64,000 bases of DNA from Ferrimicrobium acidiphilum DSM 19497 (GTDB lineage: Bacteria; Actinomycetota; Acidimicrobiia; Acidimicrobiales; Acidimicrobiaceae), in the NCBI RefSeq assembly GCF_000949255.1, contig NZ_JXUW01000005.1:62001-126000 (forward strand), written 5' to 3'. Made by a program: the position numbers and the translations under genes. Within the stretch, counting starts at the first letter, position 1, and each line of letters begins with the position of its first letter. The notes beneath the pieces are model-generated. The model made no database searches. It had not been told where the DNA came from and saw nothing but the letters and a program-made list of their open reading frames with translations. Below, in pieces: positions 1-64,000 of this stretch.

Positions 1-1
1 A

Positions 2-343
2 GCCCTCTGTGGGACCGGGTTTGGCTACAGCGCTGCGACCCGCAAGCTACAGGCACAAGTGCTACTAGAGGTCATAGATGAGATCCGTGACATTCGTCGC
101 TTTGGAGCGGCAGCCATTGACATCTGCTGGGCGGGTGCAGGCAGAATAGACGGTTACTTCGAGACCGGACTCAAGGTATGGGACTACGCCGCCGCCTCAC
201 TCGTCGCCACCGAGGCGGGAGCTAACTTTATCACCGATCTGCCTGGAATCGGAGATGACGGACTCACCATCGTCGCCGGGCCAGCACTCTTCGAAGCGCT
301 TCAGGCACGCATCGCTGGGCTCTATCGACAAGCTAACAGCTAG
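2..343 (+). CDS. inositol monophosphatase family protein, C-terminal part
   Basis: The reading frame is open to the left window edge, so the start is missing. It opens with GTGFGY, close to the family's GTGFPY block. It continues through DICWAGAGRIDGYFE and then WDYAAASLVATEAG, the second family signature (WDxAAG-type), whose Asp helps bind the catalytic metal. Family members are Mg-dependent phosphatases acting on inositol-1-phosphate, histidinol-phosphate, or PAP and fructose-1,6-bisphosphate; the substrate cannot be decided from this fragment. The end (about residue 260 of a usual protein) looks intact. The 224 bp that follow, up to 567, hold no gene I recognise. Confidence 0.8.
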   Translation, partial: ALCGTGFGYSAATRKLQAQVLLEVIDEIRDIRRFGAAAIDICWAGAGRIDGYFETGLKVWDYAAASLVATEAGANFITDLPGIGDDGLTIVAGPALFEALQARIAGLYRQANS

Positions 344-567
344 CGCGATGCTCTCCAGTGAGAGGCGGCATGCTCTTTTGCCAGTGGCCGACTCATAAAC
401 CGAACCATCGGTCAGCACTTGTGCTGTCACGCTCGGTTTGCACAAGCTCCGCAGCAAGCTAACTAGAGACCAACGTGAGTTCATGTGCGCGCAAGGACCC
501 AAAGCGCAACCGCGTGCGACTTCGCACCGAGTCATCGCTCAGCGCCGACATCATCTCAGTCGAATTC

Positions 568-1005
568 TTATCCTTGGGCTTCGAAATGCTGCTTGAGTTT
601 GGCCAGCGTCCGCACCATCGAGGTGAGGTTACGACTGGGTACACCGAAGAGTTCATAGAGGTACCGCAGTGGAGCCTTGCCCCATTCGAACGACTCAGTG
701 ACCCTAGTATCTCCACCGCCTAAGTCTTGGAGCTGGTATCGCCAGACATGACGGCCCGAATGTCGCCAGGCGATCTCGCTGTTCTCTGCAAAGGTCACGA
801 CAGTATTGGTGATCGTATAGGGCACGACCATATACATTTTCATCCGAAACTTCGCTCCCGGGTAGAGACGGTCAGGTCCAATCAGCACCTGTCGCACGGT
901 GTTTGAGCCGTCGACGGAGACGTGATTAGCAGGACGGGCAAGGTAGTCAAAGAGCTCGGACGCCTGTGCGTGAATGATGATATCTGTACTCTTGACTCGG
1001 TTCAC
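568..1005 (-). CDS. SRPBCC-fold (polyketide cyclase/START-like) protein
   Basis: This 145-residue protein begins with a strand like IIIHAQASELFDYLARPANH, followed by a segment on membrane-like or hydrophobic ligand shape (AKFRMKMYMVVPYTITNTVVTF) and a C-terminal helix. That is the layout of SRPBCC ligand-binding proteins with one hydrophobic pocket. Known members bind lipids, polyketides or hydrophobic cofactors; no catalytic residue can be assigned here. Its GTG start overlaps the nrdR stop as GTGA (1002-1005), so it is probably translationally coupled to nrdR. The link to NrdR function is unclear. Confidence 0.65.
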   Translation of the reverse strand: MNRVKSTDIIIHAQASELFDYLARPANHVSVDGSNTVRQVLIGPDRLYPGAKFRMKMYMVVPYTITNTVVTFAENSEIAWRHSGRHVWRYQLQDLGGGDTRVTESFEWGKAPLRYLYELFGVPSRNLTSMVRTLAKLKQHFEAQG

Positions 1006-1490
1006 TCCCGGCCTCCTTGATCTTCCTTCTTACGCAAAGTAAAACTGCGATCGTCGATCTCCAAAACCTCGCGGCGAAAGTCATCGACTCCGTCAAAGTT
1101 CTTGTAGACACTGGCGAATCGAAGGTAACCCACCTCGTCGAGCGTCCGAAGTTGCTCGAGTATCCGCAGTCCAATCTCGGTCGAGGTAACCTCGGCGAGC
1201 GATCGCAACTGTTCTTCAAGTTCTGACACGATCCGATCAACCTCGGTAGCAGTTACCGGCCGATTCTTCAAAGCCGCCAGCATTCCGCGGACGATCTTCT
1301 CGCGATCAAACTCTTCGCGCTCGCCTGTTCGCTTTATCACCACCGTTTTGACGCCTGCATAGCGCTCAAAAGTGGTAAAGCGACGTGAACAGCTGCTACA
1401 TTCGCGACGACGGCGAATCGCCTCGCCATCTTCGACTACTCGAGATTCAATGACTCGCGTATCGTCCGCATTACAATAGGGACATCGCAC
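1002..1490 (-). CDS. nrdR: transcriptional repressor NrdR
   Basis: NrdR is the ATP/dATP-sensing repressor of ribonucleotide reductase genes. The 162-residue product has the N-terminal zinc ribbon (MRCPYC at the start, then RRECSSC, giving the CxxC...CxxC pairs) and an ATP-cone domain from about residue 45 (FERYAGVKTVVIKRTGEREEF). Length is typical (150-165 residues). It reads away from lexA, from a roughly 120-bp divergent intergenic region. No NrdR box pair or ribonucleotide reductase gene is seen in the window, so its targets lie elsewhere. Confidence 0.95.
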   Translation of the reverse strand: MRCPYCNADDTRVIESRVVEDGEAIRRRRECSSCSRRFTTFERYAGVKTVVIKRTGEREEFDREKIVRGMLAALKNRPVTATEVDRIVSELEEQLRSLAEVTSTEIGLRILEQLRTLDEVGYLRFASVYKNFDGVDDFRREVLEIDDRSFTLRKKEDQGGRE

Positions 1491-1554
1491 CTAATTCGGT
1501 TTCCTTTACTGGACCTACACCGCTCAGCTTAACCGCTGCGCAGCCGCAATAGCT

Positions 1555-1572
1555 GGTAAACATATGTACGAG
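1555..1572. promoter_or_regulatory. candidate LexA (SOS) box upstream of lexA
   Basis: The stretch reads GTAAACATATGTACGAG. Its core fits the actinobacterial/Gram-positive SOS box CGAAC-N4-GTTCG with AAC-ATAT-GT intact and a T-to-A change in the right half. It lies just upstream of a -10-like TACACT (1582-1587), so bound LexA would block that promoter. Autoregulation of lexA is the rule in the family; the box itself is inferred from sequence alone. Confidence 0.45.
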
Positions 1573-1612
1573 AACATCTGCTACACTAGTGCTAACGAAA
1601 GGGGTCCACAAA

Positions 1613-2227
1613 GTGCCGCGTACAAACGATGATGTGAGGATCGAGATCGTTAGTTTCCTAAAAGAGACCCTCGATCAAAGAGGATACCCACCATCTATCC
1701 GTGAGATTGGTGCACACGTTGGCCTCTCCTCTCCTGCGTCAGTCCAACACCATCTTCGGCGGCTCGAAGCCGATGGACTGATCCATCGCGATCCCACTCG
1801 CTCTCGTGCGATCTCGCTCTCCAACGAGCCTCCGCGTGCGATCGAGATACCCCTCCTCGCCTCCGTCGGCGCCGGCTATTCGGTTGTCGCCGAGACAAGC
1901 GCAAGTGAGATGCTCGCCGTCCCATCTTCGATGCTTGGAAGCGGCGATCACTTCGCGCTCCAGGTTCGCGGCGACTCGATGATCGACGCTGGCATCTTCG
2001 ATGGCGATTTTGCCATCGTTCGCCAACAGCCGGATGCCAATGACGGAGACATCGTTATCGCCACTGTTGATGACCAGTTCGGAACGATCAAGGTACTCCG
2101 CAAGGTCGGAAACAGGGTCCTTCTTGAGGCTCGCAACCGACGCGACCCTAATCTTCAAATCCCCTCTGAGATCACCCAACGTGGCAGAGTCCAGGGCAAG
2201 GTAATCGCGCTCTGGCGCAATCTCTGA
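1613..2227 (+). CDS. lexA: SOS repressor LexA
   Basis: LexA is the SOS repressor and self-cleaves when RecA filaments form. Residues 1-70 carry the winged helix (GYPPSIREIGAHVGLSSPAS) and residues 75-204 the S24 protease fold. Cleavage is expected at Ala87-Gly88 (SVGAG), with Ser122 (GDSM) and Lys160 (GTIKVL) as the catalytic dyad. I chose GTG 1613 because an AAAGGGG site lies 8 nt upstream. The in-frame GTG at 1589 would sit almost at the start of transcription predicted from TACACT at 1582. That gives 204 residues, a usual length. recA, its co-protease, is 20 kb away. Confidence 0.95.
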   Translation: MPRTNDDVRIEIVSFLKETLDQRGYPPSIREIGAHVGLSSPASVQHHLRRLEADGLIHRDPTRSRAISLSNEPPRAIEIPLLASVGAGYSVVAETSASEMLAVPSSMLGSGDHFALQVRGDSMIDAGIFDGDFAIVRQQPDANDGDIVIATVDDQFGTIKVLRKVGNRVLLEARNRRDPNLQIPSEITQRGRVQGKVIALWRNL

Positions 2228-2457
2228 GCCGCGCTGTCGCTCGGATAACAATCGCACCCTCTGCACTATCTAGCCACTTCAGCGGCTTGCACTCCATCCA
2301 TGGAGACGGAATTGAGGCCAGATAGGCTGCCGCTGCGGTCTAACGTGCCTGGCACTCTTGCTTCAAACGGGCCGAGAAGACCAATAAGCGCTGATCACCC
2401 TCTCCAGGGGTCCTGCCTGCATCCTTTGACGAGTGTACGCCAGCCGCGACTCGCAGC

Positions 2458-3828
2458 TCACAGAGCACCTGATCTAGCAGATCTACGTCTTCGCAAGGCT
2501 AGAGCCACGACACCTAGTATCAGCAATAGCACGACAACCCCACCCAGAACAATGAGTGTCGACGTTAACCTACTACCAGTAGTACTAGATGTACTAAGCA
2601 GAACCGGACCCTTGTTCCCTCCCCCACCAGCCAAGCAGGTGGTGCTAGAGGGACAGGCGATGGTGTAGATGATACCAAGCCCTGAGCTATTGTGCTCCAG
2701 TCCTGGTGGGAGGGTGACCGAATCCCAGCTGGTGCCGCCATTGGTGGAGCGCAGGAGCACCGCACCTTTGGCGCCTTGGCCACCAGCCAAACACGTCGTG
2801 CTAGAGGGACAGGCGATGGTGCCGATCGCTCCAAACACTGACCTAGTGTGCGCATGGAGTCCCAGGTTTGATGGGAGGGTGACCGAATCCCAGCTGGTGC
2901 CGCCATTGGTGGAGCGAAGGAGCACCGCACCTTTGGGACCCAAGCCGCCAGCCAAACACGTGGTGCTCGAGGGGCAGTTTATGGTGCGGATCGCATCAAG
3001 GTTGTGCCTAGGGAGCTCCGGGCCTGGTGGGAGGGCGACCGAATCCCAGCTGATGCCAGTATCGGTAGAGCGAAGGAGCACCGGACCGTTGGTGCCTTGG
3101 CCGCCCGCCAAACACGTAGTGCTAGAGGGACAGGTGATGGTGTAGATGGCACCAAGCCCTGAGCTATCGTGCGCCAGGCCTGGTGGGTGGGCGACCGAAT
3201 CCCAACTGCTACCAGTATCGGTAGAGCGAAGGAGCACCGCTCCCTTGGGGCTCAAGCCCGCAAGCAAGCAAGTGGTGCTAGAGGGACAGGTGATGGTGAT
3301 GATCGCTCCAGCGTGGAGCCTACGGAGCCCCAGTCCAGGTGGAAGGGCCACTCGATGCCATGTAACTCCGCCATTGCCGGAGCGAAGGAGAGCTGCGCGC
3401 GTAGAACCACCCATACCCCCAGCCAAGCAGGTGGTGCTAGAGGGACAGTTGATCGTCAAGATCTGGGCACCATGACTCAATGGGAGACCGACCGAATGCC
3501 AGCTGGTGCCTGAATCGGTAGAGTTAAGCAGAACCGCACCCTTGGGGCCTTCACCTCCGATCCGGCAACTGGTGCTAGAAAAACAGTTGATCGTCGAGAT
3601 CAGCCCTCCGAGTCCCAATGGGAGGGCAACTCGATGCCATGATGGTGCCTTCGCACTCACAAGAGTGATCGGAGACAGAGCGGCCAGTGACAGGAGCGCA
3701 CTGACCAGAAGGATCAAGCCAACATCGAGCACCCACAGTAAGTAACGTGGCTTCGACAATGAGCTCTTGCCGGACCGACTAGGACTCCAAGACCCAACCC
3801 GCGTTCGATGCATTGAAGTGATTTTCAT
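2458..3828 (-). CDS. membrane-anchored repeat protein (BNR/Ycf48-like beta-propeller repeats)
   Basis: About 456 residues from ATG 3828, which has a GGGGG-rich stretch 10 nt upstream; the frame is open to 3960. A hydrophobic anchor (YLLWVLDVGLILLVSALL) follows a basic N-terminus. Then come seven tandem units of roughly 45-55 residues, each with a core like W(H/D)SVALPPG...INCPSSTTCLAGG. Every unit has two Cys six residues apart, suggesting one disulfide per repeat outside the cell. The protein ends with a second membrane helix and a basic RRRRSAR tail. The repeats resemble BNR/Ycf48-like propeller blades (ST(D/N)xGxSW). A surface binding or adhesion role is inference; no enzyme motif is seen. 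Confidence 0.7.
   Translation of the reverse strand: MKITSMHRTRVGSWSPSRSGKSSLSKPRYLLWVLDVGLILLVSALLSLAALSPITLVSAKAPSWHRVALPLGLGGLISTINCFSSTSCRIGGEGPKGAVLLNSTDSGTSWHSVGLPLSHGAQILTINCPSSTTCLAGGMGGSTRAALLRSGNGGVTWHRVALPPGLGLRRLHAGAIITITCPSSTTCLLAGLSPKGAVLLRSTDTGSSWDSVAHPPGLAHDSSGLGAIYTITCPSSTTCLAGGQGTNGPVLLRSTDTGISWDSVALPPGPELPRHNLDAIRTINCPSSTTCLAGGLGPKGAVLLRSTNGGTSWDSVTLPSNLGLHAHTRSVFGAIGTIACPSSTTCLAGGQGAKGAVLLRSTNGGTSWDSVTLPPGLEHNSSGLGIIYTIACPSSTTCLAGGGGNKGPVLLSTSSTTGSRLTSTLIVLGGVVVLLLILGVVALALRRRRSARSGAL
2600..3640. repeat. tandem repeats of about 140-165 bp inside the surface-protein gene
   Basis: Seven imperfect units share blocks such as GTGGTGCTAGAGGGACAG and CGAATCCCAGCTGGTGCC at near-regular spacing on the plus strand (coding on minus). 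The central units are the most alike at DNA level, which points to recent duplication or gene conversion. Spacer lengths between the Cys pairs vary by several codons, always in frame. Confidence 0.8.
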
Positions 3829-3960
3829 CTCCGAATTCCCCCATTTAGTCTTGGTACGAGATGCGCACCACGGTTGTGCACTGATCGGCGCACAACCATT
3901 ACGTCGAGCCGGTTTGGGCTCCGATAATTGAGCGGTTAACCATCCAGGTCTGATTCCCAC

Positions 3961-4316
3961 TCACATGTCCCCAACAAATGTCACTAAATAAGCTAGCGGC
4001 ACCCGTCTTGAGGTCACATCAAAACTCGTCGAATTAGCTCCACTCACAACTCATCGAAATCTTCGTGCGTGGTCATGGTTCAAGCATGTGACCGCAAAGC
4101 TACGCTCGCTTGCTGCCGATAAAGGCGATGCCAGAGATGGGCGGATTAAGCACGTCCATTAGCTGCTCTGCCTTTACATTCGCGAGTGCCATCGCTATCC
4201 GCGGATCCTCGGCTGAGGCTCCGATGGCGTAATAGCTATGTTTGCGCTACTAACAGCGGACAGATAACTGTCTAGTTTGGAGCCGTTCTTCGCTCCGGGA
4301 TCTCCGAGCCAAACGA
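3961..4316. other. intergenic stretch, no intact gene
   Basis: This sits between the repeat-protein gene and the end of dapE. Apart from a short minus-strand open segment at 4100-4246, I see no coding, tRNA or clear terminator signal. Confidence 0.5.
4100..4246 (-). pseudogene. possible gene relic downstream of dapE
   Basis: A 48-codon minus-strand segment opens right after two in-frame stops. It reads SYYAIGASAEDPRIAMAL and further on LNPPISGIAFIGSKRA, then a stop. Its composition looks protein-like rather than random and resembles the C-terminal end of a larger protein, but I cannot name a family. There is no ribosome binding site at an upstream start. A decayed gene end is the best guess. 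Confidence 0.25.
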
Positions 4317-5369
4317 TCAGACACTAGCAGCAACGCTGTCAATCCAACTCGCTAGCGTCTCAAGTGAGCTATGTAGCTTCACCTTCTCGAGTCGCTCGTT
4401 GCCGCCATGAGCGAGCAGAGGGTCGCCCGGACCAAAGTTAACCGATGGAACCCCAAGTGAGGAGAGAAAGCTTACGTCCGTCCAACCGAGTTTCGCGCGA
4501 ACCTGACCCGCCGATTCGATCAACGCCTCGAAACCTTCCTGCACTGGAGCAGCCCCCTCGACAACCTCCTCTGCCTCCAGCAAGTCATCATCACCTAACA
4601 CCGGTCGCAGCCACTCAAACAGCTGCTCTAGGGCTTGTTCACCGGAAAGATCGGGCGCAAAACGGTAGTTCAACCAGAGCCTCGCTCGATCGGGAACGAC
4701 ATTATTGGCGACAAAACTCTCCACTCGCGTCGGCGACAACGACTCTTGAAAGTGGACACCAGCGAGCAACGGTCGACGACGTTCGAAGTCAGTGGCGCGC
4801 GCCAGCAGTTCGCCAACACGATCGATCGCATTGACACCCATCCATGGCCTTGACGTATGCGCACGCCTACCGGCTAGCTCCAATCTAAGCCGTAGGCTAC
4901 CCTGACAGCCGAGCTCAACAACCCCATCCGTCGGCTCAAGCAGCACTGCGAGGTCGTGGTCGGCCACCATCGCCTCTGCCGGACCGAGAAGATGGAGCCC
5001 ATTGCGTTCGAAGGCGACCTCCTCACATGGGTAGAAGACCATGGTCATCGGGAGTGCACAATGTCGATCGGCGAGCGAGAGCATCACCGCCAACCCACCC
5101 TTCATATCGCAGACGCCAAGGCCGTAGAAGCAATCTGTGTCCTCGTCAACGCCCTGGTCGCCCGGGACGGTATCGAGATGCCCACAGAGCAGCAGCCTCG
5201 GTCCAGGTCCTCCATCGCGGTGTGCTATCACGGTGTTTCCTACGCGATCCACTCGCCAGTCGGACTTGGTCGCCAGCCGCGCAACAACGTAGTCGGCGAT
5301 CGCATCCTCCTCCCCTGAGACCGACGGAATCACCAGCAGGTCACGTAGCGAGGACTCTAGGTCACTCAC
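4317..5369 (-). CDS. dapE: succinyl-diaminopimelate desuccinylase
   Basis: DapE hydrolyses N-succinyl-LL-diaminopimelate to LL-diaminopimelate and succinate in lysine and peptidoglycan precursor synthesis. The 350-residue M20 metallopeptidase has CGHLDTVPG (His64, Asp66), GVCDMKGG (bridging Asp88), YPCEEV (catalytic Glu116, Glu117) and a late HGGNE metal His. A dimerisation insert lies between. Its ATG overlaps the dapD stop by 4 nt (5366-5369), so it is the last coupled gene of the miaA-dapF/hflX/dapC/dapD/dapE operon. Confidence 0.92.
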   Translation of the reverse strand: MSDLESSLRDLLVIPSVSGEEDAIADYVVARLATKSDWRVDRVGNTVIAHRDGGPGPRLLLCGHLDTVPGDQGVDEDTDCFYGLGVCDMKGGLAVMLSLADRHCALPMTMVFYPCEEVAFERNGLHLLGPAEAMVADHDLAVLLEPTDGVVELGCQGSLRLRLELAGRRAHTSRPWMGVNAIDRVGELLARATDFERRRPLLAGVHFQESLSPTRVESFVANNVVPDRARLWLNYRFAPDLSGEQALEQLFEWLRPVLGDDDLLEAEEVVEGAAPVQEGFEALIESAGQVRAKLGWTDVSFLSSLGVPSVNFGPGDPLLAHGGNERLEKVKLHSSLETLASWIDSVAASV

Positions 5370-6190
5370 AGCCCGGCGCCATGGTCACGCAGAATGGCGT
5401 TGAGTTCAGTCTTCTCATGGCGCCGACCAGGGTCTAGGCGTGAAACAATCAAGATACAGCTCATACCAAAAACGCCACCAGGCGTCTCGCGCATCCTGGT
5501 GCCGGTCACCGCCACCGACCAGGCTGGAATTACACCGCGACCAAGTTCCTCACCAGTGGACAGATCGAAGATCGGAATAGTGGGGGTGACGATAGTGCCG
5601 GCGCCGATCACCGCACCTTCACCAACACGGGCACCCTCGACGACCATGGCCCGCGAGCCTACGAAAGCGTCATCCCCAATCACTACCGGCACCGCCTGAG
5701 GAGGTTCGAGTACTCCACCGATTCCAACCCCACCCGACAGGTGTACCCGCTCCCCTATCTGTGCACACGAGCCGACGGTCGCCCATGTATCCACCATCGT
5801 CTCAGAGCCGACCCATGCACCGACGTTCACATAGCTCGGCATCAGCGTCACCCCTGGCCCAAGATACGAACCAAAACGCGCCGAGGCACCGGGGACGACA
5901 CGAACCCCCGCTCGTGCATAATCGTGCTTCAACGGGAGTCGATCGACAAACTCAAATGGTCCCAGGTTGTAGGTCGTCAAACCGCGAAGTCGAAAGGATA
6001 GCAGGATAGCCTTCTTCACCCACTCGTGGACGACAACGGTGTCCGTCGACTGGTCAAGTTCGGCTACCCGCAACGACCCCTGGTCGAGTTCGGTGAGAAC
6101 TTCATATACTTGGCGGCGTGCCGCAACATCCTCGGGCGAGAGCGAGCTACGCCGCTCATAGAGTGCCTCGATCTCAGCAGAAAGAACCAT
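5366..6190 (-). CDS. dapD: tetrahydrodipicolinate N-succinyltransferase
   Basis: DapD transfers succinyl from succinyl-CoA to tetrahydrodipicolinate. The 274-residue protein has an alpha-helical N-terminus (about 1-95). A left-handed beta-helix of hexapeptide repeats follows, for example GSYLGPGVTLMPSYVNVGAWV and IGDDAFVGSRAMVVEGARVGEGAVIGAG. The motif MVDTWATVGSCAQIG is diagnostic of the DapD trimer active site. It lies 19 nt after dapC and overlaps dapE by 4 nt. Confidence 0.95.
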   Translation of the reverse strand: MVLSAEIEALYERRSSLSPEDVAARRQVYEVLTELDQGSLRVAELDQSTDTVVVHEWVKKAILLSFRLRGLTTYNLGPFEFVDRLPLKHDYARAGVRVVPGASARFGSYLGPGVTLMPSYVNVGAWVGSETMVDTWATVGSCAQIGERVHLSGGVGIGGVLEPPQAVPVVIGDDAFVGSRAMVVEGARVGEGAVIGAGTIVTPTIPIFDLSTGEELGRGVIPAWSVAVTGTRMRETPGGVFGMSCILIVSRLDPGRRHEKTELNAILRDHGAGL

Positions 6191-6209
6191 AACGGTAAAC
6201 CTACCCGGC

Positions 6210-7313
6210 TCACCCCAGTCGCGACGCTAACGTCTCCATCTGTTTGGAGGATATCGTCGCCGATATACGCACGTAACGATGATCACCGTAGTCGGCTCCT
6301 GGCGCCGTTACGAGGCCAATCTTGCTTGCGAGCATGGTAGCCAATGCGGTCCCATCATGGTTAAATTCCTCAGTCGCTCGAACCCAGAGGTAGATTCCCC
6401 CGTCTGGAAGTGGAACCGGCGTCTCGAGCAAGCTACCAATCCATTGGGCGAGCAGTCGAAGTCGTTCGAGATAACGGCGACGCTGCTCTCCAACATGTTC
6501 TTCGTCCGCAAACATCTGCGTCGCCACCGCCTGTACCGGTCCCGGTGGCATGAGTCCAAGCCCACGTCTCAGCTCCGAGATCTCACGGACCAGATCACCA
6601 TCGCCAGCGTATAGTCCCACCCTGAGTCCTGCAAGATTCGAACGCTTTGACAACGAAAACACGGCGAGGCGACCAGCGACGCCCAACTCAAGTAGCGACG
6701 AAGGGTCGCGAGTCCAACCGAAGTCGTGATAACACTCGTCGGAGGCGATGATCACTCCATTGCGCTCCCCGAATCGAGCTGCTCCCGCCAGATCATAGAT
6801 CGCACCTGTCGGATTATTAGGAGCATTGACCCAGGCTATGAGAGCCCGTCGTGCAACCTCCTCAGGGACTGCCTCGAAATCGAGGCCCCCGTTAGCTAGC
6901 AGCGGAACTCGGTAGCTCTCAAGGCCTGCCCATGCTGCGCCAAACGTGTAGCTAGGGTACGCGATCGACGGCACCAAAACAACGTCACGATCTGGTCGAC
7001 GTCGTACGAGGATCGAAGGAAGGAGCGAGATGAACTCCTTGGAACCGATGGTGGCACCAACTTGATGAAGGTCGAGATCGATCCCTACGAAGCCTCCCAA
7101 CCACCCGAGCGCCGCCTCCTTGAAGGCCAACGACCCGTCAGAGCGCGGGTAGTGGCGTTCGGCGTCCGAGGATGCCAGGATGCGTGGGACCACTGCAGGG
7201 GGTGGATCAACCGGAGACCCGACCGCGGCATCGACCACCTCGAGGCCACTCTCATAGGCAATCTCACGCAGCTGGGCAACCGTCTTGGTTCCTGTCGATG
7301 CATACTCGTTCAC
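6210..7313 (-). CDS. dapC: succinyldiaminopimelate transaminase (class I/II aminotransferase)
   Basis: This 367-residue PLP enzyme has the fold-type I motifs: NAPNNPTGAIYDL, SDECYHDFGW, and the PLP-lysine segment SLSKRSNLAGLRVG, which is the form seen in actinobacterial DapC. It would convert N-succinyl-2-amino-6-oxopimelate to N-succinyl-LL-diaminopimelate with glutamate as amino donor. Placement directly before dapD and dapE supports the substrate; on sequence alone it is only an aspartate-type aminotransferase. Confidence 0.85.
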   Translation of the reverse strand: MNEYASTGTKTVAQLREIAYESGLEVVDAAVGSPVDPPPAVVPRILASSDAERHYPRSDGSLAFKEAALGWLGGFVGIDLDLHQVGATIGSKEFISLLPSILVRRRPDRDVVLVPSIAYPSYTFGAAWAGLESYRVPLLANGGLDFEAVPEEVARRALIAWVNAPNNPTGAIYDLAGAARFGERNGVIIASDECYHDFGWTRDPSSLLELGVAGRLAVFSLSKRSNLAGLRVGLYAGDGDLVREISELRRGLGLMPPGPVQAVATQMFADEEHVGEQRRRYLERLRLLAQWIGSLLETPVPLPDGGIYLWVRATEEFNHDGTALATMLASKIGLVTAPGADYGDHRYVRISATISSKQMETLASRLG

Positions 7314-7366
7314 GGCCCTACCCTAACAGCACCTAGTCAACAATGTTACCGGAAAATTAACAGCAC

Positions 7367-8656
7367 TCAAGACAGCTCATCCGTATCCTCCACCGCCCGA
7401 TCGGAGACGACACTCTCGATGTGTCTGCGCAAGAGGGCACGAGCGGCATCATCGGCGCGAACTCTAACCTCGATGCCATCATCTTGGTTCTCCTCGGAGA
7501 GCACTTCGGCCTCTCTATGGATCTCTGCGAGTATGTCACCGCGGTCGAAGGGGACTCGAAATACCTCGACGCGATTCAACGCCCTGAGACGATCTCCGAC
7601 AACCGCGAGAAGGTTATTTACACCTTCGCCGGAGGTGACCGAGATGGCGATGCCGTCGGGCAGGTCATCGGAGGCATAGCCAAGATCGATCTTGTTGAGC
7701 ACAACCAGCTCGGGCACCTCGCTCGCACCGATCTCCGCTAACGTCGCTCGCACCTCGCGCATCTGATCAAGAGCGTGAACGCTGGAGGCGTCGACGACGT
7801 GAATCAGGAGATCCGCCTCCGCGACCGCATCTAGAGTCGACCGGAACGCCTCAATTAGCTGATGTGGAAGCTTGCGGATGAAGCCGACGGTATCTGCGAG
7901 CAGAATCGTCTCACCACCAGGAAGTTTGAGACGCCTAGTGCGTGGATCAAGGGTTGCAAAGAGACGGTCCTCGACTACCACGTCAGCACCTGTTAGCGCA
8001 TTTAGCAACGATGACTTCCCTACGTTCGTATAGCCCACCAGTGCAACCTGGGAGTTGCGCCCATGCAGGCGCGATTTGCGCTGCAGCCGGCGTTGTCGCT
8101 CGAGTGCCGCCAACTCACGCCGAAGTTGACCGATGCGCTCCTGAATACGGCGACGGTCCTCCTCTAGCTTGGTCTCACCTGGACCGCGGGTACCGATCCG
8201 TCCCACCTGCTGGGAGAGGTTGGTTCGCCGCCCGACCAGTCGCGGAAGCCGGTATCGCAAAAGTGCCAGCTCGACTTGAGCCTTCCCCTCTTGACTGCGA
8301 GCATTCTGAGCAAAAACATCGAGGATCACTGCAGTGCGATCGATCGCTGTCCGTCCCAATACCTTCTCAAGATTACGCTGCTGTCCAGGGGTAAGTTCGT
8401 CATCGAAGACGACAGTGTCGACATCAAAACTCTCCGACAAGACTGCGAGCTCGTCCACCTTGCCCTTGCCTATATAGGTGGCTGGGTCGGGACGCTCGCG
8501 AACCTGAATCTCGCGATGGACCACCAGTGCCCCGGCGGTGTCGACGAGACTGGCAAGTTCGTCGAGCTGATCGTTCACCATCTGTCGCTCGCGTCCACTG
8601 GTCGCGACACCAACAAGCAAGATACGTTCCTGGAAACTGCGTTCGATAAGGGTCAC
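7367..8656 (-). CDS. hflX: ribosome-associated GTPase HflX
   Basis: HflX binds 50S/70S ribosomes and splits stalled ones under stress. An N-terminal domain (TYIGKGKVDEL, VVFDDELTPGQQRNLEK, RIGTRGPGETKLE) precedes a coiled coil. The G domain has G1 GYTNVGKSSLLN, G3 DTVGF and G4 NKID. I place the start at GTG 8656, whose GTGA overlaps the dapF stop; the frame is open to 8719 but that part is the dapF tail in another frame. Product about 429 residues. The GTGA coupling puts it in the same operon as dapF. Confidence 0.93.
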   Translation of the reverse strand: MTLIERSFQERILLVGVATSGRERQMVNDQLDELASLVDTAGALVVHREIQVRERPDPATYIGKGKVDELAVLSESFDVDTVVFDDELTPGQQRNLEKVLGRTAIDRTAVILDVFAQNARSQEGKAQVELALLRYRLPRLVGRRTNLSQQVGRIGTRGPGETKLEEDRRRIQERIGQLRRELAALERQRRLQRKSRLHGRNSQVALVGYTNVGKSSLLNALTGADVVVEDRLFATLDPRTRRLKLPGGETILLADTVGFIRKLPHQLIEAFRSTLDAVAEADLLIHVVDASSVHALDQMREVRATLAEIGASEVPELVVLNKIDLGYASDDLPDGIAISVTSGEGVNNLLAVVGDRLRALNRVEVFRVPFDRGDILAEIHREAEVLSEENQDDGIEVRVRADDAARALLRRHIESVVSDRAVEDTDELS

Positions 8657-10602
8657 GAGGAGAACAACCACCCAGCTGGAGTCATATCCGCAATCAACAG
8701 TGAGGGGCCTCGCAACCACACCTCGTCGTCGCCACCGATATCGCTAGTAATATCTAACGGCGGCTGATGCGAATCGCTCACGTCCATCGTGAGACGAGTA
8801 GCTGGCCCTGGCACAAAGTGGACCATGAGTTCGCCACCGGGGTTCTCTACCGCAGCCAACTCCCTAACCCAACCCAGATGTCGGGCCACGCGAGCAACCG
8901 CTACCGACCCAGTCCCACAGGCCATCGTCGGTCCAACGCCGCGTTCGAAGACACGCATTACGCAACCATCTTCACTTCGTACCATCCACTCGACGTTGAT
9001 ACCATCAGTCTCGATCGCCTCCTCCTGATAACGCGCCCCCTCGGTAGCGATATCGACGTCCTCAAGCGCAGCGAGGCTATCGAGGACTATCACGCGGTGT
9101 GGATTACCGACGTCAACCAAGAAACTCCCATCGGCCTCTACCGTTAGCACCACGCTACCCATCGTGGTCTCGCCGACCCAGGCCCAATTACTCTTCTCGA
9201 CGAGTCGATAGTGGCGCAACCCTGCATCGGTGACGATCGACTGAGATGGTGGAAGACCATGGCGAGCAACCAGATAGTGGCCGAGACAGCGCAGCCCGTT
9301 GCCACTCATCTCCGCACGAGAACCATCCTGGTTGAATAGATGCATCACTGGTCGATCCTTGTCGGCTAGATCTACCAAGATGAGCCCATCTGCGCCGATC
9401 CCATATGACCGGTCTAGCAACGCAGTAATAGCCTCGGCATCCGGCAAAGCACCAACGACCTCACCTATCAGGAAGTCATTTCCCGCTCCGGTAAACTTAA
9501 CTAGCTCCAAAACTACGCTTCTCCTCTCATGCGTGTAGACCCACTGCTCGTCAACGCTGGACGGCCGCCGCTGGTTACCAGCCATTACTTGCGAATCCCT
9601 TCCAGCAGAGTCGGCCACCCCAGGTGGCGATGTCGATAGCCTCACTCCGTGGTCCCCGGTTGGAGCACAACCTTGACTAAGTAGTCGATCGGCGAGCTCG
9701 ATCCCATGGTCGATACTAGGCACCCAAGTGATGCGCGGGTCCCGTCGCAACCAACTCAACTGCCGCTTCACCAGTCGGCGCGTCCGTCGCGCAATCGTCT
9801 CAATAGCCTCATCGAGTGTTACCTGCCCCTCCAGGTAGGCGGTGAGTTCTGCAACACCTATAGCCACACGTGCAGTGCGCGATGGGTTCATCGTTAGCAC
9901 TCGTGCAACCTCATCGACCCACCCATCGGCGATCTGAGACTCGATACGCGCGCGGATCCGGCGTTCTAGAAGGTCAGCTGGAAGGGCGAGCCCGATCTGC
10001 GGATAAAGCTGTGGGCCATCGGTACCCAGCCGATTACCGGCAACGCTCTCTGTGCCGCCACTAGCTAGTGCCACCTCGAGCGCTCGCTGCAACCGACGGC
10101 GATTGCGCGGATCCACACCTTCGGTGGCGGCCGGGTCGAGCTGGGAGAGTAGATGGAAGGCGGAGCGGTCGTCGACCTCGTCTAGAAGCCGGGTCTCAAG
10201 CCATCCGCGTACGCCAGGCGCACCTCTTGGCGGGACGAATCCATTCACGATAGCGCGAATCCAGAGCGCAGTTCCGCCGACAAAGAGTGGCCTCTGCCAC
10301 TGATCGCGGAGCCGGGCGAACTCAACCCCTAGATCATGAAGGAACTGGCCGAGAGAGTACTCCACATCCACAGGCACATGAGCCACACAGCGATAGCCGA
10401 GCTCCTCGATAACCGCAGCGGCAGGCATAGCTGTAGTTATGGGCAAGCCGTCATAGACGCTAAGTGCATCGACTGCAATCGGAACGAGATCCCGATGACG
10501 CAGGGCTATGGCGTTGGCGAGGTCAGTCTTTCCCGACGCCGTCGGCCCCACGATCGCCAACCCATCAATAGTGCCCGTCTGCCCACCAACCTCTGCGATC
10601 AA
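8653..10602 (-). CDS. miaA-dapF: fused reading frame: tRNA dimethylallyltransferase (MiaA) + diaminopimelate epimerase (DapF)
   Basis: One uninterrupted frame codes for two enzymes. The N-terminal part is MiaA, about 310 residues, which prenylates A37 of tRNAs (P-loop GLAIVGPTASGKTDLA, then VDALSVYDGL and FVGGTALWIRA). The C-terminal part, 285 residues, is DapF, which racemises LL- to meso-diaminopimelate (KFTGAGNDF; first Cys in EMSGNGLRCLG; second in GPTMACGTGSVAV). About 50 polar residues link them. A strong internal GAGAGGAG site with TTG 9510 precedes the DapF part, so DapF may also be made alone. Start taken as TTG 10602 (AGAGG upstream); open to 10668. No stop separates the two, so MiaA must carry DapF unless a base was missed. 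Confidence 0.85.
   Translation of the reverse strand: MIAEVGGQTGTIDGLAIVGPTASGKTDLANAIALRHRDLVPIAVDALSVYDGLPITTAMPAAAVIEELGYRCVAHVPVDVEYSLGQFLHDLGVEFARLRDQWQRPLFVGGTALWIRAIVNGFVPPRGAPGVRGWLETRLLDEVDDRSAFHLLSQLDPAATEGVDPRNRRRLQRALEVALASGGTESVAGNRLGTDGPQLYPQIGLALPADLLERRIRARIESQIADGWVDEVARVLTMNPSRTARVAIGVAELTAYLEGQVTLDEAIETIARRTRRLVKRQLSWLRRDPRITWVPSIDHGIELADRLLSQGCAPTGDHGVRLSTSPPGVADSAGRDSQVMAGNQRRPSSVDEQWVYTHERRSVVLELVKFTGAGNDFLIGEVVGALPDAEAITALLDRSYGIGADGLILVDLADKDRPVMHLFNQDGSRAEMSGNGLRCLGHYLVARHGLPPSQSIVTDAGLRHYRLVEKSNWAWVGETTMGSVVLTVEADGSFLVDVGNPHRVIVLDSLAALEDVDIATEGARYQEEAIETDGINVEWMVRSEDGCVMRVFERGVGPTMACGTGSVAVARVARHLGWVRELAAVENPGGELMVHFVPGPATRLTMDVSDSHQPPLDITSDIGGDDEVWLRGPSLLIADMTPAGWLFSS
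9508..9528 (-). promoter_or_regulatory. internal ribosome binding site and TTG start for DapF
   Basis: On the minus strand GAGAGGAG (9521-9528) lies about 10 nt before TTG 9510, in frame with dapF. It gives the N-terminus MELVKFTGAGNDF, which matches where DapF proteins usually begin. A functional site here would mean independent DapF synthesis despite the fused frame. Confidence 0.6.
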
Positions 10603-10765
10603 AGATCTACCACCTCTCCCCACCAGCCTAGCCATTAGGATGGATCCAAGACGAAGACCCGACCTCACGAGTCAATCCACAGAGCCCAAGCGCCTCACGG
10701 AGCAAGGGCGGAGCTTTAGCTCCAAAGGATTGAAGCAGCGAAGTCGCCGGCCCTGGAAGGAAGCC

Positions 10766-12304
10766 ATGCAACTCAAGCCCGGAACAAGTTGGAATGAACT
10801 CTACGCCAAAGCAGCAGCCATCGCCCCACAGGCGTTTACAGACTCGGGTGTTGCAAACTATTGGGGTGGACGTTGGAGAGAGGAGGGTGAGGTCCATCCG
10901 GCCACCTCGCCGGTGGACAACTCGCGCATTCATGGACCACTCCTACTTGATACACATCAGGCTGCACACGCCCTCGATAGCTGTGTCAGCGACCACTTCA
11001 AGTGGATGAAGGTACCGCTTGCGGAGCGCAAGGCTCGCACTGAGCGTGCAATCGCCAAGATAGTTGAGCACCGCGAGCTACTCGCACTGCTCCTGACATG
11101 GGAGATAGGCAAGCCCTACCGTCAAGCCATGGTCTCGGTCGACCGAACGACCTCAGGAGTCGAGTGGTACCTTGGTGAGATCGACAGAATGTTAGAGGGG
11201 CGTGGCCCACTTTCGGGACCAGTTTCAAACATCGCTTCATGGAACTATCCATTGTCGGTACTCGCCCATGCCCTCTACGTCCAGATGCTTTCGGGCAACG
11301 CAGTTATAGCCAAAGCACCTACCGATGGCGGAGTGGCGGCACTGACGCTGGCGATGTCGTTCGCGATCGACGAGGGCATGCCGGTGACGCTGGTGAGTGG
11401 CCTCGGAGGCAAGCTCTCTTCAGTCCTGGTAAGGTCACCCGAGATCGGGGCATTAGCCTTCGTAGGCGGACGAGATACTGGTGGCAAGATCGCCTCAGAT
11501 CTCGTGCGGACCGACAAGCGACACATGCTCGAACAGGAGGGGCTCAACGCCTGGGGGATCTGGGACTTCTCGCAGTGGGATCTCCTCGCCCCGATGATCA
11601 AAAAGGGTTTCGAGTATGCCAAGCAGCGATGCACCGCCTACCCAAGGTACGTCATCCAGCGTCAACTCTTTGATGATTTCCTTGCGATGTATATCCCCAT
11701 CCTCTCCTCGCTCACCGTCGGTCATCCGCTGGCGGTAGCCAATCCAGATGACCCCATTCCTGACGTTGACTTTGGACCGGTAATCAACACCGCAAAGGCC
11801 GCAGAGTTGAGGACCAATATCGACGACGCCATCGAACGAGGTGGTATACCGATCTACCGTGGAAAGCTCGATCCAACCCGGTTCCTCGACGGTCAGGATA
11901 CGAGTGCCTATGTGGCGCCGGTAGCGATTCTGGACCCTCCTCGCGCCTCCCCGCTCTATCACGCCGAGCCCTTTGGACCGGTGGACACGCTGGTGATCGT
12001 CGATACCACTGCCGAGCTGTTGGCCAAGATGAACGTCTCCAACGGCGCCCTGGTATCATCGCTGGCAAGCGATGACCTTGATCTCGCTGCTACCCTAGCC
12101 CAAGAGGTGAATGCGTTCAAAGTCGGCATCAACCAGGTCAAATCAAGAGGAGATCGTGAAGAACCCTTCGGAGGACGTGGAGCCTCGTGGAAGGGTGCCT
12201 TCGTAGGCGGCGAGTATCTGGTGCAGGCGGTAACTGAAGGTCCGAGCGAGTCTCGACTCTACGGCAACTTCCCTGAATACCAGCGCTATCCCGATCTCGG
12301 GTGA
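10766..12304 (+). CDS. aldehyde dehydrogenase family protein
   Basis: A 512-residue NAD(P)-dependent dehydrogenase. I chose ATG 10766 because AGGAAG precedes it; the frame is open further upstream but that part lies antisense to miaA. Seen: the Asn-containing SNIASWNYPLSVLAHAL (usually PWNFP), LEQEGLNAW in place of LELGGK with the Glu kept, and the nucleophile in AKQRCTAYPR. EPFGPVDTLVIV and PFGGRGASWKGAF near the end are typical. The substrate is unknown. Its stop overlaps the enolase-superfamily start as GTGA, so the two are co-translated and probably share a pathway. Confidence 0.88.
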   Translation: MQLKPGTSWNELYAKAAAIAPQAFTDSGVANYWGGRWREEGEVHPATSPVDNSRIHGPLLLDTHQAAHALDSCVSDHFKWMKVPLAERKARTERAIAKIVEHRELLALLLTWEIGKPYRQAMVSVDRTTSGVEWYLGEIDRMLEGRGPLSGPVSNIASWNYPLSVLAHALYVQMLSGNAVIAKAPTDGGVAALTLAMSFAIDEGMPVTLVSGLGGKLSSVLVRSPEIGALAFVGGRDTGGKIASDLVRTDKRHMLEQEGLNAWGIWDFSQWDLLAPMIKKGFEYAKQRCTAYPRYVIQRQLFDDFLAMYIPILSSLTVGHPLAVANPDDPIPDVDFGPVINTAKAAELRTNIDDAIERGGIPIYRGKLDPTRFLDGQDTSAYVAPVAILDPPRASPLYHAEPFGPVDTLVIVDTTAELLAKMNVSNGALVSSLASDDLDLAATLAQEVNAFKVGINQVKSRGDREEPFGGRGASWKGAFVGGEYLVQAVTEGPSESRLYGNFPEYQRYPDLG

Positions 12305-13419
12305 TTCGACTCGAACGCCTTCGGCTATATAGCGCCGATCTCGAACTCCGCTCACCCTTTCGGTCCTCCGAGAGCACCCAGCGGAGCAAGAGAACCTATC
12401 TAGTCGAACTCGAGTCAGACGACGGCGTCACTGGCTGGTCGGAGATCAGCGCCCAGGAGGATCCCTCCTACTGGCCAGAGACCGTCTCTAGCTGCCTCGA
12501 CGTCATCGAGCACCACCTCGTACCCAGGCTTGGGATCGCACTTGAGTCGCCATTTGACATCGCCCGAGTCTTCGCGTCGATCAGGGGCAACCAGATGGCG
12601 CGCGCAAGCATCGAGATGGCACTCTTTGATCTCTGGGCTCACCGCGAAGGAGTTAGCCTTTGGCAGCTCCTCGGAGCCGCCTCCGACCGGACCCACATCA
12701 CAGCCGGTGTCTCGCTATCGCTCGCAGACGACATCGACGGGCTCCGCGAAGAGCTCGCCATCTACCAACAAGACGGTTATCGTTTCTTCAAAGCCAAGAT
12801 CGCACCAGGGGCAGATGCGGCGATTCTCGAGCTTTGCGGCACTGAATTCGCGCTCGATCACCTCGTATTAGACGCGAACGGAAGTTACAGCGGCGCTCAT
12901 GCAGGAGAGCTGGACAGGCTCGATAGCCTTGGGGTGGCGTTGCTAGAACAGCCGCTGACGGAGCGAGATTTCGCCGGCCTAGCAGATACTGCTCGTAGAC
13001 TCCGGACACCGATCGGACTCGACGAGTCGGTTGGAGGAGTTGACGACATCGTAACGGCCCTGCGACTGGGGATGAGACCCACAATCAACCTCAAGCCGAG
13101 TCGAGTCGGCGGCTACGTTGAGTCGCTAAAGATTATTGAACTATGTAAACACGAGGGTCTCCATCTCCGCATCGGCGGCATGTTGGAGACCGGAATAGGG
13201 CGAGCGCACAACCTCGCCCTCGCCTCCCATCCAGCCTTTGACCGGGTCGGTGATCTTGCAGCTAGCGATCGCTACTTTGCAAATGACCTCACGGAACCCT
13301 TCGTATTGACCGCTAACGGAACGATCGAACGCCCAACTGGAACCGGCTTGGGGCGGGTGCCTGACCCAGCATGGATCTCATCAACCTCTTGTCTGGAGCT
13401 GCACATCGGCAGATCATGA
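12301..13419 (+). CDS. enolase-superfamily protein, o-succinylbenzoate synthase / N-acylamino acid racemase type
   Basis: 372 residues from GTG 12301. The muconate-lactonising subgroup residues are all present: KAKIAPG (KxK, general base), LDANGSY (metal Asp), LEQPL (metal Glu), LDESV (metal Asp) and NLKPSRVGG (second Lys). This matches MenC/NSAR-like enzymes, either dehydrating SHCHC in menaquinone synthesis or racemising N-acyl amino acids. No other men gene is near. The partner is an aldehyde dehydrogenase, so neither activity can be preferred; a racemase or cycloisomerase in a catabolic pair is possible. Confidence 0.8.
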   Translation: MIRLERLRLYSADLELRSPFRSSESTQRSKRTYLVELESDDGVTGWSEISAQEDPSYWPETVSSCLDVIEHHLVPRLGIALESPFDIARVFASIRGNQMARASIEMALFDLWAHREGVSLWQLLGAASDRTHITAGVSLSLADDIDGLREELAIYQQDGYRFFKAKIAPGADAAILELCGTEFALDHLVLDANGSYSGAHAGELDRLDSLGVALLEQPLTERDFAGLADTARRLRTPIGLDESVGGVDDIVTALRLGMRPTINLKPSRVGGYVESLKIIELCKHEGLHLRIGGMLETGIGRAHNLALASHPAFDRVGDLAASDRYFANDLTEPFVLTANGTIERPTGTGLGRVPDPAWISSTSCLELHIGRS

Positions 13420-13514
13420 GCGCTGCATCATGGCAATTGGACACCATCCAACGCAACGCTCATGATCTGTCAATCGTTTGCCAGGAGAGATACGTGGGCG
13501 GTACTGCGGTCTTC

Positions 13515-13769
13515 TCAACACGGAGGAATCAGTACGTTAACCCAGCTAGCTAGATCGAGGTCTCGTTCGGTTACGGTGCCGACGTCGTGGCTGCTGAGCT
13601 CCACTACGATGCTGCGATACTCGACTATTAGCGTAGGATGGTGGTTACGCCAAATCGCCAAGAGCGACACGGCAAGCCCAGCAACGACCACCTTCTCGTA
13701 TGAGTCGAGTTCTATGCGGCGAACGAGCCTTGATCCATCAAGGCTCCAGCCCTCTGGAATCTGTACCAC
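13515..13769 (-). CDS. 4a-hydroxytetrahydrobiopterin dehydratase (pterin-4a-carbinolamine dehydratase)
   Basis: 84 residues, within the family range of 80-110. It shows the conserved order W...LDG..L.R.I....Y, then LLAIWRNHHPTLIVEYRSIVVELSSHDVGTVTERDLDLA, which contains the catalytic His pair (HHP) and the SHD..G.T..D block. It recycles the pterin carbinolamine formed by aromatic amino acid hydroxylases; in bacteria without one it may assist molybdopterin or other pterin chemistry. The start is GTG 13769, the only possible one after an in-frame TAG. No good ribosome site is seen. It stands alone between two plus-strand genes. Confidence 0.85.
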   Translation of the reverse strand: MVQIPEGWSLDGSRLVRRIELDSYEKVVVAGLAVSLLAIWRNHHPTLIVEYRSIVVELSSHDVGTVTERDLDLASWVNVLIPPC

Positions 13770-14056
13770 AAGCGCAGACTAGTCGATCGCCATGAAGCCT
13801 GTCTATGCGCTGCCGCGAGTCTACTGATCGTCTCCCATGCTTGCCCAACCACCTCCTGGTGGCCGATGACGCCCGCTCATGGACAAACTATCGAGTCTCG
13901 ATAACTGGAGCCAGGAACACGTACATCGACAGATCCAGAATTCGCCACTAGGCACGGCTCACGCAGCTATACGACCACTCCAAAGCAATATCTCAAGCGA
14001 GCCCCATTCAATGACGAAACCTGGTCCAAGGCGACAATCGAACGAGGAGGATGCGG

Positions 14057-15610
14057 ATGGCTCGTATTGGACGCACCCACGATGCACAGCCTGCGGGCAA
14101 GGTGGTCACGCCGACACAAGCGAGCAACATCGAACTGATGGCCGAAGGTATTGGCCAGACCGGCCTACTGGTGGTCGAGGCTGCAACCAAGGTCGAGTCG
14201 ATCGCAACCAACATCACAAAACAGGTAGAGTTATTCAAAGAGCTCACGCTTGCCGCTCGTGAACTGCGTGACGGAAATCGCTCACTCTCCGATGATGCCG
14301 AAGCAGCGGCAGACGCCACACGCAGGATGAACCATGAACTGGCTCAGTCCCGGGAGGAGATGACCGCCTCGCTCGCAGAGGTGAACTACATGATCAAGTG
14401 GGTTGGCGATACCAGCACGCAGCTTGAGACCCTTCAACAGGAGATGGAGGACGTCGGCAGAATCGCTCATCACATCGACTCCATAGCTCAACAGACCCAC
14501 GTTCTCGCACTGAACGCCCACATCGAAGCGGCGCGTGCTGGCACTGGCGCCACCGGCTTTACGGTCATCGCCAACGCGATACGCGATCTAGCGGATCAAG
14601 CCATCGATGCGGCGGCATCGATATCTGCAACCTTGGATCCGTTGATTACATCGGTAAACGAGCTCGGGGGCACCACAAAGAGTGCACGTCGTGGTGCCGA
14701 GCGAGCCCGCGGAGCTATCGACATCGTCGCGGGATCGATCGAGCGCTCACAGCAGGAGGGCGACGTACTCGATCATCGCGTGGAGGCGATCGCGACCTTC
14801 TCGCGGACTATCAACGATAAGGTCGATCTGTTCTCGAGTTCACTCCTGTCACTATTCGAGGGCGTGGAGCACTCCGAGAATGATCTCGGAGCTGCCACGC
14901 TCAGTCTCGATAATCTGATGCAACGCACCAACTCTCTCGTTCACCTCAGCGCAAAGATAGGTGTCGAGACTCTAGATACACCCTTCGTGACTGAGGTAGT
15001 TCGGTGTGCGCAAGAGATCGAGGTCATATTTGAAGCAGCGATCACCTCTGGCGAACTGAGCATCGATGAACTCTTTGATGAAGACTACCAAGAGATCCCA
15101 GATACCAACCCGACCCAACATCTCACTCGCTTTGTGACCTTCGTAGATGCCGCGGTACAGGACCTACTGGAGGAGTTCTTGGAGTTCTCACCGGCGGTCG
15201 TCTTTGCCGCAGTAGTCGATCGCAACGGATATCTATCCACCCATAACCTCAAGTATTCATCACCACAGACCTCCGATCCCGTTTGGAACGCAGCACACTG
15301 TCGCAATCATCGCTTCTTCGACGACACAACAGGAATCAATGCGGCGCGCAGTCGTAACGACTTTCTCCTCCAGACCTACCGGCGCGACATGGGAGGCGGG
15401 GAATATCGGCTCATGAAAGACGCATCTGCTCCAATCTACGTCTCCGGCCTTCACTGGGGAGCTCTCCGCTTAGGCTACGCCCCTCTCGCTGATGATGCCC
15501 AATCGCCCGAGCGCCAGAGGGTTCAGAGGGCCTCCAAAATAGCGAAGGCCACAACACCACCATCGGTGGGCGACCGTGGAGAACTCGACGCTCTCATGTC
15601 GCCTTGGTGA
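14057..15610 (+). CDS. soluble methyl-accepting chemotaxis protein with C-terminal sensor domain
   Basis: About 517 residues with no membrane segment. Residues 30-330 are coiled coil, with the kinase-control hairpin near 140-170 (IDSIAQQTHVLALNAHIEAARAG). The C-terminal 130 residues form a domain known from cytoplasmic chemoreceptors: DRNGYLSTHN, then HCRNHRFFDD, then LLQTYRRDMGGGEYRLM and PIYVSGLHWGALRLGY. The HCRNH stretch could bind a metal (inference). ATG 14057 is preferred over ATG 14051 because GAGGAGG ends at 14050. No cheA, cheW or flagellar gene is in the window, so it must signal to partners elsewhere. Confidence 0.88.
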   Translation: MARIGRTHDAQPAGKVVTPTQASNIELMAEGIGQTGLLVVEAATKVESIATNITKQVELFKELTLAARELRDGNRSLSDDAEAAADATRRMNHELAQSREEMTASLAEVNYMIKWVGDTSTQLETLQQEMEDVGRIAHHIDSIAQQTHVLALNAHIEAARAGTGATGFTVIANAIRDLADQAIDAAASISATLDPLITSVNELGGTTKSARRGAERARGAIDIVAGSIERSQQEGDVLDHRVEAIATFSRTINDKVDLFSSSLLSLFEGVEHSENDLGAATLSLDNLMQRTNSLVHLSAKIGVETLDTPFVTEVVRCAQEIEVIFEAAITSGELSIDELFDEDYQEIPDTNPTQHLTRFVTFVDAAVQDLLEEFLEFSPAVVFAAVVDRNGYLSTHNLKYSSPQTSDPVWNAAHCRNHRFFDDTTGINAARSRNDFLLQTYRRDMGGGEYRLMKDASAPIYVSGLHWGALRLGYAPLADDAQSPERQRVQRASKIAKATTPPSVGDRGELDALMSPW

Positions 15611-15866
15611 CACACCGATCTCCGGTATCAGCTCAAAAGGGTCACCCCGCAGCTATCGCAGGGCGATGGAATCGCCACTTAACCAGCTGCTCAGGGCCGA
15701 TCCACACGCCTAATGTGAGACGCCAATATACGGACGCCTGCTATAGGATGGTTCCACAAATCGACACCCTCCATAGCGAGCTGGCAGTTCAGATCCCAGC
15801 AACCGATCCAAAACTCGCCCGCCACATCGCCACCATGACAAGCTCGCTAGGCGCCGAACCAAGCCG

Positions 15867-17282
15867 TCAATCGCGTGCTAGCAGCTCACCATGGAGAAAG
15901 TGAGCTCCAGCATCGAAGATGCGAGCGTTGACGTACTCACCTCGATAACGATCGCCATCGAGACCGGCAACGTGAACCAATTTGTTCTGCCGCGTGCGAC
16001 CAGAGGCGACGGTCGCATCTCGCTTAGATGGGCCATCTACTAAGACCTCTTCGATCCTGCCTACTCGTGCGTGATGCTTGGCCGCCGCACTGCGTTCGGT
16101 TACAAGCTTGAGTCGTTCAAATCGCTCTGCAATAACCTCTGGCGCGATAAAACGATCACGCCACTCCCCTGCTTCAGTACCTGGACGTGGAGAGTAGATA
16201 AAGGTAAAGGCAGAGTCAAACTCACAACGAGCGACCAACTCTAACGTCGCCTCGAAGTCATCCTCGGTCTCCCCGGGAAACCCGACAATGATATCGGTCG
16301 TGACAGCGAGATCCGGGATAATCTCCCTAGCCAACTGCAGCTTCTCGAAGAACCGCTCACCGCGATACCCACGGTGCATAGCCGCCAAGATCCGGTCACT
16401 ACCAGATTGCAGCGGAAAATGAAGGCTCTCACAAACCATAGGAGATTCAGCCATAGCTTGGAAAGTCTCTTCGCGCATATCCTTTGGGTGAGGGGAGGTA
16501 AAGCGAACACGACGTATGCCGTCGACTGCACCTACAGCCCTCAACAGGTCGGCAAAAAGAGGCCGAATTCTTGGAATCGAGTCACTGACATAGACCTGAC
16601 CGGTCAGGAATCCACGGTCTCCAGACTCGATCTCCTCGCGACGCATGCGTCGCGTAAGATCTCGACCGTATGAGTTCACATTTTGGCCAAGCAAGGTAAC
16701 TTCGGTGACGCCTTGAGAAGCCAAGCTTCGTACCTCATCAACCACAGCCTGAAATGGTCGGCTCACCTCCCCACCACGCACCTGGGGGACGATGCAAAAC
16801 GCACAGTTGTTGTCGCATCCGGTCTGGATGGTTACCCAAGCCTTATGGCCGTCGGTCGGTTCAGCTACGAGATCAGCCAACGGATCCAACCCATCGCTAG
16901 CCTCGGTAACGTCGATCACATGGCGCTCCCCGTCACTGCGCTCAAGGAGTTGTGCAATCGATCCAAGCGCGTGGGTTCCCACCACTACGTCAACATGAGG
17001 CGCCCGTTCGAAGATAGCTGCTTGCTCACCCTGTGCGAGACAGCCAGCAACCACAATACGCATCCCCGGATCGACGGCTCGACGTTCACGCAACTTGTTT
17101 ACCTGCCCGAAAAAACGGTTGTCAGCGTTCTCTCGTATGGTACAGGTATTGAACACGACCACATCGGCAATCTCTTCAGAGGCGGCTGGAGTCATACCTT
17201 GGCGCCTCAGAATTGTCACGATCCGCTCGGAGTCGTTCTCATTCATCTGGCAGCCAAATGTTTTGACGTAAAAACTCTTCAT
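15867..17282 (-). CDS. miaB: tRNA-2-methylthio-N6-dimethylallyladenosine synthase
   Basis: MiaB adds a methylthio group to the i6A37 base made by MiaA, whose gene lies 5 kb downstream. The 471 residues carry the N-terminal methylthiotransferase domain (TFGCQMN, FNTCTIRENA, VAGCLAQ: three cluster cysteines). The radical-SAM motif is CDNNCAFCIVP, followed by LLGQNVNSYG, and a TRAM domain closes the protein. The start at ATG 17282 gives MKSFYVKTFGCQMN, the usual N-terminus; the frame is open to 17435 but that extension is unlike the family. The ribosome site is weak. Confidence 0.93.
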   Translation of the reverse strand: MKSFYVKTFGCQMNENDSERIVTILRRQGMTPAASEEIADVVVFNTCTIRENADNRFFGQVNKLRERRAVDPGMRIVVAGCLAQGEQAAIFERAPHVDVVVGTHALGSIAQLLERSDGERHVIDVTEASDGLDPLADLVAEPTDGHKAWVTIQTGCDNNCAFCIVPQVRGGEVSRPFQAVVDEVRSLASQGVTEVTLLGQNVNSYGRDLTRRMRREEIESGDRGFLTGQVYVSDSIPRIRPLFADLLRAVGAVDGIRRVRFTSPHPKDMREETFQAMAESPMVCESLHFPLQSGSDRILAAMHRGYRGERFFEKLQLAREIIPDLAVTTDIIVGFPGETEDDFEATLELVARCEFDSAFTFIYSPRPGTEAGEWRDRFIAPEVIAERFERLKLVTERSAAAKHHARVGRIEEVLVDGPSKRDATVASGRTRQNKLVHVAGLDGDRYRGEYVNARIFDAGAHFLHGELLARD

Positions 17283-17473
17283 CTGATCGAGGAGTCTAGT
17301 TGGCCAACGATCTGTATCGGAGAAGCCAGGCACACCAGCACATGCACTCCACCAACACGATCGCCTCCTGCCAGCGGCGAGCGATCCGTCCAACTTCGAA
17401 CCAAACCAGCAACCGATAGCGTCCGTTCTCAACAAACGACCGGCGACTAAATCGGGGATGGCTCAAGCAGAGG

Positions 17474-17800
17474 CTACCCCAAGAGGACCTCCATCGCCTG
17501 CTGCAAATAGGCATCGCCCATAGTCGTCAGCTCTAGCCTTGAGCCACGCTCCAAGTCCGCAAACCTACAATGTGCAATCCATCGAATGGAGGCTATTCGG
17601 ATGTTCTTGTCGGCCATCCAATCGATCAGATTTGCCTCCCAATCTCGCATCATCAACTACTTCGCGGAGGTTATCCGACACTCATCGTACGAAAATGAAG
17701 TCGGAGGCATCCGCAACTTGGAGGCACCAATAGAAGATCTCCCCACGCTCTCTAGGAACTTTCGGAGCAAGCTTCTTGGTGAAGGTAGCACTGCTTCGTG
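17474..17800 (-). pseudogene. relic of an unrecognised gene upstream of miaB
   Basis: A 60-codon frame (17474-17656) reads WEANLIDWMADKNIRIASIR and ends with LTTMGDAYLQQAMEVLLG, like a winged-helix end. Further upstream on the same strand a different frame reads FTKKLAPKVPRERGEIFYW. This looks like one decayed gene split by a frameshift and a stop. I cannot name a family. It begins the decayed region that runs to recA. Confidence 0.3.
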
Positions 17801-17825
17801 AGACAGGCTAGTTACGCAAACGCTG

Positions 17826-18325
17826 ATGCGCGACTACGAGGCGTTCAAGGCCGAGGTGATCGAGAAGCTGAAAACTCGCATCGCTGAGTTGGTGGACCAG
17901 GATCGACTCATCGCAGAACTCCGCTGTGAGGTCGCAGAACTTAAGGGCCAACTCACACAACTCCGCCGTCTACTCGGGCGTTACCCGGCCCGCCATGACC
18001 GCATCGTCACTGCGGGCTTCGCCGCTAACCCTTTTTTTGACCCGGCGCCGGGCAAGAAGAGGTCCAAGGCTGCCAATCTGCTCGAATGCCTCAATAGTTA
18101 CCGTGGTGAGGTTCCGCGTTTTGGGACCAACGTCGCAACAGACTTCGACTATAACTAGAGTGAGCGTAATGTTCGTATCCTCACGTTACAGAACAAGATC
18201 TCAGGTGGTTGGCGATCCGAAGAAGGGACTCGAGCTTTAGTTCCGAGCACGCTCTTACCTCTCCACTACGAGAAAGCAGAGCCACAACGCAACGGAGGTC
18301 CTAACCCAGCTCTTTTGGGGACACT
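17826..18325 (+). pseudogene. IS66-family transposase relic
   Basis: The fragment begins with the coiled coil typical of IS66 TnpC (CEVAELKGQLTQLRRLLGR). It jumps, through an internal deletion near 17990, to the C-terminal region: AANLLECLNSYRGEVPRF, then DFDYN-stop-SERNVRIL, then LQNKISGGWRSEEG. The amber codon at 18156-18158 stands where the family has Gln or Leu (DNNQAERDIR). A 1-nt shift near 18234 is needed to read on into FRARSYLSTTRKQSHN and EVLTQLF. All are IS66 landmarks, so this is a dead, internally deleted copy. No terminal repeats were found. Confidence 0.75.
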
Positions 18326-19132
18326 GTTAGATGGCGACGACTGCCGGCCCGTGAACGACTACGAGAGAGATGCCTGATAGTAGCACGCCTTGACCCAGAT
18401 AAGCAACGCCTCAGCATGGGCCCCGATATCAAAGGGTGTGGGGTTGATGCCTACTCCTCAAGGGCCATGGAACAAGTGACTGGAACGTCTGCAAAGTAGA
18501 CGGGTCCTGTCCCGCGCAGCAAGGTTGGCGACCAGACCCGCTCCTCCTCGGGGGAGGCAGCGTCGGGGCGTGGTGAGCATACCGGAGCCTAACCACGTCA
18601 CTAGCCTCTGGCCTCTTCGTCGTGCTCATCGCCATCATGGCACCATCACCGGCTGCTGAGTGGTTGAGGGGCCTGAACGGTTACTCCGGTAAATCTATTC
18701 GGCAATCCATCTCGTTGTTCGCACGCCCACGGTGGCCTGCGAACAACTCGACCTGTGCTTCTGGCATGATTTTCAGGTTTGCGTACCCAGTTCATATAAA
18801 GATTTAAGGATTATGAGCCGGTGTCAAGAAGTCTATCTTTCGCTCGATAGAGGTGAACTTAACATTCAGGCTGGTTAGTTGTAGTCGCTGAACGATGGGC
18901 TTGGAGTCGAAAATGGTTCAAGTTCCTGTTGAGTTGTCCCGATGAAAGCGTAAGACCATAGAGCCTAATGGAGAGAGAGCAAACTGTCCACGTGGACCGC
19001 AACGCTAGTGGTGCTTTGAGGTCGTTGGAATATGGAACGCTAGGCTAGTTGTGGGCGTATCCGCAAGCGAGGCACGAGGGCAATTGTCTTCCTCAGGTCG
19101 ATTCTGCAAGGCTTCCTGAAAGGAGGCGGATC
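18326..19132. other. intergenic, no intact gene
   Basis: About 800 bp between the IS66 relic and the diguanylate cyclase gene. Short frames exist on both strands but none has a ribosome site or family-like content. The base composition is more AT-rich towards 18780-18960 than the flanking core genes. It probably contains decayed mobile DNA plus the promoter region of the next gene. Confidence 0.5.
18986..18997. promoter_or_regulatory. 12-bp perfect palindrome upstream of the diguanylate cyclase
   Basis: GTCCACGTGGAC is self-complementary and lies 135 bp before the TTG start at 19133. It could be an operator for a dimeric regulator; chance occurrence cannot be excluded. Confidence 0.2.
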
Positions 19133-20086
19133 TTGCTGTGGCAGTGGGGCATCGAGGATGAAAAGGCATGGAACCTCCATGTCGAGGGTATTAATGCGCT
19201 TTTTTCAGAGTGGGTGAGGCTAGCAACGAAGGCCGTAGAGGACGACGCTTCGTTATTCGGCGACTTATCGCTTGAGTTCCAAACGGCTGACTGGTTCCAT
19301 TCCCACTTGGAGGCATATCGATTAACGTTTTGCGCGTCTCCGGAGACTCCGGCCTCGCGTGATTCCGCACGTCGAGTTGGCTTTGCGCACATTTACGCTC
19401 ATGTCCCTCCGTCGGTTTACGTCGGACTGTACAACCTGATGTTCTCTGGCTATCATGCGTTGGAGGCGGATCCTCAAGCTCCCGATCTGCCACCGCTTCT
19501 TACGGTACGTCGGCGTTGGCTCTCCGACATGCAGACAGCATTAGATACGTATGCTTCCGCCCTAAGCGGTCTTGTGTCCTCGTGGAGTTCTTTGGCCTCG
19601 ATTGACCCATTAACGGGTACACTCAACCGTCGTGGACTATGGCAGCACATCACCTCTGATATAGCCAGTCCATCAAGTCCAGCCGCTTTCATCGTATGGG
19701 ATCTCGACCATTTCAAGACGATCAACGATAGGCATGGGCACCCTGAGGGGGATAGAGTCCTACAACAGTTGGCTGCGCTTGAGCGGAGGCAATCGCGAGT
19801 AAACGATGCTCTAGGAAGGTTGGGTGGTGATGAATTCGTCTGGTGGGCACCTGGCCTTCTCGATCGGGTTGCGTTGTGTGAGCGGATACAGGGATTTGCG
19901 AGAGTTTTGTATAGGCAAGAAGGTATGACGTTTTCCGCTGGCGTGGCTCGGTATCCCCTTGACGGCACAACGGCAGATCATCTATACGCAGCTGCGGATG
20001 CCGCCCTGTATCGCGCTAAGCATGCGGGCCGTCGGCGTTGGTGTATGGCTGGGACCGAAGCCGTCTATCCGACATTACGGAGTTGA
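19133..20086 (+). CDS. diguanylate cyclase with N-terminal globin-like sensor
   Basis: Makes cyclic di-GMP. The start is TTG 19133, with a perfect AAGGAGG 6 nt upstream; the frame is open to 19049. Residues 1-145 resemble a globin-coupled sensor, with ARRVGFAHIYAHVPPSVYVGLY matching the region around the proximal haem His (His86 here). Residues 155-310 are the GGDEF domain: SIDPLTGTLNRRGLW, FIVWDLDHFKTINDRHGH, and GGDEF itself at 231-235. RVND at 222-225 fits the RxxD inhibitory site, so product feedback is likely. Oxygen sensing through haem is inference. It is the only intact gene in the miaB-recA island. Confidence 0.8.
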   Translation: MLWQWGIEDEKAWNLHVEGINALFSEWVRLATKAVEDDASLFGDLSLEFQTADWFHSHLEAYRLTFCASPETPASRDSARRVGFAHIYAHVPPSVYVGLYNLMFSGYHALEADPQAPDLPPLLTVRRRWLSDMQTALDTYASALSGLVSSWSSLASIDPLTGTLNRRGLWQHITSDIASPSSPAAFIVWDLDHFKTINDRHGHPEGDRVLQQLAALERRQSRVNDALGRLGGDEFVWWAPGLLDRVALCERIQGFARVLYRQEGMTFSAGVARYPLDGTTADHLYAAADAALYRAKHAGRRRWCMAGTEAVYPTLRS

Positions 20087-20764
20087 GCGACTGAACTGAT
20101 GAGTTGCTGGCCGGACTTGTGGATGGATTACCGAGTCATAGTTCCATAAGATCAGCTTCCAGTACCGGCGCTCATGGGTCTGACGCGCTGCCCTCCAAGG
20201 GTGGTTGGTTCAAGCTGAAGGATGCGCACGTCGCTTAGGCGTTTTTGCGAGAGCAGCGGGTTTACCAATGGCGACTTGCGACTGTACCAGAGCACACATG
20301 ATGTCCAGCAACGCAAAACTGCCCGAGAATTGGAGTGCCTCAAGGTCCAAAGTCAATATGATCAACCAGCTTCAACCCGGGGTCTTCATGAGTCAAATCC
20401 CCGTAGGCATACGATAGCATCACGATAGATACCCAACTATTCATCGAACTGGGTGACCAGCTTGCGATCCGTCGGGGCATAATGATGCGATAGCCGCTAA
20501 GGTAGGTCATCACGAAGGGCAGATCCGCCGCCTCAACTAAGCCATCGGAGCCAAGACAAATTATCCCAAGGCAAGCCGACCCGCCCCCTCGGAAGCTGGT
20601 GTTGGCTATCCACTCGCAAGCTGGCATGGCAAAAACGTCGACAACCAACAACCTGCAGATCTGAAATTCGCGTCTCTATCTCCGTCGCATGAGTTGCCCT
20701 TGAAATTACACATTTATGTCAATGTCCGGACAAAGTCAATCAGATTGCACGAGGAGACAAGACA
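20087..20764. other. intergenic, no supported gene
   Basis: About 680 bp with only short overlapping frames on both strands. None matches a family I know. The palindrome TGTCCGGACA (20723-20732) lies just before a GAGGAG site and GTG 20765, so it may belong to the promoter of the decayed gene that follows. Confidence 0.4.
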
Positions 20765-21144
20765 GTGAAAGGACCGATGACGTTACTTGGTGGCGCAGTA
20801 TTAGATACCAGCACGACGCCCTTCGTAACACGGCCTGGAGTAGCTCCATGCGCAAGCACGCCGTCGCCTCTCAAGCCAGCAGTACAAGCTCGACTGGAGA
20901 GACTACCTCGCAACAGGTGCATCGGGCTAGGTGACCGCTGGTGCTGGCACAACTGCCTACGGCTCTGCGTCGTATAGCTCAAAGGTTGTCGGGTACACCA
21001 ACCATTGGCGGCGGTGGCGATTACCTGGTAGTTGCTGATGGCAGAATCTATACCTTGAACCAGGGCCCAGATGTGCGTGCAGTTTTGATGTCCGTCACCG
21101 TGCAATTACTTGGCCGTAGCTATGCACTATTGCATGTCCGCTAA
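20765..21144 (+). pseudogene. relic of a secreted repeat protein (GYWLVASDGG-type repeats)
   Basis: GTG 20765 has a GAGGAG site upstream, but the frame stops after 70 codons. Read across frames, the 3' half gives AYGSASYSSKVVGYT and then GGGGDYLVVADGRIYTL. That fits one unit of the repeats found in secreted actinobacterial proteins (FYGSAG...VVGMA.TP.GGGYWLVASDGGIF). At least two frame changes and a stop interrupt it. Assignment rests on this single repeat. Confidence 0.35.
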
Positions 21145-21346
21145 CACGGGTCGTCTCTAGCCGCTCGCCAGCAAACATCCGAGTTGCGCTGCAATGATCG
21201 CCAGCGAACAGCGCATCCGGGATCGTCTAGACATGACGAAGGCAGGTGGGCCAAGGATCACCGGACCAACCTGCCGATTCGCAAACTCATTATTTAGAGC
21301 AACGTATATCTAAAACCACATCTGCCTAAAGGACGATGACCGCGAC

Positions 21347-22399
21347 TTAGTTCGAGGTCTCCGAGAACGCCTCTTCATCGTCGGCTGGCAGCATCCCATG
21401 TGTCAGGCCATCGACTACTGTACCGTTCACCTTTTCGCGGATCTTCTGATCGAGTTCAGCCATCAACTGAGGATTCGCCGCCAGAAACGTCTTTACATTT
21501 TCCCGACCCTGGCCAAGCTGCTCACCCTCGTAGGTATACCATGAACCCGACTTCTTGATCAAGCCAAGCTCTACCCCTACGTCTAGAATCGAGCCCTCAC
21601 GTGAGATACCTTGACCGTACATGATATCGAACTCCGCCTGTCGAAACGGAGGCGCACACTTGTTCTTCACAACCTTGACCCGCGTGCGCGAACCAACCAT
21701 CTCGGTGCCGTCCTTGATGATCTCCACCTTACGGATATCGAGCCGAACCGATGAGTAGAACTTCAGTGCACGGCCACCCGGAGTCACCTCTGGGGAGCCA
21801 TACATCACACCGATCTTCTCGCGCAACTGATTGATGAAAATGGCAAGCGTGTTGGTGTGATTCAAATTAGCGGTGAGACGGCGCATCGCCTGCGACATGA
21901 GGCGCGCCTGCAGTCCCACATGTGCGTCTCCGATGTCGCCCTCGATCTCCGCGCGCGGTGTGAGTGCGGCGACCGAGTCTATGACGACAACATCGATCGA
22001 ACCTGACCTGATAAGGACATCACAGATCTCGAGCGCCTGCTCTCCATAGTCAGGTTGGGAGATAAGAAGACCATCGATATCGACACCTATCGCCTGGGCA
22101 TAAACCGGGTCGAGAGCATGCTCGGCATCGATGTAGGCGCAGTTACCGCCAATGCGCTGCGCCTCCGCTACCACATGCAAGGCAAGCGTCGACTTGCCTG
22201 AACTCTCTGGACCAAAAATCTCCACCACCCGTCCACGTGGAAGTCCTCCAACGCCGAGTGCAAGGTCGAGAGCCATCGCCCCAGTCGAGACCGACTCTAT
22301 CGCCATCTGCGGAGCCTCGCCCATCCGCATGATCGAACCCTTACCAAATTGCTTCTCAATCTGGGCGATAGCTATATCAAGTGCCTTATCCCGTTCCAC
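21347..22399 (-). CDS. recA: recombinase RecA
   Basis: RecA catalyses homologous strand exchange and triggers LexA cleavage. 350 residues: Walker [25 protein letters not shown] (Walker B), loop L1 and L2 regions ([38 protein letters not shown]), and an acidic C-terminal tail (DDEEAF). The GTG start has GAGGAGG upstream. It follows cinA, the common order; no recX follows, the downstream region being decayed DNA. A mycobacterial-type damage promoter lies directly upstream (22427-22449). Confidence 0.97.
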
Positions 22400-22426
22400 A
22401 GTTCCTCCTCATCAACGCTTACCCAT

Positions 22427-22449
22427 AGACTAGATCGACGCTCTGACAA
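22427..22449 (-). promoter_or_regulatory. RecA-NDp-type (PafBC-dependent) DNA-damage promoter of recA
   Basis: On the minus strand TTGTCAGAG is followed by exactly 8 nt and TAGTCT. The published actinobacterial LexA-independent damage promoter is TTGTCRGTG-N8-TANNNT; this site has one mismatch (A for T) and correct spacing. It lies 28 nt upstream of the recA GTG. A weak SOS-box-like GATC-AAAT-GTAC (22453-22464) abuts its -35 side, so dual control is possible. Confidence 0.65.
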
Positions 22450-22553
22450 CTAGTACATTTGATCGCATACATTCTTACGCACACAACCTTGACACGCTAC
22501 TGAGCTTGGCTTGCCTCGTCATCAGACTCCAAGCAAGTACGGGCCTAGGCCGC

Positions 22554-23807
22554 TTAGAAAGCGGTAAAACCACGTCCAGAGCCACTCAACGTAAGTCGGA
22601 TCAAGTCGAGCGCGGTGGCCGTCGCGTAGGTACGTATCCTCTCACGATCTCCGAGCAACTGAACCTTTCGTGCCTCCGACCGCCCCCGATAGCTCATTCC
22701 AATCCAAACCGTACCAACGGGCTGGTCCTCAAGCATCTCTGGGCCAGCTACTCCGGTGGTCGCGATACCAATATCGCTACCGATCAGCCGTGCCACCCCC
22801 TCGGCCATCATTCGTGCTGCATCCTCAGACACCACCGAACTCGCCGTAACCCCGAGCAGCTGCTCTTTGACCGCTGTGGCATAACTCACCACGCCACCAC
22901 GGAACCACTCCGAAGCTCCAGGAACGCGCACGAGCTGGGAGGCCACCATCCCTCCGGTGAGCGACTCAGCCACAGCAATGCTGACGTGCTCGGCGATCGC
23001 TAGTCGAGCGACTACCGACTCGAGGGTATCCTCGTCAACCCCAAATACGTAGTCGCCAAGAAGTTGCCGGGCACGCTCCTCCTCGCGACCGAGCAGCTCA
23101 AGAGCCTCGCTCTCGCTGGCGGTACCGACGGTGAAGCGAACCTTAACTCCCTCGATTCCGGAGGCGAGAAAAGCAATGGTTACGTTTGAACCTTCAAGCT
23201 CATCGAAGCGCGGTGCCATCAACTCAGCTAGACGTGACTCTCCCAACCCCCAGGTTCGGAGCACTCGTGATCGAATGACGGTGGCGTCGTTGCGTCGAAG
23301 CCGCAACTCGGTTAGCACCTCGTTGGCGAGCATATCATCGAGTTCATATGGAACCCCAGGGAGGGCGAATATAACCTTGTCCCCTACAGGAACGATCAAA
23401 CCAGGCGCCGTGCCTTTGCGCTGCTCTATGACGGTCGCACCCTCTGGAACCATCGCCTGCCGGTAGTTGTTAGCTGACATCGGGCGACCTCTGGCGGCAA
23501 AAAGCTCCTCAATAACGGAGCGCACACCGGGATCTTCGTGCAATCGCCGCCCAGATACCTCAGCAATCGCCTCCCTGGTGATATCGTCCTGGGTCGGCCC
23601 GAGCCCACCACTCGTGATGACGGCGTCAGCATCTTCGAGCGCGAGTCTGAGTGCAGCTACGATACGATCGTGATTGTCTCCCACCTTGAGTTGAAGGTAT
23701 GAGGAGAAGCCGTTCGCAGCCAGCGTCTGCCCAATTCGTGCGGAGTTCGAGTCTACGATCTGACCAAGCAATAGCTCGGTGCCAATCGCGACCACGGCTA
23801 CCTTCAA
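22554..23807 (-). CDS. cinA: CinA-family protein (nicotinamide-nucleotide amidase / ADP-ribose pyrophosphatase type)
   Basis: 417 residues with two domains. Residues 1-170 are the MoCF-like (COG1058) part: AIGTELLLGQIVDSNS, VITSGGLGPTQDDITREAIAE, FALPGVPYE. Residues 255-415 are the PncC amidase part: AVAESLTGGMVASQLVRVPG, FRGGVVSYATAVK, IGIATTGVAGP. Known members deamidate NMN to NaMN in pyridine nucleotide recycling and are often co-transcribed with recA, as here. The pgsA stop lies only 6 nt upstream of its start. Confidence 0.93.
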   Translation of the reverse strand: MKVAVVAIGTELLLGQIVDSNSARIGQTLAANGFSSYLQLKVGDNHDRIVAALRLALEDADAVITSGGLGPTQDDITREAIAEVSGRRLHEDPGVRSVIEELFAARGRPMSANNYRQAMVPEGATVIEQRKGTAPGLIVPVGDKVIFALPGVPYELDDMLANEVLTELRLRRNDATVIRSRVLRTWGLGESRLAELMAPRFDELEGSNVTIAFLASGIEGVKVRFTVGTASESEALELLGREEERARQLLGDYVFGVDEDTLESVVARLAIAEHVSIAVAESLTGGMVASQLVRVPGASEWFRGGVVSYATAVKEQLLGVTASSVVSEDAARMMAEGVARLIGSDIGIATTGVAGPEMLEDQPVGTVWIGMSYRGRSEARKVQLLGDRERIRTYATATALDLIRLTLSGSGRGFTAF

Positions 23808-23813
23808 CGAAGC

Positions 23814-24374
23814 CTACGCCTTGATGCTTTTGGAGTCAAAGAAGTACTGAACCGCACTCACGAGCGCAAGGGCCACGGCAATCCAGGCTAAAAAATTGAT
23901 GGCCGGGCGGTCATGCTCGCCAATGTAGGGAATAAGCGCGAGGCCAATAACGACAATCTGAACCAACATCTTCAATTTGCCGGGTATCCGCGCTGGAAGG
24001 CTCTTGCCAGACGCCAGCACCTGGGTACGATAGACCGACACAACAATCTCTCGAAGTCCCATGATGAGAATTGGCAGACCATCGACACGATGGAGGATAA
24101 ACAGAGCGCCAAAAGCTGCAAAGACCAGAATCTTATCGGCAAGTGGGTCCAGAAAAGCTCCAGAGCGCGTCACTCCCTGGCGACGAGCGATGTAGCCATC
24201 GGCACTATCAGAGAGTGCGAGACCAGCCCACAACCAAAATGGAACTATTGAGGTTGGAGAGGAGACAAGCAACACCACAAATACAGGCGCAAAGCATATC
24301 CGCAGCACCGTAATGGCATTCGCGGGCGTTGCTATGGCAGAGGGACCATAGATAAGGCGCTGTGGACTAGACAT
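23814..24374 (-). CDS. pgsA: CDP-diacylglycerol--glycerol-3-phosphate 3-phosphatidyltransferase
   Basis: Integral membrane CDP-alcohol phosphatidyltransferase of 186 residues. The family motif is clear: DSADGYIARRQGVTRSGAFL, then DPLADK, supplying the Asp ligands for the metal pair. About five or six membrane helices follow. PgsA makes phosphatidylglycerophosphate, though actinobacterial paralogues can use other alcohols, so the acceptor is inferred. CdsA, which makes its CDP-diacylglycerol substrate, is encoded at 48-50 kb. Confidence 0.85.
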   Translation of the reverse strand: MSSPQRLIYGPSAIATPANAITVLRICFAPVFVVLLVSSPTSIVPFWLWAGLALSDSADGYIARRQGVTRSGAFLDPLADKILVFAAFGALFILHRVDGLPILIMGLREIVVSVYRTQVLASGKSLPARIPGKLKMLVQIVVIGLALIPYIGEHDRPAINFLAWIAVALALVSAVQYFFDSKSIKA

Positions 24375-24423
24375 CTGCGATCAGTTTACTAGCTTTACAC
24401 AGGGGATGTAGCGCATCAAGCGC

Positions 24424-25290
24424 TCACTTCTCGCCGAGAGTTATAAGACCTTCGAGATCAACAGCGAGCGAACGAACCCCGTAACCGAGTCCGCTCGAGT
24501 CCATCGCCTCCTCCACCCGTTGATGTACTCGTTCGACCCCATCGACATCGGTAAAGCCAACACAGATAGTGCCGGCACCTGACCACGACGCGCCTAAGCA
24601 TCCCGCCTCCAAAAGCATCGCCAGCAGTTGGCGTGATTCAGGAAAGGCAGCGGCGCGTGCCTCCTGGTGGAGTTGATCCTCAAAGAGCTCGGGGACTAGA
24701 TCCTCAACATGACCAAGCGATACCGCCAACAGTGCAGCACGAGAGAGGTTAAAAACCGCATCGCCAAACGAGACGGTCTTGGGCAAGAGTCGCCTCGCGG
24801 CCTCAGTCGTAAGCCGATCCGGAGGGATGATAACGACAAGCCTCAGCAGTGGATCGACAGCGATACGCCGAATCACCGGTCCGCTAGAGGCCACCAGCGC
24901 AGCCACTCCACCGCCATAGTATGAGGCAGCCACGTTTTCAGGATGACTCTCAAAGTCAAGGGCTACCCCCAGAGGATCAGGGTGACCAAGTGCAGCTGCG
25001 ACCCCTAAGGTCACCGCAGCCGAGGAACCGAGCCCTCGTGCAAGTGGTATCTCCGAATCGATGATCAATCCAACACGGTCGTGGCCGAGCACTTCGATCA
25101 CTAGTTGATGGATCAGATGGTTACCGACAACCGTCTCCGAGGATCCCTCGCCGTGCAGCTCAACCTCAAAGGAGTCTGCCTGATAAGCCTTAGCAGTCAG
25201 AAACAAAGGCACCGCAAGCGCCAATGTATCAAACCCCGGTCCTAGGTTCGCCGATGAACCTGGGACTCGGACACTCTTGAATCCCATCAC
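24424..25290 (-). CDS. thrB: homoserine kinase
   Basis: GHMP-family kinase phosphorylating homoserine for threonine synthesis. 288 residues: RVPGSSANLGPGFDTL at the N-terminus, the P-loop-like PLARGLGSSAAVTLG, the His-containing ESHPENVAAS, and the C-terminal GCLGASWSGAGTICVGF. AAGGGA precedes either GTG 25290 or ATG 25287. It is separated from hom and thrC, which are not in the window, and sits between a carboxypeptidase gene and pgsA, probably in one transcript. Confidence 0.9.
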   Translation of the reverse strand: MMGFKSVRVPGSSANLGPGFDTLALAVPLFLTAKAYQADSFEVELHGEGSSETVVGNHLIHQLVIEVLGHDRVGLIIDSEIPLARGLGSSAAVTLGVAAALGHPDPLGVALDFESHPENVAASYYGGGVAALVASSGPVIRRIAVDPLLRLVVIIPPDRLTTEAARRLLPKTVSFGDAVFNLSRAALLAVSLGHVEDLVPELFEDQLHQEARAAAFPESRQLLAMLLEAGCLGASWSGAGTICVGFTDVDGVERVHQRVEEAMDSSGLGYGVRSLAVDLEGLITLGEK

Positions 25291-25305
25291 GTCACATCCC
25301 TTGTA

Positions 25306-26571
25306 CTAGAAGTGGGTCAACCTCCACACAATCGACGGATGTGCGACGGCGTTGGCAACCTTCAACGGAACTATCTTAAGCTGCTCGCCCACGGTCAGGG
25401 TCGCAGTACCTACCTTGGCCCCCGCAGGCAGTCCATAGACCGACTTCACCAAAGTGGGTGTGAACGACTCCGATAGTCCCGGCCATCCGATCTCAGTCAC
25501 CGTCTCGGCTGCCACCACAGGATCAGGACGAGCACCGGGCACATCAAGATAGCCGACTACCTGTCCTTTACGTAGGACCGTCTCTTGCCGAGGAATCGAC
25601 TGCAGCGACTTGGCCATCGCCTTGCCGTCGTTGAGCGCATTCGTCAGCGGCTGCACCCCGCCCACGTCCAAAATGGTACCGAGGCCCAAGAGTTGTGACT
25701 GCCCTAGCTTGATCTGCGTAGCCATTGCAAAGTTTCCTGTCAGTATGGATCCGGTCTTTGCACCTACGATGTTGTCGTGACCGAGGACATAGTTTACGTT
25801 ATAGACCGTACCACAGACTGGCAGGGTCACCTGAGGCATCGACGCTATGTTGGCCAATACTGGATTCGCCATGAACTGGGCCTCGATCTTCAACTGGTCA
25901 CTGGGTGTGGAGAGCGTTGACGGAGTCACGCCACTCGGATCACCATAATGAGTATGGTGCAGCCCTAGGCTCTGGGCGTAGCTATTCATCTCAGTCACAA
26001 ACCGACTCACTGAGCCTGCATCCCATTGTGCCAACATGGTAGCTACGTTGTCTGCTGAAGGTATCAGCAGCAACTCAAGCAGCTGCTCTTCAGAGAGGAC
26101 CTCGCCTGGCTTAATCGCACCGACCGAATCTCCAGCATTCTTATCGTTTAGGTATATCTGATAGTCCGCATTGGTGATAGTCAACTTAGGACCACTCTCT
26201 CCAAGCGAGATCGGATGGGCCTTAAGCGTCAGCAGTGCGGTAGTCATCTTAGCGACCGACGCTATCTCCGTCTCGTGGATCGTTCCATGTTGGCCAAGGA
26301 GGCCGACACCCATGATCTCAGCAGCTGCCTCAGCCTTGGATGGCCACGCCACCGTCGGTGGTGTTCCCGGGATAGTGGAGGATGATGCGAGCGAAGGCGT
26401 ATAGGTCGGATTCGGGACTCCACGCACCAATTGGACGATCGATACCAGTCCTAAGATCAGGATCAGGACTAGAACAGCGACGAGAAGACGCCGAAACAAC
26501 ATCGTAGAATTCCGTCCGGAGTAACTCCGACGGCTACCCTTCGTCGACACCCACTGGTCACCGCGCGCCAT
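25306..26571 (-). CDS. D-alanyl-D-alanine carboxypeptidase (S11, penicillin-binding protein)
   Basis: 421 residues. A basic N-terminus and one anchor helix (LLVAVLVLILILGLVSIV) place the enzyme outside the membrane. Catalytic motifs: SVAK in EIASVAKMTTALL (SxxK), SADN (SxN) and KTG in VGAKTGSI. This is the DacA-like set for trimming the terminal D-Ala of peptidoglycan stem peptides. A C-terminal beta domain (LTVGEQLKIVPL) follows. Peptidoglycan with meso-diaminopimelate is consistent with the dap genes around it. Confidence 0.88.
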   Translation of the reverse strand: MARGDQWVSTKGSRRSYSGRNSTMLFRRLLVAVLVLILILGLVSIVQLVRGVPNPTYTPSLASSSTIPGTPPTVAWPSKAEAAAEIMGVGLLGQHGTIHETEIASVAKMTTALLTLKAHPISLGESGPKLTITNADYQIYLNDKNAGDSVGAIKPGEVLSEEQLLELLLIPSADNVATMLAQWDAGSVSRFVTEMNSYAQSLGLHHTHYGDPSGVTPSTLSTPSDQLKIEAQFMANPVLANIASMPQVTLPVCGTVYNVNYVLGHDNIVGAKTGSILTGNFAMATQIKLGQSQLLGLGTILDVGGVQPLTNALNDGKAMAKSLQSIPRQETVLRKGQVVGYLDVPGARPDPVVAAETVTEIGWPGLSESFTPTLVKSVYGLPAGAKVGTATLTVGEQLKIVPLKVANAVAHPSIVWRLTHF

Positions 26572-26723
26572 TCACGTCCTCCATTTTGTTCCGCCTGTAT
26601 GCGACTTGTCCGTACCTGTCAAGGCCAACCATCATAACCGCCTACAACCGCAATTTGGTGAGAGGAGCATGAATCTATCCGAGCGTTTTACCGAGCAGCA
26701 ACTAAGCGAACCGACAATACCTG

Positions 26724-26753
26724 GTGACATCCTCCCCGACCTTACGGACGGGG
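26724..26753. repeat. hairpin resembling an IS200/IS605 element end
   Basis: GTGACATCCTCCCCG leads into a hairpin with arms CCCCGaCC and GGaCGGGG around TTAC (26734-26753). TGACATCCTCCCC plus a GC hairpin is the usual look of IS200/IS605 (tnpB) right ends. No tnpA or tnpB remains nearby. Alternatively it is the 3' hairpin of ftsK, whose stop is 43 nt away, but no U-tract follows on the minus strand. Confidence 0.35.
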
Positions 26754-26795
26754 TCTTCCGGCAATCTTCGATAAACAAGCTCTACGACACTCAGA

Positions 26796-29084
26796 CTAGA
26801 TGTCGAGCTCTTCAAGCTCCTCAACGGTCACCAGGACTTGACGCTGTTTCGAACCGTCAGCGGGCCCGACGATACCACGATCCTCCAACAGGTCCATAAG
26901 TCGACCGGCGCGAGCAAATCCAACCTTGAGCCTTCTTTGCAACATCGACGTCGATCCAGCACCAGTCTCGACGATTAATCGCGCAGCCGTGGAGAAGAGT
27001 GGGTCCACCTCAGCAGCGAGGTCACTCTTGGGCCGACCGGTATCCTCTACCTTGTCGAGCTCGTCAAGGTAGGTCGGCGCCCCCTGACGACGCCAATGGC
27101 CAACCACAGCGGCTACCTCATGCTCTGACACCCACGGCGCCTGCAGTCGACGTGGTTGCGAGCTGGTGGCGGTCACCATCAAGAGATCACCCTTGCCAAC
27201 GAGCTTCTCCGCTCCGAGCTGGTCGAGTATGACTCTAGAGTCGGTCTGGGAGGCGACAGCGAACGCAATCCGAGAGGGGACGTTCGTCTTGATAACGCCG
27301 GTAATCACATCGACAGACGGTCTCTGTGTGGCGATGACCAGATGCACCCCGACTGCTCGAGCCTTTTGGGCAATACGACAGATCGAGTCCTCCACATCGC
27401 GCGGAGCTGCCATCATGAGATCGTTGAGTTCATCGATCACCACCAAAATATACGGAAGCTCTTCTGGTGGCCCTTCGTCTGGATCGTCAGCTCCTGCGGA
27501 CAGTGCGATGAGCTCGCGATAACCAACGATATCTCGCACCCCCCAGTGAGCGAGAATATCATAACGTCGCTCCATCTCCTCTACCGCCCAATTCAGCGCA
27601 TGAGCTGCCTTCTTGGGGTCGACCACCACACTAGTCAGTAGGTGAGGCAAGGCGTTATACTGCGATAACTCCACTCGCTTTGGATCGACAAGGATAAGTC
27701 GCAACTCCCGCGGGGTGTTACGAACTAGAAGGCTGGTCAACAGCGAGTTAATCAGCGATGACTTGCCCGACCCGGTCGAGCCTGCCACCAGCACGTGAGG
27801 CATTGCAGCGATATCGAACACCGCAGCTGTGCCCGAGATATCACGACCAAGCGGCACATCAAGCACCTTGGTCGCACGTTCCATCTGAGGGCTGGCCAAC
27901 ACGTCTCCGAGTGTCACTACCTCACGCACCCGATTAGGCACCTCGACGCCAATGGCGCTCTTACCTGGGATCGGTGCCAGAATTCGGACATCGGTCGCTG
28001 CCATCGCATAGGCGATGTCCCGTTGGAGCGCTAGCACTCGTGCAACCTTGACGCCCTCAGCCAATTCGAGTTCGTAGCGCGTTACCGTCGGACCTATCGT
28101 CATATTGGCGACCTTAACGGCGACGCCGTGAGAGCCAAGTGCGCTCTCAAGCACCCGACCCCGTCTCTCTAGGTCCCCACGGTCGATCTTGGCACGACTC
28201 CCCCGCTTCAACAACGACTGCGAAGGAAGCCGCCACGGTCCATCCTCGCGTACCTGATGCAACGCAGGTTGGGATGCGAGCGCATCGACGAGCATCGGCT
28301 CCTCGATCGGTATCGGCTCTGGTGTTATCGAAGACGGTGGCACTCGCTCGCCAACGACCTCCGGGGTATCGACAGGTTCCTGGTCCGGCGGGGCGTCGCC
28401 AACTCCCTTGGCGCCCCTGCCTCCTCGAGTACGCTTGGGTTCATCGTGCTGAGAGAGAGAGGAGCGCTTAGCTCTTGGAGCTCGAGTCTCAGATGTGTCA
28501 CGCTCACGGGTAGCGCCCAGACGCGTTACGATCCAGTCCATCGACTCTCGTGGTTTGAGACCTGCCAGCCCAAGCACGCAGACGATAGCGATAAGGGCGA
28601 GGACGATCGTACCGCCGATCGATCCCGCCAGCCTCGTAGCAGCAAAACCTACGATATCACCCACGACTCCGCCATAACGAGACCCCGGTAAAACCAGATT
28701 ATGGGTTGCACCCAGCTCTACAGCGGCATCGATCGAGGCGATCGCTATGACCACTATGCCCGCGAACAACAGACTAAAGCGTGGCAATCTTCTGTACTTC
28801 ATCACCACCGCGAAGCCGATCACCGCTGCCACGACATAGACCACCCAGGCCAGGACACCCAGGAGATCATGACCAAGCCCTAACAGCACCCGTCCGAGTC
28901 CACCGAAGAGTCCGCTGTAGGCAACAATACCCAAGAGAAGGGCACCGACGGCCCAGACGAGGCCGGTCGCTTCGCGTGACCAGTGAACCTGCGTAGTCGA
29001 CGATGGCCGCGACCTAGTAGGGCGACCTTTGGTGGATGAGGGCTTCTTCGCCGTATTAGATCTTCCGCGCGACGACGTTGCCAC
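26796..29084 (-). CDS. ftsK: DNA translocase FtsK/SpoIIIE
   Basis: 762 residues. Four N-terminal membrane helices (about 30-190) tether it to the division site. A charged linker follows, then the motor: GSTGSGKSSLINSLL (Walker A), LPYILVVIDELNDLMM (Walker B), and ATQRPSVDVITGVIKTNVPSRIAFAVAS. The winged-helix gamma domain at the end (TSMLQRRLKVGFARAGRLMDLLE) would read KOPS sites. It clears chromosomes at septation and activates Xer dimer resolution (xerC is at 54 kb). The GTG start directly follows the rnj TGA. Confidence 0.95.
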   Translation of the reverse strand: MATSSRGRSNTAKKPSSTKGRPTRSRPSSTTQVHWSREATGLVWAVGALLLGIVAYSGLFGGLGRVLLGLGHDLLGVLAWVVYVVAAVIGFAVVMKYRRLPRFSLLFAGIVVIAIASIDAAVELGATHNLVLPGSRYGGVVGDIVGFAATRLAGSIGGTIVLALIAIVCVLGLAGLKPRESMDWIVTRLGATRERDTSETRAPRAKRSSLSQHDEPKRTRGGRGAKGVGDAPPDQEPVDTPEVVGERVPPSSITPEPIPIEEPMLVDALASQPALHQVREDGPWRLPSQSLLKRGSRAKIDRGDLERRGRVLESALGSHGVAVKVANMTIGPTVTRYELELAEGVKVARVLALQRDIAYAMAATDVRILAPIPGKSAIGVEVPNRVREVVTLGDVLASPQMERATKVLDVPLGRDISGTAAVFDIAAMPHVLVAGSTGSGKSSLINSLLTSLLVRNTPRELRLILVDPKRVELSQYNALPHLLTSVVVDPKKAAHALNWAVEEMERRYDILAHWGVRDIVGYRELIALSAGADDPDEGPPEELPYILVVIDELNDLMMAAPRDVEDSICRIAQKARAVGVHLVIATQRPSVDVITGVIKTNVPSRIAFAVASQTDSRVILDQLGAEKLVGKGDLLMVTATSSQPRRLQAPWVSEHEVAAVVGHWRRQGAPTYLDELDKVEDTGRPKSDLAAEVDPLFSTAARLIVETGAGSTSMLQRRLKVGFARAGRLMDLLEDRGIVGPADGSKQRQVLVTVEELEELDI

Positions 29085-30752
29085 TCACACCTCGATCACA
29101 AGTGGGACCACCAACGGTCGGCGCTTGGTCTGCTCACGAACGTACTTGCCTACACGCCGCTTCAACTGATCCTTGAGGTGACTGACACCTTGATCGGGGC
29201 GCAACCCAACCACGGTAGCCGAGACGACATCACGAATCGCAAGGAGCAGGCCCTCTTCGCGCTCATCATGGACCCAACCAAATGAGAAGATCTCCGGATC
29301 TCCGACCAACTGGCGCCCCTCGGCCATTGTGAGTGCCGCTACCACGATGCCATCAGCCGATAGGCTGCGGCGGTCCCTCAACACACTGGCGTTGATGTCT
29401 CCAACCTTGCCATCCACATAGAGGTAGTCTCCCGACCGAGACTCACCCCATGCTAGGCCCTGCTCGCTCAGTAGTACCTCATCACCATCATCACAAATAC
29501 GAGCCTCGCCAGCCACCGCACCCGTGGTGAGCGCCAGCTGGTGATGTGCAGCAAGATGCCGATACTCACCATGGACTGGTATGAAGAACTCCGGGCGCAC
29601 CAGTGTGATAAGCAACTCAAGCTCATCGCGTCGGGCGTGGCCGGATGAATGGACCCTACGAACGGACGGATAGATCGCACGCACACCGAGCCTCGCGAGC
29701 TGGTTGATGACCCGATATACAGCTGACTCATTGCCAGGAATCGTGTCGGAGGAGAAGATGACGGTATCGCGATCGCCCATCTCAAACCATGGGTCCTTTG
29801 CAAAGGCCAACCGATGCAACGCCGACGAATGCTCGCCTTGGCTGCCGGTAGCAATAACACACACCGAGGCAGGGTCTAGATCGTCAATAACCTCGACATC
29901 GACAAACCCCTCGAGTGCACCAGCAGGGAACAAGCCAAGCTGATCAGCGAGTTTCACGTTGCGTTGCAATGAGCGCCCAACCAGGCAGATCTTTCGCCCT
30001 GAGGCGCGACAGGCCGCCATAATCTGCTGGATTCGATGGAGATGGGATGCAAAACATACGACCGTCAATCTACGGTCCTGATTCTCGGCGAACACCTCGG
30101 AGAGTACCAGGCCAACCGAACTCTCAGAGTTCGACGACCCAGGTTCGTCAGCGTTGGTTGAATCTGAAAGGAGTAACCGAACTCCCGCTGCTCCCAGTGT
30201 CGCCATACGATCAAGACCAAAAGCCCTGTGGTCGACTGGTGTGCGATCGATCTTGAAGTCGCCGGTATGGAGGATCAACCCCTGTTCGGTCGAGACCACA
30301 ATAGCTGTTGCACCCGGGATCGAGTGGGTCACGGGAATAAACTCGACATCGAACGGTCCGACCCTCACCGATCCGTAGTCGTCTATCTCGTGATAGCTAA
30401 TACCCGAGACGCCGGACTGCTCAAGTCGCGAACGAGCGAATGCCAGCGTGACTGGGGACCCATAGATCGGCATAACACGCTCACGCAACAGGTGTGGAAG
30501 TGCACCTATATGGTCCTCATGTCCGTGAGTTACAAGTACCCCATGGAGATCTAGATCGGCCTCGATCAGATAGCGATAGTCGGGCAGCACCACATCAACG
30601 CCAGGCATATCCGCCTTCGGAAACATGACTCCACAATCGATAACTACCGCATCTCGCCCCTGGGTAATGACCAGACAGTTGCGCCCAATCTCACCCAACC
30701 CACCAAGAAACCTCACCGACACCAGCTGTGGAGTAGCCGCGCTGCTATTCAT
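29085..30752 (-). CDS. rnj: ribonuclease J
   Basis: 555 residues, metallo-beta-lactamase/beta-CASP nuclease acting as 5'-3' exonuclease and endonuclease in mRNA decay and rRNA maturation. Zinc motif VTHGHEDHIGALP, then HTGDFKID, the beta-CASP block (VVCFASHLHRIQQI) and the late His in VHSSGHARRDEL plus PVHGEYRHL. A C-terminal domain completes the usual length. It overlaps dapA by 8 nt and abuts ftsK, the common actinobacterial order dapA-rnj-ftsK. Confidence 0.95.
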   Translation of the reverse strand: MNSSAATPQLVSVRFLGGLGEIGRNCLVITQGRDAVVIDCGVMFPKADMPGVDVVLPDYRYLIEADLDLHGVLVTHGHEDHIGALPHLLRERVMPIYGSPVTLAFARSRLEQSGVSGISYHEIDDYGSVRVGPFDVEFIPVTHSIPGATAIVVSTEQGLILHTGDFKIDRTPVDHRAFGLDRMATLGAAGVRLLLSDSTNADEPGSSNSESSVGLVLSEVFAENQDRRLTVVCFASHLHRIQQIMAACRASGRKICLVGRSLQRNVKLADQLGLFPAGALEGFVDVEVIDDLDPASVCVIATGSQGEHSSALHRLAFAKDPWFEMGDRDTVIFSSDTIPGNESAVYRVINQLARLGVRAIYPSVRRVHSSGHARRDELELLITLVRPEFFIPVHGEYRHLAAHHQLALTTGAVAGEARICDDGDEVLLSEQGLAWGESRSGDYLYVDGKVGDINASVLRDRRSLSADGIVVAALTMAEGRQLVGDPEIFSFGWVHDEREEGLLLAIRDVVSATVVGLRPDQGVSHLKDQLKRRVGKYVREQTKRRPLVVPLVIEV

Positions 30753-31665
30753 TGATGAGACCTACTCCTTCGTCCGCAAGGTTATCACGTAGCTCATCGT
30801 AGAGCTTTCTAGCATCGGCGATTAACTCCTCTGGAGGATCGATCAGTGGTGACCGCGTGTAGCCTGCACAGACCCCAAGATGAGCCATCATTGCTTTGGT
30901 TGGTATTGGGTTAGGATAGCGCTCACTGCTCTCAAACTCGTAGCTTGGGACCAGGATGCGATTCAAACGAATCGCTCGTTCGAGGTTACCACCTACGGCA
31001 GCATCGACAAGCGCCTGAAAACCAAGCCCAGCCCAGTGCGAAGCCACCGAGACTACGCCAACCGCACCCAAACTGAGAAACGGCATCAGAAGCGAATCAT
31101 CACCGCAATAGACCTGTGCCCTACCCTCTATCAATCCAGCGAGCTTGCCAAGCCGGGCAACATCTCCCGATGCATCCTTGATCGCCACAATATTTGAGTG
31201 CTCCTCCAGCAGCGATAGAAAAGTAGGGATCTCTATCCGACGTCCAGTGCGAGCAGGGATATCGTAGAGCATCACCGGCAAGGCCGTAGCTTGCGCGATT
31301 GCACCGAAATGCCGAATCAGTCCGGCCTGTGGAGGTCGATTGTAGTATGGTGTCACAGCCAAAATGCCATCAGCTCCAACCTCCTCCGCGTCCTTGATCA
31401 AACGCAATGAGTGGGCAGTGTCATTGGTGGTGGCGCCAGCCAAAACTGGACAATCCACTGCTTGACGAACCAAGTGCCAGAGCTGTCGACGCTCGGCATC
31501 CGAAAGCGTCCCAGATTCACCTGTAGACCCGGTGACAACGAGACCATCAGACCCGTTGGCCACCAGCCAACGCGCCAGGTTTACCACACCCTCCTCATCT
31601 ATCTCTCCATCAACTCCAAACGGCGTACCCATCGCGGTCAACACAGGACCAAATCGCGCCAGCAT
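30745..31665 (-). CDS. dapA: 4-hydroxy-tetrahydrodipicolinate synthase
   Basis: Condenses pyruvate with aspartate semialdehyde, the first committed step to diaminopimelate and lysine. 306 residues of TIM barrel: GSTGESGTLSDAERRQLW (pyruvate-binding region), VTPYYNRPPQAGLIRHF (catalytic Tyr), YDIPARTGR, and the Schiff-base Lys in VAIKDASGD. GTGGAGG lies 9 nt before ATG 31665 and is also the end of a small repeat-coding frame, so dapA may be coupled to it. Confidence 0.95.
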   Translation of the reverse strand: MLARFGPVLTAMGTPFGVDGEIDEEGVVNLARWLVANGSDGLVVTGSTGESGTLSDAERRQLWHLVRQAVDCPVLAGATTNDTAHSLRLIKDAEEVGADGILAVTPYYNRPPQAGLIRHFGAIAQATALPVMLYDIPARTGRRIEIPTFLSLLEEHSNIVAIKDASGDVARLGKLAGLIEGRAQVYCGDDSLLMPFLSLGAVGVVSVASHWAGLGFQALVDAAVGGNLERAIRLNRILVPSYEFESSERYPNPIPTKAMMAHLGVCAGYTRSPLIDPPEELIADARKLYDELRDNLADEGVGLINE

Positions 31666-31671
31666 CAGCGG

Positions 31672-31893
31672 CTACCTCCACTCTCTCATCACGATAACTC
31701 CTGGCACCAGAACTCCTGGCACCAGAACTCCTGGCACCAGAACTCCTGGCACCAGAACTCCTTGCGCACTATCTCCTTGCGCACTATCTCCTGGCGCACT
31801 ATCTCCTGGCGCACTATCTCCTTGCGAATCACGTCCTGACACAGGCACCCTCTGGTTGCCATCAATCCTGGCCAAGAAAACCATCGATCCCAA
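31672..31893 (-). CDS. possible small repeat peptide encoded between dapB and dapA
   Basis: A 73-codon frame starts inside the dapB tail (+1 frame), runs through nine 15-bp repeats, and stops 6 nt before the dapA ATG. It would give repeats of GDSAP/GDSAQ and GVLVP pentapeptides ending in MREWR. Each repeat contains AGGAG and a GTG a few nt downstream, so ribosomes could start in several units and stop next to dapA. Whether the peptide is made or is only a side effect of the DNA repeat is unknown. Confidence 0.35.
   Translation of the reverse strand: MGSMVFLARIDGNQRVPVSGRDSQGDSAPGDSAPGDSAQGDSAQGVLVPGVLVPGVLVPGVLVPGVIVMREWR
31696..31830. repeat. 15-bp tandem repeat (VNTR), nine units, in the dapB-dapA gap
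   Basis: Four identical units AACTCCTGGCACCAG (31696-31755) are followed by four of the related form (A/T)(A/T)CTCCT(T/G)GCGCACT (31756-31815) and one degraded unit. No spacers separate them, so this is a slippage-type array and not a CRISPR. The unit length keeps the minus-strand frame open whatever the copy number. Confidence 0.9.
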
Positions 31894-32674
31894 CGACCAA
31901 GCGATCGAGTCCGGTAACTCGATCTACAGCCAACAAAACTCCTGGTACAAATGAAGATCTGTCATGGGAGTCATGACGGATCGTCAGCGTCTGGCTAGCG
32001 GTTCCAAAGATAACCTCATGGTGCGCAACAGCCCCACGAAGACGCAGAGAGTGGATGCGTACATCCCCATCAACCACACCACCTCGTGCACCCTCAACTT
32101 TTAGATTACTCGTCCTATCTTGAAGAAATCCGGGCTGGTTCGCCACTCTGCGTGCATCGGTAATCCTCATAGCAGTCTCAAGTGACGTTCCAGATGGCGC
32201 ATCAACCTTCTGGTCGTGATGTGCCTCCACAATCTCCACGCTCTCAAAAAAAGGCGCACACATAGCAGCACAACGCATCATCAGAATGGCACCTATCGAG
32301 AAGTTGGAGGCGATCACGCAACCCACACCCTCGAACGCCTCACCTAGGCGTCTCATCTCGTCGTCGGTAAATCCAGTCGTTCCCACCACCGCTGGTATCT
32401 GGGCCTGAGCAAGCTTTAGCAGATTATGAAAGGAGGCGCGCGCCTCGGTAAAATCTATTACCACCTCCGGCGCCTCGGAGATCAACGCCTCGACGTCACG
32501 ACGGGCGATGAGCCCGGCTGCATTCCTTCCGAGCATCTGACCAAGATCAATCCCGGCGAGCTTCGGGTCTACAGCTGCAACCAGCTCATACCCAGGCTCC
32601 TCGAGAATCGCGCGACATACGCTGGAACCAACCTTACCACCCGCACCGAGCACTCCAATTCGCATGTCAGTCAT
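31862..32674 (-). CDS. dapB: 4-hydroxy-tetrahydrodipicolinate reductase
   Basis: NAD(P)H-dependent reduction of the DapA product. 270 residues: Rossmann motif RIGVLGAGGKVGSSV, VVIDFTEARASFHN, VGTTGF, SNFSIGAILMM, and the catalytic EAHHDQKVDAPSGTSLETA. The C-terminal substrate motif is RGAVAHHEVIFG. It is followed by the 15-bp repeat array and dapA. Start ATG 32674 or the in-frame ATG three codons later. Confidence 0.95.
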   Translation of the reverse strand: MTDMRIGVLGAGGKVGSSVCRAILEEPGYELVAAVDPKLAGIDLGQMLGRNAAGLIARRDVEALISEAPEVVIDFTEARASFHNLLKLAQAQIPAVVGTTGFTDDEMRRLGEAFEGVGCVIASNFSIGAILMMRCAAMCAPFFESVEIVEAHHDQKVDAPSGTSLETAMRITDARRVANQPGFLQDRTSNLKVEGARGGVVDGDVRIHSLRLRGAVAHHEVIFGTASQTLTIRHDSHDRSSFVPGVLLAVDRVTGLDRLVVGIDGFLGQD

Positions 32675-32911
32675 GCTAGCGGGAGCTTCAACTAAGCCAC
32701 GATTGCAGAGTCACAGCCGTCAGCACCTTCGACGGTCTCCATCCTCAAGGTTGCCCTATCGAATCCAATTTAACTGTATGCATCTGCTCGAGCAACCGAT
32801 CCCAGCTCCGCCTGCACCTCATAGACGAACAAGAATGACGACTGTTGATCTCCCCCAACCTAGAGCCAAATCCAGCAGCCACAACCTTGCGACCCACTGC
32901 TACCAAAACAT

Positions 32912-32942
32912 AGCTGACCCGGCACAGAAGGCCGGGTCAGCT
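32912..32942 (-). terminator. stem-loop terminator after pnp
   Basis: Perfect 12-bp stem, AGCTGACCCGGC and its complement, with a 7-nt loop, 24 nt past the pnp stop. On the minus strand only a weak T-rich run (ATGTTTTGG) follows, so it may act as terminator or as a 3' stabilising hairpin. Confidence 0.6.
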
Positions 32943-32965
32943 TAGATCAACTCTACCAAAATCAG

Positions 32966-35272
32966 CTAGCCGAGATCGCCGATCTCACGCGCCAGCTCGG
33001 TCTCAAAGGAGTCCTCGAATGAGACGCGATTCGACGGTGCAGCAGCCGCAGCTTGCTTGCTGACAGGAGCAGCAGTGCCGGTGGTATCACTAACACTAGA
33101 GCTAGCGCCAGTGTTCTCATCGATCAACGACAGAGCCAGCTTGCCTGAAGGATCGATCTCGTCAACTCTGACCGAGATCTCTTGATTGAGCTCCAGTACG
33201 TCCTCTACTCGGTCGACACGCTTGCCACGCCCCAACTTGGAGATATGAACAAGACCATCGCGACCGGGAAGAATGTTGACAAAGGCACCGAACTTGGTGA
33301 TTCCGACCACCTTACCAAGATATACAGCACCCAAGGTAGCCTCAGGTGGATTCAGGATAAGTTCAATGCGTCGCTGAACCTCCTTGACCATCTCGCCATC
33401 CTTGGAGCCGATAACGACGCGACCAACGCTGCCATCATCATCAACCGAGATATCACACCCCGTGTCGAGCTGCATGGCGTTGATGTTCTTGCCCTTTGGA
33501 CCGATGATCTCACCAATCTTATCCATTGGGATCTGGATGGTGACTATGCGAGGCGCCGTCGCGGCTACCTCTGCGCGAGGGGCAGAGATCGTCTGCTCAA
33601 TGACGTCGATAATCTGCATACGTGCTGTGTGGGCTTGCTTGAGTGCAGAGGCAAGGACATCCGCTGGAATACCATCGATCTTGGTATCTAGCTGCAGTGC
33701 CGTGACAAAGTCACGAGTCCCTGCGACCTTGAAATCCATGTCTCCGAAGGCATCCTCAGCTCCGAGAATATCGGTGAGGGTGACGTACTTGCCATCCTCA
33801 TAGATCAGACCCATAGCAATGCCGCCAACAGGAGCTTTGATCGGAACTCCTGCATCCATGAGCGACAAGGTGGATCCACATACCGAAGCCATCGAGGTCG
33901 AGCCGTTGGAGCTTAGTACCTCAGAAACGAGACGCAAAGCATAGCTAAACTCCTCTTCGGAAGGTACAACTGGGGCGAGCGCGCGCTCAGCAAGTAGCCC
34001 GTGACCGATCTCTCGACGCTTAGGACCGCGCATAAACCCAGGCTCACCAGAGGCAAATGGCGGCATATTGTAGTGGTGCATGTACCGCTTTGAGTCCTCG
34101 ATGCCGAGCGTATCGAGCTGCTGATTCATGCGTGGCATCCCAAGAGTACACACGTTGAGCACCTGAGTCTCTCCGCGTTGAAACATCCCAGAACCATGCG
34201 CAGTAGGAATAAGTCCAACGGTGGCCGACAAAGGTCGTATCGTTGAGGTATCGCGACCATCGATGCGAACTCCATCGTTGACGATTCGTTCACGTACAAC
34301 AGCCTTGAGGAGCGAACGAAGCGCAGACTTGATGGCGCCTGCCTGATCCTCGAACTGCGAAGAGAGGGCCTCTTGAACCTCTGCATTGATGCTCTCGATC
34401 GCGGTGGCTCGCTCAAGCTTGTCCGCGATGGCATTAGCAGTAACGAGCCTGGCACGAGCCGCGGTTTGAACGGCTTGCGCAATCTCATCGCTGTAGTCCG
34501 TTACCGGAGTCCAACTCATCGGCTCTCTTGGGGTAGCCTTGGCGATCAGTTCTTGCTGCAGAGCTATCGACTCAGCTATCCAACGCTTAGCCTCGACAAG
34601 TCCGGCTGCGACGACCTCCTCCGTAGGGATGGCACCCTTAGACTCGTAGGCCTTCCAGGTAAACTCCGTGCCTCCAGCCTCAACCATCATGACGGCGACA
34701 TCGGAGCCGTCACTAGTCATGCGTCCAGCAACGACGAGCTCGAATGAGCTCTCGTCACCCTCTTGATAGGTCGGGAACGGTATCCATCGTCCGTCGGCCG
34801 CCAAAGCGATGCGCACCGCTCCTATAGGTCCTTGGAACGGAATACCCGACATCATGAGCGCCGCCGAGGCAGCATTGATAGATAGAACATCGTGCGGATT
34901 GATCAAGTCGGCACCGAGAATGGTGACCACCACGTGGACATCGTTACGAAAACCATCAGGGAAGCAAGGACGCAACGGACGATCGATCAATCGACACGTC
35001 AAGATGGCCTGATCGCTGGCGCGACCCTCTCGGCGAAAGAACGAACCTGGGATTTTTCCAGCGGCATACATCCTCTCCTCAACGTCCACCGTGAGTGGGA
35101 AGAAGTCGATACCATCCTTTGGCTGCTTGCTAGTGGTGGCCGTTGCGAGCACCATGGTATCGCCAAGCTGGGCCACAACAGCTCCATGAGCCTGAGGGGC
35201 AAGAAGTCCGGTTTCAAAACGAATCAGGGTATCCATACCCGTGAACTGACGCTCGACACTGATTGCCGACAT
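32966..35272 (-). CDS. pnp: polyribonucleotide nucleotidyltransferase (PNPase)
   Basis: 768 residues; phosphorolytic 3'-5' exoribonuclease. Two RNase PH domains (FFRREGRASDQAILTCRLIDR; then VNDGVRIDGRDTSTIRPL, FQRGETQ and LTDILGAEDAFGDMDFKVAGT) flank a helical domain. A KH domain (IGEIIGPKGKNINAM) and an S1 domain (GKVVGITKFGAFVNILPGRDGLVH) follow. It comes after rpsO, the conserved order, with 42 nt between. Confidence 0.96.
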   Translation of the reverse strand: MSAISVERQFTGMDTLIRFETGLLAPQAHGAVVAQLGDTMVLATATTSKQPKDGIDFFPLTVDVEERMYAAGKIPGSFFRREGRASDQAILTCRLIDRPLRPCFPDGFRNDVHVVVTILGADLINPHDVLSINAASAALMMSGIPFQGPIGAVRIALAADGRWIPFPTYQEGDESSFELVVAGRMTSDGSDVAVMMVEAGGTEFTWKAYESKGAIPTEEVVAAGLVEAKRWIAESIALQQELIAKATPREPMSWTPVTDYSDEIAQAVQTAARARLVTANAIADKLERATAIESINAEVQEALSSQFEDQAGAIKSALRSLLKAVVRERIVNDGVRIDGRDTSTIRPLSATVGLIPTAHGSGMFQRGETQVLNVCTLGMPRMNQQLDTLGIEDSKRYMHHYNMPPFASGEPGFMRGPKRREIGHGLLAERALAPVVPSEEEFSYALRLVSEVLSSNGSTSMASVCGSTLSLMDAGVPIKAPVGGIAMGLIYEDGKYVTLTDILGAEDAFGDMDFKVAGTRDFVTALQLDTKIDGIPADVLASALKQAHTARMQIIDVIEQTISAPRAEVAATAPRIVTIQIPMDKIGEIIGPKGKNINAMQLDTGCDISVDDDGSVGRVVIGSKDGEMVKEVQRRIELILNPPEATLGAVYLGKVVGITKFGAFVNILPGRDGLVHISKLGRGKRVDRVEDVLELNQEISVRVDEIDPSGKLALSLIDENTGASSSVSDTTGTAAPVSKQAAAAAPSNRVSFEDSFETELAREIGDLG

Positions 35273-35314
35273 ATTTCTCCTTATTTACGATTGCTGATTC
35301 TGAAGCAAACGCGA

Positions 35315-35572
35315 CTAACGGCGCAAGCCAAGACGGGATATCAAAGTACGGTAGCGCTCAACGTCTTGGTCACGCAGGTAGTCGAGAAGTCGTCGACGCC
35401 GTCCAATCATCATCATCAGTCCACGGCGCGAGTGATGGTCACCCTTGTGCACCTTGAGATGCTCAGTAAGCTGAGCTATCCTGTCGGTAAGGATGGCGAC
35501 CTGAACCTCTGGGGAACCGGTATCACCCTCACGAGTCTGATAGCTCGTAATGACATCTTGCTTGGTCGACAT
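35315..35572 (-). CDS. rpsO: 30S ribosomal protein S15
   Basis: 85 residues, typical of S15. Landmarks: [46 protein letters not shown] and [13 protein letters not shown]. It binds 16S rRNA early in 30S assembly. It lies between ribF and pnp; no clear autoregulatory leader structure was identified. Confidence 0.97.
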
Positions 35573-35649
35573 ACGTAGTCATTCCTCTTCTAGATCTGGA
35601 CCCGCCAGATTGACGTTTAACTTACAAGTACGGCGACCATCATAGCGGC

Positions 35650-36630
35650 TCAGAACGAACAAGACGGCCAGGCCTCAACTGCTGCCACTGCATCTTGGAC
35701 ATCACGCTCCATTTGCTGCCGAAAGACGGCTTCAGAGTCAAAGACCTGCTGATCTCGAAGCTTTGCAACGAAAAGGACTGGAATCTCGCGTCCGTAAAGA
35801 TCCTCATCCGCCCCAACGATAAAGACCTCCAACAGTCGAGCGCCTCCGTCGGGGTAGTACATAGGTCGTGTTCCAAGCGAAATCGCCAATGGATACCGCT
35901 GTTCACTAAGGTAGGTGTAACCTGCATATACCGCATCAGGCGGCCTCACAAACCCATCACCTAGACTAACGTTCGCGGTCGGGAAACCGAGGGTGCGACC
36001 CCTTCGATCGCCCGATACAACAACCCCTTCGAGCCCAAAAGGGTGTCCTAGCAGAAGGTTGGCAAGATCTAAACGACCCTCCTGCACGAGAGATCGAATC
36101 AGTGTCGCCGAGACGACTGTGGAGGCTTCGAGCGGTGTTGAGTCGTCTACCTCCCCGACGGTCAACAGACGCGAACCATGCACTGTGAACCCAAGACTCG
36201 TTCCCTGTTGCTCGAGGTCGGCTATCGAGCCTGCACCTTTGGCGCCGTAACTGAAGTTCTCCCCGACGTAGACCGCCACCGCTGACAGCGTATCGCCCAA
36301 CACCTGCTCAACGAACTCGGCTGGTGGTTGGGCTGCCCGCTCTTGGTCGAAATGGAGAAGATAGAGCACATCAACGCCAAAGGACTGGAGCAGTCGATGA
36401 CGAATCAGCGGACCCATCAGCAGACGCGGTGCACGATCGGGCGCAAACACCCTCATCGGATGTTGATCAAAAGTGACCACCACCAGAGGCAAGGATCGTC
36501 TTTCAGCCTCAGCACGAGCCTCTTTCAGTAGCTGGAGATGGCCCCGATGGAGTCCATCAAACGCGCCGATGGTGACCACCGATCCGTCGAGAGAATACGA
36601 CGGTGACGTCGAACTCAGAACCTCTATCAT
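35650..36630 (-). CDS. ribF: bifunctional riboflavin kinase / FAD synthetase
   Basis: Makes FMN and then FAD. 326 residues: N-terminal adenylyltransferase (IGAFDGLHRGHLQLL with the HxGH-like HRGH, TFDQHPMRVF, VGENFSYGAKG) and C-terminal kinase (GDRRGRTLGFPTANVSL; ARLLEVFIVGADEDLYG). Its start overlaps the truB stop by 4 nt, giving the usual truB-ribF-rpsO order. Confidence 0.95.
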   Translation of the reverse strand: MIEVLSSTSPSYSLDGSVVTIGAFDGLHRGHLQLLKEARAEAERRSLPLVVVTFDQHPMRVFAPDRAPRLLMGPLIRHRLLQSFGVDVLYLLHFDQERAAQPPAEFVEQVLGDTLSAVAVYVGENFSYGAKGAGSIADLEQQGTSLGFTVHGSRLLTVGEVDDSTPLEASTVVSATLIRSLVQEGRLDLANLLLGHPFGLEGVVVSGDRRGRTLGFPTANVSLGDGFVRPPDAVYAGYTYLSEQRYPLAISLGTRPMYYPDGGARLLEVFIVGADEDLYGREIPVLFVAKLRDQQVFDSEAVFRQQMERDVQDAVAAVEAWPSCSF

Positions 36631-37532
36631 TGAGCCACCTCTTCTGGTACAACTCGCAATGGCATCAGCCTATCGGCCTCACCTCTATAGATTCCTACAA
36701 GTCGCTGGTACTCAGGTTCCGGTCCGGCAGCAAGGACGACTACCTGTTCAAAGGCGGTGAGCTCTCTCGGCCGGTCGAGTGGGTGACCATGGCGTGCCAT
36801 CCTGAGGATCTCCTCATCTATCTCGTAGCGCCCGAAGCTTGGGAAAACTGCCGATAGGCTTAACCGATCCTCTCGCTCGATCGACATCGGGTCCTTGGCA
36901 GCATCTAGAGTAACCTCTCCGATCGACTCCCTTCGAAGCGATGACAGCGTCGCTCCCGTCTCCAGAAGCTCACCAAGATCCCTGGCGATAGAACGAATAT
37001 ACGTTCCTGAAGAACAAGCAATTCGTAGCTCGACATCGAGGAATGGACCCGACCTAGTAAGGCCGAGGAGCTCAATATCGTGGATCACCACCGAACGGCG
37101 CTCTAATGTCACCTCTGAACCAGCGCGGGCGAGCTCATATGCGCGTACTCCATTAACTTTGAGAGCGCTAAATGCTGGTGGGAGCTGTTGAATCGGGCCC
37201 TTGAACCTTTGGAGTGCTCGCCGCACCACTTCGGCGTCAACTCCGGCAGGCACCGGCCGAAAACCCTGGATTGACCCGGTGATGTCGAGGCTGTCGGTTC
37301 TCAATCCACAACGCACTACTCCGCGATAGACCTTGTCAGCGCCGAGCACAAAAGCAAGCAAACGAGACCAAGATCCGACGGCAACGATCAATAGACCAGA
37401 GGCTAGAGGGTCAAGGGTTCCACTATGACCTGCTTTACGCACCTTGAGCTGCCGTTTGGCGATACTCAGCGCCAGCTGGGAGGTTATGCCAACCGGCTTA
37501 TCGATGGCGTAAAACCCACCTGCCTCAGCCAC
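36627..37532 (-). CDS. truB: tRNA pseudouridine-55 synthase
   Basis: Isomerises U55 of tRNAs. The start is taken as GTG 37532, 4 nt after the rbfA stop, giving 301 residues beginning with VAEAGGFYAIDKPVGITS. The frame is open to 37604, but that part overlaps rbfA. Catalytic Asp lies in KAGHSGTLDPLASGLL; YRGVVRCGLRTDSLDITG and GTYIRSIARDLGE are family blocks, and a PUA-like end follows. The ribosome site is weak, so coupling to rbfA is likely. Confidence 0.92.
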   Translation of the reverse strand: MAEAGGFYAIDKPVGITSQLALSIAKRQLKVRKAGHSGTLDPLASGLLIVAVGSWSRLLAFVLGADKVYRGVVRCGLRTDSLDITGSIQGFRPVPAGVDAEVVRRALQRFKGPIQQLPPAFSALKVNGVRAYELARAGSEVTLERRSVVIHDIELLGLTRSGPFLDVELRIACSSGTYIRSIARDLGELLETGATLSSLRRESIGEVTLDAAKDPMSIEREDRLSLSAVFPSFGRYEIDEEILRMARHGHPLDRPRELTAFEQVVVLAAGPEPEYQRLVGIYRGEADRLMPLRVVPEEVAQ

Positions 37533-37536
37533 CCGG

Positions 37537-37893
37537 TTACCCAAGCTGTTGATGGTGACGACGGAGGACGGCCTCAATCTCCTCAGATGCTGCCAAGACA
37601 TCATCGACGACGAACTGCAGCTGCGGGGTACGCTTCATCCTCACCTGGCGCGCGATAGCCGCCTGTAGCTCGATGCGATGTTCATCAAGGGCGAGCTCCG
37701 CCTCTTCGGGAAGCGAGGCGAAAAAGACCAACGCGGAGCGCAGATCCGGGCGAACTCGCACCTCGGTGATGGTTAGCAGCTCTACTCGGTCATCGATATC
37801 GCCAATTCGCTCCAGCTCCCAGGCTACTACCTCCTGTAATAGCCGAGATACTCGATCGACTCTCTCATACCTGTGCGAACCCCTTGTAGCCAT
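37537..37893 (-). CDS. rbfA: ribosome-binding factor A
   Basis: 118-residue KH-like protein needed for late 16S rRNA maturation. Landmarks: RYERVDRVSRLLQEVVAWELERI, LLTITEVRVRPDLRSALVFF and RTPQLQFVVDD. It sits 7 nt after infB. Confidence 0.93.
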   Translation of the reverse strand: MATRGSHRYERVDRVSRLLQEVVAWELERIGDIDDRVELLTITEVRVRPDLRSALVFFASLPEEAELALDEHRIELQAAIARQVRMKRTPQLQFVVDDVLAASEEIEAVLRRHHQQLG

Positions 37894-37900
37894 TCGTCAG

Positions 37901-40606
37901 CTACTCCCTAGCGATCTCACGAAGCTCAAAGGTCTCGATCAAGTCACCGGCGTGCAGATCCTGAAAGTCAGATAGTCCGACGCCACACTCGAAGCCTGCA
38001 TTGACCTCGCGGACATCATCCTTGAATCTCCGCAGCGAAACAACGTTTCCCTTCCAGAGAATCACACCATCACGCAGGAAACGTACATGCGAACCCCGGG
38101 TGATGACGCCGGAACGGACATAACAACCCGCAATCGCGCCGACCCTTGGAATCCTGAAGACCTCGCGCACCTCGGCCTCGCCAGTTACGATCTCTTCGTA
38201 CTCTGGCTTGAGCATACCGACAACAGCCGCCTCAATATCCTCAATCACCTTGTAGATGATCTCGTAGGTGCGGACTTCGACGTGGGCTAGCTCTGCCGCC
38301 TCGCGAGCCCGTCGATCTGGACGCACGTTGAATCCAATGACAAGCGCGTCAGAGGCAGCCGCTAGGGCCACATCGTTCTCGGTCACACCGCCGACGGCCT
38401 TGTGGATGATAGCAAGGCCGACTTCGTCACGACCTAGCTTGCCAAGAGCGTCTGCGAGCGCCTCAAGACTACCCTGTACGTCCGCCTTTAGAATGATGTT
38501 CAGCACAGGAACATCACCCTTTTGAATCTGCTCGAACAGATCCTCTAGCTTGATACCGGAGCTTCCGATGGCCCGATTCGCATTTGCTGCTAGCCGTAGT
38601 CGCTGCTCACGTGACTCGGCAACCTCTCTTGCGCTCGCGATCTCGTTGGTAACTCGGAACTGGTCGCCAGCACTTGGTACCTCTGAGAAACCAAGGACCT
38701 GCACAGGAACCGACGGTCCAGCGATGTCGACCTTGTTTCCACGATCATCAACCAGTGCCTTGGCCTTGCCCCAGGCTTGACCCGCAACCATGGAGTCACC
38801 GACTCGGAGCGTACCCGACTGAACGAGTATCGTGGCCACAGGCCCTCGTCCGACATCGAGGTGGCCCTCAAGAACAGTGCCGCGCGCATGACCGGTTGGG
38901 TTGGCGTCCAACTCCAACACCTCAGCCAACACCAATATCTGCTCAAGCAGGTCGTCAATCCCCAAGTTCTGCAACGCTGAGATCTCGACGACTATCGTGT
39001 CTCCACCCCACTTCTCCGGCACAAGATTGTACTCAGACAACTGTTGGAGCACTCTGTTGGGATCGGCGTCAGCTCGATCGATCTTATTTAGCGCGACGAT
39101 AATCGGAACTCCAGCTGCCTTGGCATGATCGATCGCCTCAATAGTCTGTGGCATGACACCATCGTCAGCAGCGACCACCAGGATGACGATATCGGTCACC
39201 CCAGCTCCACGTGCACGCATAGCGGTAAACGCCTCGTGTCCAGGTGTATCGATGAAGGTCACCTGTCCGCCGTCGAGTTCAACCTGATAGGCGCCGATAT
39301 GCTGAGTGATTCCCCCTGCCTCACCGGCTACCACATTTGAGTTGCGGATTCGGTCGAGCAGTAAAGTCTTTCCGTGGTCTACATGTCCCATAACAGTGAC
39401 GACAGGCGGACGAGCCACTACTGCGTGCTCATCCTCGGTGTCATCGACGTCTAGATAACGCGCCGCGAGCATCGCCTCCTGCTCTTGACCAGCGTCAACC
39501 ATGCGAATCTCTGCGCCAAGTTCAGCGGCATAGAGCTCGATCATCTCGTCTGATAACGACTGAGTCGCGGTCACCATCTCGCCTTGGAGCAGCAAGAATC
39601 TGATCAGATCTCCGGCTGAGCGGTTGAGTTTGGGACCAACCTCTTGAGCTGTGGAACCACGCTCGATAATAACTTCATGATCTGGTATCGGTGCATTCGA
39701 AGGAACGTAACTCGATACCGTCGTAGGCTCGAGCTCTTCGTACTCTTTACGAGACACTCGCTTCTTGGACTTAGGACCACCACGGCCACGACCACGAGGT
39801 GCCGGCATCGGCCCCCCTGGACCACGCGCAGGGGCACCCCTACCTCCACCTCGGGGTGGGGGTGAACCGCGGAACCCTCCCGGAGTGGATGGACCTGAGC
39901 CTGTGCCCGGACCGGTACGCGCACCAGCCTGATCGCTACGTGGCGGACGATCATTTGGTCCCGTCGGACGGGCCGGGCGATCGTCGGGTCGACCAGTTCT
40001 CGGCATCGGCGGTCTCCCTCCCTCACGTGGAGGGCGAGCCGGTCGACGACCGCGAGGATCAGGGTTAGCCGCTGGGCGAGGTGGTGGCGGAATCGGGCGC
40101 CCCGAGAATGAAGTGAGTGGCTGGGGTTTACGAGCCGGAGGAGGTGGCACCGGCTGTCCAGACGGCGAAACCGGCGCGGCCTTCGGACGTGGAATCGCCT
40201 GTTGTTCGGTAGCCTCACGGGCAAGCTTGCCAGCGTTAGCAATCGCTACACGTTCGGCCTCTTCGCGCTTGGCAGACTCTTGCGCAATCACTGCAGCAAG
40301 GTCTCTCTTGTCCTCCTCGTCCTGAGGTTTTGCCTCTACGTGTTCCACGGGGGCTTCAGATGGAGCGGTCACGGGAGGCGCAGCAACAGCCTCTTCTGGC
40401 TCCGAGGGGGTACTCTGTGCCTCAGACCCATAGATGCCGATTCCCTCACGCTGGGCACGCCGACGTACGCGATCCGCGTGAGCCTCCTCAACACTAGAAG
40501 AGTGCGATTTGACATCTATCCCAAGCGCAAGACACAAGTCAAGTGCCTCCTTGTTGGAGAGGTTCAACTCCTTCGCAATCTCATAAACTCGTAACTTCTT
40601 AGCCAA
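37901..40606 (-). CDS. infB: translation initiation factor IF-2
   Basis: About 901 residues from TTG 40606 (GGAGG about 12 nt upstream; frame open to 40666, so the start is uncertain). It begins with the N-terminal IF2N helix set ([19 protein letters not shown]). About 220 residues rich in Pro, Gly and Arg follow, a typical actinobacterial linker. Then come a second IF2N and the GTPase: [41 protein letters not shown]. Domains II-IV complete it. It delivers fMet-tRNA to the 30S subunit. Confidence 0.94.
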
Positions 40607-40684
40607 CGACGAAACCTGACCTCCACTGTATCGACTCAACGCCCACGTCGCCTGAGTCACTTGCAATCTCTATCATGCCCTACT

Positions 40685-40948
40685 TCAGGCGCCAAAGGAG
40701 TCCTTTAACCCAGCCAGTCTAGCCGGAGAAATGGCAGTCCTTAGTGCCTTCGATAAACGACCGCCCTTGAGGGCCTCATCGACACACGCCGGAGAACCAG
40801 CGCACACCCATGCCCCTCTACCGTTCTTGGCGCCAAGACGTACATCGTCCTCGTGCCACGCGAGCCGGATCAGCTGCGACGTTGGGCGCCGCTGTCGGCA
40901 ACCAACACACATCCTCACAACGACTCGCCTACTACGAGCCATCATCAC
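40685..40948 (-). CDS. ylxR: YlxR family RNA-binding protein
   Basis: 87 residues. The family signature is VRMCVGCRQRRPTSQLIRLA, later GRGAWVCAGSPACVDEALKGGRLSKAL, with Cys residues as in YlxR. Members bind RNA and modulate rnpB or tRNA processing in some firmicutes; the role here is inferred. Always between nusA and infB, as here; its start overlaps the nusA stop by 4 nt. Confidence 0.9.
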   Translation of the reverse strand: MMMARSRRVVVRMCVGCRQRRPTSQLIRLAWHEDDVRLGAKNGRGAWVCAGSPACVDEALKGGRLSKALRTAISPARLAGLKDSFGA

Positions 40949-42108
40949 TCCTCCAGGGAGACCTCACCGTCGGCCGCCGGGCTATCCGTCTCAGCTTCAT
41001 CATCGACAGCTTCCAGGTCGTCCGTCTTGTCTCGATCATCGACTCCTGCCGGATCGCCATCCTCGTCCAATACGTCGCCATCAAGCGATTCGGCGAAGTA
41101 GTCGCTATCCCGAGCAGCCTCACGATCAAGCGCTGCCACCTCGCTCTCGGCACGCACGTCGATGTGCAGCCCACTGAGTCGCGCGGCCAAGCGAGCGTTC
41201 TGCCCCTCCCGACCGATAGCGAGCGAGAGTTGGTCGTCTCCAACCACGATGAGTGCAGAGCGAGCGAGCTCATCAATACGCACCTCAAGGGCGTAAGCGG
41301 GCTGTATAGCGCGCTCAAGATACTCGACAACATCCTCCGAGAAGGGGACGATATCAAGTTTTTCACCCATCAGCTCGTTGGTGACCATCCTCACCCTAGA
41401 GCCACGGGAGCCTACACAGGCACCGACTGGGTCTACCCCGTCATCATTAGACCAGACGGCTACCTTGCTACGGTGACCAGGCTCCCTGGCGATCGCCTTG
41501 ATCTCAACAACGCCAGAGGCAATCTCTGGAACCTCCAGTTCAAAGAGTCGCTTTACCAAGCCTGGGTGTGTTCTCGACACCACGATCTGGGGGCCCTTGG
41601 CGGTCTTGCGCACCTCGACGATATAAGCCTTAATCCGCTGCCCTATCGAGTAACGCTCATTTGGAGGGCACTCGGTGTGGGGCATGATCGCCTCGATCTT
41701 ACCAAGGTCCAGGAGCGTAAAACGGGTGTCCATCTGCGACACGACGCCGGTAACGACGTCGCCTTCTCGACCTGCGTACTCCTCGTACTTCAAGTCGCGT
41801 TCTGCGTCGCGGATCTTTTGGAACATAACCTGCTTAGCTGTCTGCGCTGCAATTCGACCAAAATCCTTTGGCGTGTCTTCCCACTCGCGCACCACGTTGC
41901 CGTCGTCATCAAGTTCTTGCCCGAAAACCCGAATCTCACCATTATCTGGATCGATCTCCACATACGCCTCATCGGCTGCACCAGGCATTCGCTTATAAGC
42001 TGCCACCAAGGCGTTCGCTAATGATTCGAGTAGAGTCTCTATCGTCAGGCCCTTCTCCCGCGCAATCACCTCGAGAGCATCCATAAAATCCTGATTGTCA
42101 CGCGCCAC
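40945..42108 (-). CDS. nusA: transcription termination/antitermination protein NusA
   Basis: 387 residues from GTG 42108, which has AAGGAGG 7 nt upstream; the open frame to 42210 overlaps rimP and is rejected. N-terminal polymerase-binding domain, S1 domain (REGDVVTGVVSQMDTRFTLLDLGKIEAIMP), and KH1/KH2 (GACVGSRGSRVRMVTNELMGEKLDIV; LAIGREGQNARLAARLSG). A short acidic tail ends it (DDLEAVDDEAETD). The protein modulates pausing and termination. Confidence 0.95.
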   Translation of the reverse strand: MARDNQDFMDALEVIAREKGLTIETLLESLANALVAAYKRMPGAADEAYVEIDPDNGEIRVFGQELDDDGNVVREWEDTPKDFGRIAAQTAKQVMFQKIRDAERDLKYEEYAGREGDVVTGVVSQMDTRFTLLDLGKIEAIMPHTECPPNERYSIGQRIKAYIVEVRKTAKGPQIVVSRTHPGLVKRLFELEVPEIASGVVEIKAIAREPGHRSKVAVWSNDDGVDPVGACVGSRGSRVRMVTNELMGEKLDIVPFSEDVVEYLERAIQPAYALEVRIDELARSALIVVGDDQLSLAIGREGQNARLAARLSGLHIDVRAESEVAALDREAARDSDYFAESLDGDVLDEDGDPAGVDDRDKTDDLEAVDDEAETDSPAADGEVSLEE

Positions 42109-42589
42109 CGACCTGCCTCCTTCCATCCTTCTTTGAACTGTTGGCACCCCACTGAAAGAGGGTCGTAGCCTTATCAACCTCACGCAACGAGAAGCTCCGA
42201 GAGCTACCATCCACCTCTACCTCGATACGAGGCTCTGTCTCATCAACAACTCGCACCAACACCCCTTCGACAACGCCTTCACTCGACGTGAATCTAACGG
42301 TGCGTCCAATGGCCCATCGAAAGTGCGCAAGTCGCACTAGCGGCCGTTCAAGACCTGGGCTGGAGACCTCTAACGTGTAGCTATCTTCAGCCAAATCCTC
42401 GATATCATCGAGTGCCATCGAAACTAGCTTCGAGGCCTGAGCAATCTCGTCAAGCGAGGGGGAAGATGCATCAAAGTGTTCCAACCGTAGATCCAACACT
42501 CGTGCACGCCAAGTCGCCGATAGCACCTGTAAATCCATCGGAGCGACCACCGGATCGAGGAGTTCGATGAATGCTTGACCAGATAGCAT
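42098..42589 (-). CDS. rimP: ribosome maturation factor RimP
   Basis: Needed for 30S maturation. About 163 residues from ATG 42589 (AAAGGAGG just upstream; an in-frame start at 42604 is also open). Landmarks: LEVSSPGLERPLVRLAHFRWAIGRTVRF and LREVDKATTLFQW. It overlaps nusA by 11 nt and heads the rimP-nusA-ylxR-infB-rbfA-truB-ribF unit, just after the proS terminator. Confidence 0.93.
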   Translation of the reverse strand: MLSGQAFIELLDPVVAPMDLQVLSATWRARVLDLRLEHFDASSPSLDEIAQASKLVSMALDDIEDLAEDSYTLEVSSPGLERPLVRLAHFRWAIGRTVRFTSSEGVVEGVLVRVVDETEPRIEVEVDGSSRSFSLREVDKATTLFQWGANSSKKDGRRQVGGA

Positions 42590-42618
42590 GCATCCTCCTT
42601 TCACCTATCGACTTGAAC

Positions 42619-42642
42619 AAAAAACGTGGGCTCACGCCCACG
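42619..42642 (-). terminator. rho-independent terminator of proS
   Basis: On the minus strand: CGTGGGC, loop GTGA, GCCCACG, then six T (stem arms 42625-42631 and 42636-42642, T-run 42619-42624). It lies between the proS stop and the rimP start and so separates the two transcription units, unless rimP is reached by read-through. Confidence 0.85.
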
Positions 42643-42685
42643 CAGTCCCAATACTACGAATAATCCTTCATCAGTATAGCCGTTA

Positions 42686-44404
42686 CTATCGTCGTTCAGA
42701 TGCGAGCTCTCTGCCGAGTGCAACAACGGTCTCCACTACCCCTTCGAGGGCGACTTCAATGGTTCTGTCGTGGATCCGCTCTCGCACCTCCACAACACCC
42801 TTAGCTAGGGATCGCGCACCCACGATACAAAAAATTGGTGAACCGATGAGCTCGAGGTCACGCATGGCTACCCCGACCGAGACGTTGCGATCCTCCATAA
42901 TCACCGACAACCCTGCCTCGGAGATCGAAGCATGCAGTCGCTCGCTGATTGCGGTAACCTCATTGTCCTTAGTCGCACCCACCCCAACAATACTGACAAC
43001 AAATGGAGCGACTTCAAGCGGCCAAACCACTGCATCACCATCAGGCGAACCGTACTGTTGGGCGACTACGGCCGGGACTCTAGTTACTCCGATACCGTAA
43101 CAACCCATCCAATACGGCAGTTCCTCGCCAGACACGGAGTGAAAACGTGCGTGAGGAAGCACCGCAGAGTAGGTCAACCCAAGTTGAAAGGTATGGCCCA
43201 CCTCGACCGAACGGACAAGTGACAAGGAGGCACCACACCGCGGGCATGGATCTCCATCCTCAACCACGACGAGATTCTCGAAGCGATCTACACTAAAATC
43301 CACACCTAACCGAAGGCCCACGACATGAGAGCCGTGTTCGTTAGACCCACTTGCCCAACTTGGCCGAGTACGTACCAAGGGATCAGCAAGAACCTGCACG
43401 CGAGGCGACTGACCCTGAGGTCCTATATAGCCCTTGGCGAAACCAGCCATCTGGGTGTCGTCGGCTAGACGCATCCCGTGAGGAACGTTCAGCGTCCGAT
43501 CCCCAGGAAGTAACGCGAGCACCGGTCGGTCTGCCTCATCGATTAAAAGCATCGACTTGAGCATGCCGCCTATCTCCACGTCGACCCCTAGTGCCTGCAG
43601 TGCCGCGATCGCGCTCTCGATACCTGGTGCATTGGGTGTTGAATACGTCTTCGGCTCTACCTCAAGATCTACCTTGACGGGCTCGCGGTCTCCAGCCCGC
43701 GCCGCCTCGATATTTGCCTGATAACCACAGCTCGCGCAACAGGCAAAGTGATCCTCACCGATGGTGGAGGCGACCATAAACTCGTGGTTCACATCTCCAC
43801 CGATAGAGCCGGCATCCGCCTCGACAGGCTCAGCCTGCAGCCCAAGTCGCGCGAAAATAGCGAGATATGCATCGTAGAACTTTTGATAGGAGGAACGCAT
43901 CGCATCCCGGTCAACATCAAAGGAGTAGCCATCGGCCATGATGAACTCACGGGTTCTCATGAGCCCAAAACGTGCGCGAGGTTCATCACGGAATTTCGTC
44001 TGCAGTTGATAGACAAGCTTCGGGAGATCGCGATAGCTCTCGATGTCAGGACTCATCGCCTCAATAACCGCTTCTTCGTGAGTGGGTCCAAGAACGAATG
44101 AGCCAGACTTGCCCTCGACTCCAAAAAGGACATCGGCCATTTTATCGATCCGCCCCGTCGCCCGCCAGATCTCTACCGGCTGGAGCGCCGGCAAGAGCAA
44201 CTCCGCGGCGCCCGCCCGATCAAGCTCCTCCTCGATGATTCGCTCGACATTACGGAGAAGTCTGTAGCCCAACGGAAGGAAACTGTAGACGCCACTCGTC
44301 AACCGACGGATATAGTTGCCACGCAGCAACAGCTTGTGGGAAGCCGCCTCAGCATCCTGAGGGGTCTCTCGCAGACTCTTGAAGACGAGTTCGGATGTTC
44401 GCAT
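42686..44404 (-). CDS. proS: prolyl-tRNA synthetase (bacterial type)
   Basis: 572 residues. Class II motifs: motif 1 around SGVYSFLPLGYRLLRNVERIIEEEL, motif 2 FRDEPRARFGLMRTREFIMADGYSF, and motif 3 GIGVTRVPAVVAQQ. The insert between motifs 2 and 3 is the YbaK-like editing domain that clears Ala-tRNA(Pro) (LKSMLLIDEADRPVLALLPGDRTLN). An anticodon-binding domain ends it. ATG 44404 gives MRTSELVFKSLRETP; an in-frame TTG at 44413 is possible. Confidence 0.95.
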   Translation of the reverse strand: MRTSELVFKSLRETPQDAEAASHKLLLRGNYIRRLTSGVYSFLPLGYRLLRNVERIIEEELDRAGAAELLLPALQPVEIWRATGRIDKMADVLFGVEGKSGSFVLGPTHEEAVIEAMSPDIESYRDLPKLVYQLQTKFRDEPRARFGLMRTREFIMADGYSFDVDRDAMRSSYQKFYDAYLAIFARLGLQAEPVEADAGSIGGDVNHEFMVASTIGEDHFACCASCGYQANIEAARAGDREPVKVDLEVEPKTYSTPNAPGIESAIAALQALGVDVEIGGMLKSMLLIDEADRPVLALLPGDRTLNVPHGMRLADDTQMAGFAKGYIGPQGQSPRVQVLADPLVRTRPSWASGSNEHGSHVVGLRLGVDFSVDRFENLVVVEDGDPCPRCGASLSLVRSVEVGHTFQLGLTYSAVLPHARFHSVSGEELPYWMGCYGIGVTRVPAVVAQQYGSPDGDAVVWPLEVAPFVVSIVGVGATKDNEVTAISERLHASISEAGLSVIMEDRNVSVGVAMRDLELIGSPIFCIVGARSLAKGVVEVRERIHDRTIEVALEGVVETVVALGRELASERR

Positions 44405-44486
44405 GGATTCCAAGGCTAGCAGACACCTCAGTCCATGGACGACATCCTCTCGCGTTCTTACAGACCGGGCCTACGCTTGCCTTTGA

Positions 44487-45605
44487 TCAGCGGCGCTTTT
44501 TGTTTAGCCGCGCCTCGACTCCCTCTAGCATGATGGCCTGCGCCTCCTCGACGAGTGCCTCTACCATTCTTGCCTCTGGGACTACCTCGACGATCTTTCC
44601 TTTGATAAAGAGATGTCCTTTCCCCTTACCGGCGGCGATGCCAATATCGGCCTCGCGTGCCTCTCCAGGTCCATTGACGTTACACCCCATGACTGCGACC
44701 TGTAACGGGAGACCAAGTTTCTCAAGTTCTCTCTGGGCCTCAGTGGCCACTGCCACCACGTCGATCTCGGCTCTTCCACAGCTCGGACAAGCTATGAAAT
44801 CAAGCCCTTTGCGCTCTCGCAATCCGAGTGACTCTAGAAGTTGACGCCCGGCGCGCGCCTCCTCGATCGGATCCGCTGTGAGCGAGTAACGAATCGTATC
44901 GCCAATCCCCTCTGCCAACAGAGTAGCTATCCCAGCGGTCGCCTTTATAAGACCACCAGGCAGAGGGCCAGCTTCGGTGACCCCAAGGTGCAACGGATGA
45001 TCTACCTTCTCGGCTAGCAAGCGATAGGCCGCGATCATAAGTGCTACATTCGAAGCCTTCACCGAGAAGGCTACGTCATCGAAGCCAACCTCGTGGAAGA
45101 GCTCGAGTTCATGGAGCGCCGAGGCGACCATGGCCTCAGCGGTGATTCCTCCAAACTCCTTAGCAAAATCAGGGTGGAGAGAACCGGCGTTGACACCGAT
45201 CCTGATCGGGACGCCACGTGCCCCTGCCTCTCTCGCTACCAGCTTGATCTCCTCTGGTTTGCGCAGATTACCCGGATTCAACCTGAGTGCGGCTACGCCC
45301 GACTCAAGGGCAGCAAGTGCCATCTCGACATGAAAATGAATATCGGCGACGATCGGCACCGGAGAGCGTGGAACGATTTGGCGGAGCCCATCAGCTGCGT
45401 CCTGAGAGTTGCAGGTGCAGCGGACGATCTCGGCACCGGCAGCTGCCAGCGAGTAGATCTGAACCAGGGTTCCCTCTACATCAGCGGTCTTGGTCGTCGT
45501 CATCGACTGGACTGAGATAGGGCTGTCGCCACCAACGGTTACCTTGCCGACCTGGACGGCCCTCGAAACTCGACGCTTCGCCAACGTTACCTGTTCACGT
45601 GTCAT
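44487..45605 (-). CDS. ispG: 4-hydroxy-3-methylbut-2-enyl diphosphate synthase (flavodoxin/ferredoxin)
   Basis: Iron-sulfur enzyme converting MEcPP to HMBPP in the MEP pathway. 372 residues: GGDSPISVQSMTTTKTADVE at the start, the TIM barrel, and the [4Fe-4S] ligands in ACPSCGRAEID and VMGCNVNGPGEAREADIG. With dxr two genes upstream, this gives two MEP steps in one cluster, the conserved dxr-rseP-ispG order. Confidence 0.96.
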   Translation of the reverse strand: MTREQVTLAKRRVSRAVQVGKVTVGGDSPISVQSMTTTKTADVEGTLVQIYSLAAAGAEIVRCTCNSQDAADGLRQIVPRSPVPIVADIHFHVEMALAALESGVAALRLNPGNLRKPEEIKLVAREAGARGVPIRIGVNAGSLHPDFAKEFGGITAEAMVASALHELELFHEVGFDDVAFSVKASNVALMIAAYRLLAEKVDHPLHLGVTEAGPLPGGLIKATAGIATLLAEGIGDTIRYSLTADPIEEARAGRQLLESLGLRERKGLDFIACPSCGRAEIDVVAVATEAQRELEKLGLPLQVAVMGCNVNGPGEAREADIGIAAGKGKGHLFIKGKIVEVVPEARMVEALVEEAQAIMLEGVEARLNKKRR

Positions 45606-45628
45606 TGCAGCTCACTTTCATCATAATC

Positions 45629-46957
45629 CTAGCCAAATGGGTTAAAGATTGGATGGGTGATATCGAGATATAGCGAGGTCACGCCGATCAATAGAATGAT
45701 AGCCAACACCGCATAGGTAACTGGCATTAGCTTCATCACGTCTGCGTGATAACGGCGATTCTTTCTCGAACGGATGCGTTCATAGATCGCTATCACCACA
45801 TGACCGCCGTCAAGCGGCAAGAAGGGAAAGAGGTTGAACACGCCAACAAACACGTTTATCAAGAACAACAGCTCCAAGACTGCTGCGATACCAGCCCGCA
45901 CAGCGTCGTTAGCTAGATAGACGATGCCTACTGGGGATTCAAAGCGCGACTGCGATCGAGCGGAGGTGGGACTCGACGACGGGTGGACCACCTCTTGAGC
46001 ATAGGTGGCGATGCCATGTGGTGAAAAGTGTGAAAGGATCCCAGCTACCGAGCTCCATGCGTATGAACCCAATCCAGTCACCGCATGGCCCGCACCTGCT
46101 ACCAAAGAGTCGGTAACTGTCTTGGTGGTAGACTCTATAGTTACCCCAATCACTCCAGATCCATGAAGCGACTTGTAAACCGGATCGGTTCGAGCCAGTA
46201 CCGAAGCGCTCACCGGTACCACAGTCCTGTATAGAACCTTCGACCCGACTCGTAGCGTCAGATGGACAGGCTTGTTAGCGCTCGTCTCGATAATCTTGCC
46301 GAAGGTGGAGGTGCTAGGGTGATGAATCCCATTCACAGCCAACACAGTGGATCCGGCCGGGATGTGGGCTTGATAGGCCGGTGAAACAACATGTGGAGCC
46401 TTGGCTACCGAGGCGATATAAGTCCCTCCATTGCTGACCGCGAACCCAACACCAGACAGCAACACCCACAAGATTGCGAACGCCATTATAAAGTGCATCA
46501 AAGAGCCTGCTACGCTGACCAAGATGCGACGAGGAAAGGTCGACTGTCGATATGTTCGTGCTTCATCTTGAGGTGGCACCTCCTCGACGTTGGTCATGCC
46601 TGCAATGCGGACATAACCTCCAACTATCAGTGCCTTGATCCCATACTCAATCCCGCCTACCTTGAACGACCAGATTCTAGGCCCAAATCCGATAAAGAAC
46701 TCGGTCACCTTCATTCCGGATAGGCGAGCAGTGATATAGTGACCGAACTCATGCAGGATAATCATCGCCGCAATTGCTGCGACCACTACCAGCGTGGATA
46801 GCGCGTGGACATGCGCTGCGAACGCAATGATGGCAGCAATAACAATCAGGAACTCAATCAAGCGTCGACCAGAGAATGAACGCGCCTCCGCCAGACTCGG
46901 TTCTGGATTCTCTGAGGTATCGGCGCCGTCTACAGTATCGATACTAGGCATTGGCAT
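45629..46957 (-). CDS. rseP: site-2 protease RseP/Rip1-like (M50)
   Basis: 442-residue membrane zinc protease for regulated intramembrane proteolysis, typically of anti-sigma factors. Active-site HEFGHYITARLSGMKVTEFFIGFGP with HExxH, a PDZ domain in the middle (GSTVLAVNGIHHPSTSTFG), and the second metal motif NLFPFLPLDGGHV. A polar stretch (HPSSSPTSARSQSRFESPVG) precedes the last helices. Its start overlaps dxr by 14 nt. No anti-sigma factor gene is in the window. Confidence 0.93.
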   Translation of the reverse strand: MPMPSIDTVDGADTSENPEPSLAEARSFSGRRLIEFLIVIAAIIAFAAHVHALSTLVVVAAIAAMIILHEFGHYITARLSGMKVTEFFIGFGPRIWSFKVGGIEYGIKALIVGGYVRIAGMTNVEEVPPQDEARTYRQSTFPRRILVSVAGSLMHFIMAFAILWVLLSGVGFAVSNGGTYIASVAKAPHVVSPAYQAHIPAGSTVLAVNGIHHPSTSTFGKIIETSANKPVHLTLRVGSKVLYRTVVPVSASVLARTDPVYKSLHGSGVIGVTIESTTKTVTDSLVAGAGHAVTGLGSYAWSSVAGILSHFSPHGIATYAQEVVHPSSSPTSARSQSRFESPVGIVYLANDAVRAGIAAVLELLFLINVFVGVFNLFPFLPLDGGHVVIAIYERIRSRKNRRYHADVMKLMPVTYAVLAIILLIGVTSLYLDITHPIFNPFG

Positions 46958-48098
46958 ATACCTTGACCAGGTCAGTGGCCGTGCTTCTGGCTCTTTGGTC
47001 TAGTTCGACAACCTCATCAATACTCATCGGCGTGCATGCCTCGTATCCTGCCATCGCAGATGCTACCGTATCGTAGATCTGTGACCAACCAATTCTGCCA
47101 GCTAGAAACGCCTCTACCGCCACCTCATTGGCCGCATTCATCCAACACGGTGCACCGCCGCCATCCCTACCTGCGGCAAATGCCAACCCAAGGCCCGGGA
47201 AGCGCACGAGGTCAACATCCTCGAAGGTGAGCGTCCTAGATCCGGCCCAGGACATGGATCCATGGGCCAGTGGACTACGATCCGGGTGATAGAGCGCCAA
47301 AGATATAGGAAGTCTCATGTCAGGCATAGAGAGCTGAGCGAGCGTTGTTCCATCAGTGAATTCAACCATCGAATGGACCAAAGATTCCGGATGCACGACT
47401 ACTGCTATCTGTTCATAGTCGACCCCAAACAGGTAGTGAGCCTCGATCACCTCTAACCCCTTGTTGAATAGCGTGGATGAGTCCACACTTATCTTTGGTC
47501 CCATGGACCAAGTAGGATGGGCGAGCGCATCTTGGACAGTCACCGTCTTCAACGACTCGGCGTCGAACTCGCGGAATGGGCCACCTGACGCAGTAATCAC
47601 CAGACGCGCCAGACCAGGCAGACGGTCGCGTGATCGCCCCAAGAGCTGGAAGATAGCCGAGTGTTCTGAATCAACGGGGATCAACTCGCCTCCTCGCCCC
47701 AACAAGGAGAGCACAAGTTCACCAGCGGCAATGAGCGACTCCTTGTTAGCGAGCCCGAGACGTAATCCCGCTAGGAGTGCACGTTCGGTGACCCTTATCC
47801 CAGCAAAACCGGTCACCCCGTTGATGACAATCTCTGCAGCCGTCAGCGCATCGAGCAGCTCGTCACCTGTCACCACTTCAATCCCTGAGTCAAGCAGCGA
47901 GCGGAGCTCCTTGGCCGCCGCCTCATCATCTAGACCCACCACGGCTGGGCGAAACTCGCGCGCCTGATCGAGAATTCCGTCAACATCGGAGTGCGCTCCG
48001 AGGACAGCAACCCGAAACCTGTCTGGATCCTGCCGCACAAGATCAAGCGTCTGGCGGCCGATGGAACCGGTCGAACCCATTACGGCAAGTGATTTCAT
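46944..48098 (-). CDS. dxr: 1-deoxy-D-xylulose 5-phosphate reductoisomerase
   Basis: First committed MEP-pathway enzyme, NADPH dependent. 384 residues: VMGSTGSIGRQTLDLV (NADPH binding), LANKESLIAAGELV, PVDSEHSAIFQLL (metal binding), and TASGGPFRE. The Lys-rich loop around GPKISVDSSTLFNKGLE and the HPESLVHSMVEFTDG block also match. 17 nt after cdsA. Confidence 0.95.
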   Translation of the reverse strand: MKSLAVMGSTGSIGRQTLDLVRQDPDRFRVAVLGAHSDVDGILDQAREFRPAVVGLDDEAAAKELRSLLDSGIEVVTGDELLDALTAAEIVINGVTGFAGIRVTERALLAGLRLGLANKESLIAAGELVLSLLGRGGELIPVDSEHSAIFQLLGRSRDRLPGLARLVITASGGPFREFDAESLKTVTVQDALAHPTWSMGPKISVDSSTLFNKGLEVIEAHYLFGVDYEQIAVVVHPESLVHSMVEFTDGTTLAQLSMPDMRLPISLALYHPDRSPLAHGSMSWAGSRTLTFEDVDLVRFPGLGLAFAAGRDGGGAPCWMNAANEVAVEAFLAGRIGWSQIYDTVASAMAGYEACTPMSIDEVVELDQRARSTATDLVKVYANA

Positions 48099-48115
48099 AC
48101 CAAACCTCTAATGCA

Positions 48116-49897
48116 TCACCTTAAGTGCAGACTCAGAAACAGATAAAAAGCGACTGGCAGCACGATGAGTATGCCGTCAATCCGATCCAGCATACCGCCA
48201 TGACCAGGAAGCAATCGTGAGGAGTCCTTTGCAGAGACCGATCGCTTCAACGCAGACTCAGCTAAGTCTCCTACTGGGGCAATGATCGCAACGGCAAGTC
48301 CAATCAGTAATCCAGCTGTGAGCGTGAACGGGTGGATAAGCGGAAGCACCAAACCAGCTACCAAAACTGTAGCCACTCCGCCAATAATCACCCCCTCAAT
48401 GGTCTTACCAGGAGAGATGGCAGGAGCCAACTTATGTTTGCCGAATAGAGAACCGCCAAAAAAGGCGAATACATCCGCCGTGGTGGTACACAGGAGAGTG
48501 CCGACTAGGAGTCCCAATCCACCAGCCCCGAAAAGTGAGTGTCTGAGCATCAGACCAGCAAAAGAACCAAACAAGCCAACCCAGACGACCATCACCATCG
48601 TGGTAGTAATTCCGGCGACGAACTGTTCGCCCCGGTGCTGTACCATAAACCAGATGAGCGAGACCAAAATCGCAGCTACGATCACCAGCACAATGGCGTC
48701 CTCGCCAGCCAAGTAAGCGCCGATAACTAGGGCGACGACGGCAAGAAGTCCAACAAGGGCAGCAGGGCGGTACCCACCCTTACGAAGAAGGTTATAGCCC
48801 TCGGCCGCAGCAGTTGTGACAGCCACTACCACAACCACCAACGTTGAGACCGTTCCCAATTTCAGCGCCAGGAGCAAGACGATTGCAAGCACGATACCAG
48901 TAACCGTACGCACTACTTTTACGCGCTCGGTAGGCCCACCAGTATGTTCGGTCCGCTCCTCCAGACTCGCTTGGGGGGTGGAGTTGTCTCCATCAATTGG
49001 TTTAGTAGTGCTTCGGGATCTGTCCGCAGAGCCCCGTACCCGTCTCTGGGATCGACCCCGCGATGACACCACCTCATGGCGAGATGGTCGTCGCGGCCTA
49101 TCCCTGATGGACGACTCATCGGCTCCATCAGTTACGCGACCACTCAGTGTAGATGCATCGCTGGCCCCAGTCTCATCGCTGGCCCCAGTCTCATCGCTGG
49201 CCCCAGTCTCATCGCTAGTCACGCGGATATCGCTAGACCGATGCGTCTCACGAGCAACCCGATGTGGAGACCCTCTCCGTTCATCCAGATGAGCTTGAAG
49301 AGCATCGATATACTCCTGGTCTCGGTCGTGGACTCCGCCAACACCCTCTACGCCTGCTGAGCCATCCTCTGCAGCTGGGCTTGGGTTCCTGGACCTAATA
49401 CGTAACGCCTCAAGTGTCGCATCATCGATAGACCCTCGCTCGATCGGGATCAAGAAATCATCCCTCTCCTCTGGCTGGTGCAATCTTCCTTGATGGCGCG
49501 CATCTTGAGTCTCGTCCTCTAATGCATCGAAGTTTCCAGGCGCTCTACCATGCAATGGTGGCAAAGGCTCGCCTGCCAGCTCCTCGATCACCCGTGGTAT
49601 CTCGCCCGTCGCCGGTTCACGCCAACCAGGAAGCTCAAGCGTTAGATCCTCCTCGGGCGTCGGCGGATCCCCATCAACTCGAGCGCGCTCTCTGGCCAAC
49701 GCATCGCTATCCAACGATAATGTGGCATCCTGATCGGGACCAGCCAATAATGGCTGATCAACAAAGCCATCGCCGAGCGATAGCGTGAGATCCTCATCGG
49801 TCTCGTCGCCAGGCTGGGGTTCACTCGACGCATCAAAGAGAGAACCATCTGACTCCCCCTTGGACCTCTGTCGATGACGTTCCTGGCCCTCACCCAT
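48116..49897 (-). CDS. cdsA: phosphatidate cytidylyltransferase with long acidic N-terminal extension
   Basis: Makes CDP-diacylglycerol. The catalytic part is residues 324-593: eight or so membrane helices and the signature SALKRSVSAKDSSRLLPGHG then GMLDRIDG. Unlike the usual 270-residue enzyme it has about 320 extra N-terminal residues, hydrophilic and acidic, presumably cytoplasmic. They include four copies of a short (D/E)(L/A)TL(S/E)L-like motif near residues 35, 57, 84 and 159, and three DETGAS repeats (229-246). An Arg-rich stretch precedes the membrane domain. The open frame is continuous with no ribosome site before residue 324, so the extension looks genuine. Its role is unknown. Confidence 0.9.
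   Translation of the reverse strand: MGEGQERHRQRSKGESDGSLFDASSEPQPGDETDEDLTLSLGDGFVDQPLLAGPDQDATLSLDSDALARERARVDGDPPTPEEDLTLELPGWREPATGEIPRVIEELAGEPLPPLHGRAPGNFDALEDETQDARHQGRLHQPEERDDFLIPIERGSIDDATLEALRIRSRNPSPAAEDGSAGVEGVGGVHDRDQEYIDALQAHLDERRGSPHRVARETHRSSDIRVTSDETGASDETGASDETGASDASTLSGRVTDGADESSIRDRPRRPSRHEVVSSRGRSQRRVRGSADRSRSTTKPIDGDNSTPQASLEERTEHTGGPTERVKVVRTVTGIVLAIVLLLALKLGTVSTLVVVVVAVTTAAAEGYNLLRKGGYRPAALVGLLAVVALVIGAYLAGEDAIVLVIVAAILVSLIWFMVQHRGEQFVAGITTTMVMVVWVGLFGSFAGLMLRHSLFGAGGLGLLVGTLLCTTTADVFAFFGGSLFGKHKLAPAISPGKTIEGVIIGGVATVLVAGLVLPLIHPFTLTAGLLIGLAVAIIAPVGDLAESALKRSVSAKDSSRLLPGHGGMLDRIDGILIVLPVAFYLFLSLHLR
49158..49211. repeat. 18-bp tandem repeat, three units, inside cdsA
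   Basis: TCGCTGGCCCCAGTCTCA repeated three times without a mismatch; on the minus strand it encodes DETGAS hexapeptides in frame. Exact identity suggests recent slippage. Confidence 0.9.
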
Positions 49898-49911
49898 TGC
49901 TACGGCCCCTC

Positions 49912-50484
49912 TCAGACCTCAAGTAGATCGCGCTCTTTGGCCTCCAAAGCCTTGTCTAATTCAGCAATATAGTGCGAAGTGACCTGCTCGAGCTGCTTCT
50001 CGAGATCAGAAAGGTCGTCAGTGGTCAGTGAACCCTGCTTCTGCCAGCTCTCAAACTGATGCCGTGCACTCCGTCGAATAGCCCTTATTGCAACCTTTCC
50101 CTCCTCGGATCGGGTGCGAACTACCTTGATCAACTCCTTGCGACGCTCCTCCGTAGGGGGCTGCAGAGTAATGCGGATCGTGGAACCGTCATTAGTAGGA
50201 TTGGCACCAAGGTCGGAGTTTCGAATTGCTGTCTCAATAGCTCCAAGGCTCCCTCGATCGTATGGATTGATCACCAAGGTACGGGCATCAGAGACACCGA
50301 TCCCGGCTATTGTCATCAGCGGCGTCGTCGATCCGTAGTAATCCACCGCGAGGTGTTCAACCAGCGCCGGAGCCGCTCGGCCGGTTCTCACCGCGGCGAA
50401 CTCCTCTTCGGTATGTTCAAGAGCCTTTGCCATTTTGGTCTTCGTTTCGGCAATCACCAAGTCAGTATCAACTTCTTCAGCCAT
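49912..50484 (-). CDS. frr: ribosome recycling factor
   Basis: 190 residues, typical RRF: KMAKALEHTEEEFAAVRTGRAAPALVEHLAVDYYG, PLMTIAGIGVSDARTLVINPYD and RITLQPPTEERRKELIKVVR. Splits post-termination ribosomes with EF-G. Start and pyrH stop share one base (TGATG). Confidence 0.97.
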   Translation of the reverse strand: MAEEVDTDLVIAETKTKMAKALEHTEEEFAAVRTGRAAPALVEHLAVDYYGSTTPLMTIAGIGVSDARTLVINPYDRGSLGAIETAIRNSDLGANPTNDGSTIRITLQPPTEERRKELIKVVRTRSEEGKVAIRAIRRSARHQFESWQKQGSLTTDDLSDLEKQLEQVTSHYIAELDKALEAKERDLLEV

Positions 50485-51269
50485 CAGTCAACCACCGTTC
50501 CTATTTCGCCTCGCCAGGCGCGAGCTATATTTCCTGGGCTCGTCACGTCAAAGACAATCACCCGAATGCCATGATCCTTGCAGAAGGTTACCGCTGTCAT
50601 GTCCATCACGTTCAGGTCTCGTGAGATAACATCCATATACCCAACATGATCATACTTCGTAGCACTCGGATCAAGTCGTGGGTCCGCTGAATAGATCCCG
50701 TTTACCCCGGAATGAGTACCCTTCATCATCGTCTGAGCACCGATCTCAGCTGCTCTTAAGGCAGCCGCTGTGTCGGTGGTAAAAAACGGGTTGCCGGTCC
50801 CTGCGGCGAAGATGACGATGCGCCCCTTCTCGAGATGGCGAACCGCTCTGCGTCTTATATAAGGCTCAGCAAGCTCCGACATGTTGATGGCACTCTGCAA
50901 TCTCACTGGCTGCCCCAACGCCTCGATCGCGCTCTGTAGTGCTAAGGCGTTCATAACAGTGGCGAGCATCCCAATGTTGTCAGAGGTGGGGGCGTCGATA
51001 CCGATGTCAACACCATAGGTACCTCGCCAAATATTTCCACCACCAACGACAAGAGCAATCTCAACACCGAGTTCAGATCGAAGCCCTACCAACTCCTTTG
51101 CCAGCTGCGTCAACACTGCGGCGTCGAGGGGTCCAGTCGACGGATCCCCAAGTGCCTCACCCGAGATCTTGAGGAGAATCCGACACCGGTCACCTATCAC
51201 CTGCGTCGACGCCAACTCGCTACTCGCCAACGACAAGCTGAGCGAAGGCGACGAGTGAGGCCTGTCCAA
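50484..51269 (-). CDS. pyrH: uridylate kinase
   Basis: UMP to UDP. Amino-acid-kinase fold: RILLKISGEALGD, VVGGGNIWRG, GTGNPFFTTDTAAALRAAEIGA, KGTHSGVNGIYSADPR. The longest frame starts at TTG 51269 and overlaps tsf by 50 nt. A GTG at 51200 would give MIGDRCRILLKISG, closer to known starts, but neither has a good ribosome site; the true start is open. Confidence 0.94.
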   Translation of the reverse strand: MDRPHSSPSLSLSLASSELASTQVIGDRCRILLKISGEALGDPSTGPLDAAVLTQLAKELVGLRSELGVEIALVVGGGNIWRGTYGVDIGIDAPTSDNIGMLATVMNALALQSAIEALGQPVRLQSAINMSELAEPYIRRRAVRHLEKGRIVIFAAGTGNPFFTTDTAAALRAAEIGAQTMMKGTHSGVNGIYSADPRLDPSATKYDHVGYMDVISRDLNVMDMTAVTFCKDHGIRVIVFDVTSPGNIARAWRGEIGTVVD

Positions 51270-52017
51270 GCACTTCGCGGACTCGATGCTTCTCGTCCTT
51301 CACGAACGGTTGCTCCAACAGACAGATGGATTTAAAGAAACCATCGAGTCTCCCAGTTACGATCTTTTCGATCGCAGCCTCTGGCTTTCCTTCGTTCCTG
51401 GTCATCGTCTCAAGCGTCTCTCGCTCTTGGGCCACCAAAGCGGCGGGTACATCCTCGATAGCTAGGTAACTCGGTCGAGCGAAGGCAACATGCAAGGCAA
51501 GGTCATGCGCGAGTTCCTCGGAGCCATTCTTGAGTTGCACCAAAACGCCATTTACACCACGATCAGCCTGAACATGGAGGTAACCCGATACCTCTTCTCC
51601 TTCACCTGCCTGAAGTCGTACCACCCGGCCGAGCGAGATATTCTCCTTAAGCGTTATCGTAAGCGAAGCAATCATCTCGGTGTACTCACCGACAGCTTGC
51701 TCTCCGCGTTCGGCGACAGCTGCCGCAATCTCGTTGACGGTGTTGACAAAATCAGCCGACTTGGCGACGAAGTCAGTCTCGCACTTGAGTTCAACTAACA
51801 CCCCCACTTGGCGATCGACCATAGATAGGGCGATTGCACCTTCGCTGTTCTCTCTGTCAGCACGCTTTGCGGCAGACACAACCCCGCGTTCTCGCAACAA
51901 CTGCGCAGCACGCTCGGCATCCCCACCGGTCTCTTCGAGAGTTCTCTTTGCGTCGAGAATACCTGCACCGGTAAGCTTGCGCAGTGCCTGCACGTCTGCA
52001 GCCTTGATATCAGCCAC
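51220..52017 (-). CDS. tsf: elongation factor Ts
   Basis: 265-residue nucleotide exchange factor for EF-Tu. N-terminal UBA-like domain (ADVQALRKLTGAGILDAKRTLEETGGDAERAAQLLRERG), the EF-Tu contact TDFVAK (CETDFVAKSADFV), and the C-terminal ICLLEQPFVKD. It follows rpsB by 42 nt in the conserved rpsB-tsf-pyrH-frr order. Confidence 0.96.
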   Translation of the reverse strand: MADIKAADVQALRKLTGAGILDAKRTLEETGGDAERAAQLLRERGVVSAAKRADRENSEGAIALSMVDRQVGVLVELKCETDFVAKSADFVNTVNEIAAAVAERGEQAVGEYTEMIASLTITLKENISLGRVVRLQAGEGEEVSGYLHVQADRGVNGVLVQLKNGSEELAHDLALHVAFARPSYLAIEDVPAALVAQERETLETMTRNEGKPEAAIEKIVTGRLDGFFKSICLLEQPFVKDEKHRVREVLGQASLVAFAQLVVGE

Positions 52018-52059
52018 GATTGGCCTTCCTTTCTCGTTTTTCTGTCAGTTACAAACTTG

Positions 52060-52797
52060 CTATACGGCAGCTGGGGCTGGGGCTGGTACCGGCTCCGCCT
52101 GACCTGCCTTCGACTTGCCTTCGATGATGGCCGTTGCCATGAGGCGAGTAAATAGTTCGCAAGACCGAATTGCATCGTCATTCCCAGGCATGATATGGTC
52201 AACAAGTTCAGGGTCGCAGTTGGTATCGACCACTGCAATGACCGGAATGCCAAGTCGAGCTGCCTCCGTCAGTGCCAGGTGTTCCTTGACGGTGTCGATT
52301 ACGAATAGCGCATCAGGCAGTCTCGTCATGTTACGCACGCCACCCAGGTTGAGGTCGAGCTTGGTGAGTTCACGCTGCAAAAGCAACGCCTCCTTCTTCG
52401 GCATAGCCTCAAAATCTCCCTGAACCTTCATCTGCTCGTACTCCTGGAGCTTTCGCACTCGCGAGGCGATAGTTGGAAAATTGGTCAACATGCCACCCAA
52501 CCACCGATGACTTACGTAAGGCATGCCCGCCATCTTGGCGTACTGTGCAATCGCATCTTGTGCTTGCTTTTTGGTGCCGACGAAAAGTACGTTGCCACCG
52601 CGAGCAGACAACGAACGTACGAATCGAAACGACTCGTCAATTCCTCGAAGCGTCTGGCGTAGGTCGAGGAGGTAAATCCCATTGCGCTTGTCGAAGATGA
52701 ATGGCTTCATCTTTGGGTTCCATCGCTTGGCTTGATGCCCGAAATGAACTCCGGCCTCAAGAAGCTGCGACATCGTTACTAGTGGTTTATCTGGCAT
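52060..52797 (-). CDS. rpsB: 30S ribosomal protein S2
   Basis: About 245 residues. [24 protein letters not shown] at the N-terminus, [15 protein letters not shown] and [19 protein letters not shown] are S2 hallmarks. I prefer ATG 52797 (GGGAGG just upstream) over the open frame to 52860. The tail is an Ala/Pro run ([11 protein letters not shown]). Confidence 0.96.
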
Positions 52798-52929
52798 GAT
52801 CCTCCCATCGGTTGAACTGAGGAGCGCCCTCGCGACAAACGCCGACCGTGGGTCGGGCACTCCCGTTACTTGCTCGAATTTGAGCCTCAGCTAGCCTAGT
52901 CGCGACTTAAGATCAGAGCCGCCGATGTT

Positions 52930-52953
52930 TGATCGTCTCTCCAGAGATGATCA
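52930..52953. repeat. stem-loop between the sigma-factor gene and rpsB
   Basis: TGATC-g-TCTCT, CC, AGAGA-t-GATCA: 10 of 11 pairs with one mismatch. It may end the sigma-factor transcript or be a leader structure of the rpsB-tsf mRNA. No U-tract follows on either strand. Confidence 0.45.
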
Positions 52954-53008
52954 GCTCTCACCTACGCAGCAGAGAAAACACCACCATTAGTCAAAAAGAC
53001 AGGTTCCG

Positions 53009-53773
53009 TTAGCCAACGTCGCCGAGCTTGCCGCGGAGTTGAAGTACAGCCTTCGAGTGGATTTGACACACCCGACTCTCCGTAACCCCAAGGATCTGCC
53101 CAATCTCGGCCAAGGTGAAGCCTTCGTAGTAGTACAACGTCAGCACCATTTTTTCGCGGTCGCCGAGTCGATTGATCGCGTCAACTAGCATCCGGCGAGT
53201 CTCCTCTTGCTCGAAAGAGCCGTTAGCACTCTCTTTGCGGTCGGCAATTGTGTCGCCGAGGGTCATCCCCTCGCTTCGCTCTCCACCAAGCACGACCTCG
53301 TCTAAGGCAGCAATGCCCAGAAACGAAATCTTTGAGAAGATCGCCTGCAATTCGGACTCGTCAATCTCAAGCTCTGCAGCAACCTCTTGGTCAGTAGGGC
53401 TTCTGTGGAGTTTGCCCTCGAGCTTAGAGTAGGCCTGTTCCACCGCCTTAGCCTTCGCCCGAACCGAGCGTGGCACCCAGTCAATGGCTCGAAGTTCGTC
53501 AATGATTGCACCCTTGATACGGGTGATCGCATAGGTTTCGAACTTGATATTGCGCTCTAGATCGAACTTCTCGATGGCATCTATCAGTCCGAAGGTGCCA
53601 TAGCTCGCTAAATCAGCCTGCTCGACTGAGTTGGGTAAGCCCACCGCTACTCTCGAAGCCACAAAACGGACGAGAGGAGAATAAGCGATTAACAGACGAT
53701 CGCGCAGCCCTTGATCACCCGTCTCCTTATACCTGTGCCACAACTTGTCTAAGTCGGCGTCACCTTGCATCAC
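53009..53773 (-). CDS. whiG: RNA polymerase sigma factor, WhiG/FliA group
   Basis: 254-residue sigma-70 group 3 factor. Region 2 (QADLASYGTFGLIDAIEKFDLERNIKFETYAITRIKGAIIDELR), a flexible region 3, and region 4 with its helix-turn-helix (LYYYEGFTLAEIGQILGVTESRVCQIHSKAV). The order xerC-whiG-rpsB is that of other actinobacteria, where WhiG controls sporulation and FliA-like factors control motility. No flagellar gene is here; a link to the chemoreceptor at 14 kb is possible. Confidence 0.88.
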   Translation of the reverse strand: MMQGDADLDKLWHRYKETGDQGLRDRLLIAYSPLVRFVASRVAVGLPNSVEQADLASYGTFGLIDAIEKFDLERNIKFETYAITRIKGAIIDELRAIDWVPRSVRAKAKAVEQAYSKLEGKLHRSPTDQEVAAELEIDESELQAIFSKISFLGIAALDEVVLGGERSEGMTLGDTIADRKESANGSFEQEETRRMLVDAINRLGDREKMVLTLYYYEGFTLAEIGQILGVTESRVCQIHSKAVLQLRGKLGDVG

Positions 53774-53778
53774 AGCCC

Positions 53779-54663
53779 CTACTTGCCCCGCGGATGTAAC
53801 TCTCGATAGACTCTCGCCAACCGTTCATGACTCACGTGAGTATATATTTCCGTCGTGGACAGTCTAGCGTGTCCAAGCAGCTCCTGAAGGCTACGCAAAT
53901 CGGCACCATTTTCGAGCAGGTGCGTGGCATAACTGTGCCGCAATGAGTGCGGATGTGCGCCAGGGAAGTATAGATTGACGATCCGATATACAGAACGAAC
54001 TCCTATGCGTGCACCTCGTTCACCAAGGAAGAGAGGGGTTGCATTGTCGGATCGACTCTGCAAATAGCGTTCAAGCGCCACCACTCCCCTCCGCGCTATC
54101 GGCACCACTCTCGGCTTTCCGCCCTTGCCGTTGCGCACAGAGATCCGTTGACCGTCAAAGTCAACATCCCCCTTATCAAGCTGCACCAACTCTCCGACAC
54201 GAAGGCCGGTATCGTAGAGTGTCTCCAGGACGGCATAATGGAGAAGGTTAACCTCTGGTTGCGTGCTCAGCCAATCCAAGCTCCTGACGACAACCGAGGC
54301 ATCAAGCGTCCGAGGAAGTTTACGTGCTGGCTCTCCGCCCGGCTTGACGAGCGCTAGCCTCAGGCCGGTCAAGTTTAGGTCATCTCGAAAACGCAGGTAA
54401 GAGGAGAAGGCAGCAAGATCTGTTCTAATGGTCGATCTCGCAGCCCCACTCTCCTGTCGCTTCGAAAGGATTCGTCGAACCAATCGAATATCCAACTGCG
54501 CAGGATCATAAACCCCTTGATCGGCAGCCTCGCGAATCAGCCAATCTAGACCGGTAAGATAGCGATGCTGAGTCGACGGGGCGAGATGGGTTATGTAAGA
54601 ACGATACTCATCTAGTCTCCACAAACCCTGGTTGCCCACATCAACCACTTTACTCGACAACAT
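53779..54663 (-). CDS. xerC: tyrosine recombinase XerC/XerD
   Basis: 294 residues. N-terminal SAM-like core-binding domain and the catalytic set Arg155 (YDTGLRVGEL), Lys180 (GKGGKPR), His239/Arg242 (HPHSLRHSYATHLL), His265 and Tyr274 (LGHARLSTTEIYTHV). It resolves chromosome dimers at dif with FtsK (26.8-29.1 kb). Located 5 nt before the sigma-factor gene. The insertion element begins 63 bp upstream of its start, so its promoter region may be disturbed. Confidence 0.93.
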   Translation of the reverse strand: MLSSKVVDVGNQGLWRLDEYRSYITHLAPSTQHRYLTGLDWLIREAADQGVYDPAQLDIRLVRRILSKRQESGAARSTIRTDLAAFSSYLRFRDDLNLTGLRLALVKPGGEPARKLPRTLDASVVVRSLDWLSTQPEVNLLHYAVLETLYDTGLRVGELVQLDKGDVDFDGQRISVRNGKGGKPRVVPIARRGVVALERYLQSRSDNATPLFLGERGARIGVRSVYRIVNLYFPGAHPHSLRHSYATHLLENGADLRSLQELLGHARLSTTEIYTHVSHERLARVYRELHPRGK

Positions 54664-54706
54664 CCGATCGTGGGTGAACGCTCGTTAATGAATTGAAAAG
54701 CCGAAG

Positions 54707-54748
54707 CGTCATACGATGAATCGCATTCTGCATATCCATCGTATGACG
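54707..54748. repeat. inverted repeat straddling the left end of the insertion element
   Basis: CGTCATACGATG (54707-54718, outside the element) is the exact complement of CATCGTATGACG (54737-54748, inside the left terminal repeat). The outside arm looks like a partial right end of another copy, so the element may have landed in an older relic end or in a site similar to its own end. Confidence 0.6.
54720..54725. repeat. target-site duplication, left (ATCGCA)
   Basis: ATCGCA lies directly outside the left terminal repeat and again directly outside the right one (57710-57715). Confidence 0.75.
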
Positions 54749-54753
54749 CCAGG
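54726..54753. repeat. left terminal inverted repeat
   Basis: Begins TTCTGCATATCCATCGTATG. Compared with the complement of 57682-57709 it matches at 26 of 28 positions (mismatches at positions 14 and 24). Confidence 0.85.
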
Positions 54754-54914
54754 ACTACGTCCAGTTGACACGACTCCATTGTCTGAATCGTCATTGTGCA
54801 CGTTCGTTACAGCACCAGACAAGCAGCGGTTCACAAAAGTCGTCCCAGCTACGAGAATTCGTCGGGACAGACACGCGCTCATCAGGTTTTCTGCACGAGC
54901 AGTATCGTTGAGGC

Positions 54915-56522
54915 ATGGCTACGACACCTGTGGATCGCCGTCGTCATGCGTTGGATATGCAGATCCGTGAATCCTTGACTGGCAAGCACCTTGTGGTGGC
55001 TGAGGAGGGCTTTGAGATCAAGCGAAGTCTGCCTCATGGACATGTGGCAGCTATAGCTGCGATGGCAAATGAGTTAAAGCTTCCCGCCCTCCTTGGACCC
55101 GCCTGTCGTGAGCGAGATATCATCTATGCCCTGATCCTTGCCAGAGCCATTCGCCCAGCCTCCAAGCTCGCCACCTCCCGGTGGTTCAAAGACTCCACCC
55201 TTGGGGTTGACCTAGGGGTAGTGGGTATCTCAACCGATGAGATCTACTCAGCCATGGACTGGTTGTATGCACGCCAAGGAACTATCGAAGCGACACTGGC
55301 CAAACGCCACCTCCAGGAGGACTCACGGGTGCTCTATGACCTCTCCTCGTCCTGGATGGAGGGGACACATTGCCCTCTGGCTGCCTATGGATATTCCAGA
55401 GATCACAAGCGAGGCAAGACCCAGATCGAGTATGGCCTCATGACCGATGTCGATGGTCGACCGATCTCAATCGAGGTCTTTAGTGGTAACACCGGGGACC
55501 CTAGTGCCTTTGTGAATGCCGTCAACATGACCAGGGATCGCTTTGGGTTAAGAGAGCTCATCATGGTGGGAGATCGAGGGATGATCACCCGTGCACGTAT
55601 AGAGGCGCTGCGGGGTCTCGAGGGTGCAAAGTGGATCACCTGTCTACGGGCTCCCCAGATTCGAACCCTCATCGACGGTGGTTCTCTCCAGCTTGGCCTC
55701 TTTGATGAGACGAACCTGGCTGCGATCACCCATCCTGACTATCCCGATGAGCGCCTCATTGCCTGTCGTAACCCTGACCTGGCTCGTCTTCGGGCCAACA
55801 AGCGAGAAGAGCTCCTGGTAGCGACCGAGAAGGAGCTCGAAAGGCTCTCGAGCTCAGCGGGCTCGAGCAAGTATCCAATGGCCCTAAGGGTTGGACGAGT
55901 CCTTGACCGACACAAGATGGCCAAGCACTTTACCTTAGAGTTCGACGACGATGAGAGCTTCACCTTTGTCAGAGATACCAACTCAATCGAGACAGAGGCT
56001 GCACTCGATGGGATCTATGTCATACGTACCTCGGTGAGCCAGGAAGAACTCGATGATGCCAAGGCGGTAGAGGCCTACAAGGGCTTAAGCGTTGTCGAGC
56101 GCAACTTTCGCAACCTGAAGGTCATCGATCTCGATCTACGTCCGATCTATCACTACAGCGAGAATCGGGTCAGAGCCCACGTGTTTCTTAGCATGCTCGC
56201 TCTCTATGTTACCTGGCACATGAGAGAGGCTCTCGCGCCACTCATGTTTGGTGACGAGGAGATTCCAGAGCGCCACGATCCGGTTGCACCCGCGCTACGA
56301 TCTCGCGCTGCTGAATTAAAAGACGCCACTAAACGCGGGGCCGATGGCGAACCGATTCACAGCTTTGGCACCCTGCTCGCCCACCTTGGAACGCTGACTA
56401 GAAACACGGCTGAATTTACCCAAGGCATCCAAATCGAACAGCTCTCGGTGTCAACTCCACTGCAACGTAGAGTCTTTGAACTCATTGGATCACCGATACC
56501 AACCACCATTGGAGGAAAGTGA
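54915..56522 (+). CDS. IS1634-like (IS4 superfamily) DDE transposase
   Basis: 535 residues. Landmarks: RSLPHGHVAAIAAM, RAIRPASKLATSRWF, the first Asp in VLYDLSSSWMEG, GRPISIEVFSGNTGD, the second Asp in IMVGDRGMITRARIEAL, and the catalytic Glu in YKGLSVVERNFRNLK (Y-x6-E-R-x4-K form). The DDE set is complete. Relatives usually have about 50 further N-terminal residues with a VPNRxSPPA/RESYREGGK-type segment; here an in-frame TGA lies 3 nt before ATG 54915 and no such segment is seen in frame, so the N-terminus may be truncated or frameshifted. The ribosome site is poor. Confidence 0.9.
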   Translation: MATTPVDRRRHALDMQIRESLTGKHLVVAEEGFEIKRSLPHGHVAAIAAMANELKLPALLGPACRERDIIYALILARAIRPASKLATSRWFKDSTLGVDLGVVGISTDEIYSAMDWLYARQGTIEATLAKRHLQEDSRVLYDLSSSWMEGTHCPLAAYGYSRDHKRGKTQIEYGLMTDVDGRPISIEVFSGNTGDPSAFVNAVNMTRDRFGLRELIMVGDRGMITRARIEALRGLEGAKWITCLRAPQIRTLIDGGSLQLGLFDETNLAAITHPDYPDERLIACRNPDLARLRANKREELLVATEKELERLSSSAGSSKYPMALRVGRVLDRHKMAKHFTLEFDDDESFTFVRDTNSIETEAALDGIYVIRTSVSQEELDDAKAVEAYKGLSVVERNFRNLKVIDLDLRPIYHYSENRVRAHVFLSMLALYVTWHMREALAPLMFGDEEIPERHDPVAPALRSRAAELKDATKRGADGEPIHSFGTLLAHLGTLTRNTAEFTQGIQIEQLSVSTPLQRRVFELIGSPIPTTIGGK

Positions 56523-56550
56523 TGCGAACGAAAACACTAATCTCCGACAA

Positions 56551-56570
56551 AGTACCTGGTAGAAGGTACT
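56551..56570. terminator. hairpin between transposase and passenger gene
   Basis: AGTACCT, loop GGTAGA, AGGTACT: a perfect 7-bp stem 28 nt after the transposase stop. It lies between two convergent genes and could stop read-through, although no T-run follows. Confidence 0.4.
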
Positions 56571-56736
56571 ATCGGTCGGTGGGTTAGACGTAAGTTTGGC
56601 CTAATGGACCCGGAGGATAGAACCGGCGACTCGGATGCCTCTCCGTCAAGTGAGGCTATATCTCACAATCGCTCAAGCGGACGGCCCTTTAACCAATATC
56701 GCGCTGCGATGGTAACCCCCACGAACAAAACTCGAC

Positions 56737-57441
56737 CTAGCGAAAGCGCGGTTCCTTAAGATGAGCTTCGCTCTCCAACTTATGCACTCGCTCGTCATAA
56801 CCGATCTGTCGGAAAAGATCAGCCAAGGACTCGTAATGTCCATACTCGGCCGCAATTGAGGATTCGAACACCTCCTCTTCCCATTCTGGATGCTCTAGCA
56901 CGAGCTCCATATATTCATGCTCCGCATGGTCCTCAAAGTCAGCGTTCAAGCGATAGCTGAGGGATGGGCGCACGACATACAAGAGCGCCGAAACCTGATA
57001 ATAGATAAACGCGATCACCTGCGGCAAAACGGTGTATCTCAGGTAAGTCTCATCGATCCCACGCTCAGCAATCAACTCTTCTAGAATCAGAAGATGCCAC
57101 TGCTCGTTGTCCTGCTGGCTCCGCGACTCGAGCACCCGATCGTGAATCCGCCTTGCCATGGCAACGCGATCCGACACGTGTGTGATCGCGATATATGCAA
57201 CCTGCTCCCAGGACTGGTAGGGAACCCGAGCCACAAGTTCAAGTACCTTGAACTTTGAGAGACTGCGCTCCTTACCATAGACGGCGTCAAGCGAACTAAA
57301 GAGGAGCCTTGCCAGAACGCCGTACCTTCGACGTTGCGCAGACAACGTCTTGGTCTGCTCTTGTTTACGCTCGGGTGGAGTCAAGTTTCCCATCGCGCCC
57401 CTGATCCCGCCGTCATCATTACTAGCCTCATTCTCACCCAA
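56737..57441 (-). CDS. alternative-oxidase-like diiron protein (passenger of the insertion element)
   Basis: About 234 residues from TTG 57441 (GGAAGGGAG 7 nt upstream); the frame is open to 57483. Numbered from 57483, the ligand pattern is Glu82 (KVLELVARVP), Glu127-x-x-His130 (QQDNEQWHLLIL), Glu184 or 188 (NADFEDHAEHEYM) and Glu231-x-x-His234 (GYDERVHKLE): one Glu, ExxH, Glu, ExxH over four helices, as in alternative oxidases. VARVP and the NE.WHLL block match that family; a hydrophobic PQVIAFIYYQVSALLYVV segment fits monotopic membrane binding. Alternative oxidases take electrons from quinol to O2 without pumping protons. Activity here is inferred from these motifs. Confidence 0.65.
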   Translation of the reverse strand: MGENEASNDDGGIRGAMGNLTPPERKQEQTKTLSAQRRRYGVLARLLFSSLDAVYGKERSLSKFKVLELVARVPYQSWEQVAYIAITHVSDRVAMARRIHDRVLESRSQQDNEQWHLLILEELIAERGIDETYLRYTVLPQVIAFIYYQVSALLYVVRPSLSYRLNADFEDHAEHEYMELVLEHPEWEEEVFESSIAAEYGHYESLADLFRQIGYDERVHKLESEAHLKEPRFR

Positions 57442-57681
57442 GTCAACGCTCCCTTCCTCAGTACAGGCTCGACCACGACGCAAGCAATACCTCTATAGGT
57501 ATACATTTCCAGGCTCTTATCCTACAGCGTACGGCCCTTTCGACCTGAGTGTTGCGTCCGATCGCGCAACGCTCGTAACGTTCACATAACAGAAACACTC
57601 CATGGATCGGCAAGACAATGAATCGTAGCGAACGCTCACAATGACTATTCAGACAATAGATCCGTGCCGAACGAACACACC

Positions 57682-57709
57682 CCTGTCGTCATACGGTGGA
57701 TATGCAGAA
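57682..57709. repeat. right terminal inverted repeat
   Basis: Ends with CGGTGGATATGCAGAA; complement of the left end at 26 of 28 positions. Confidence 0.85.
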
Positions 57710-57715
57710 ATCGCA
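57710..57715. repeat. target-site duplication, right (ATCGCA)
   Basis: Same six bases as 54720-54725, immediately outside the right terminal repeat. Confidence 0.75.
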
Positions 57716-57774
57716 TAGCATCCATTCGACCCGGGCTGCAAGCACTACTCGCCGTACAGGTTAGCCTGATAGGA

Positions 57775-58524
57775 GTGCACCAAGCAAAGGTCTCACTGAT
57801 TGTCGTATGCACTGCAATGCTACTGGCCGGTTGTGGATCCGCAGATGCTCAACCCGTCAAAGCCAAATCGAGTGGTACGCTCAAACCCACGCCGACGACG
57901 GCTGCTGACAGGGCGGTCGCCAGCGAGTTCAAGAACGTCAACTGGTCGAAGGTATCGTACCCAAGCCTGCTCCCGCATTGCCACGTCAGCGCCGGTACTC
58001 CGGTAGTCGAGAAGGGCTCTGTGGTTGGCTATATCATTGGGAACCACGCCCCAATGGCGATCGTGACGGCGACCTGCGGAATCGACGCCTCCTCGCTTCC
58101 TAACGGGCTTTGGGCCTTCAACCCTCCCGCGGCTCGATCGAGCACGAAACCAGCGTTCGTTGGCACCCTAGTCTCACTTCCGCCGAGTCCGTTGCAGCAT
58201 GACTCCCCAACCAGCTACCTATACTTCACCAACCTGCTTAAAGGAGACCAACAAGCACTCGCGGTCCCTAGCCCACCAGGCACCACGCAATCGTCTGCAT
58301 ATAAGACTGCAGGGCGAGTCCTCTCAACTGTGGACTGTTATACCTCGGGTCCACAGTTCATCAACGGAGACTCATTCACCGTCGTGGGTCTCACCGGTAT
58401 CGACTACTCGGTACCGGATCAACCACCTGCAGCCATGGAGTCTCTGGAATTCACGCTCCACAAGGGAGCGTTTCGGCTCCATAAACGTTTTATCACCGCG
58501 GTTGCTCGTTACAGCTGTCCTTGA
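57775..58524 (+). CDS. secreted lipoprotein of unknown function
   Basis: About 249 residues from GTG 57775, which gives a short signal peptide (HQAKVSLIVVCTAM) ending in the lipobox LLAGC. The frame is open to 57664, but that part would run through the element's terminal repeat. The mature part has a Thr/Pro-rich linker and four further Cys (HCHV, TCGID, DCYT, YSCP) that could form two disulfides. It resembles no family I recognise. Its upstream region ends at the insertion element, 65 bp away, so its original promoter is probably displaced. Confidence 0.7.
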   Translation: MHQAKVSLIVVCTAMLLAGCGSADAQPVKAKSSGTLKPTPTTAADRAVASEFKNVNWSKVSYPSLLPHCHVSAGTPVVEKGSVVGYIIGNHAPMAIVTATCGIDASSLPNGLWAFNPPAARSSTKPAFVGTLVSLPPSPLQHDSPTSYLYFTNLLKGDQQALAVPSPPGTTQSSAYKTAGRVLSTVDCYTSGPQFINGDSFTVVGLTGIDYSVPDQPPAAMESLEFTLHKGAFRLHKRFITAVARYSCP

Positions 58525-58588
58525 ACTGGCTCCACGCCTAACCGCTCGCTGGTCGCCATGAACGCTCCATCCCTCGAACGGCTGGGCC

Positions 58589-59971
58589 TCAGTCTCCCTT
58601 GGCAGCCGCCTCAACAGCCTGTGCAATCGTTGGAGCTACCGCCGGATTGAAGACCGTCGGGACTATGTAGGCCGGGGACAACTCGTCCTCGGTCACGATG
58701 GCAGCGAGCGCACGGGCTGCAGCCAACTCCATTGCCGAAGTTATCTTTGTCGCACCGGCATCCAATAGACCGCGGAAAAAACCAGGAAAGACCAACACGT
58801 TGTTGATTTGATTAGGCTCATCGCTCCTACCAGTCGCCACTACCGTAGCAATCCGGCGAGCCAGCGCCGGATCGATCTCGGGGTCTGGGTTTGCGAGCGC
58901 AAAAACGATCGGATCCGCAGCCATAAGCCGCAGATCACCCTCGGTTACAAGATTCGGGCCAGACACGCCAATCACGACATCCGCTCCCTGCAACGCAGTA
59001 TGCAAATCTCCTCTCACTCCATGTGGATTAGAGTGCTGTGCGACCCAGAGGCGACTCTCATCAAGCGTGCTCCAGTCAGGTTCCAAAATTCCATCGCGAT
59101 CTACCGCGATAAGGTTGCCAACACCCTCGCTGATCAACAATTTGGCAATTGCGACGCCTGCGGCACCAACGCCCAGAATGACAACCTTGGCATCCCCCAA
59201 GCTCTTGTTGACCACTCGCAAAGCATTCAGGAGGGCTGCAAGGACGACAATAGCGGTACCGTGCTGATCATCATGGAAGACTGGTATGTCAAGATGCTCA
59301 CGGAGACGGCGCTCTACCTCAAAACATCGAGGAGCCGAGATGTCCTCCAGATTGATGCCACCAAAAACGGGTGCGATCATTCGAACAGCCTGAACGATCT
59401 CGTCGACGTCCTGTGACGCCAAGCACACCGGCCACGCGTCGACATCGCCAAAGCGCTTAAAAAGGACGGCCTTACCCTCCATCACCGGAAGCGCAGCCTC
59501 GGGCCCAAGATTGCCGAGTCCGAGCACCGCCGACCCATCGGTGACAACGGCCACACTATTTCGTTTGATCGTCAAGTTCCGGGCCGCACTCCGGTCGCGA
59601 GAGATCGCGAGCGACACCCGCGCCACCCCAGGCGTGTAAGCCATCGAAAGATCGTCGCGCGTCTTCAATGGAACCTTCGACTCAGTGGCCAAGACTCCAC
59701 CAAGATGCAGCAGGAGTGTGCGGTCGCTCATTGCACGAACCGTCGCTCCATCTATGGCTTCCACGCTGGCACGCAGCTCAGCAGCGTGCTCCTCGTTGAC
59801 GGCGTTGCAGGTCACATCGACAACTAGCCGTTCACCACGAGACTCCACGGTATCGAGGGCGGTAATCGCTCCTCCGGCATCGGCTAGCACCGTAGTAATC
59901 GCACCTACAAGCCGCGAACCTGAAATCTCCACTCGTAACGTCACTGAAAACGAAGCGCTCGGACTGCTCAC
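58589..59971 (-). CDS. NAD(P)-dependent malic enzyme with N-terminal ACT domain
   Basis: 460 residues. Residues 1-85 form an ACT-like regulatory domain ([32 protein letters not shown]). The catalytic part has the malic-enzyme blocks [62 protein letters not shown] and the NAD site [16 protein letters not shown]. It decarboxylates malate to pyruvate. GTG 59971 has GAAAGG 7 nt upstream. The ACT domain suggests control by an amino acid or similar small ligand (inference). Confidence 0.93.
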
Positions 59972-60100
59972 GGTTGCACCTTTCGTTCATCGCATCCACT
60001 TATATAACTGAAACCACAATAAAGCAGATAACTGCCGAGCATCAACTTCTCGTTGGCACAGCGCTGTCTTCACTACAATTTGGACTGATATCGAATCGTA

Positions 60101-61093
60101 GTGCCAACACCATCACGCTGGTCGATCCATGGTCGATACACTCGAATCGTGGCCCAATATAAGCTTCCGTACCAGCGACCAGGAATATTCGGAATAGTTG
60201 TGGCCGCCATACTCTGGGGGTTCTCGGGGATTGCCGCCCAAGAGCTCTTCCAACACTATCAGCTCCAGCCAACCTGGCTCGCAGCCGTTCGAGTCGCTGG
60301 AGCTGGCATTCTCCTCGCCCTGTGGGCAGGTCCACGAGGAAGAACCCAGTCACTGAGACGGTTCACAACCGACAAGCGTCGGCTCATAACCATCATTGTG
60401 TTTGGAGTGGTAGCGCTCGACGGCGTCCAGATTACTTTTTTTCTTGCTATCGCCCACGGCACTGCGGTATCGGCCACTCTTTTGCAATTTACGAGCCCGG
60501 TGCTCATCCTTGGCTGGGTATCACTCCGGCGCTTCAAAGCACCGAGACCGCTCCTCGTCGTCCTCACCGCAGCCGCGCTCGCGGGCGTGTTCCTGGTGGT
60601 GACAGGCGGATCATCGGCTGGGCTGGCGATACCGTTGACTGGGGTAGCATGGGGTCTCGTCTCGGCTGGGTTCACCGCACTCTACAACCTGTTGCCGACC
60701 GAACTTCTGTCTAAACATAATGCAGAGGTAGTCGTCGCTGGAGCCTTCCTTGTCGGTTCAGTAGCATTGCTGCCGTGGCTGATTCTCAATGCGCCGGCGG
60801 GTTTCAGCACTCCTGAACTGCTGATGGTGCTCTTCGTAATCGTCGGAGGCACCGCGGTACCATTTCTTCTGTACCTTAGCGCACTCGCGACGGTCGCACC
60901 CTTGACCGCCAACGTCGTTGGAACGCTAGAGCCATTGACAGCGGCGATAGCCTCCCTGTTTCTATTTAACCTCCAACTCAGTCCCGCCTTGATCGCCGGT
61001 GTAGCTCTCGTCCTCGGTTCAGTAGTCGGCCTCTCCCTCTTAGACAGAAACCATAAGCTGCCACCAAAGGAACTTGAAACTCCTACACGATGA
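60101..61093 (+). CDS. EamA/DMT-superfamily transporter
   Basis: 330 residues with ten predicted membrane helices in two EamA repeats (first GIFGIVVAAILWGFSGIAAQELF; second GVAWGLVSAGFTALYNLLPTELL). GTLEPLTAAIASLFLFNLQLSPALIAGVALVLGSV near the end is typical of drug/metabolite exporters of the RhaT/EamA type. The substrate is unknown. The start is GTG 60101 or GTG 60149; neither has a ribosome site, and GATACACT at 60127-60134 could be a -10 for the latter. Confidence 0.88.
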   Translation: MPTPSRWSIHGRYTRIVAQYKLPYQRPGIFGIVVAAILWGFSGIAAQELFQHYQLQPTWLAAVRVAGAGILLALWAGPRGRTQSLRRFTTDKRRLITIIVFGVVALDGVQITFFLAIAHGTAVSATLLQFTSPVLILGWVSLRRFKAPRPLLVVLTAAALAGVFLVVTGGSSAGLAIPLTGVAWGLVSAGFTALYNLLPTELLSKHNAEVVVAGAFLVGSVALLPWLILNAPAGFSTPELLMVLFVIVGGTAVPFLLYLSALATVAPLTANVVGTLEPLTAAIASLFLFNLQLSPALIAGVALVLGSVVGLSLLDRNHKLPPKELETPTR

Positions 61094-61179
61094 GGTTGCT
61101 CGGCGATCGGAATGCCTGCTATACGTAGATGCTTTCGTGCAAAATCTCCAATCAGTCTCGCTGCTATTTTCGAGCAGCT

Positions 61180-61623
61180 TCAGAGAAACTGTCTTGCACC
61201 CCGTACCTCAGCCCCGCGTTCCCCTAGGACAGCCAGCTTGGCGAGCGCACTCGCCCGCACGACGCCATCGGCGTCGCGAATCACAGACTCGGCCTGTACG
61301 ATGTTTCTGCGCCTATCGATGAAACGACCCTCAATCGAGAGCACCTCATCGACACGAATCGGCAACGAATACCGCACCTCAAGGCGAGCCGTTACGGTCA
61401 CGAACCCCATTGAATAGGGCACATAACTGGCGGCCTCATCAAGGATCGTTGCGGTTATACCGCCATGGAGGACATCGTCCCACCCCACAAAACGTTGTTC
61501 GGCGCGATATGTAGCGTGCACGATGCCATCGACTCCGTCAAACTCCAAGTGAAGTCCGATCGGGTTCTTCCCACCGCAAGCAAAACAGTTCTCTTCACCC
61601 ACGACTCTCCACCTCATCTCCAT
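61180..61623 (-). CDS. PaaI-type hotdog thioesterase
   Basis: 147 residues. It begins with a cysteine-containing NCFACGGKNPIGLHLEF, the signature of a hotdog subfamily. GWDDVLHGGITATILDEAASYVPY follows, with the HGG turn and acidic residue of the active site, then TARLEVRYSLPIRVDEVLSIEGR. Members hydrolyse acyl-CoA or aroyl-CoA; the substrate is not evident. It converges on the EamA gene. Confidence 0.85.
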   Translation of the reverse strand: MEMRWRVVGEENCFACGGKNPIGLHLEFDGVDGIVHATYRAEQRFVGWDDVLHGGITATILDEAASYVPYSMGFVTVTARLEVRYSLPIRVDEVLSIEGRFIDRRRNIVQAESVIRDADGVVRASALAKLAVLGERGAEVRGARQFL

Positions 61624-62151
61624 GCCTAGTCTTAACTAGCTTCCAACTCTCAGCTTATTGCCGCCCCAGTGCCTGTTCCCCTGGAACCTGAGACAAGATC
61701 TTGCACCTAAGTCTTACCCCGACGACTCCGACGAAGGCGATCCCTTGAGCACCTAGTGACGACGACACTCCACCACAGGTCCTGCTATCGCACATCTCGA
61801 CTTACGCCTGAATCAATCGGGTCATCATGCAGGCGTTAGCCTAGATAAACATGAAGCAGGGAATCCGAGATAGTGACACCTGGGAGAACAGACGGTTCCT
61901 GCTCTGCGAGGTTTAGATCTGCAAATATGCTCACCGTTAGGCTGTCGGTTGCATAGGCTGTTGTCGGTCGAGGGGGCCCCAATAGTCTTGGCCAACATGG
62001 ATCCTAGAGGCATGTATGGGCCCAATTGGCGGCCCCTGAATGGAGGGAGAGGTCTGTACCTAGCCTCTCGCTGGCTACTGGGCTCCCCTTGCCCGTCAGA
62101 ACTCTACAACCAAGGTCACTCAACGTTGTCTACTCGTCAGGCGAGCCTGGT
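61624..62151. other. intergenic, no supported gene
   Basis: About 530 bp between the thioesterase start and the prfC stop. Only short frames without ribosome sites are seen, and no tRNA or long inverted repeat. It must hold the thioesterase promoter. Confidence 0.5.
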
Positions 62152-63765
62152 CTAGGTAAGGGAGCTGAAGCCAGATCCAAGTAGGGCACCAAAATCCACT
62201 TCAGGATGATCACGCATGACCGTCTGGAGCCTGATTGCGCTCTCAAAAAGCAACAGCAATGTCCCATCGCCTCGTCGAAGTAATCGAACTCCTGGGATTC
62301 TCCCCAAAGTTGCAGCATCCTCTGCCGTCACCACTCGTGCCACTCGATAGGGCGTCGACAGATACTCAGTCAATGCTCCAAACTCGTGCTCCATGCGATA
62401 CTGGAAGACTTCAAACTGCATCTGCCCAACGGCGGCGAGAACCGGAAGCGGATCCCCATCGAGTTCGTATAGAACCTGGAGCACGCCTTCACGCTCCAAC
62501 TGGTCAAGACCCCTGCGGAACTGCTTGGCTCGTCCAGGATCTTTCACTCGCACTCGCCGGAACAACTCAGGTGCGAACTGTGGAAACGATGGAAAAACGA
62601 CTGGCGAATCGGCATAGAGCGCATCCCCAATTCGCAACTCACCAGCATTGACGAGACCGACCACATCCCCTGGAAACGCCACCTCAACCGTAGACCGATC
62701 GGAACCGAACAGCGAACTGGCATATTTTGTAGAGAACGTCCGACCAGTAGCGGCGTGCGTCAAACTCACCCCGCGCACAAACCTCCCCGAGCACACGCGA
62801 ACAAAGGCAACATGATCGCGATGAGCCGGATCCATGTTGGCTTGAATCTTAAATACGAACCCAGATAGTGGAGCGTCAAGTGAACGCGTCTGACCGTCAA
62901 CATCTCGCCGAGGCCTTGGTGATGGGATGAGGTCGACTACTGCGTCAAGCAAAGAACGTACACCGAAATTATTCATTGCAGAGCCAACGAACAGGGGACT
63001 AGTCTTCCCCTCAAGGAAGCTCTCCTGATCGTGCGAGGCCCCCACGGCATCCAGTAGCCCACATTCGTCGGCAGCATTGGTCCAGTCGCCGCCCTCCTCT
63101 GTAGCCGCAACCGATGCATCCACCTCAACCTCTGGCGCGAGAGTCTTACCTCGTACACTGCGCTCAAAGCGAGTGAATCCACCCGTTCTGCGATCGATCA
63201 CCCCGTGAAATTCACCAGGAATGCCGACTGGCCAGGTCACCGGGGTTGGTCGCACTCCGATCTTCGCCTCGATCTCATCGAGTAGTTCAAGTGGCGATCT
63301 GCCCGGACGATCCAGCTTATTCAAGAATGTGATCATCGGCAGGCCCAACGACCGGCAGACCTCGAAGAGCTTCAGCGTCTGCGCCTCAACACCTTTGGCA
63401 ACATCTAGCACCATAACCACCGCATCCACCGCAGTGAGGACGCGATAGGTATCCTCGGAGAAGTCACGGTGCCCCGGCGTATCGAGAAGGTTGATTACAC
63501 AGTCGCGATACTCAAACTGAAGTGCGGTTGAGGTGACGGAGATGCCTCGCTCCTGCTCCATAGCCATCCAGTCCGACCGGGTGTCTCGCCGACCGGTTCG
63601 CGCCTTGACGGCTCCAGCCTCAGCAATTGCACCCGCATAGAGCAAGAACTTCTCAGTCAGGGTGGTTTTGCCGGCATCAGGATGGCTGATGATCGCAAAA
63701 GTCCGACGCCTAGCAGCCTCCTTCAGGATCTCTCCCGACTCGACCTCTTCTGTCAACATACCCAC
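62152..63765 (-). CDS. prfC: peptide chain release factor 3
   Basis: 537-residue translational GTPase that recycles RF1/RF2. G1 SHPDAGKTTLTEKFLLY, switch region DWMAMEQERGISVTSTALQF, G3 DTPGHRDFSEDTYR, G4 FLNKLDRPGRSP. The RF3-specific domain follows (DPAHRDHVAFVRVCSGRFVRGVSL; QFEVFQYRMEHEFG). Not all actinobacteria have RF3. It stands alone as a transcript. Confidence 0.95.
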   Translation of the reverse strand: MGMLTEEVESGEILKEAARRRTFAIISHPDAGKTTLTEKFLLYAGAIAEAGAVKARTGRRDTRSDWMAMEQERGISVTSTALQFEYRDCVINLLDTPGHRDFSEDTYRVLTAVDAVVMVLDVAKGVEAQTLKLFEVCRSLGLPMITFLNKLDRPGRSPLELLDEIEAKIGVRPTPVTWPVGIPGEFHGVIDRRTGGFTRFERSVRGKTLAPEVEVDASVAATEEGGDWTNAADECGLLDAVGASHDQESFLEGKTSPLFVGSAMNNFGVRSLLDAVVDLIPSPRPRRDVDGQTRSLDAPLSGFVFKIQANMDPAHRDHVAFVRVCSGRFVRGVSLTHAATGRTFSTKYASSLFGSDRSTVEVAFPGDVVGLVNAGELRIGDALYADSPVVFPSFPQFAPELFRRVRVKDPGRAKQFRRGLDQLEREGVLQVLYELDGDPLPVLAAVGQMQFEVFQYRMEHEFGALTEYLSTPYRVARVVTAEDAATLGRIPGVRLLRRGDGTLLLLFESAIRLQTVMRDHPEVDFGALLGSGFSSLT

Positions 63766-63864
63766 ACCACATCCACTTCACAATCAACTTGGTTAGGTCA
63801 CGGCCATGGACCAACTAACCAATATCGATTCTACCGGTGATGTCTCGTGCCGTGAGACTAGCGC

Positions 63865-63886
63865 CATGTGATCCCCGGATCACATG
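63865..63886. promoter_or_regulatory. 22-bp perfect palindrome upstream of prfC, operator-like
   Basis: CATGTGATCC, two bases, then GGATCACATG: a perfect 10-bp inverted repeat 100 bp upstream of prfC. A second short repeat GTCTC...GAGAC lies at 63843-63859. With no T-run it looks more like a dimer binding site than a terminator. The remaining bases to the window end show no gene. Confidence 0.4.
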
Positions 63887-64000
63887 CCCCCTGTGGGATC
63901 GGAGCTATGGTGCACAAAATCAGATCGCCATCTGACGGCCACTTTGGCCATCGCTACCAGAATGCGTCCTCGAGGAATGTGGGTTCGAAAGCTCAAGGCG

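Follow-up and report, generated by a model that had tools for sequence, protein, structure and literature searches.

Within the 64,000-nucleotide stretch of Ferrimicrobium acidiphilum DNA analysed here (the window), positions 54727-57708 probably constitute a non-autonomous composite transposable unit, moved in trans, with outer ends belonging to an IS1595-family (ISXO2-like) end family of the genus and a cargo of insertion sequence (IS) debris plus an intact alternative oxidase (AOX) gene. The original prediction was that a respiratory oxidase travels here as an IS passenger. An AOX gene does lie within a duplication-flanked insertion, but this insertion is not an IS with its own transposase; the transposase it contains is cargo, part of a truncated IS1634-family element (Table 1).

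Table 1. Features of the composite unit and its flanks, in window coordinates
Feature	Positions	Strand	Details
Left target duplication	54719-54726	.	AATCGCAT, 8 bp
Complete miniature element	54727-54963	+	237 bp; inverted ends, type A at left and type B at right
Truncated IS1634-family transposase frame	54915-56522	+	NCBIfam IS1634 (NF033559), 303 bits, cut-off 100
5'-truncated IS1634-family IS	54964-56600	+	Own right end CGTAAGTTTGGC at 56589-56600
CTAA	56601-56604	.	Taken as surviving 4-bp duplication copy of an IS1634-type insertion
Alternative-oxidase-family gene	56737-57483	-	248 aa, intact
Right terminal end of unit	57625-57708	-	Second type A end, IS1595-like family, inverted
Right target duplication	57709-57716	.	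AATCGCAT, 8 bp

The terminal inverted repeats seen originally are real, with arms of 85 nt that are 79% complementary (54726-54810 and 57625-57709) and tips (TCTGCATATCC) matching at 24 of 26 positions. A tip match of at least 24/26 has a chance probability of P = 7e-13 per site pair, the 8-bp duplication not yet being counted, and, allowing up to one mismatch, the 12-base tip is present at three places in the 64 kb window, all of them within the unit; the third occurrence, at 54963, had been overlooked. Both outer ends are type A. The flanking duplication, first described as the 6-bp ATCGCA, is genuine but longer, being exact over 8 of 8 bp, and the unit is therefore bounded at 54727-57708.

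The unit separates xerC from a lipoprotein-like gene. As anticipated, empty sites exist among the six genus relatives: the five genomes with a detected locus (G015-G019) all have the two genes side by side with no element, no more than about 200 bp separating their matched parts, and the sixth (G020) gave no match for the locus. A single target copy is not visible at these empty sites, the intergenic alignment being too diverged. Sequence searches of its own genome and of the family returned no second copy of the unit, nor the expected copies holding both genes inside the same ends. The case for its mobility thus comes from a single duplication together with empty sites in other species, rather than from repeated copies, and the suggested spread among acidophiles is not established.

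The unit does contain one DDE transposase gene, as predicted. It is of IS1634 type; no IS1595 transposase is encoded, and on its coding content the unit would be non-autonomous at best. The first 16 codons of the transposase frame are DNA of the miniature element, replacing approximately 48 residues of the full-length proteins, and the IS to which the transposase belongs has its right end, also overlooked previously, at 56600, inside the unit. These features bear on the proposal that transposase, oxidase and terminal repeats form a single self-mobile IS with the oxidase as its passenger. Such an element would account for repeats, duplication and both genes all falling within one unit, but four of five examined IS1634 relatives, those with both ends present, are compact and stop directly after the transposase with their own, different right repeat, flanked on both sides by 4-bp duplications (CTAA, CTAG, CTAA and TTAG), and the genomes of these four gave no AOX match. 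Compact copies of this kind are what the original prediction named as refuting it. Moreover, the window copy lacks its left end along with the ~48 N-terminal residues, keeping its right end, and the outer ends accompany remnants of IS1595 transposases. We regard a single IS as highly improbable. The case carries a warning for IS annotation: terminal repeats are not necessarily mobilised by the transposase that they enclose.

Ends of the unit's type are present in six of seven genus genomes. Along its full length, the left-hand miniature element shares 79% identity with a 239-bp copy from a genus relative (G015:C102), and other two-ended copies pair type A with type B, unlike the A + A arrangement of the unit. 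In sister species, similar ends flank remnants of IS1595-family (ISXO2-like) transposases. At one such locus (L060, G017:C6), the DNA between A and B ends matches both the Pfam IS1595 zinc ribbon (PF12760, 57.5 bits) and DDE domain (PF12762, 29.1 bits, cut-off 27) above cut-off, as well as two pieces of NCBIfam IS1595 (NF033547, E 3e-11 and 2e-10), each below the cut-off of 75 bits; beside an A end in G018:C11, PF12762 is matched at 25 bits, just under its cut-off. An 8-bp target duplication is usual for the IS1595 family. The two-ended copy at G016:C67 has a 7/8 duplication (ACACTCAT/CCACTCAT), and the remaining two-ended copies agree at 6/8 (G016:C17), 3/8 (G015:C102) and 2/8 (G017:C6) positions. 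The seven genus genomes yielded no intact IS1595 transposase with ends of the unit's type; their two longest IS1595 transposase frames (276 and 294 aa) are without tips, and a shorter one (G017:C52) is flanked by a GGATATGCAGA tip on a single side.

The 237-bp miniature element abuts the IS1634 gene at a clean junction, the best IS1634 matches starting at the last base of the miniature element. This junction also bears on the possibility that an IS1595-type element arrived at the site first and that the IS1634 piece and oxidase were recombined in later, never having travelled with the outer ends. The occurrence of such ends across the genus and the single copy of the larger unit in its own genome are both compatible with that sequence of events. 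However, a complete miniature element with IS1634 homology from its last base is explained by insertion and not readily by recombination, and no such element occupies the site in the five relatives where this locus was identified, so we consider later recombination unlikely. On the preferred reading of a composite unit, the anatomy suggests that insertion of an IS1634-family IS next to the 3' end of an AOX-family gene came first, that the miniature IS1595-type element then inserted into the IS1634 transposase gene, and that another IS1595-type end came to lie beyond the oxidase. Supplied in trans, an IS1595-type transposase would then have brought together the two outermost ends and mobilised the intervening DNA, so that ~0.29 kb from the start of the IS1634 element stayed behind, and landing in the gap between xerC and the lipoprotein-like gene would have generated the 8-bp duplication.

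The cargo gene encodes a genuine AOX-family protein by Pfam match, ligands and predicted fold, in agreement with its original assignment. It matches Pfam AOX (PF01786) with E 1.6e-8 (34.9 bits, cut-off 22.7), and this model is matched at E ≤0.01 by all 55 members of our alignment. The Glu / ExxH / Glu / ExxH order noted for this minus-strand gene (E82, E127/H130, E184, E231/H234) is invariant in 55/55, as is tyrosine Y191, and the ligands align with the plastoquinol terminal oxidase (PTOX) motifs LE-[IV]AR-PY, NE--H, E--HA-H-Y and DE--H of one Nostoc protein and one cyanophage protein. A structural model built from four sequences (pLDDT 45.7) was set aside and one from the 55-row alignment (pLDDT 91) used instead; it superimposes on trypanosome AOX (3VV9, 5ZDP) with Z 20.8 and rmsd 2.5 over 202-203 residues, covering residues 28-248, as against Z 12.4 for the next non-AOX structure entry, and all 14 Foldseek matches with E < 0.001 are trypanosome AOX. 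Sequence searches of solved structures gave either no match at E 10 or a pair of unrelated hits (E 0.02 and 1.9), so the link to AOX rests on Pfam, motifs and fold.

A protein with this fold could instead be a different diiron enzyme, not a quinol oxidase, a reading we find rather doubtful. The protein is ~17% identical to trypanosome AOX and, across roughly half of its length, about 34-36% identical to cyanobacterial AOX/PTOX; COQ7 also gives weak scores for 5 of the 55 family members, and the best 80 of 153 loci have no conserved neighbours that would reveal a pathway. Against it stand the invariance of all six ligands and Y191, their alignment with the PTOX motifs and the extent of the structural match. 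We predict that the cargo is a monotopic diiron quinol:O2 oxidoreductase, which should oxidise quinol without proton pumping. Judged from substitutions, the gene is under purifying selection (pS 0.82-0.93 versus pN 0.16-0.27 in the three comparisons involving the window gene); neither a promoter-like site upstream of it nor a terminator-like site was found. It is the single AOX-like gene found in the host genome, which has two haem-copper oxidase genes (COX1) and no match for cytochrome bd. AOX requires no operon, haem synthesis or assembly factors and is therefore suited to a small transposable unit; such a unit illustrates a specific way in which a respiratory bypass made of one gene, possibly of benefit to its host, could enter a genome.

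A scan for AOX relatives found 153 loci, of which the best 80 were kept. The alignment comprises the window protein and 54 of these (7 were left out as incomplete frames and 19 for size), and the tree was built from 73 of the best 80 with the window protein and 3 PTOX, leaving out proteobacterial and eukaryotic AOX; one row (L111, branch length 10), probably a faulty frame, is not trusted. Because the window gene groups with three records of its host's own family (SH-aLRT 95), import of the oxidase from another phylum was rejected. Its bacterial AOX clade spans eight phyla by record title, cultured strains included. Among the best 80 of 153 loci, the AOX frame itself forms the largest neighbourhood cluster (49 loci), followed by antisense frames over the AOX gene (22 loci), and clusters off the AOX gene reach at most 7/80, leaving no conserved neighbour. 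An apparent RarA-AOX fusion in L147 was dismissed as a run of masked bases.

Searching up to 2.5 kb either side of AOX for terminal repeats of at least 17/20 with an exact duplication of at least 5 bp recovered the window control and 2 of the best 80 of 153 loci, both GC-rich and taken as chance occurrences. The closest relative in this set (L074) has a 14-nt inverted repeat and one two-mismatch tip near AOX, but no duplication and nothing else resembling the A or B end, and these too were taken as chance. IS1634-type transposases gave no match in the best 80 of 153 loci. With the repeats taken as chance and no IS1634 match around these genes, general mobility of the clade is not established. 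None of 12 viral-contig stretches matching a search pattern encoded a relative; plasmid relatives were four cyanobacterial records and phage relatives two records of one cyanophage, all below 60% identity at E 1e-5.

In the open PMC literature we found AOX mentioned with neither Ferrimicrobium, Rokubacteria nor 'passenger gene', and with Acidimicrobi- in a reference list alone; of the two papers combining AOX, insertion sequence and horizontal gene transfer, one used the words for another oxidase and the other found acidobacterial genomes to be without AOX (PMC5900883). As far as their accessible text goes, PMC10993476 has other oxidases in mind, and PMC6431628 describes alphaproteobacterial AOX and cites oxidases other than AOX as present across many phyla. 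A December 2025 survey (PMC7618691), within the same bounds, reports AOX in Pseudomonadota alone and does not include the clade found here in eight phyla by record title, whose extent bears on views of AOX distribution and transfer. Tentatively, this could be a third, so far overlooked AOX clade of prokaryotes, distinct from both Pseudomonadota AOX and cyanobacterial PTOX, stand-alone and present in many phyla, that enters genomes partly via IS1595-type mini-transposon cassettes, the unit having been caught in the act.

The oxidase shares its predicted fold, diiron ligands and conserved motifs with AOX/PTOX (PF01786; 3VV9, 5ZDP), but is only ~17% identical to trypanosome AOX, comes from a distinct bacterial clade, and is separated from cyanobacterial PTOX by a long branch. 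Its IS1634-family companion resembles other members in its transposase (303 bits to the family model), right end and flanking CTAA, and differs in having lost its 5' end and become cargo. In composite transposons and miniature-element cassettes, unrelated DNA lies between the outer ends of two related elements and is transposed along with them. The unit is likewise bracketed, except that its left bracket is a complete miniature element, its right an ~85-bp end alone, and neither carries a transposase. The IS1595 family, touched on in PMC8496243, reportedly includes transporter IS (tIS) with passenger genes (Siguier et al. 2009), and tIS are treated in PMC7986276. The unit agrees with this family in having ends tied to IS1595 transposase remnants, an 8-bp duplication and a passenger gene; it differs in containing no IS1595 transposase, in deriving its outer ends from two different copies, and in carrying a respiratory oxidase together with IS1634-family debris.

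The stretch holds a real, well-bounded insertion that carries an intact alternative oxidase (AOX)-family cargo; the unit is non-autonomous, with IS1595-type ends and IS1634 debris within. The terminal repeats and gene order of the original prediction are borne out on the window sequence, where 24 of 26 tip positions agree, as do 79% of positions across 85 nt of the arms; its duplication likewise stands, at a length of 8 bp instead of 6. The unit is an insertion at this site: xerC and a lipoprotein-like gene are adjacent in 5 of 6 genus relatives, their matched parts no more than about 200 bp apart, and the gap between them in the window is ~3 kb longer, so that the empty sites proposed for these flanks are found in five genus genomes. 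The sixth relative gave no match for the locus, and the intergenic stretch is too diverged for a single target copy to be read in the relatives' alignment. Together with the unit's left end, the left flank forms a palindrome spanning the insertion site; the palindrome may be left over from an earlier IS1595-type end or reflect a preferred target.

Features of the unit and related loci (window positions, or genome:contig:positions)
Feature	Location	Observation
8-bp duplication AATCGCAT	directly before 54727; directly after 57708	precedes TCTGCATATCC; follows GGATATGCAGA
Tip TCTGCATATCCA (<=1 mismatch)	54727 (+), 54963 (-), 57708 (-)	3 occurrences in the 64-kb window, all in the unit
Left flank GCGTCATACGATGAAT	54706-54721	mirrors 54734-54749 (94%)
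Complete mini-element, A end to B end	54727-54963	79% identical full-length to G015 element
Right end of IS1634 copy	56589-56600	kept; then CTAA
AOX-family gene	56737-57483 (-)	
IS1634-type fragment L002	G000:C51:4-677	91% identical; at contig end of the window's own genome
Decayed AOX-like frame L208	G299:C3:9210-9854	several stops

A single insertion sequence comprising transposase, oxidase and ends, as originally proposed, is contradicted by copies of the transposase's own element. The window transposase is an IS1634-family enzyme (303 bits; family-model cut-off 100), and at the DNA level the four top-scoring hits from outside the window span query positions 237/238 to 1871-1879, corresponding to window 54962/54963 to ~56604; remaining matches to the unit are mostly weaker, fragmentary or interrupted by contig ends. 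Five copies were compared, of which four (L020, L021, L022 and L023, in genomes G017, G011, G016 and G021) are compact IS1634-family elements of ~1.93 kb with both ends present, the left close to (A/T)CCGAACTTACG and the right CGTAAGTTCGG plus one base, flanked by matching 4-bp YTAR duplications (CTAA, CTAG, CTAA, TTAG); their genomes gave no AOX match. The fifth is a fragment in the window's own genome for which the left end alone was found. Another fragment there, L002, may represent further IS1634-type copies collapsed in assembly. The unit's outer ends do not belong to the IS1634-type transposase. In the window copy the left end is missing, as are about 48 N-terminal residues of the transposase, whose frame now begins inside the mini-element.

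The outer ends belong to an IS1595-type family, with two kinds of end in the genus, A and B, sharing a common tip. At L060 (G017:C6), a B end and an A end 1160 bp apart enclose IS1595 transposase pieces: a zinc ribbon (1e-15) and a DDE domain (1e-6) from Pfam, both over cut-off, and two NCBIfam IS1595 pieces (3e-11 and 2e-10), each under the model's whole-protein cut-off. G018:C11 has a PF12762 match slightly under cut-off next to an A end. Among the 42 family genomes searched, DNA of the element occurs in 6, each belonging to the window's genus, and the duplication at two-ended copies agrees at 8/8 positions in the window, 7/8 in G016:C67, 6/8 in G016:C17, 3/8 in G015:C102 and 2/8 in G017:C6. 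No intact IS1595-type transposase with these ends was found in the genus genomes; the two longest PF12762 frames there lack tips, and a shorter frame, in G017:C52, is bordered by a tip on one side.

IS1634 homology starts at the last base of the mini-element, as if the latter had inserted into the IS1634 transposase gene, and the unit's right end is a second A end of ~85 bp. In the simplest account, and in the order we infer, the mini-element would have jumped into an IS1634-type element adjoining the oxidase, another A end would have lain beyond the oxidase, and a transposase acting in trans would later have used the two outermost ends. In that case the initial part of the IS1634 element would stay behind, matching the part now missing (about 288 bp, compared with L022).

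The predicted identity of the passenger as an AOX-family protein is upheld. It exceeds the Pfam AOX cut-off, and its ligands (E82, E127/H130, E184, E231/H234) are invariant in an alignment of 55 sequences, every one of which matches Pfam AOX, with five giving a weak COQ7 match as well. The structure model (mean pLDDT 91) fits trypanosome AOX with Z 20.8 and rmsd 2.5 over 202-203 residues, the next non-AOX entry scoring 12.4; the 14 Foldseek hits with E below 0.001 are all trypanosome AOX. The motifs also align with a Nostoc AOX/plastoquinol terminal oxidase (PTOX) and a cyanophage PTOX. Against the three family homologues pS is 0.82-0.93, with synonymous sites saturated, and pN 0.16-0.27, indicating that the gene has been functionally maintained.

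Of 42 family genomes, 4 carry an AOX relative, the window's own among them; none was found in the other six genomes of the genus. The three remaining carriers in the family have the gene in different surroundings, with no A or B end recognised nearby; at L074 one tip carrying two mismatches lies near the gene, as does an inverted repeat of 14 nt that lacks a duplication, and both were taken as chance. The class search covered 395 genomes drawn from a larger group and gave matches in 17, one of them (G299) with decayed frames alone, including L208, and no intact copy was listed there. The best 80 of 153 loci in a genome scan (L085-L164) share 51-77% identity with the window protein over their best-matching segment, are stand-alone genes without conserved neighbours, and include the cultured strains Pseudonocardia asaccharolytica DSM 44247, Granulicoccus phenolivorans DSM 17626 and Mycolicibacter sp. 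MYC098. A quick tree built from 73 of these 80, the window gene and PTOX has 77 rows, 3 PTOX and 74 of the window's clade: Actinomycetota 33, Omnitrophota 10, Myxococcota 9, Elusimicrobiota 8, Rokubacteria 7, Nitrospirota 3, Planctomycetota 1, Chlorobiota 1, and 2 ungrouped (the window and one other). The clade appears in eight bacterial phyla among the best 80 of 153 loci, as judged by record title; most records are metagenome bins, where stray contigs occur, but the loci also include the cultured strains named above. The window gene clusters with three family records (SH-aLRT 95).

AOX is a quinol oxidase without proton pumping and without haem. The host genome has two COX1-type genes and gave no match for cytochrome bd, the bd control being positive in 10 of 14 genomes; a one-gene quinol oxidase, if active as predicted, would give the host a non-pumping bypass with no need for haem.

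Passages of a December 2025 survey place AOX in Pseudomonadota only and PTOX in Cyanobacteriota, confine AOX transfer to Pseudomonadota, and describe a BLAST search with known AOX over a balanced genome set with few metagenome bins (PMC7618691), a design that, as so described, may well miss a divergent clade of the window's type. Because Pfam recognises this clade, we think it under-reported rather than a new sequence family. Transporter insertion sequences carrying passengers are known for the IS1595 family, as PMC8496243 states; what is new here is the cargo and how the unit was put together.
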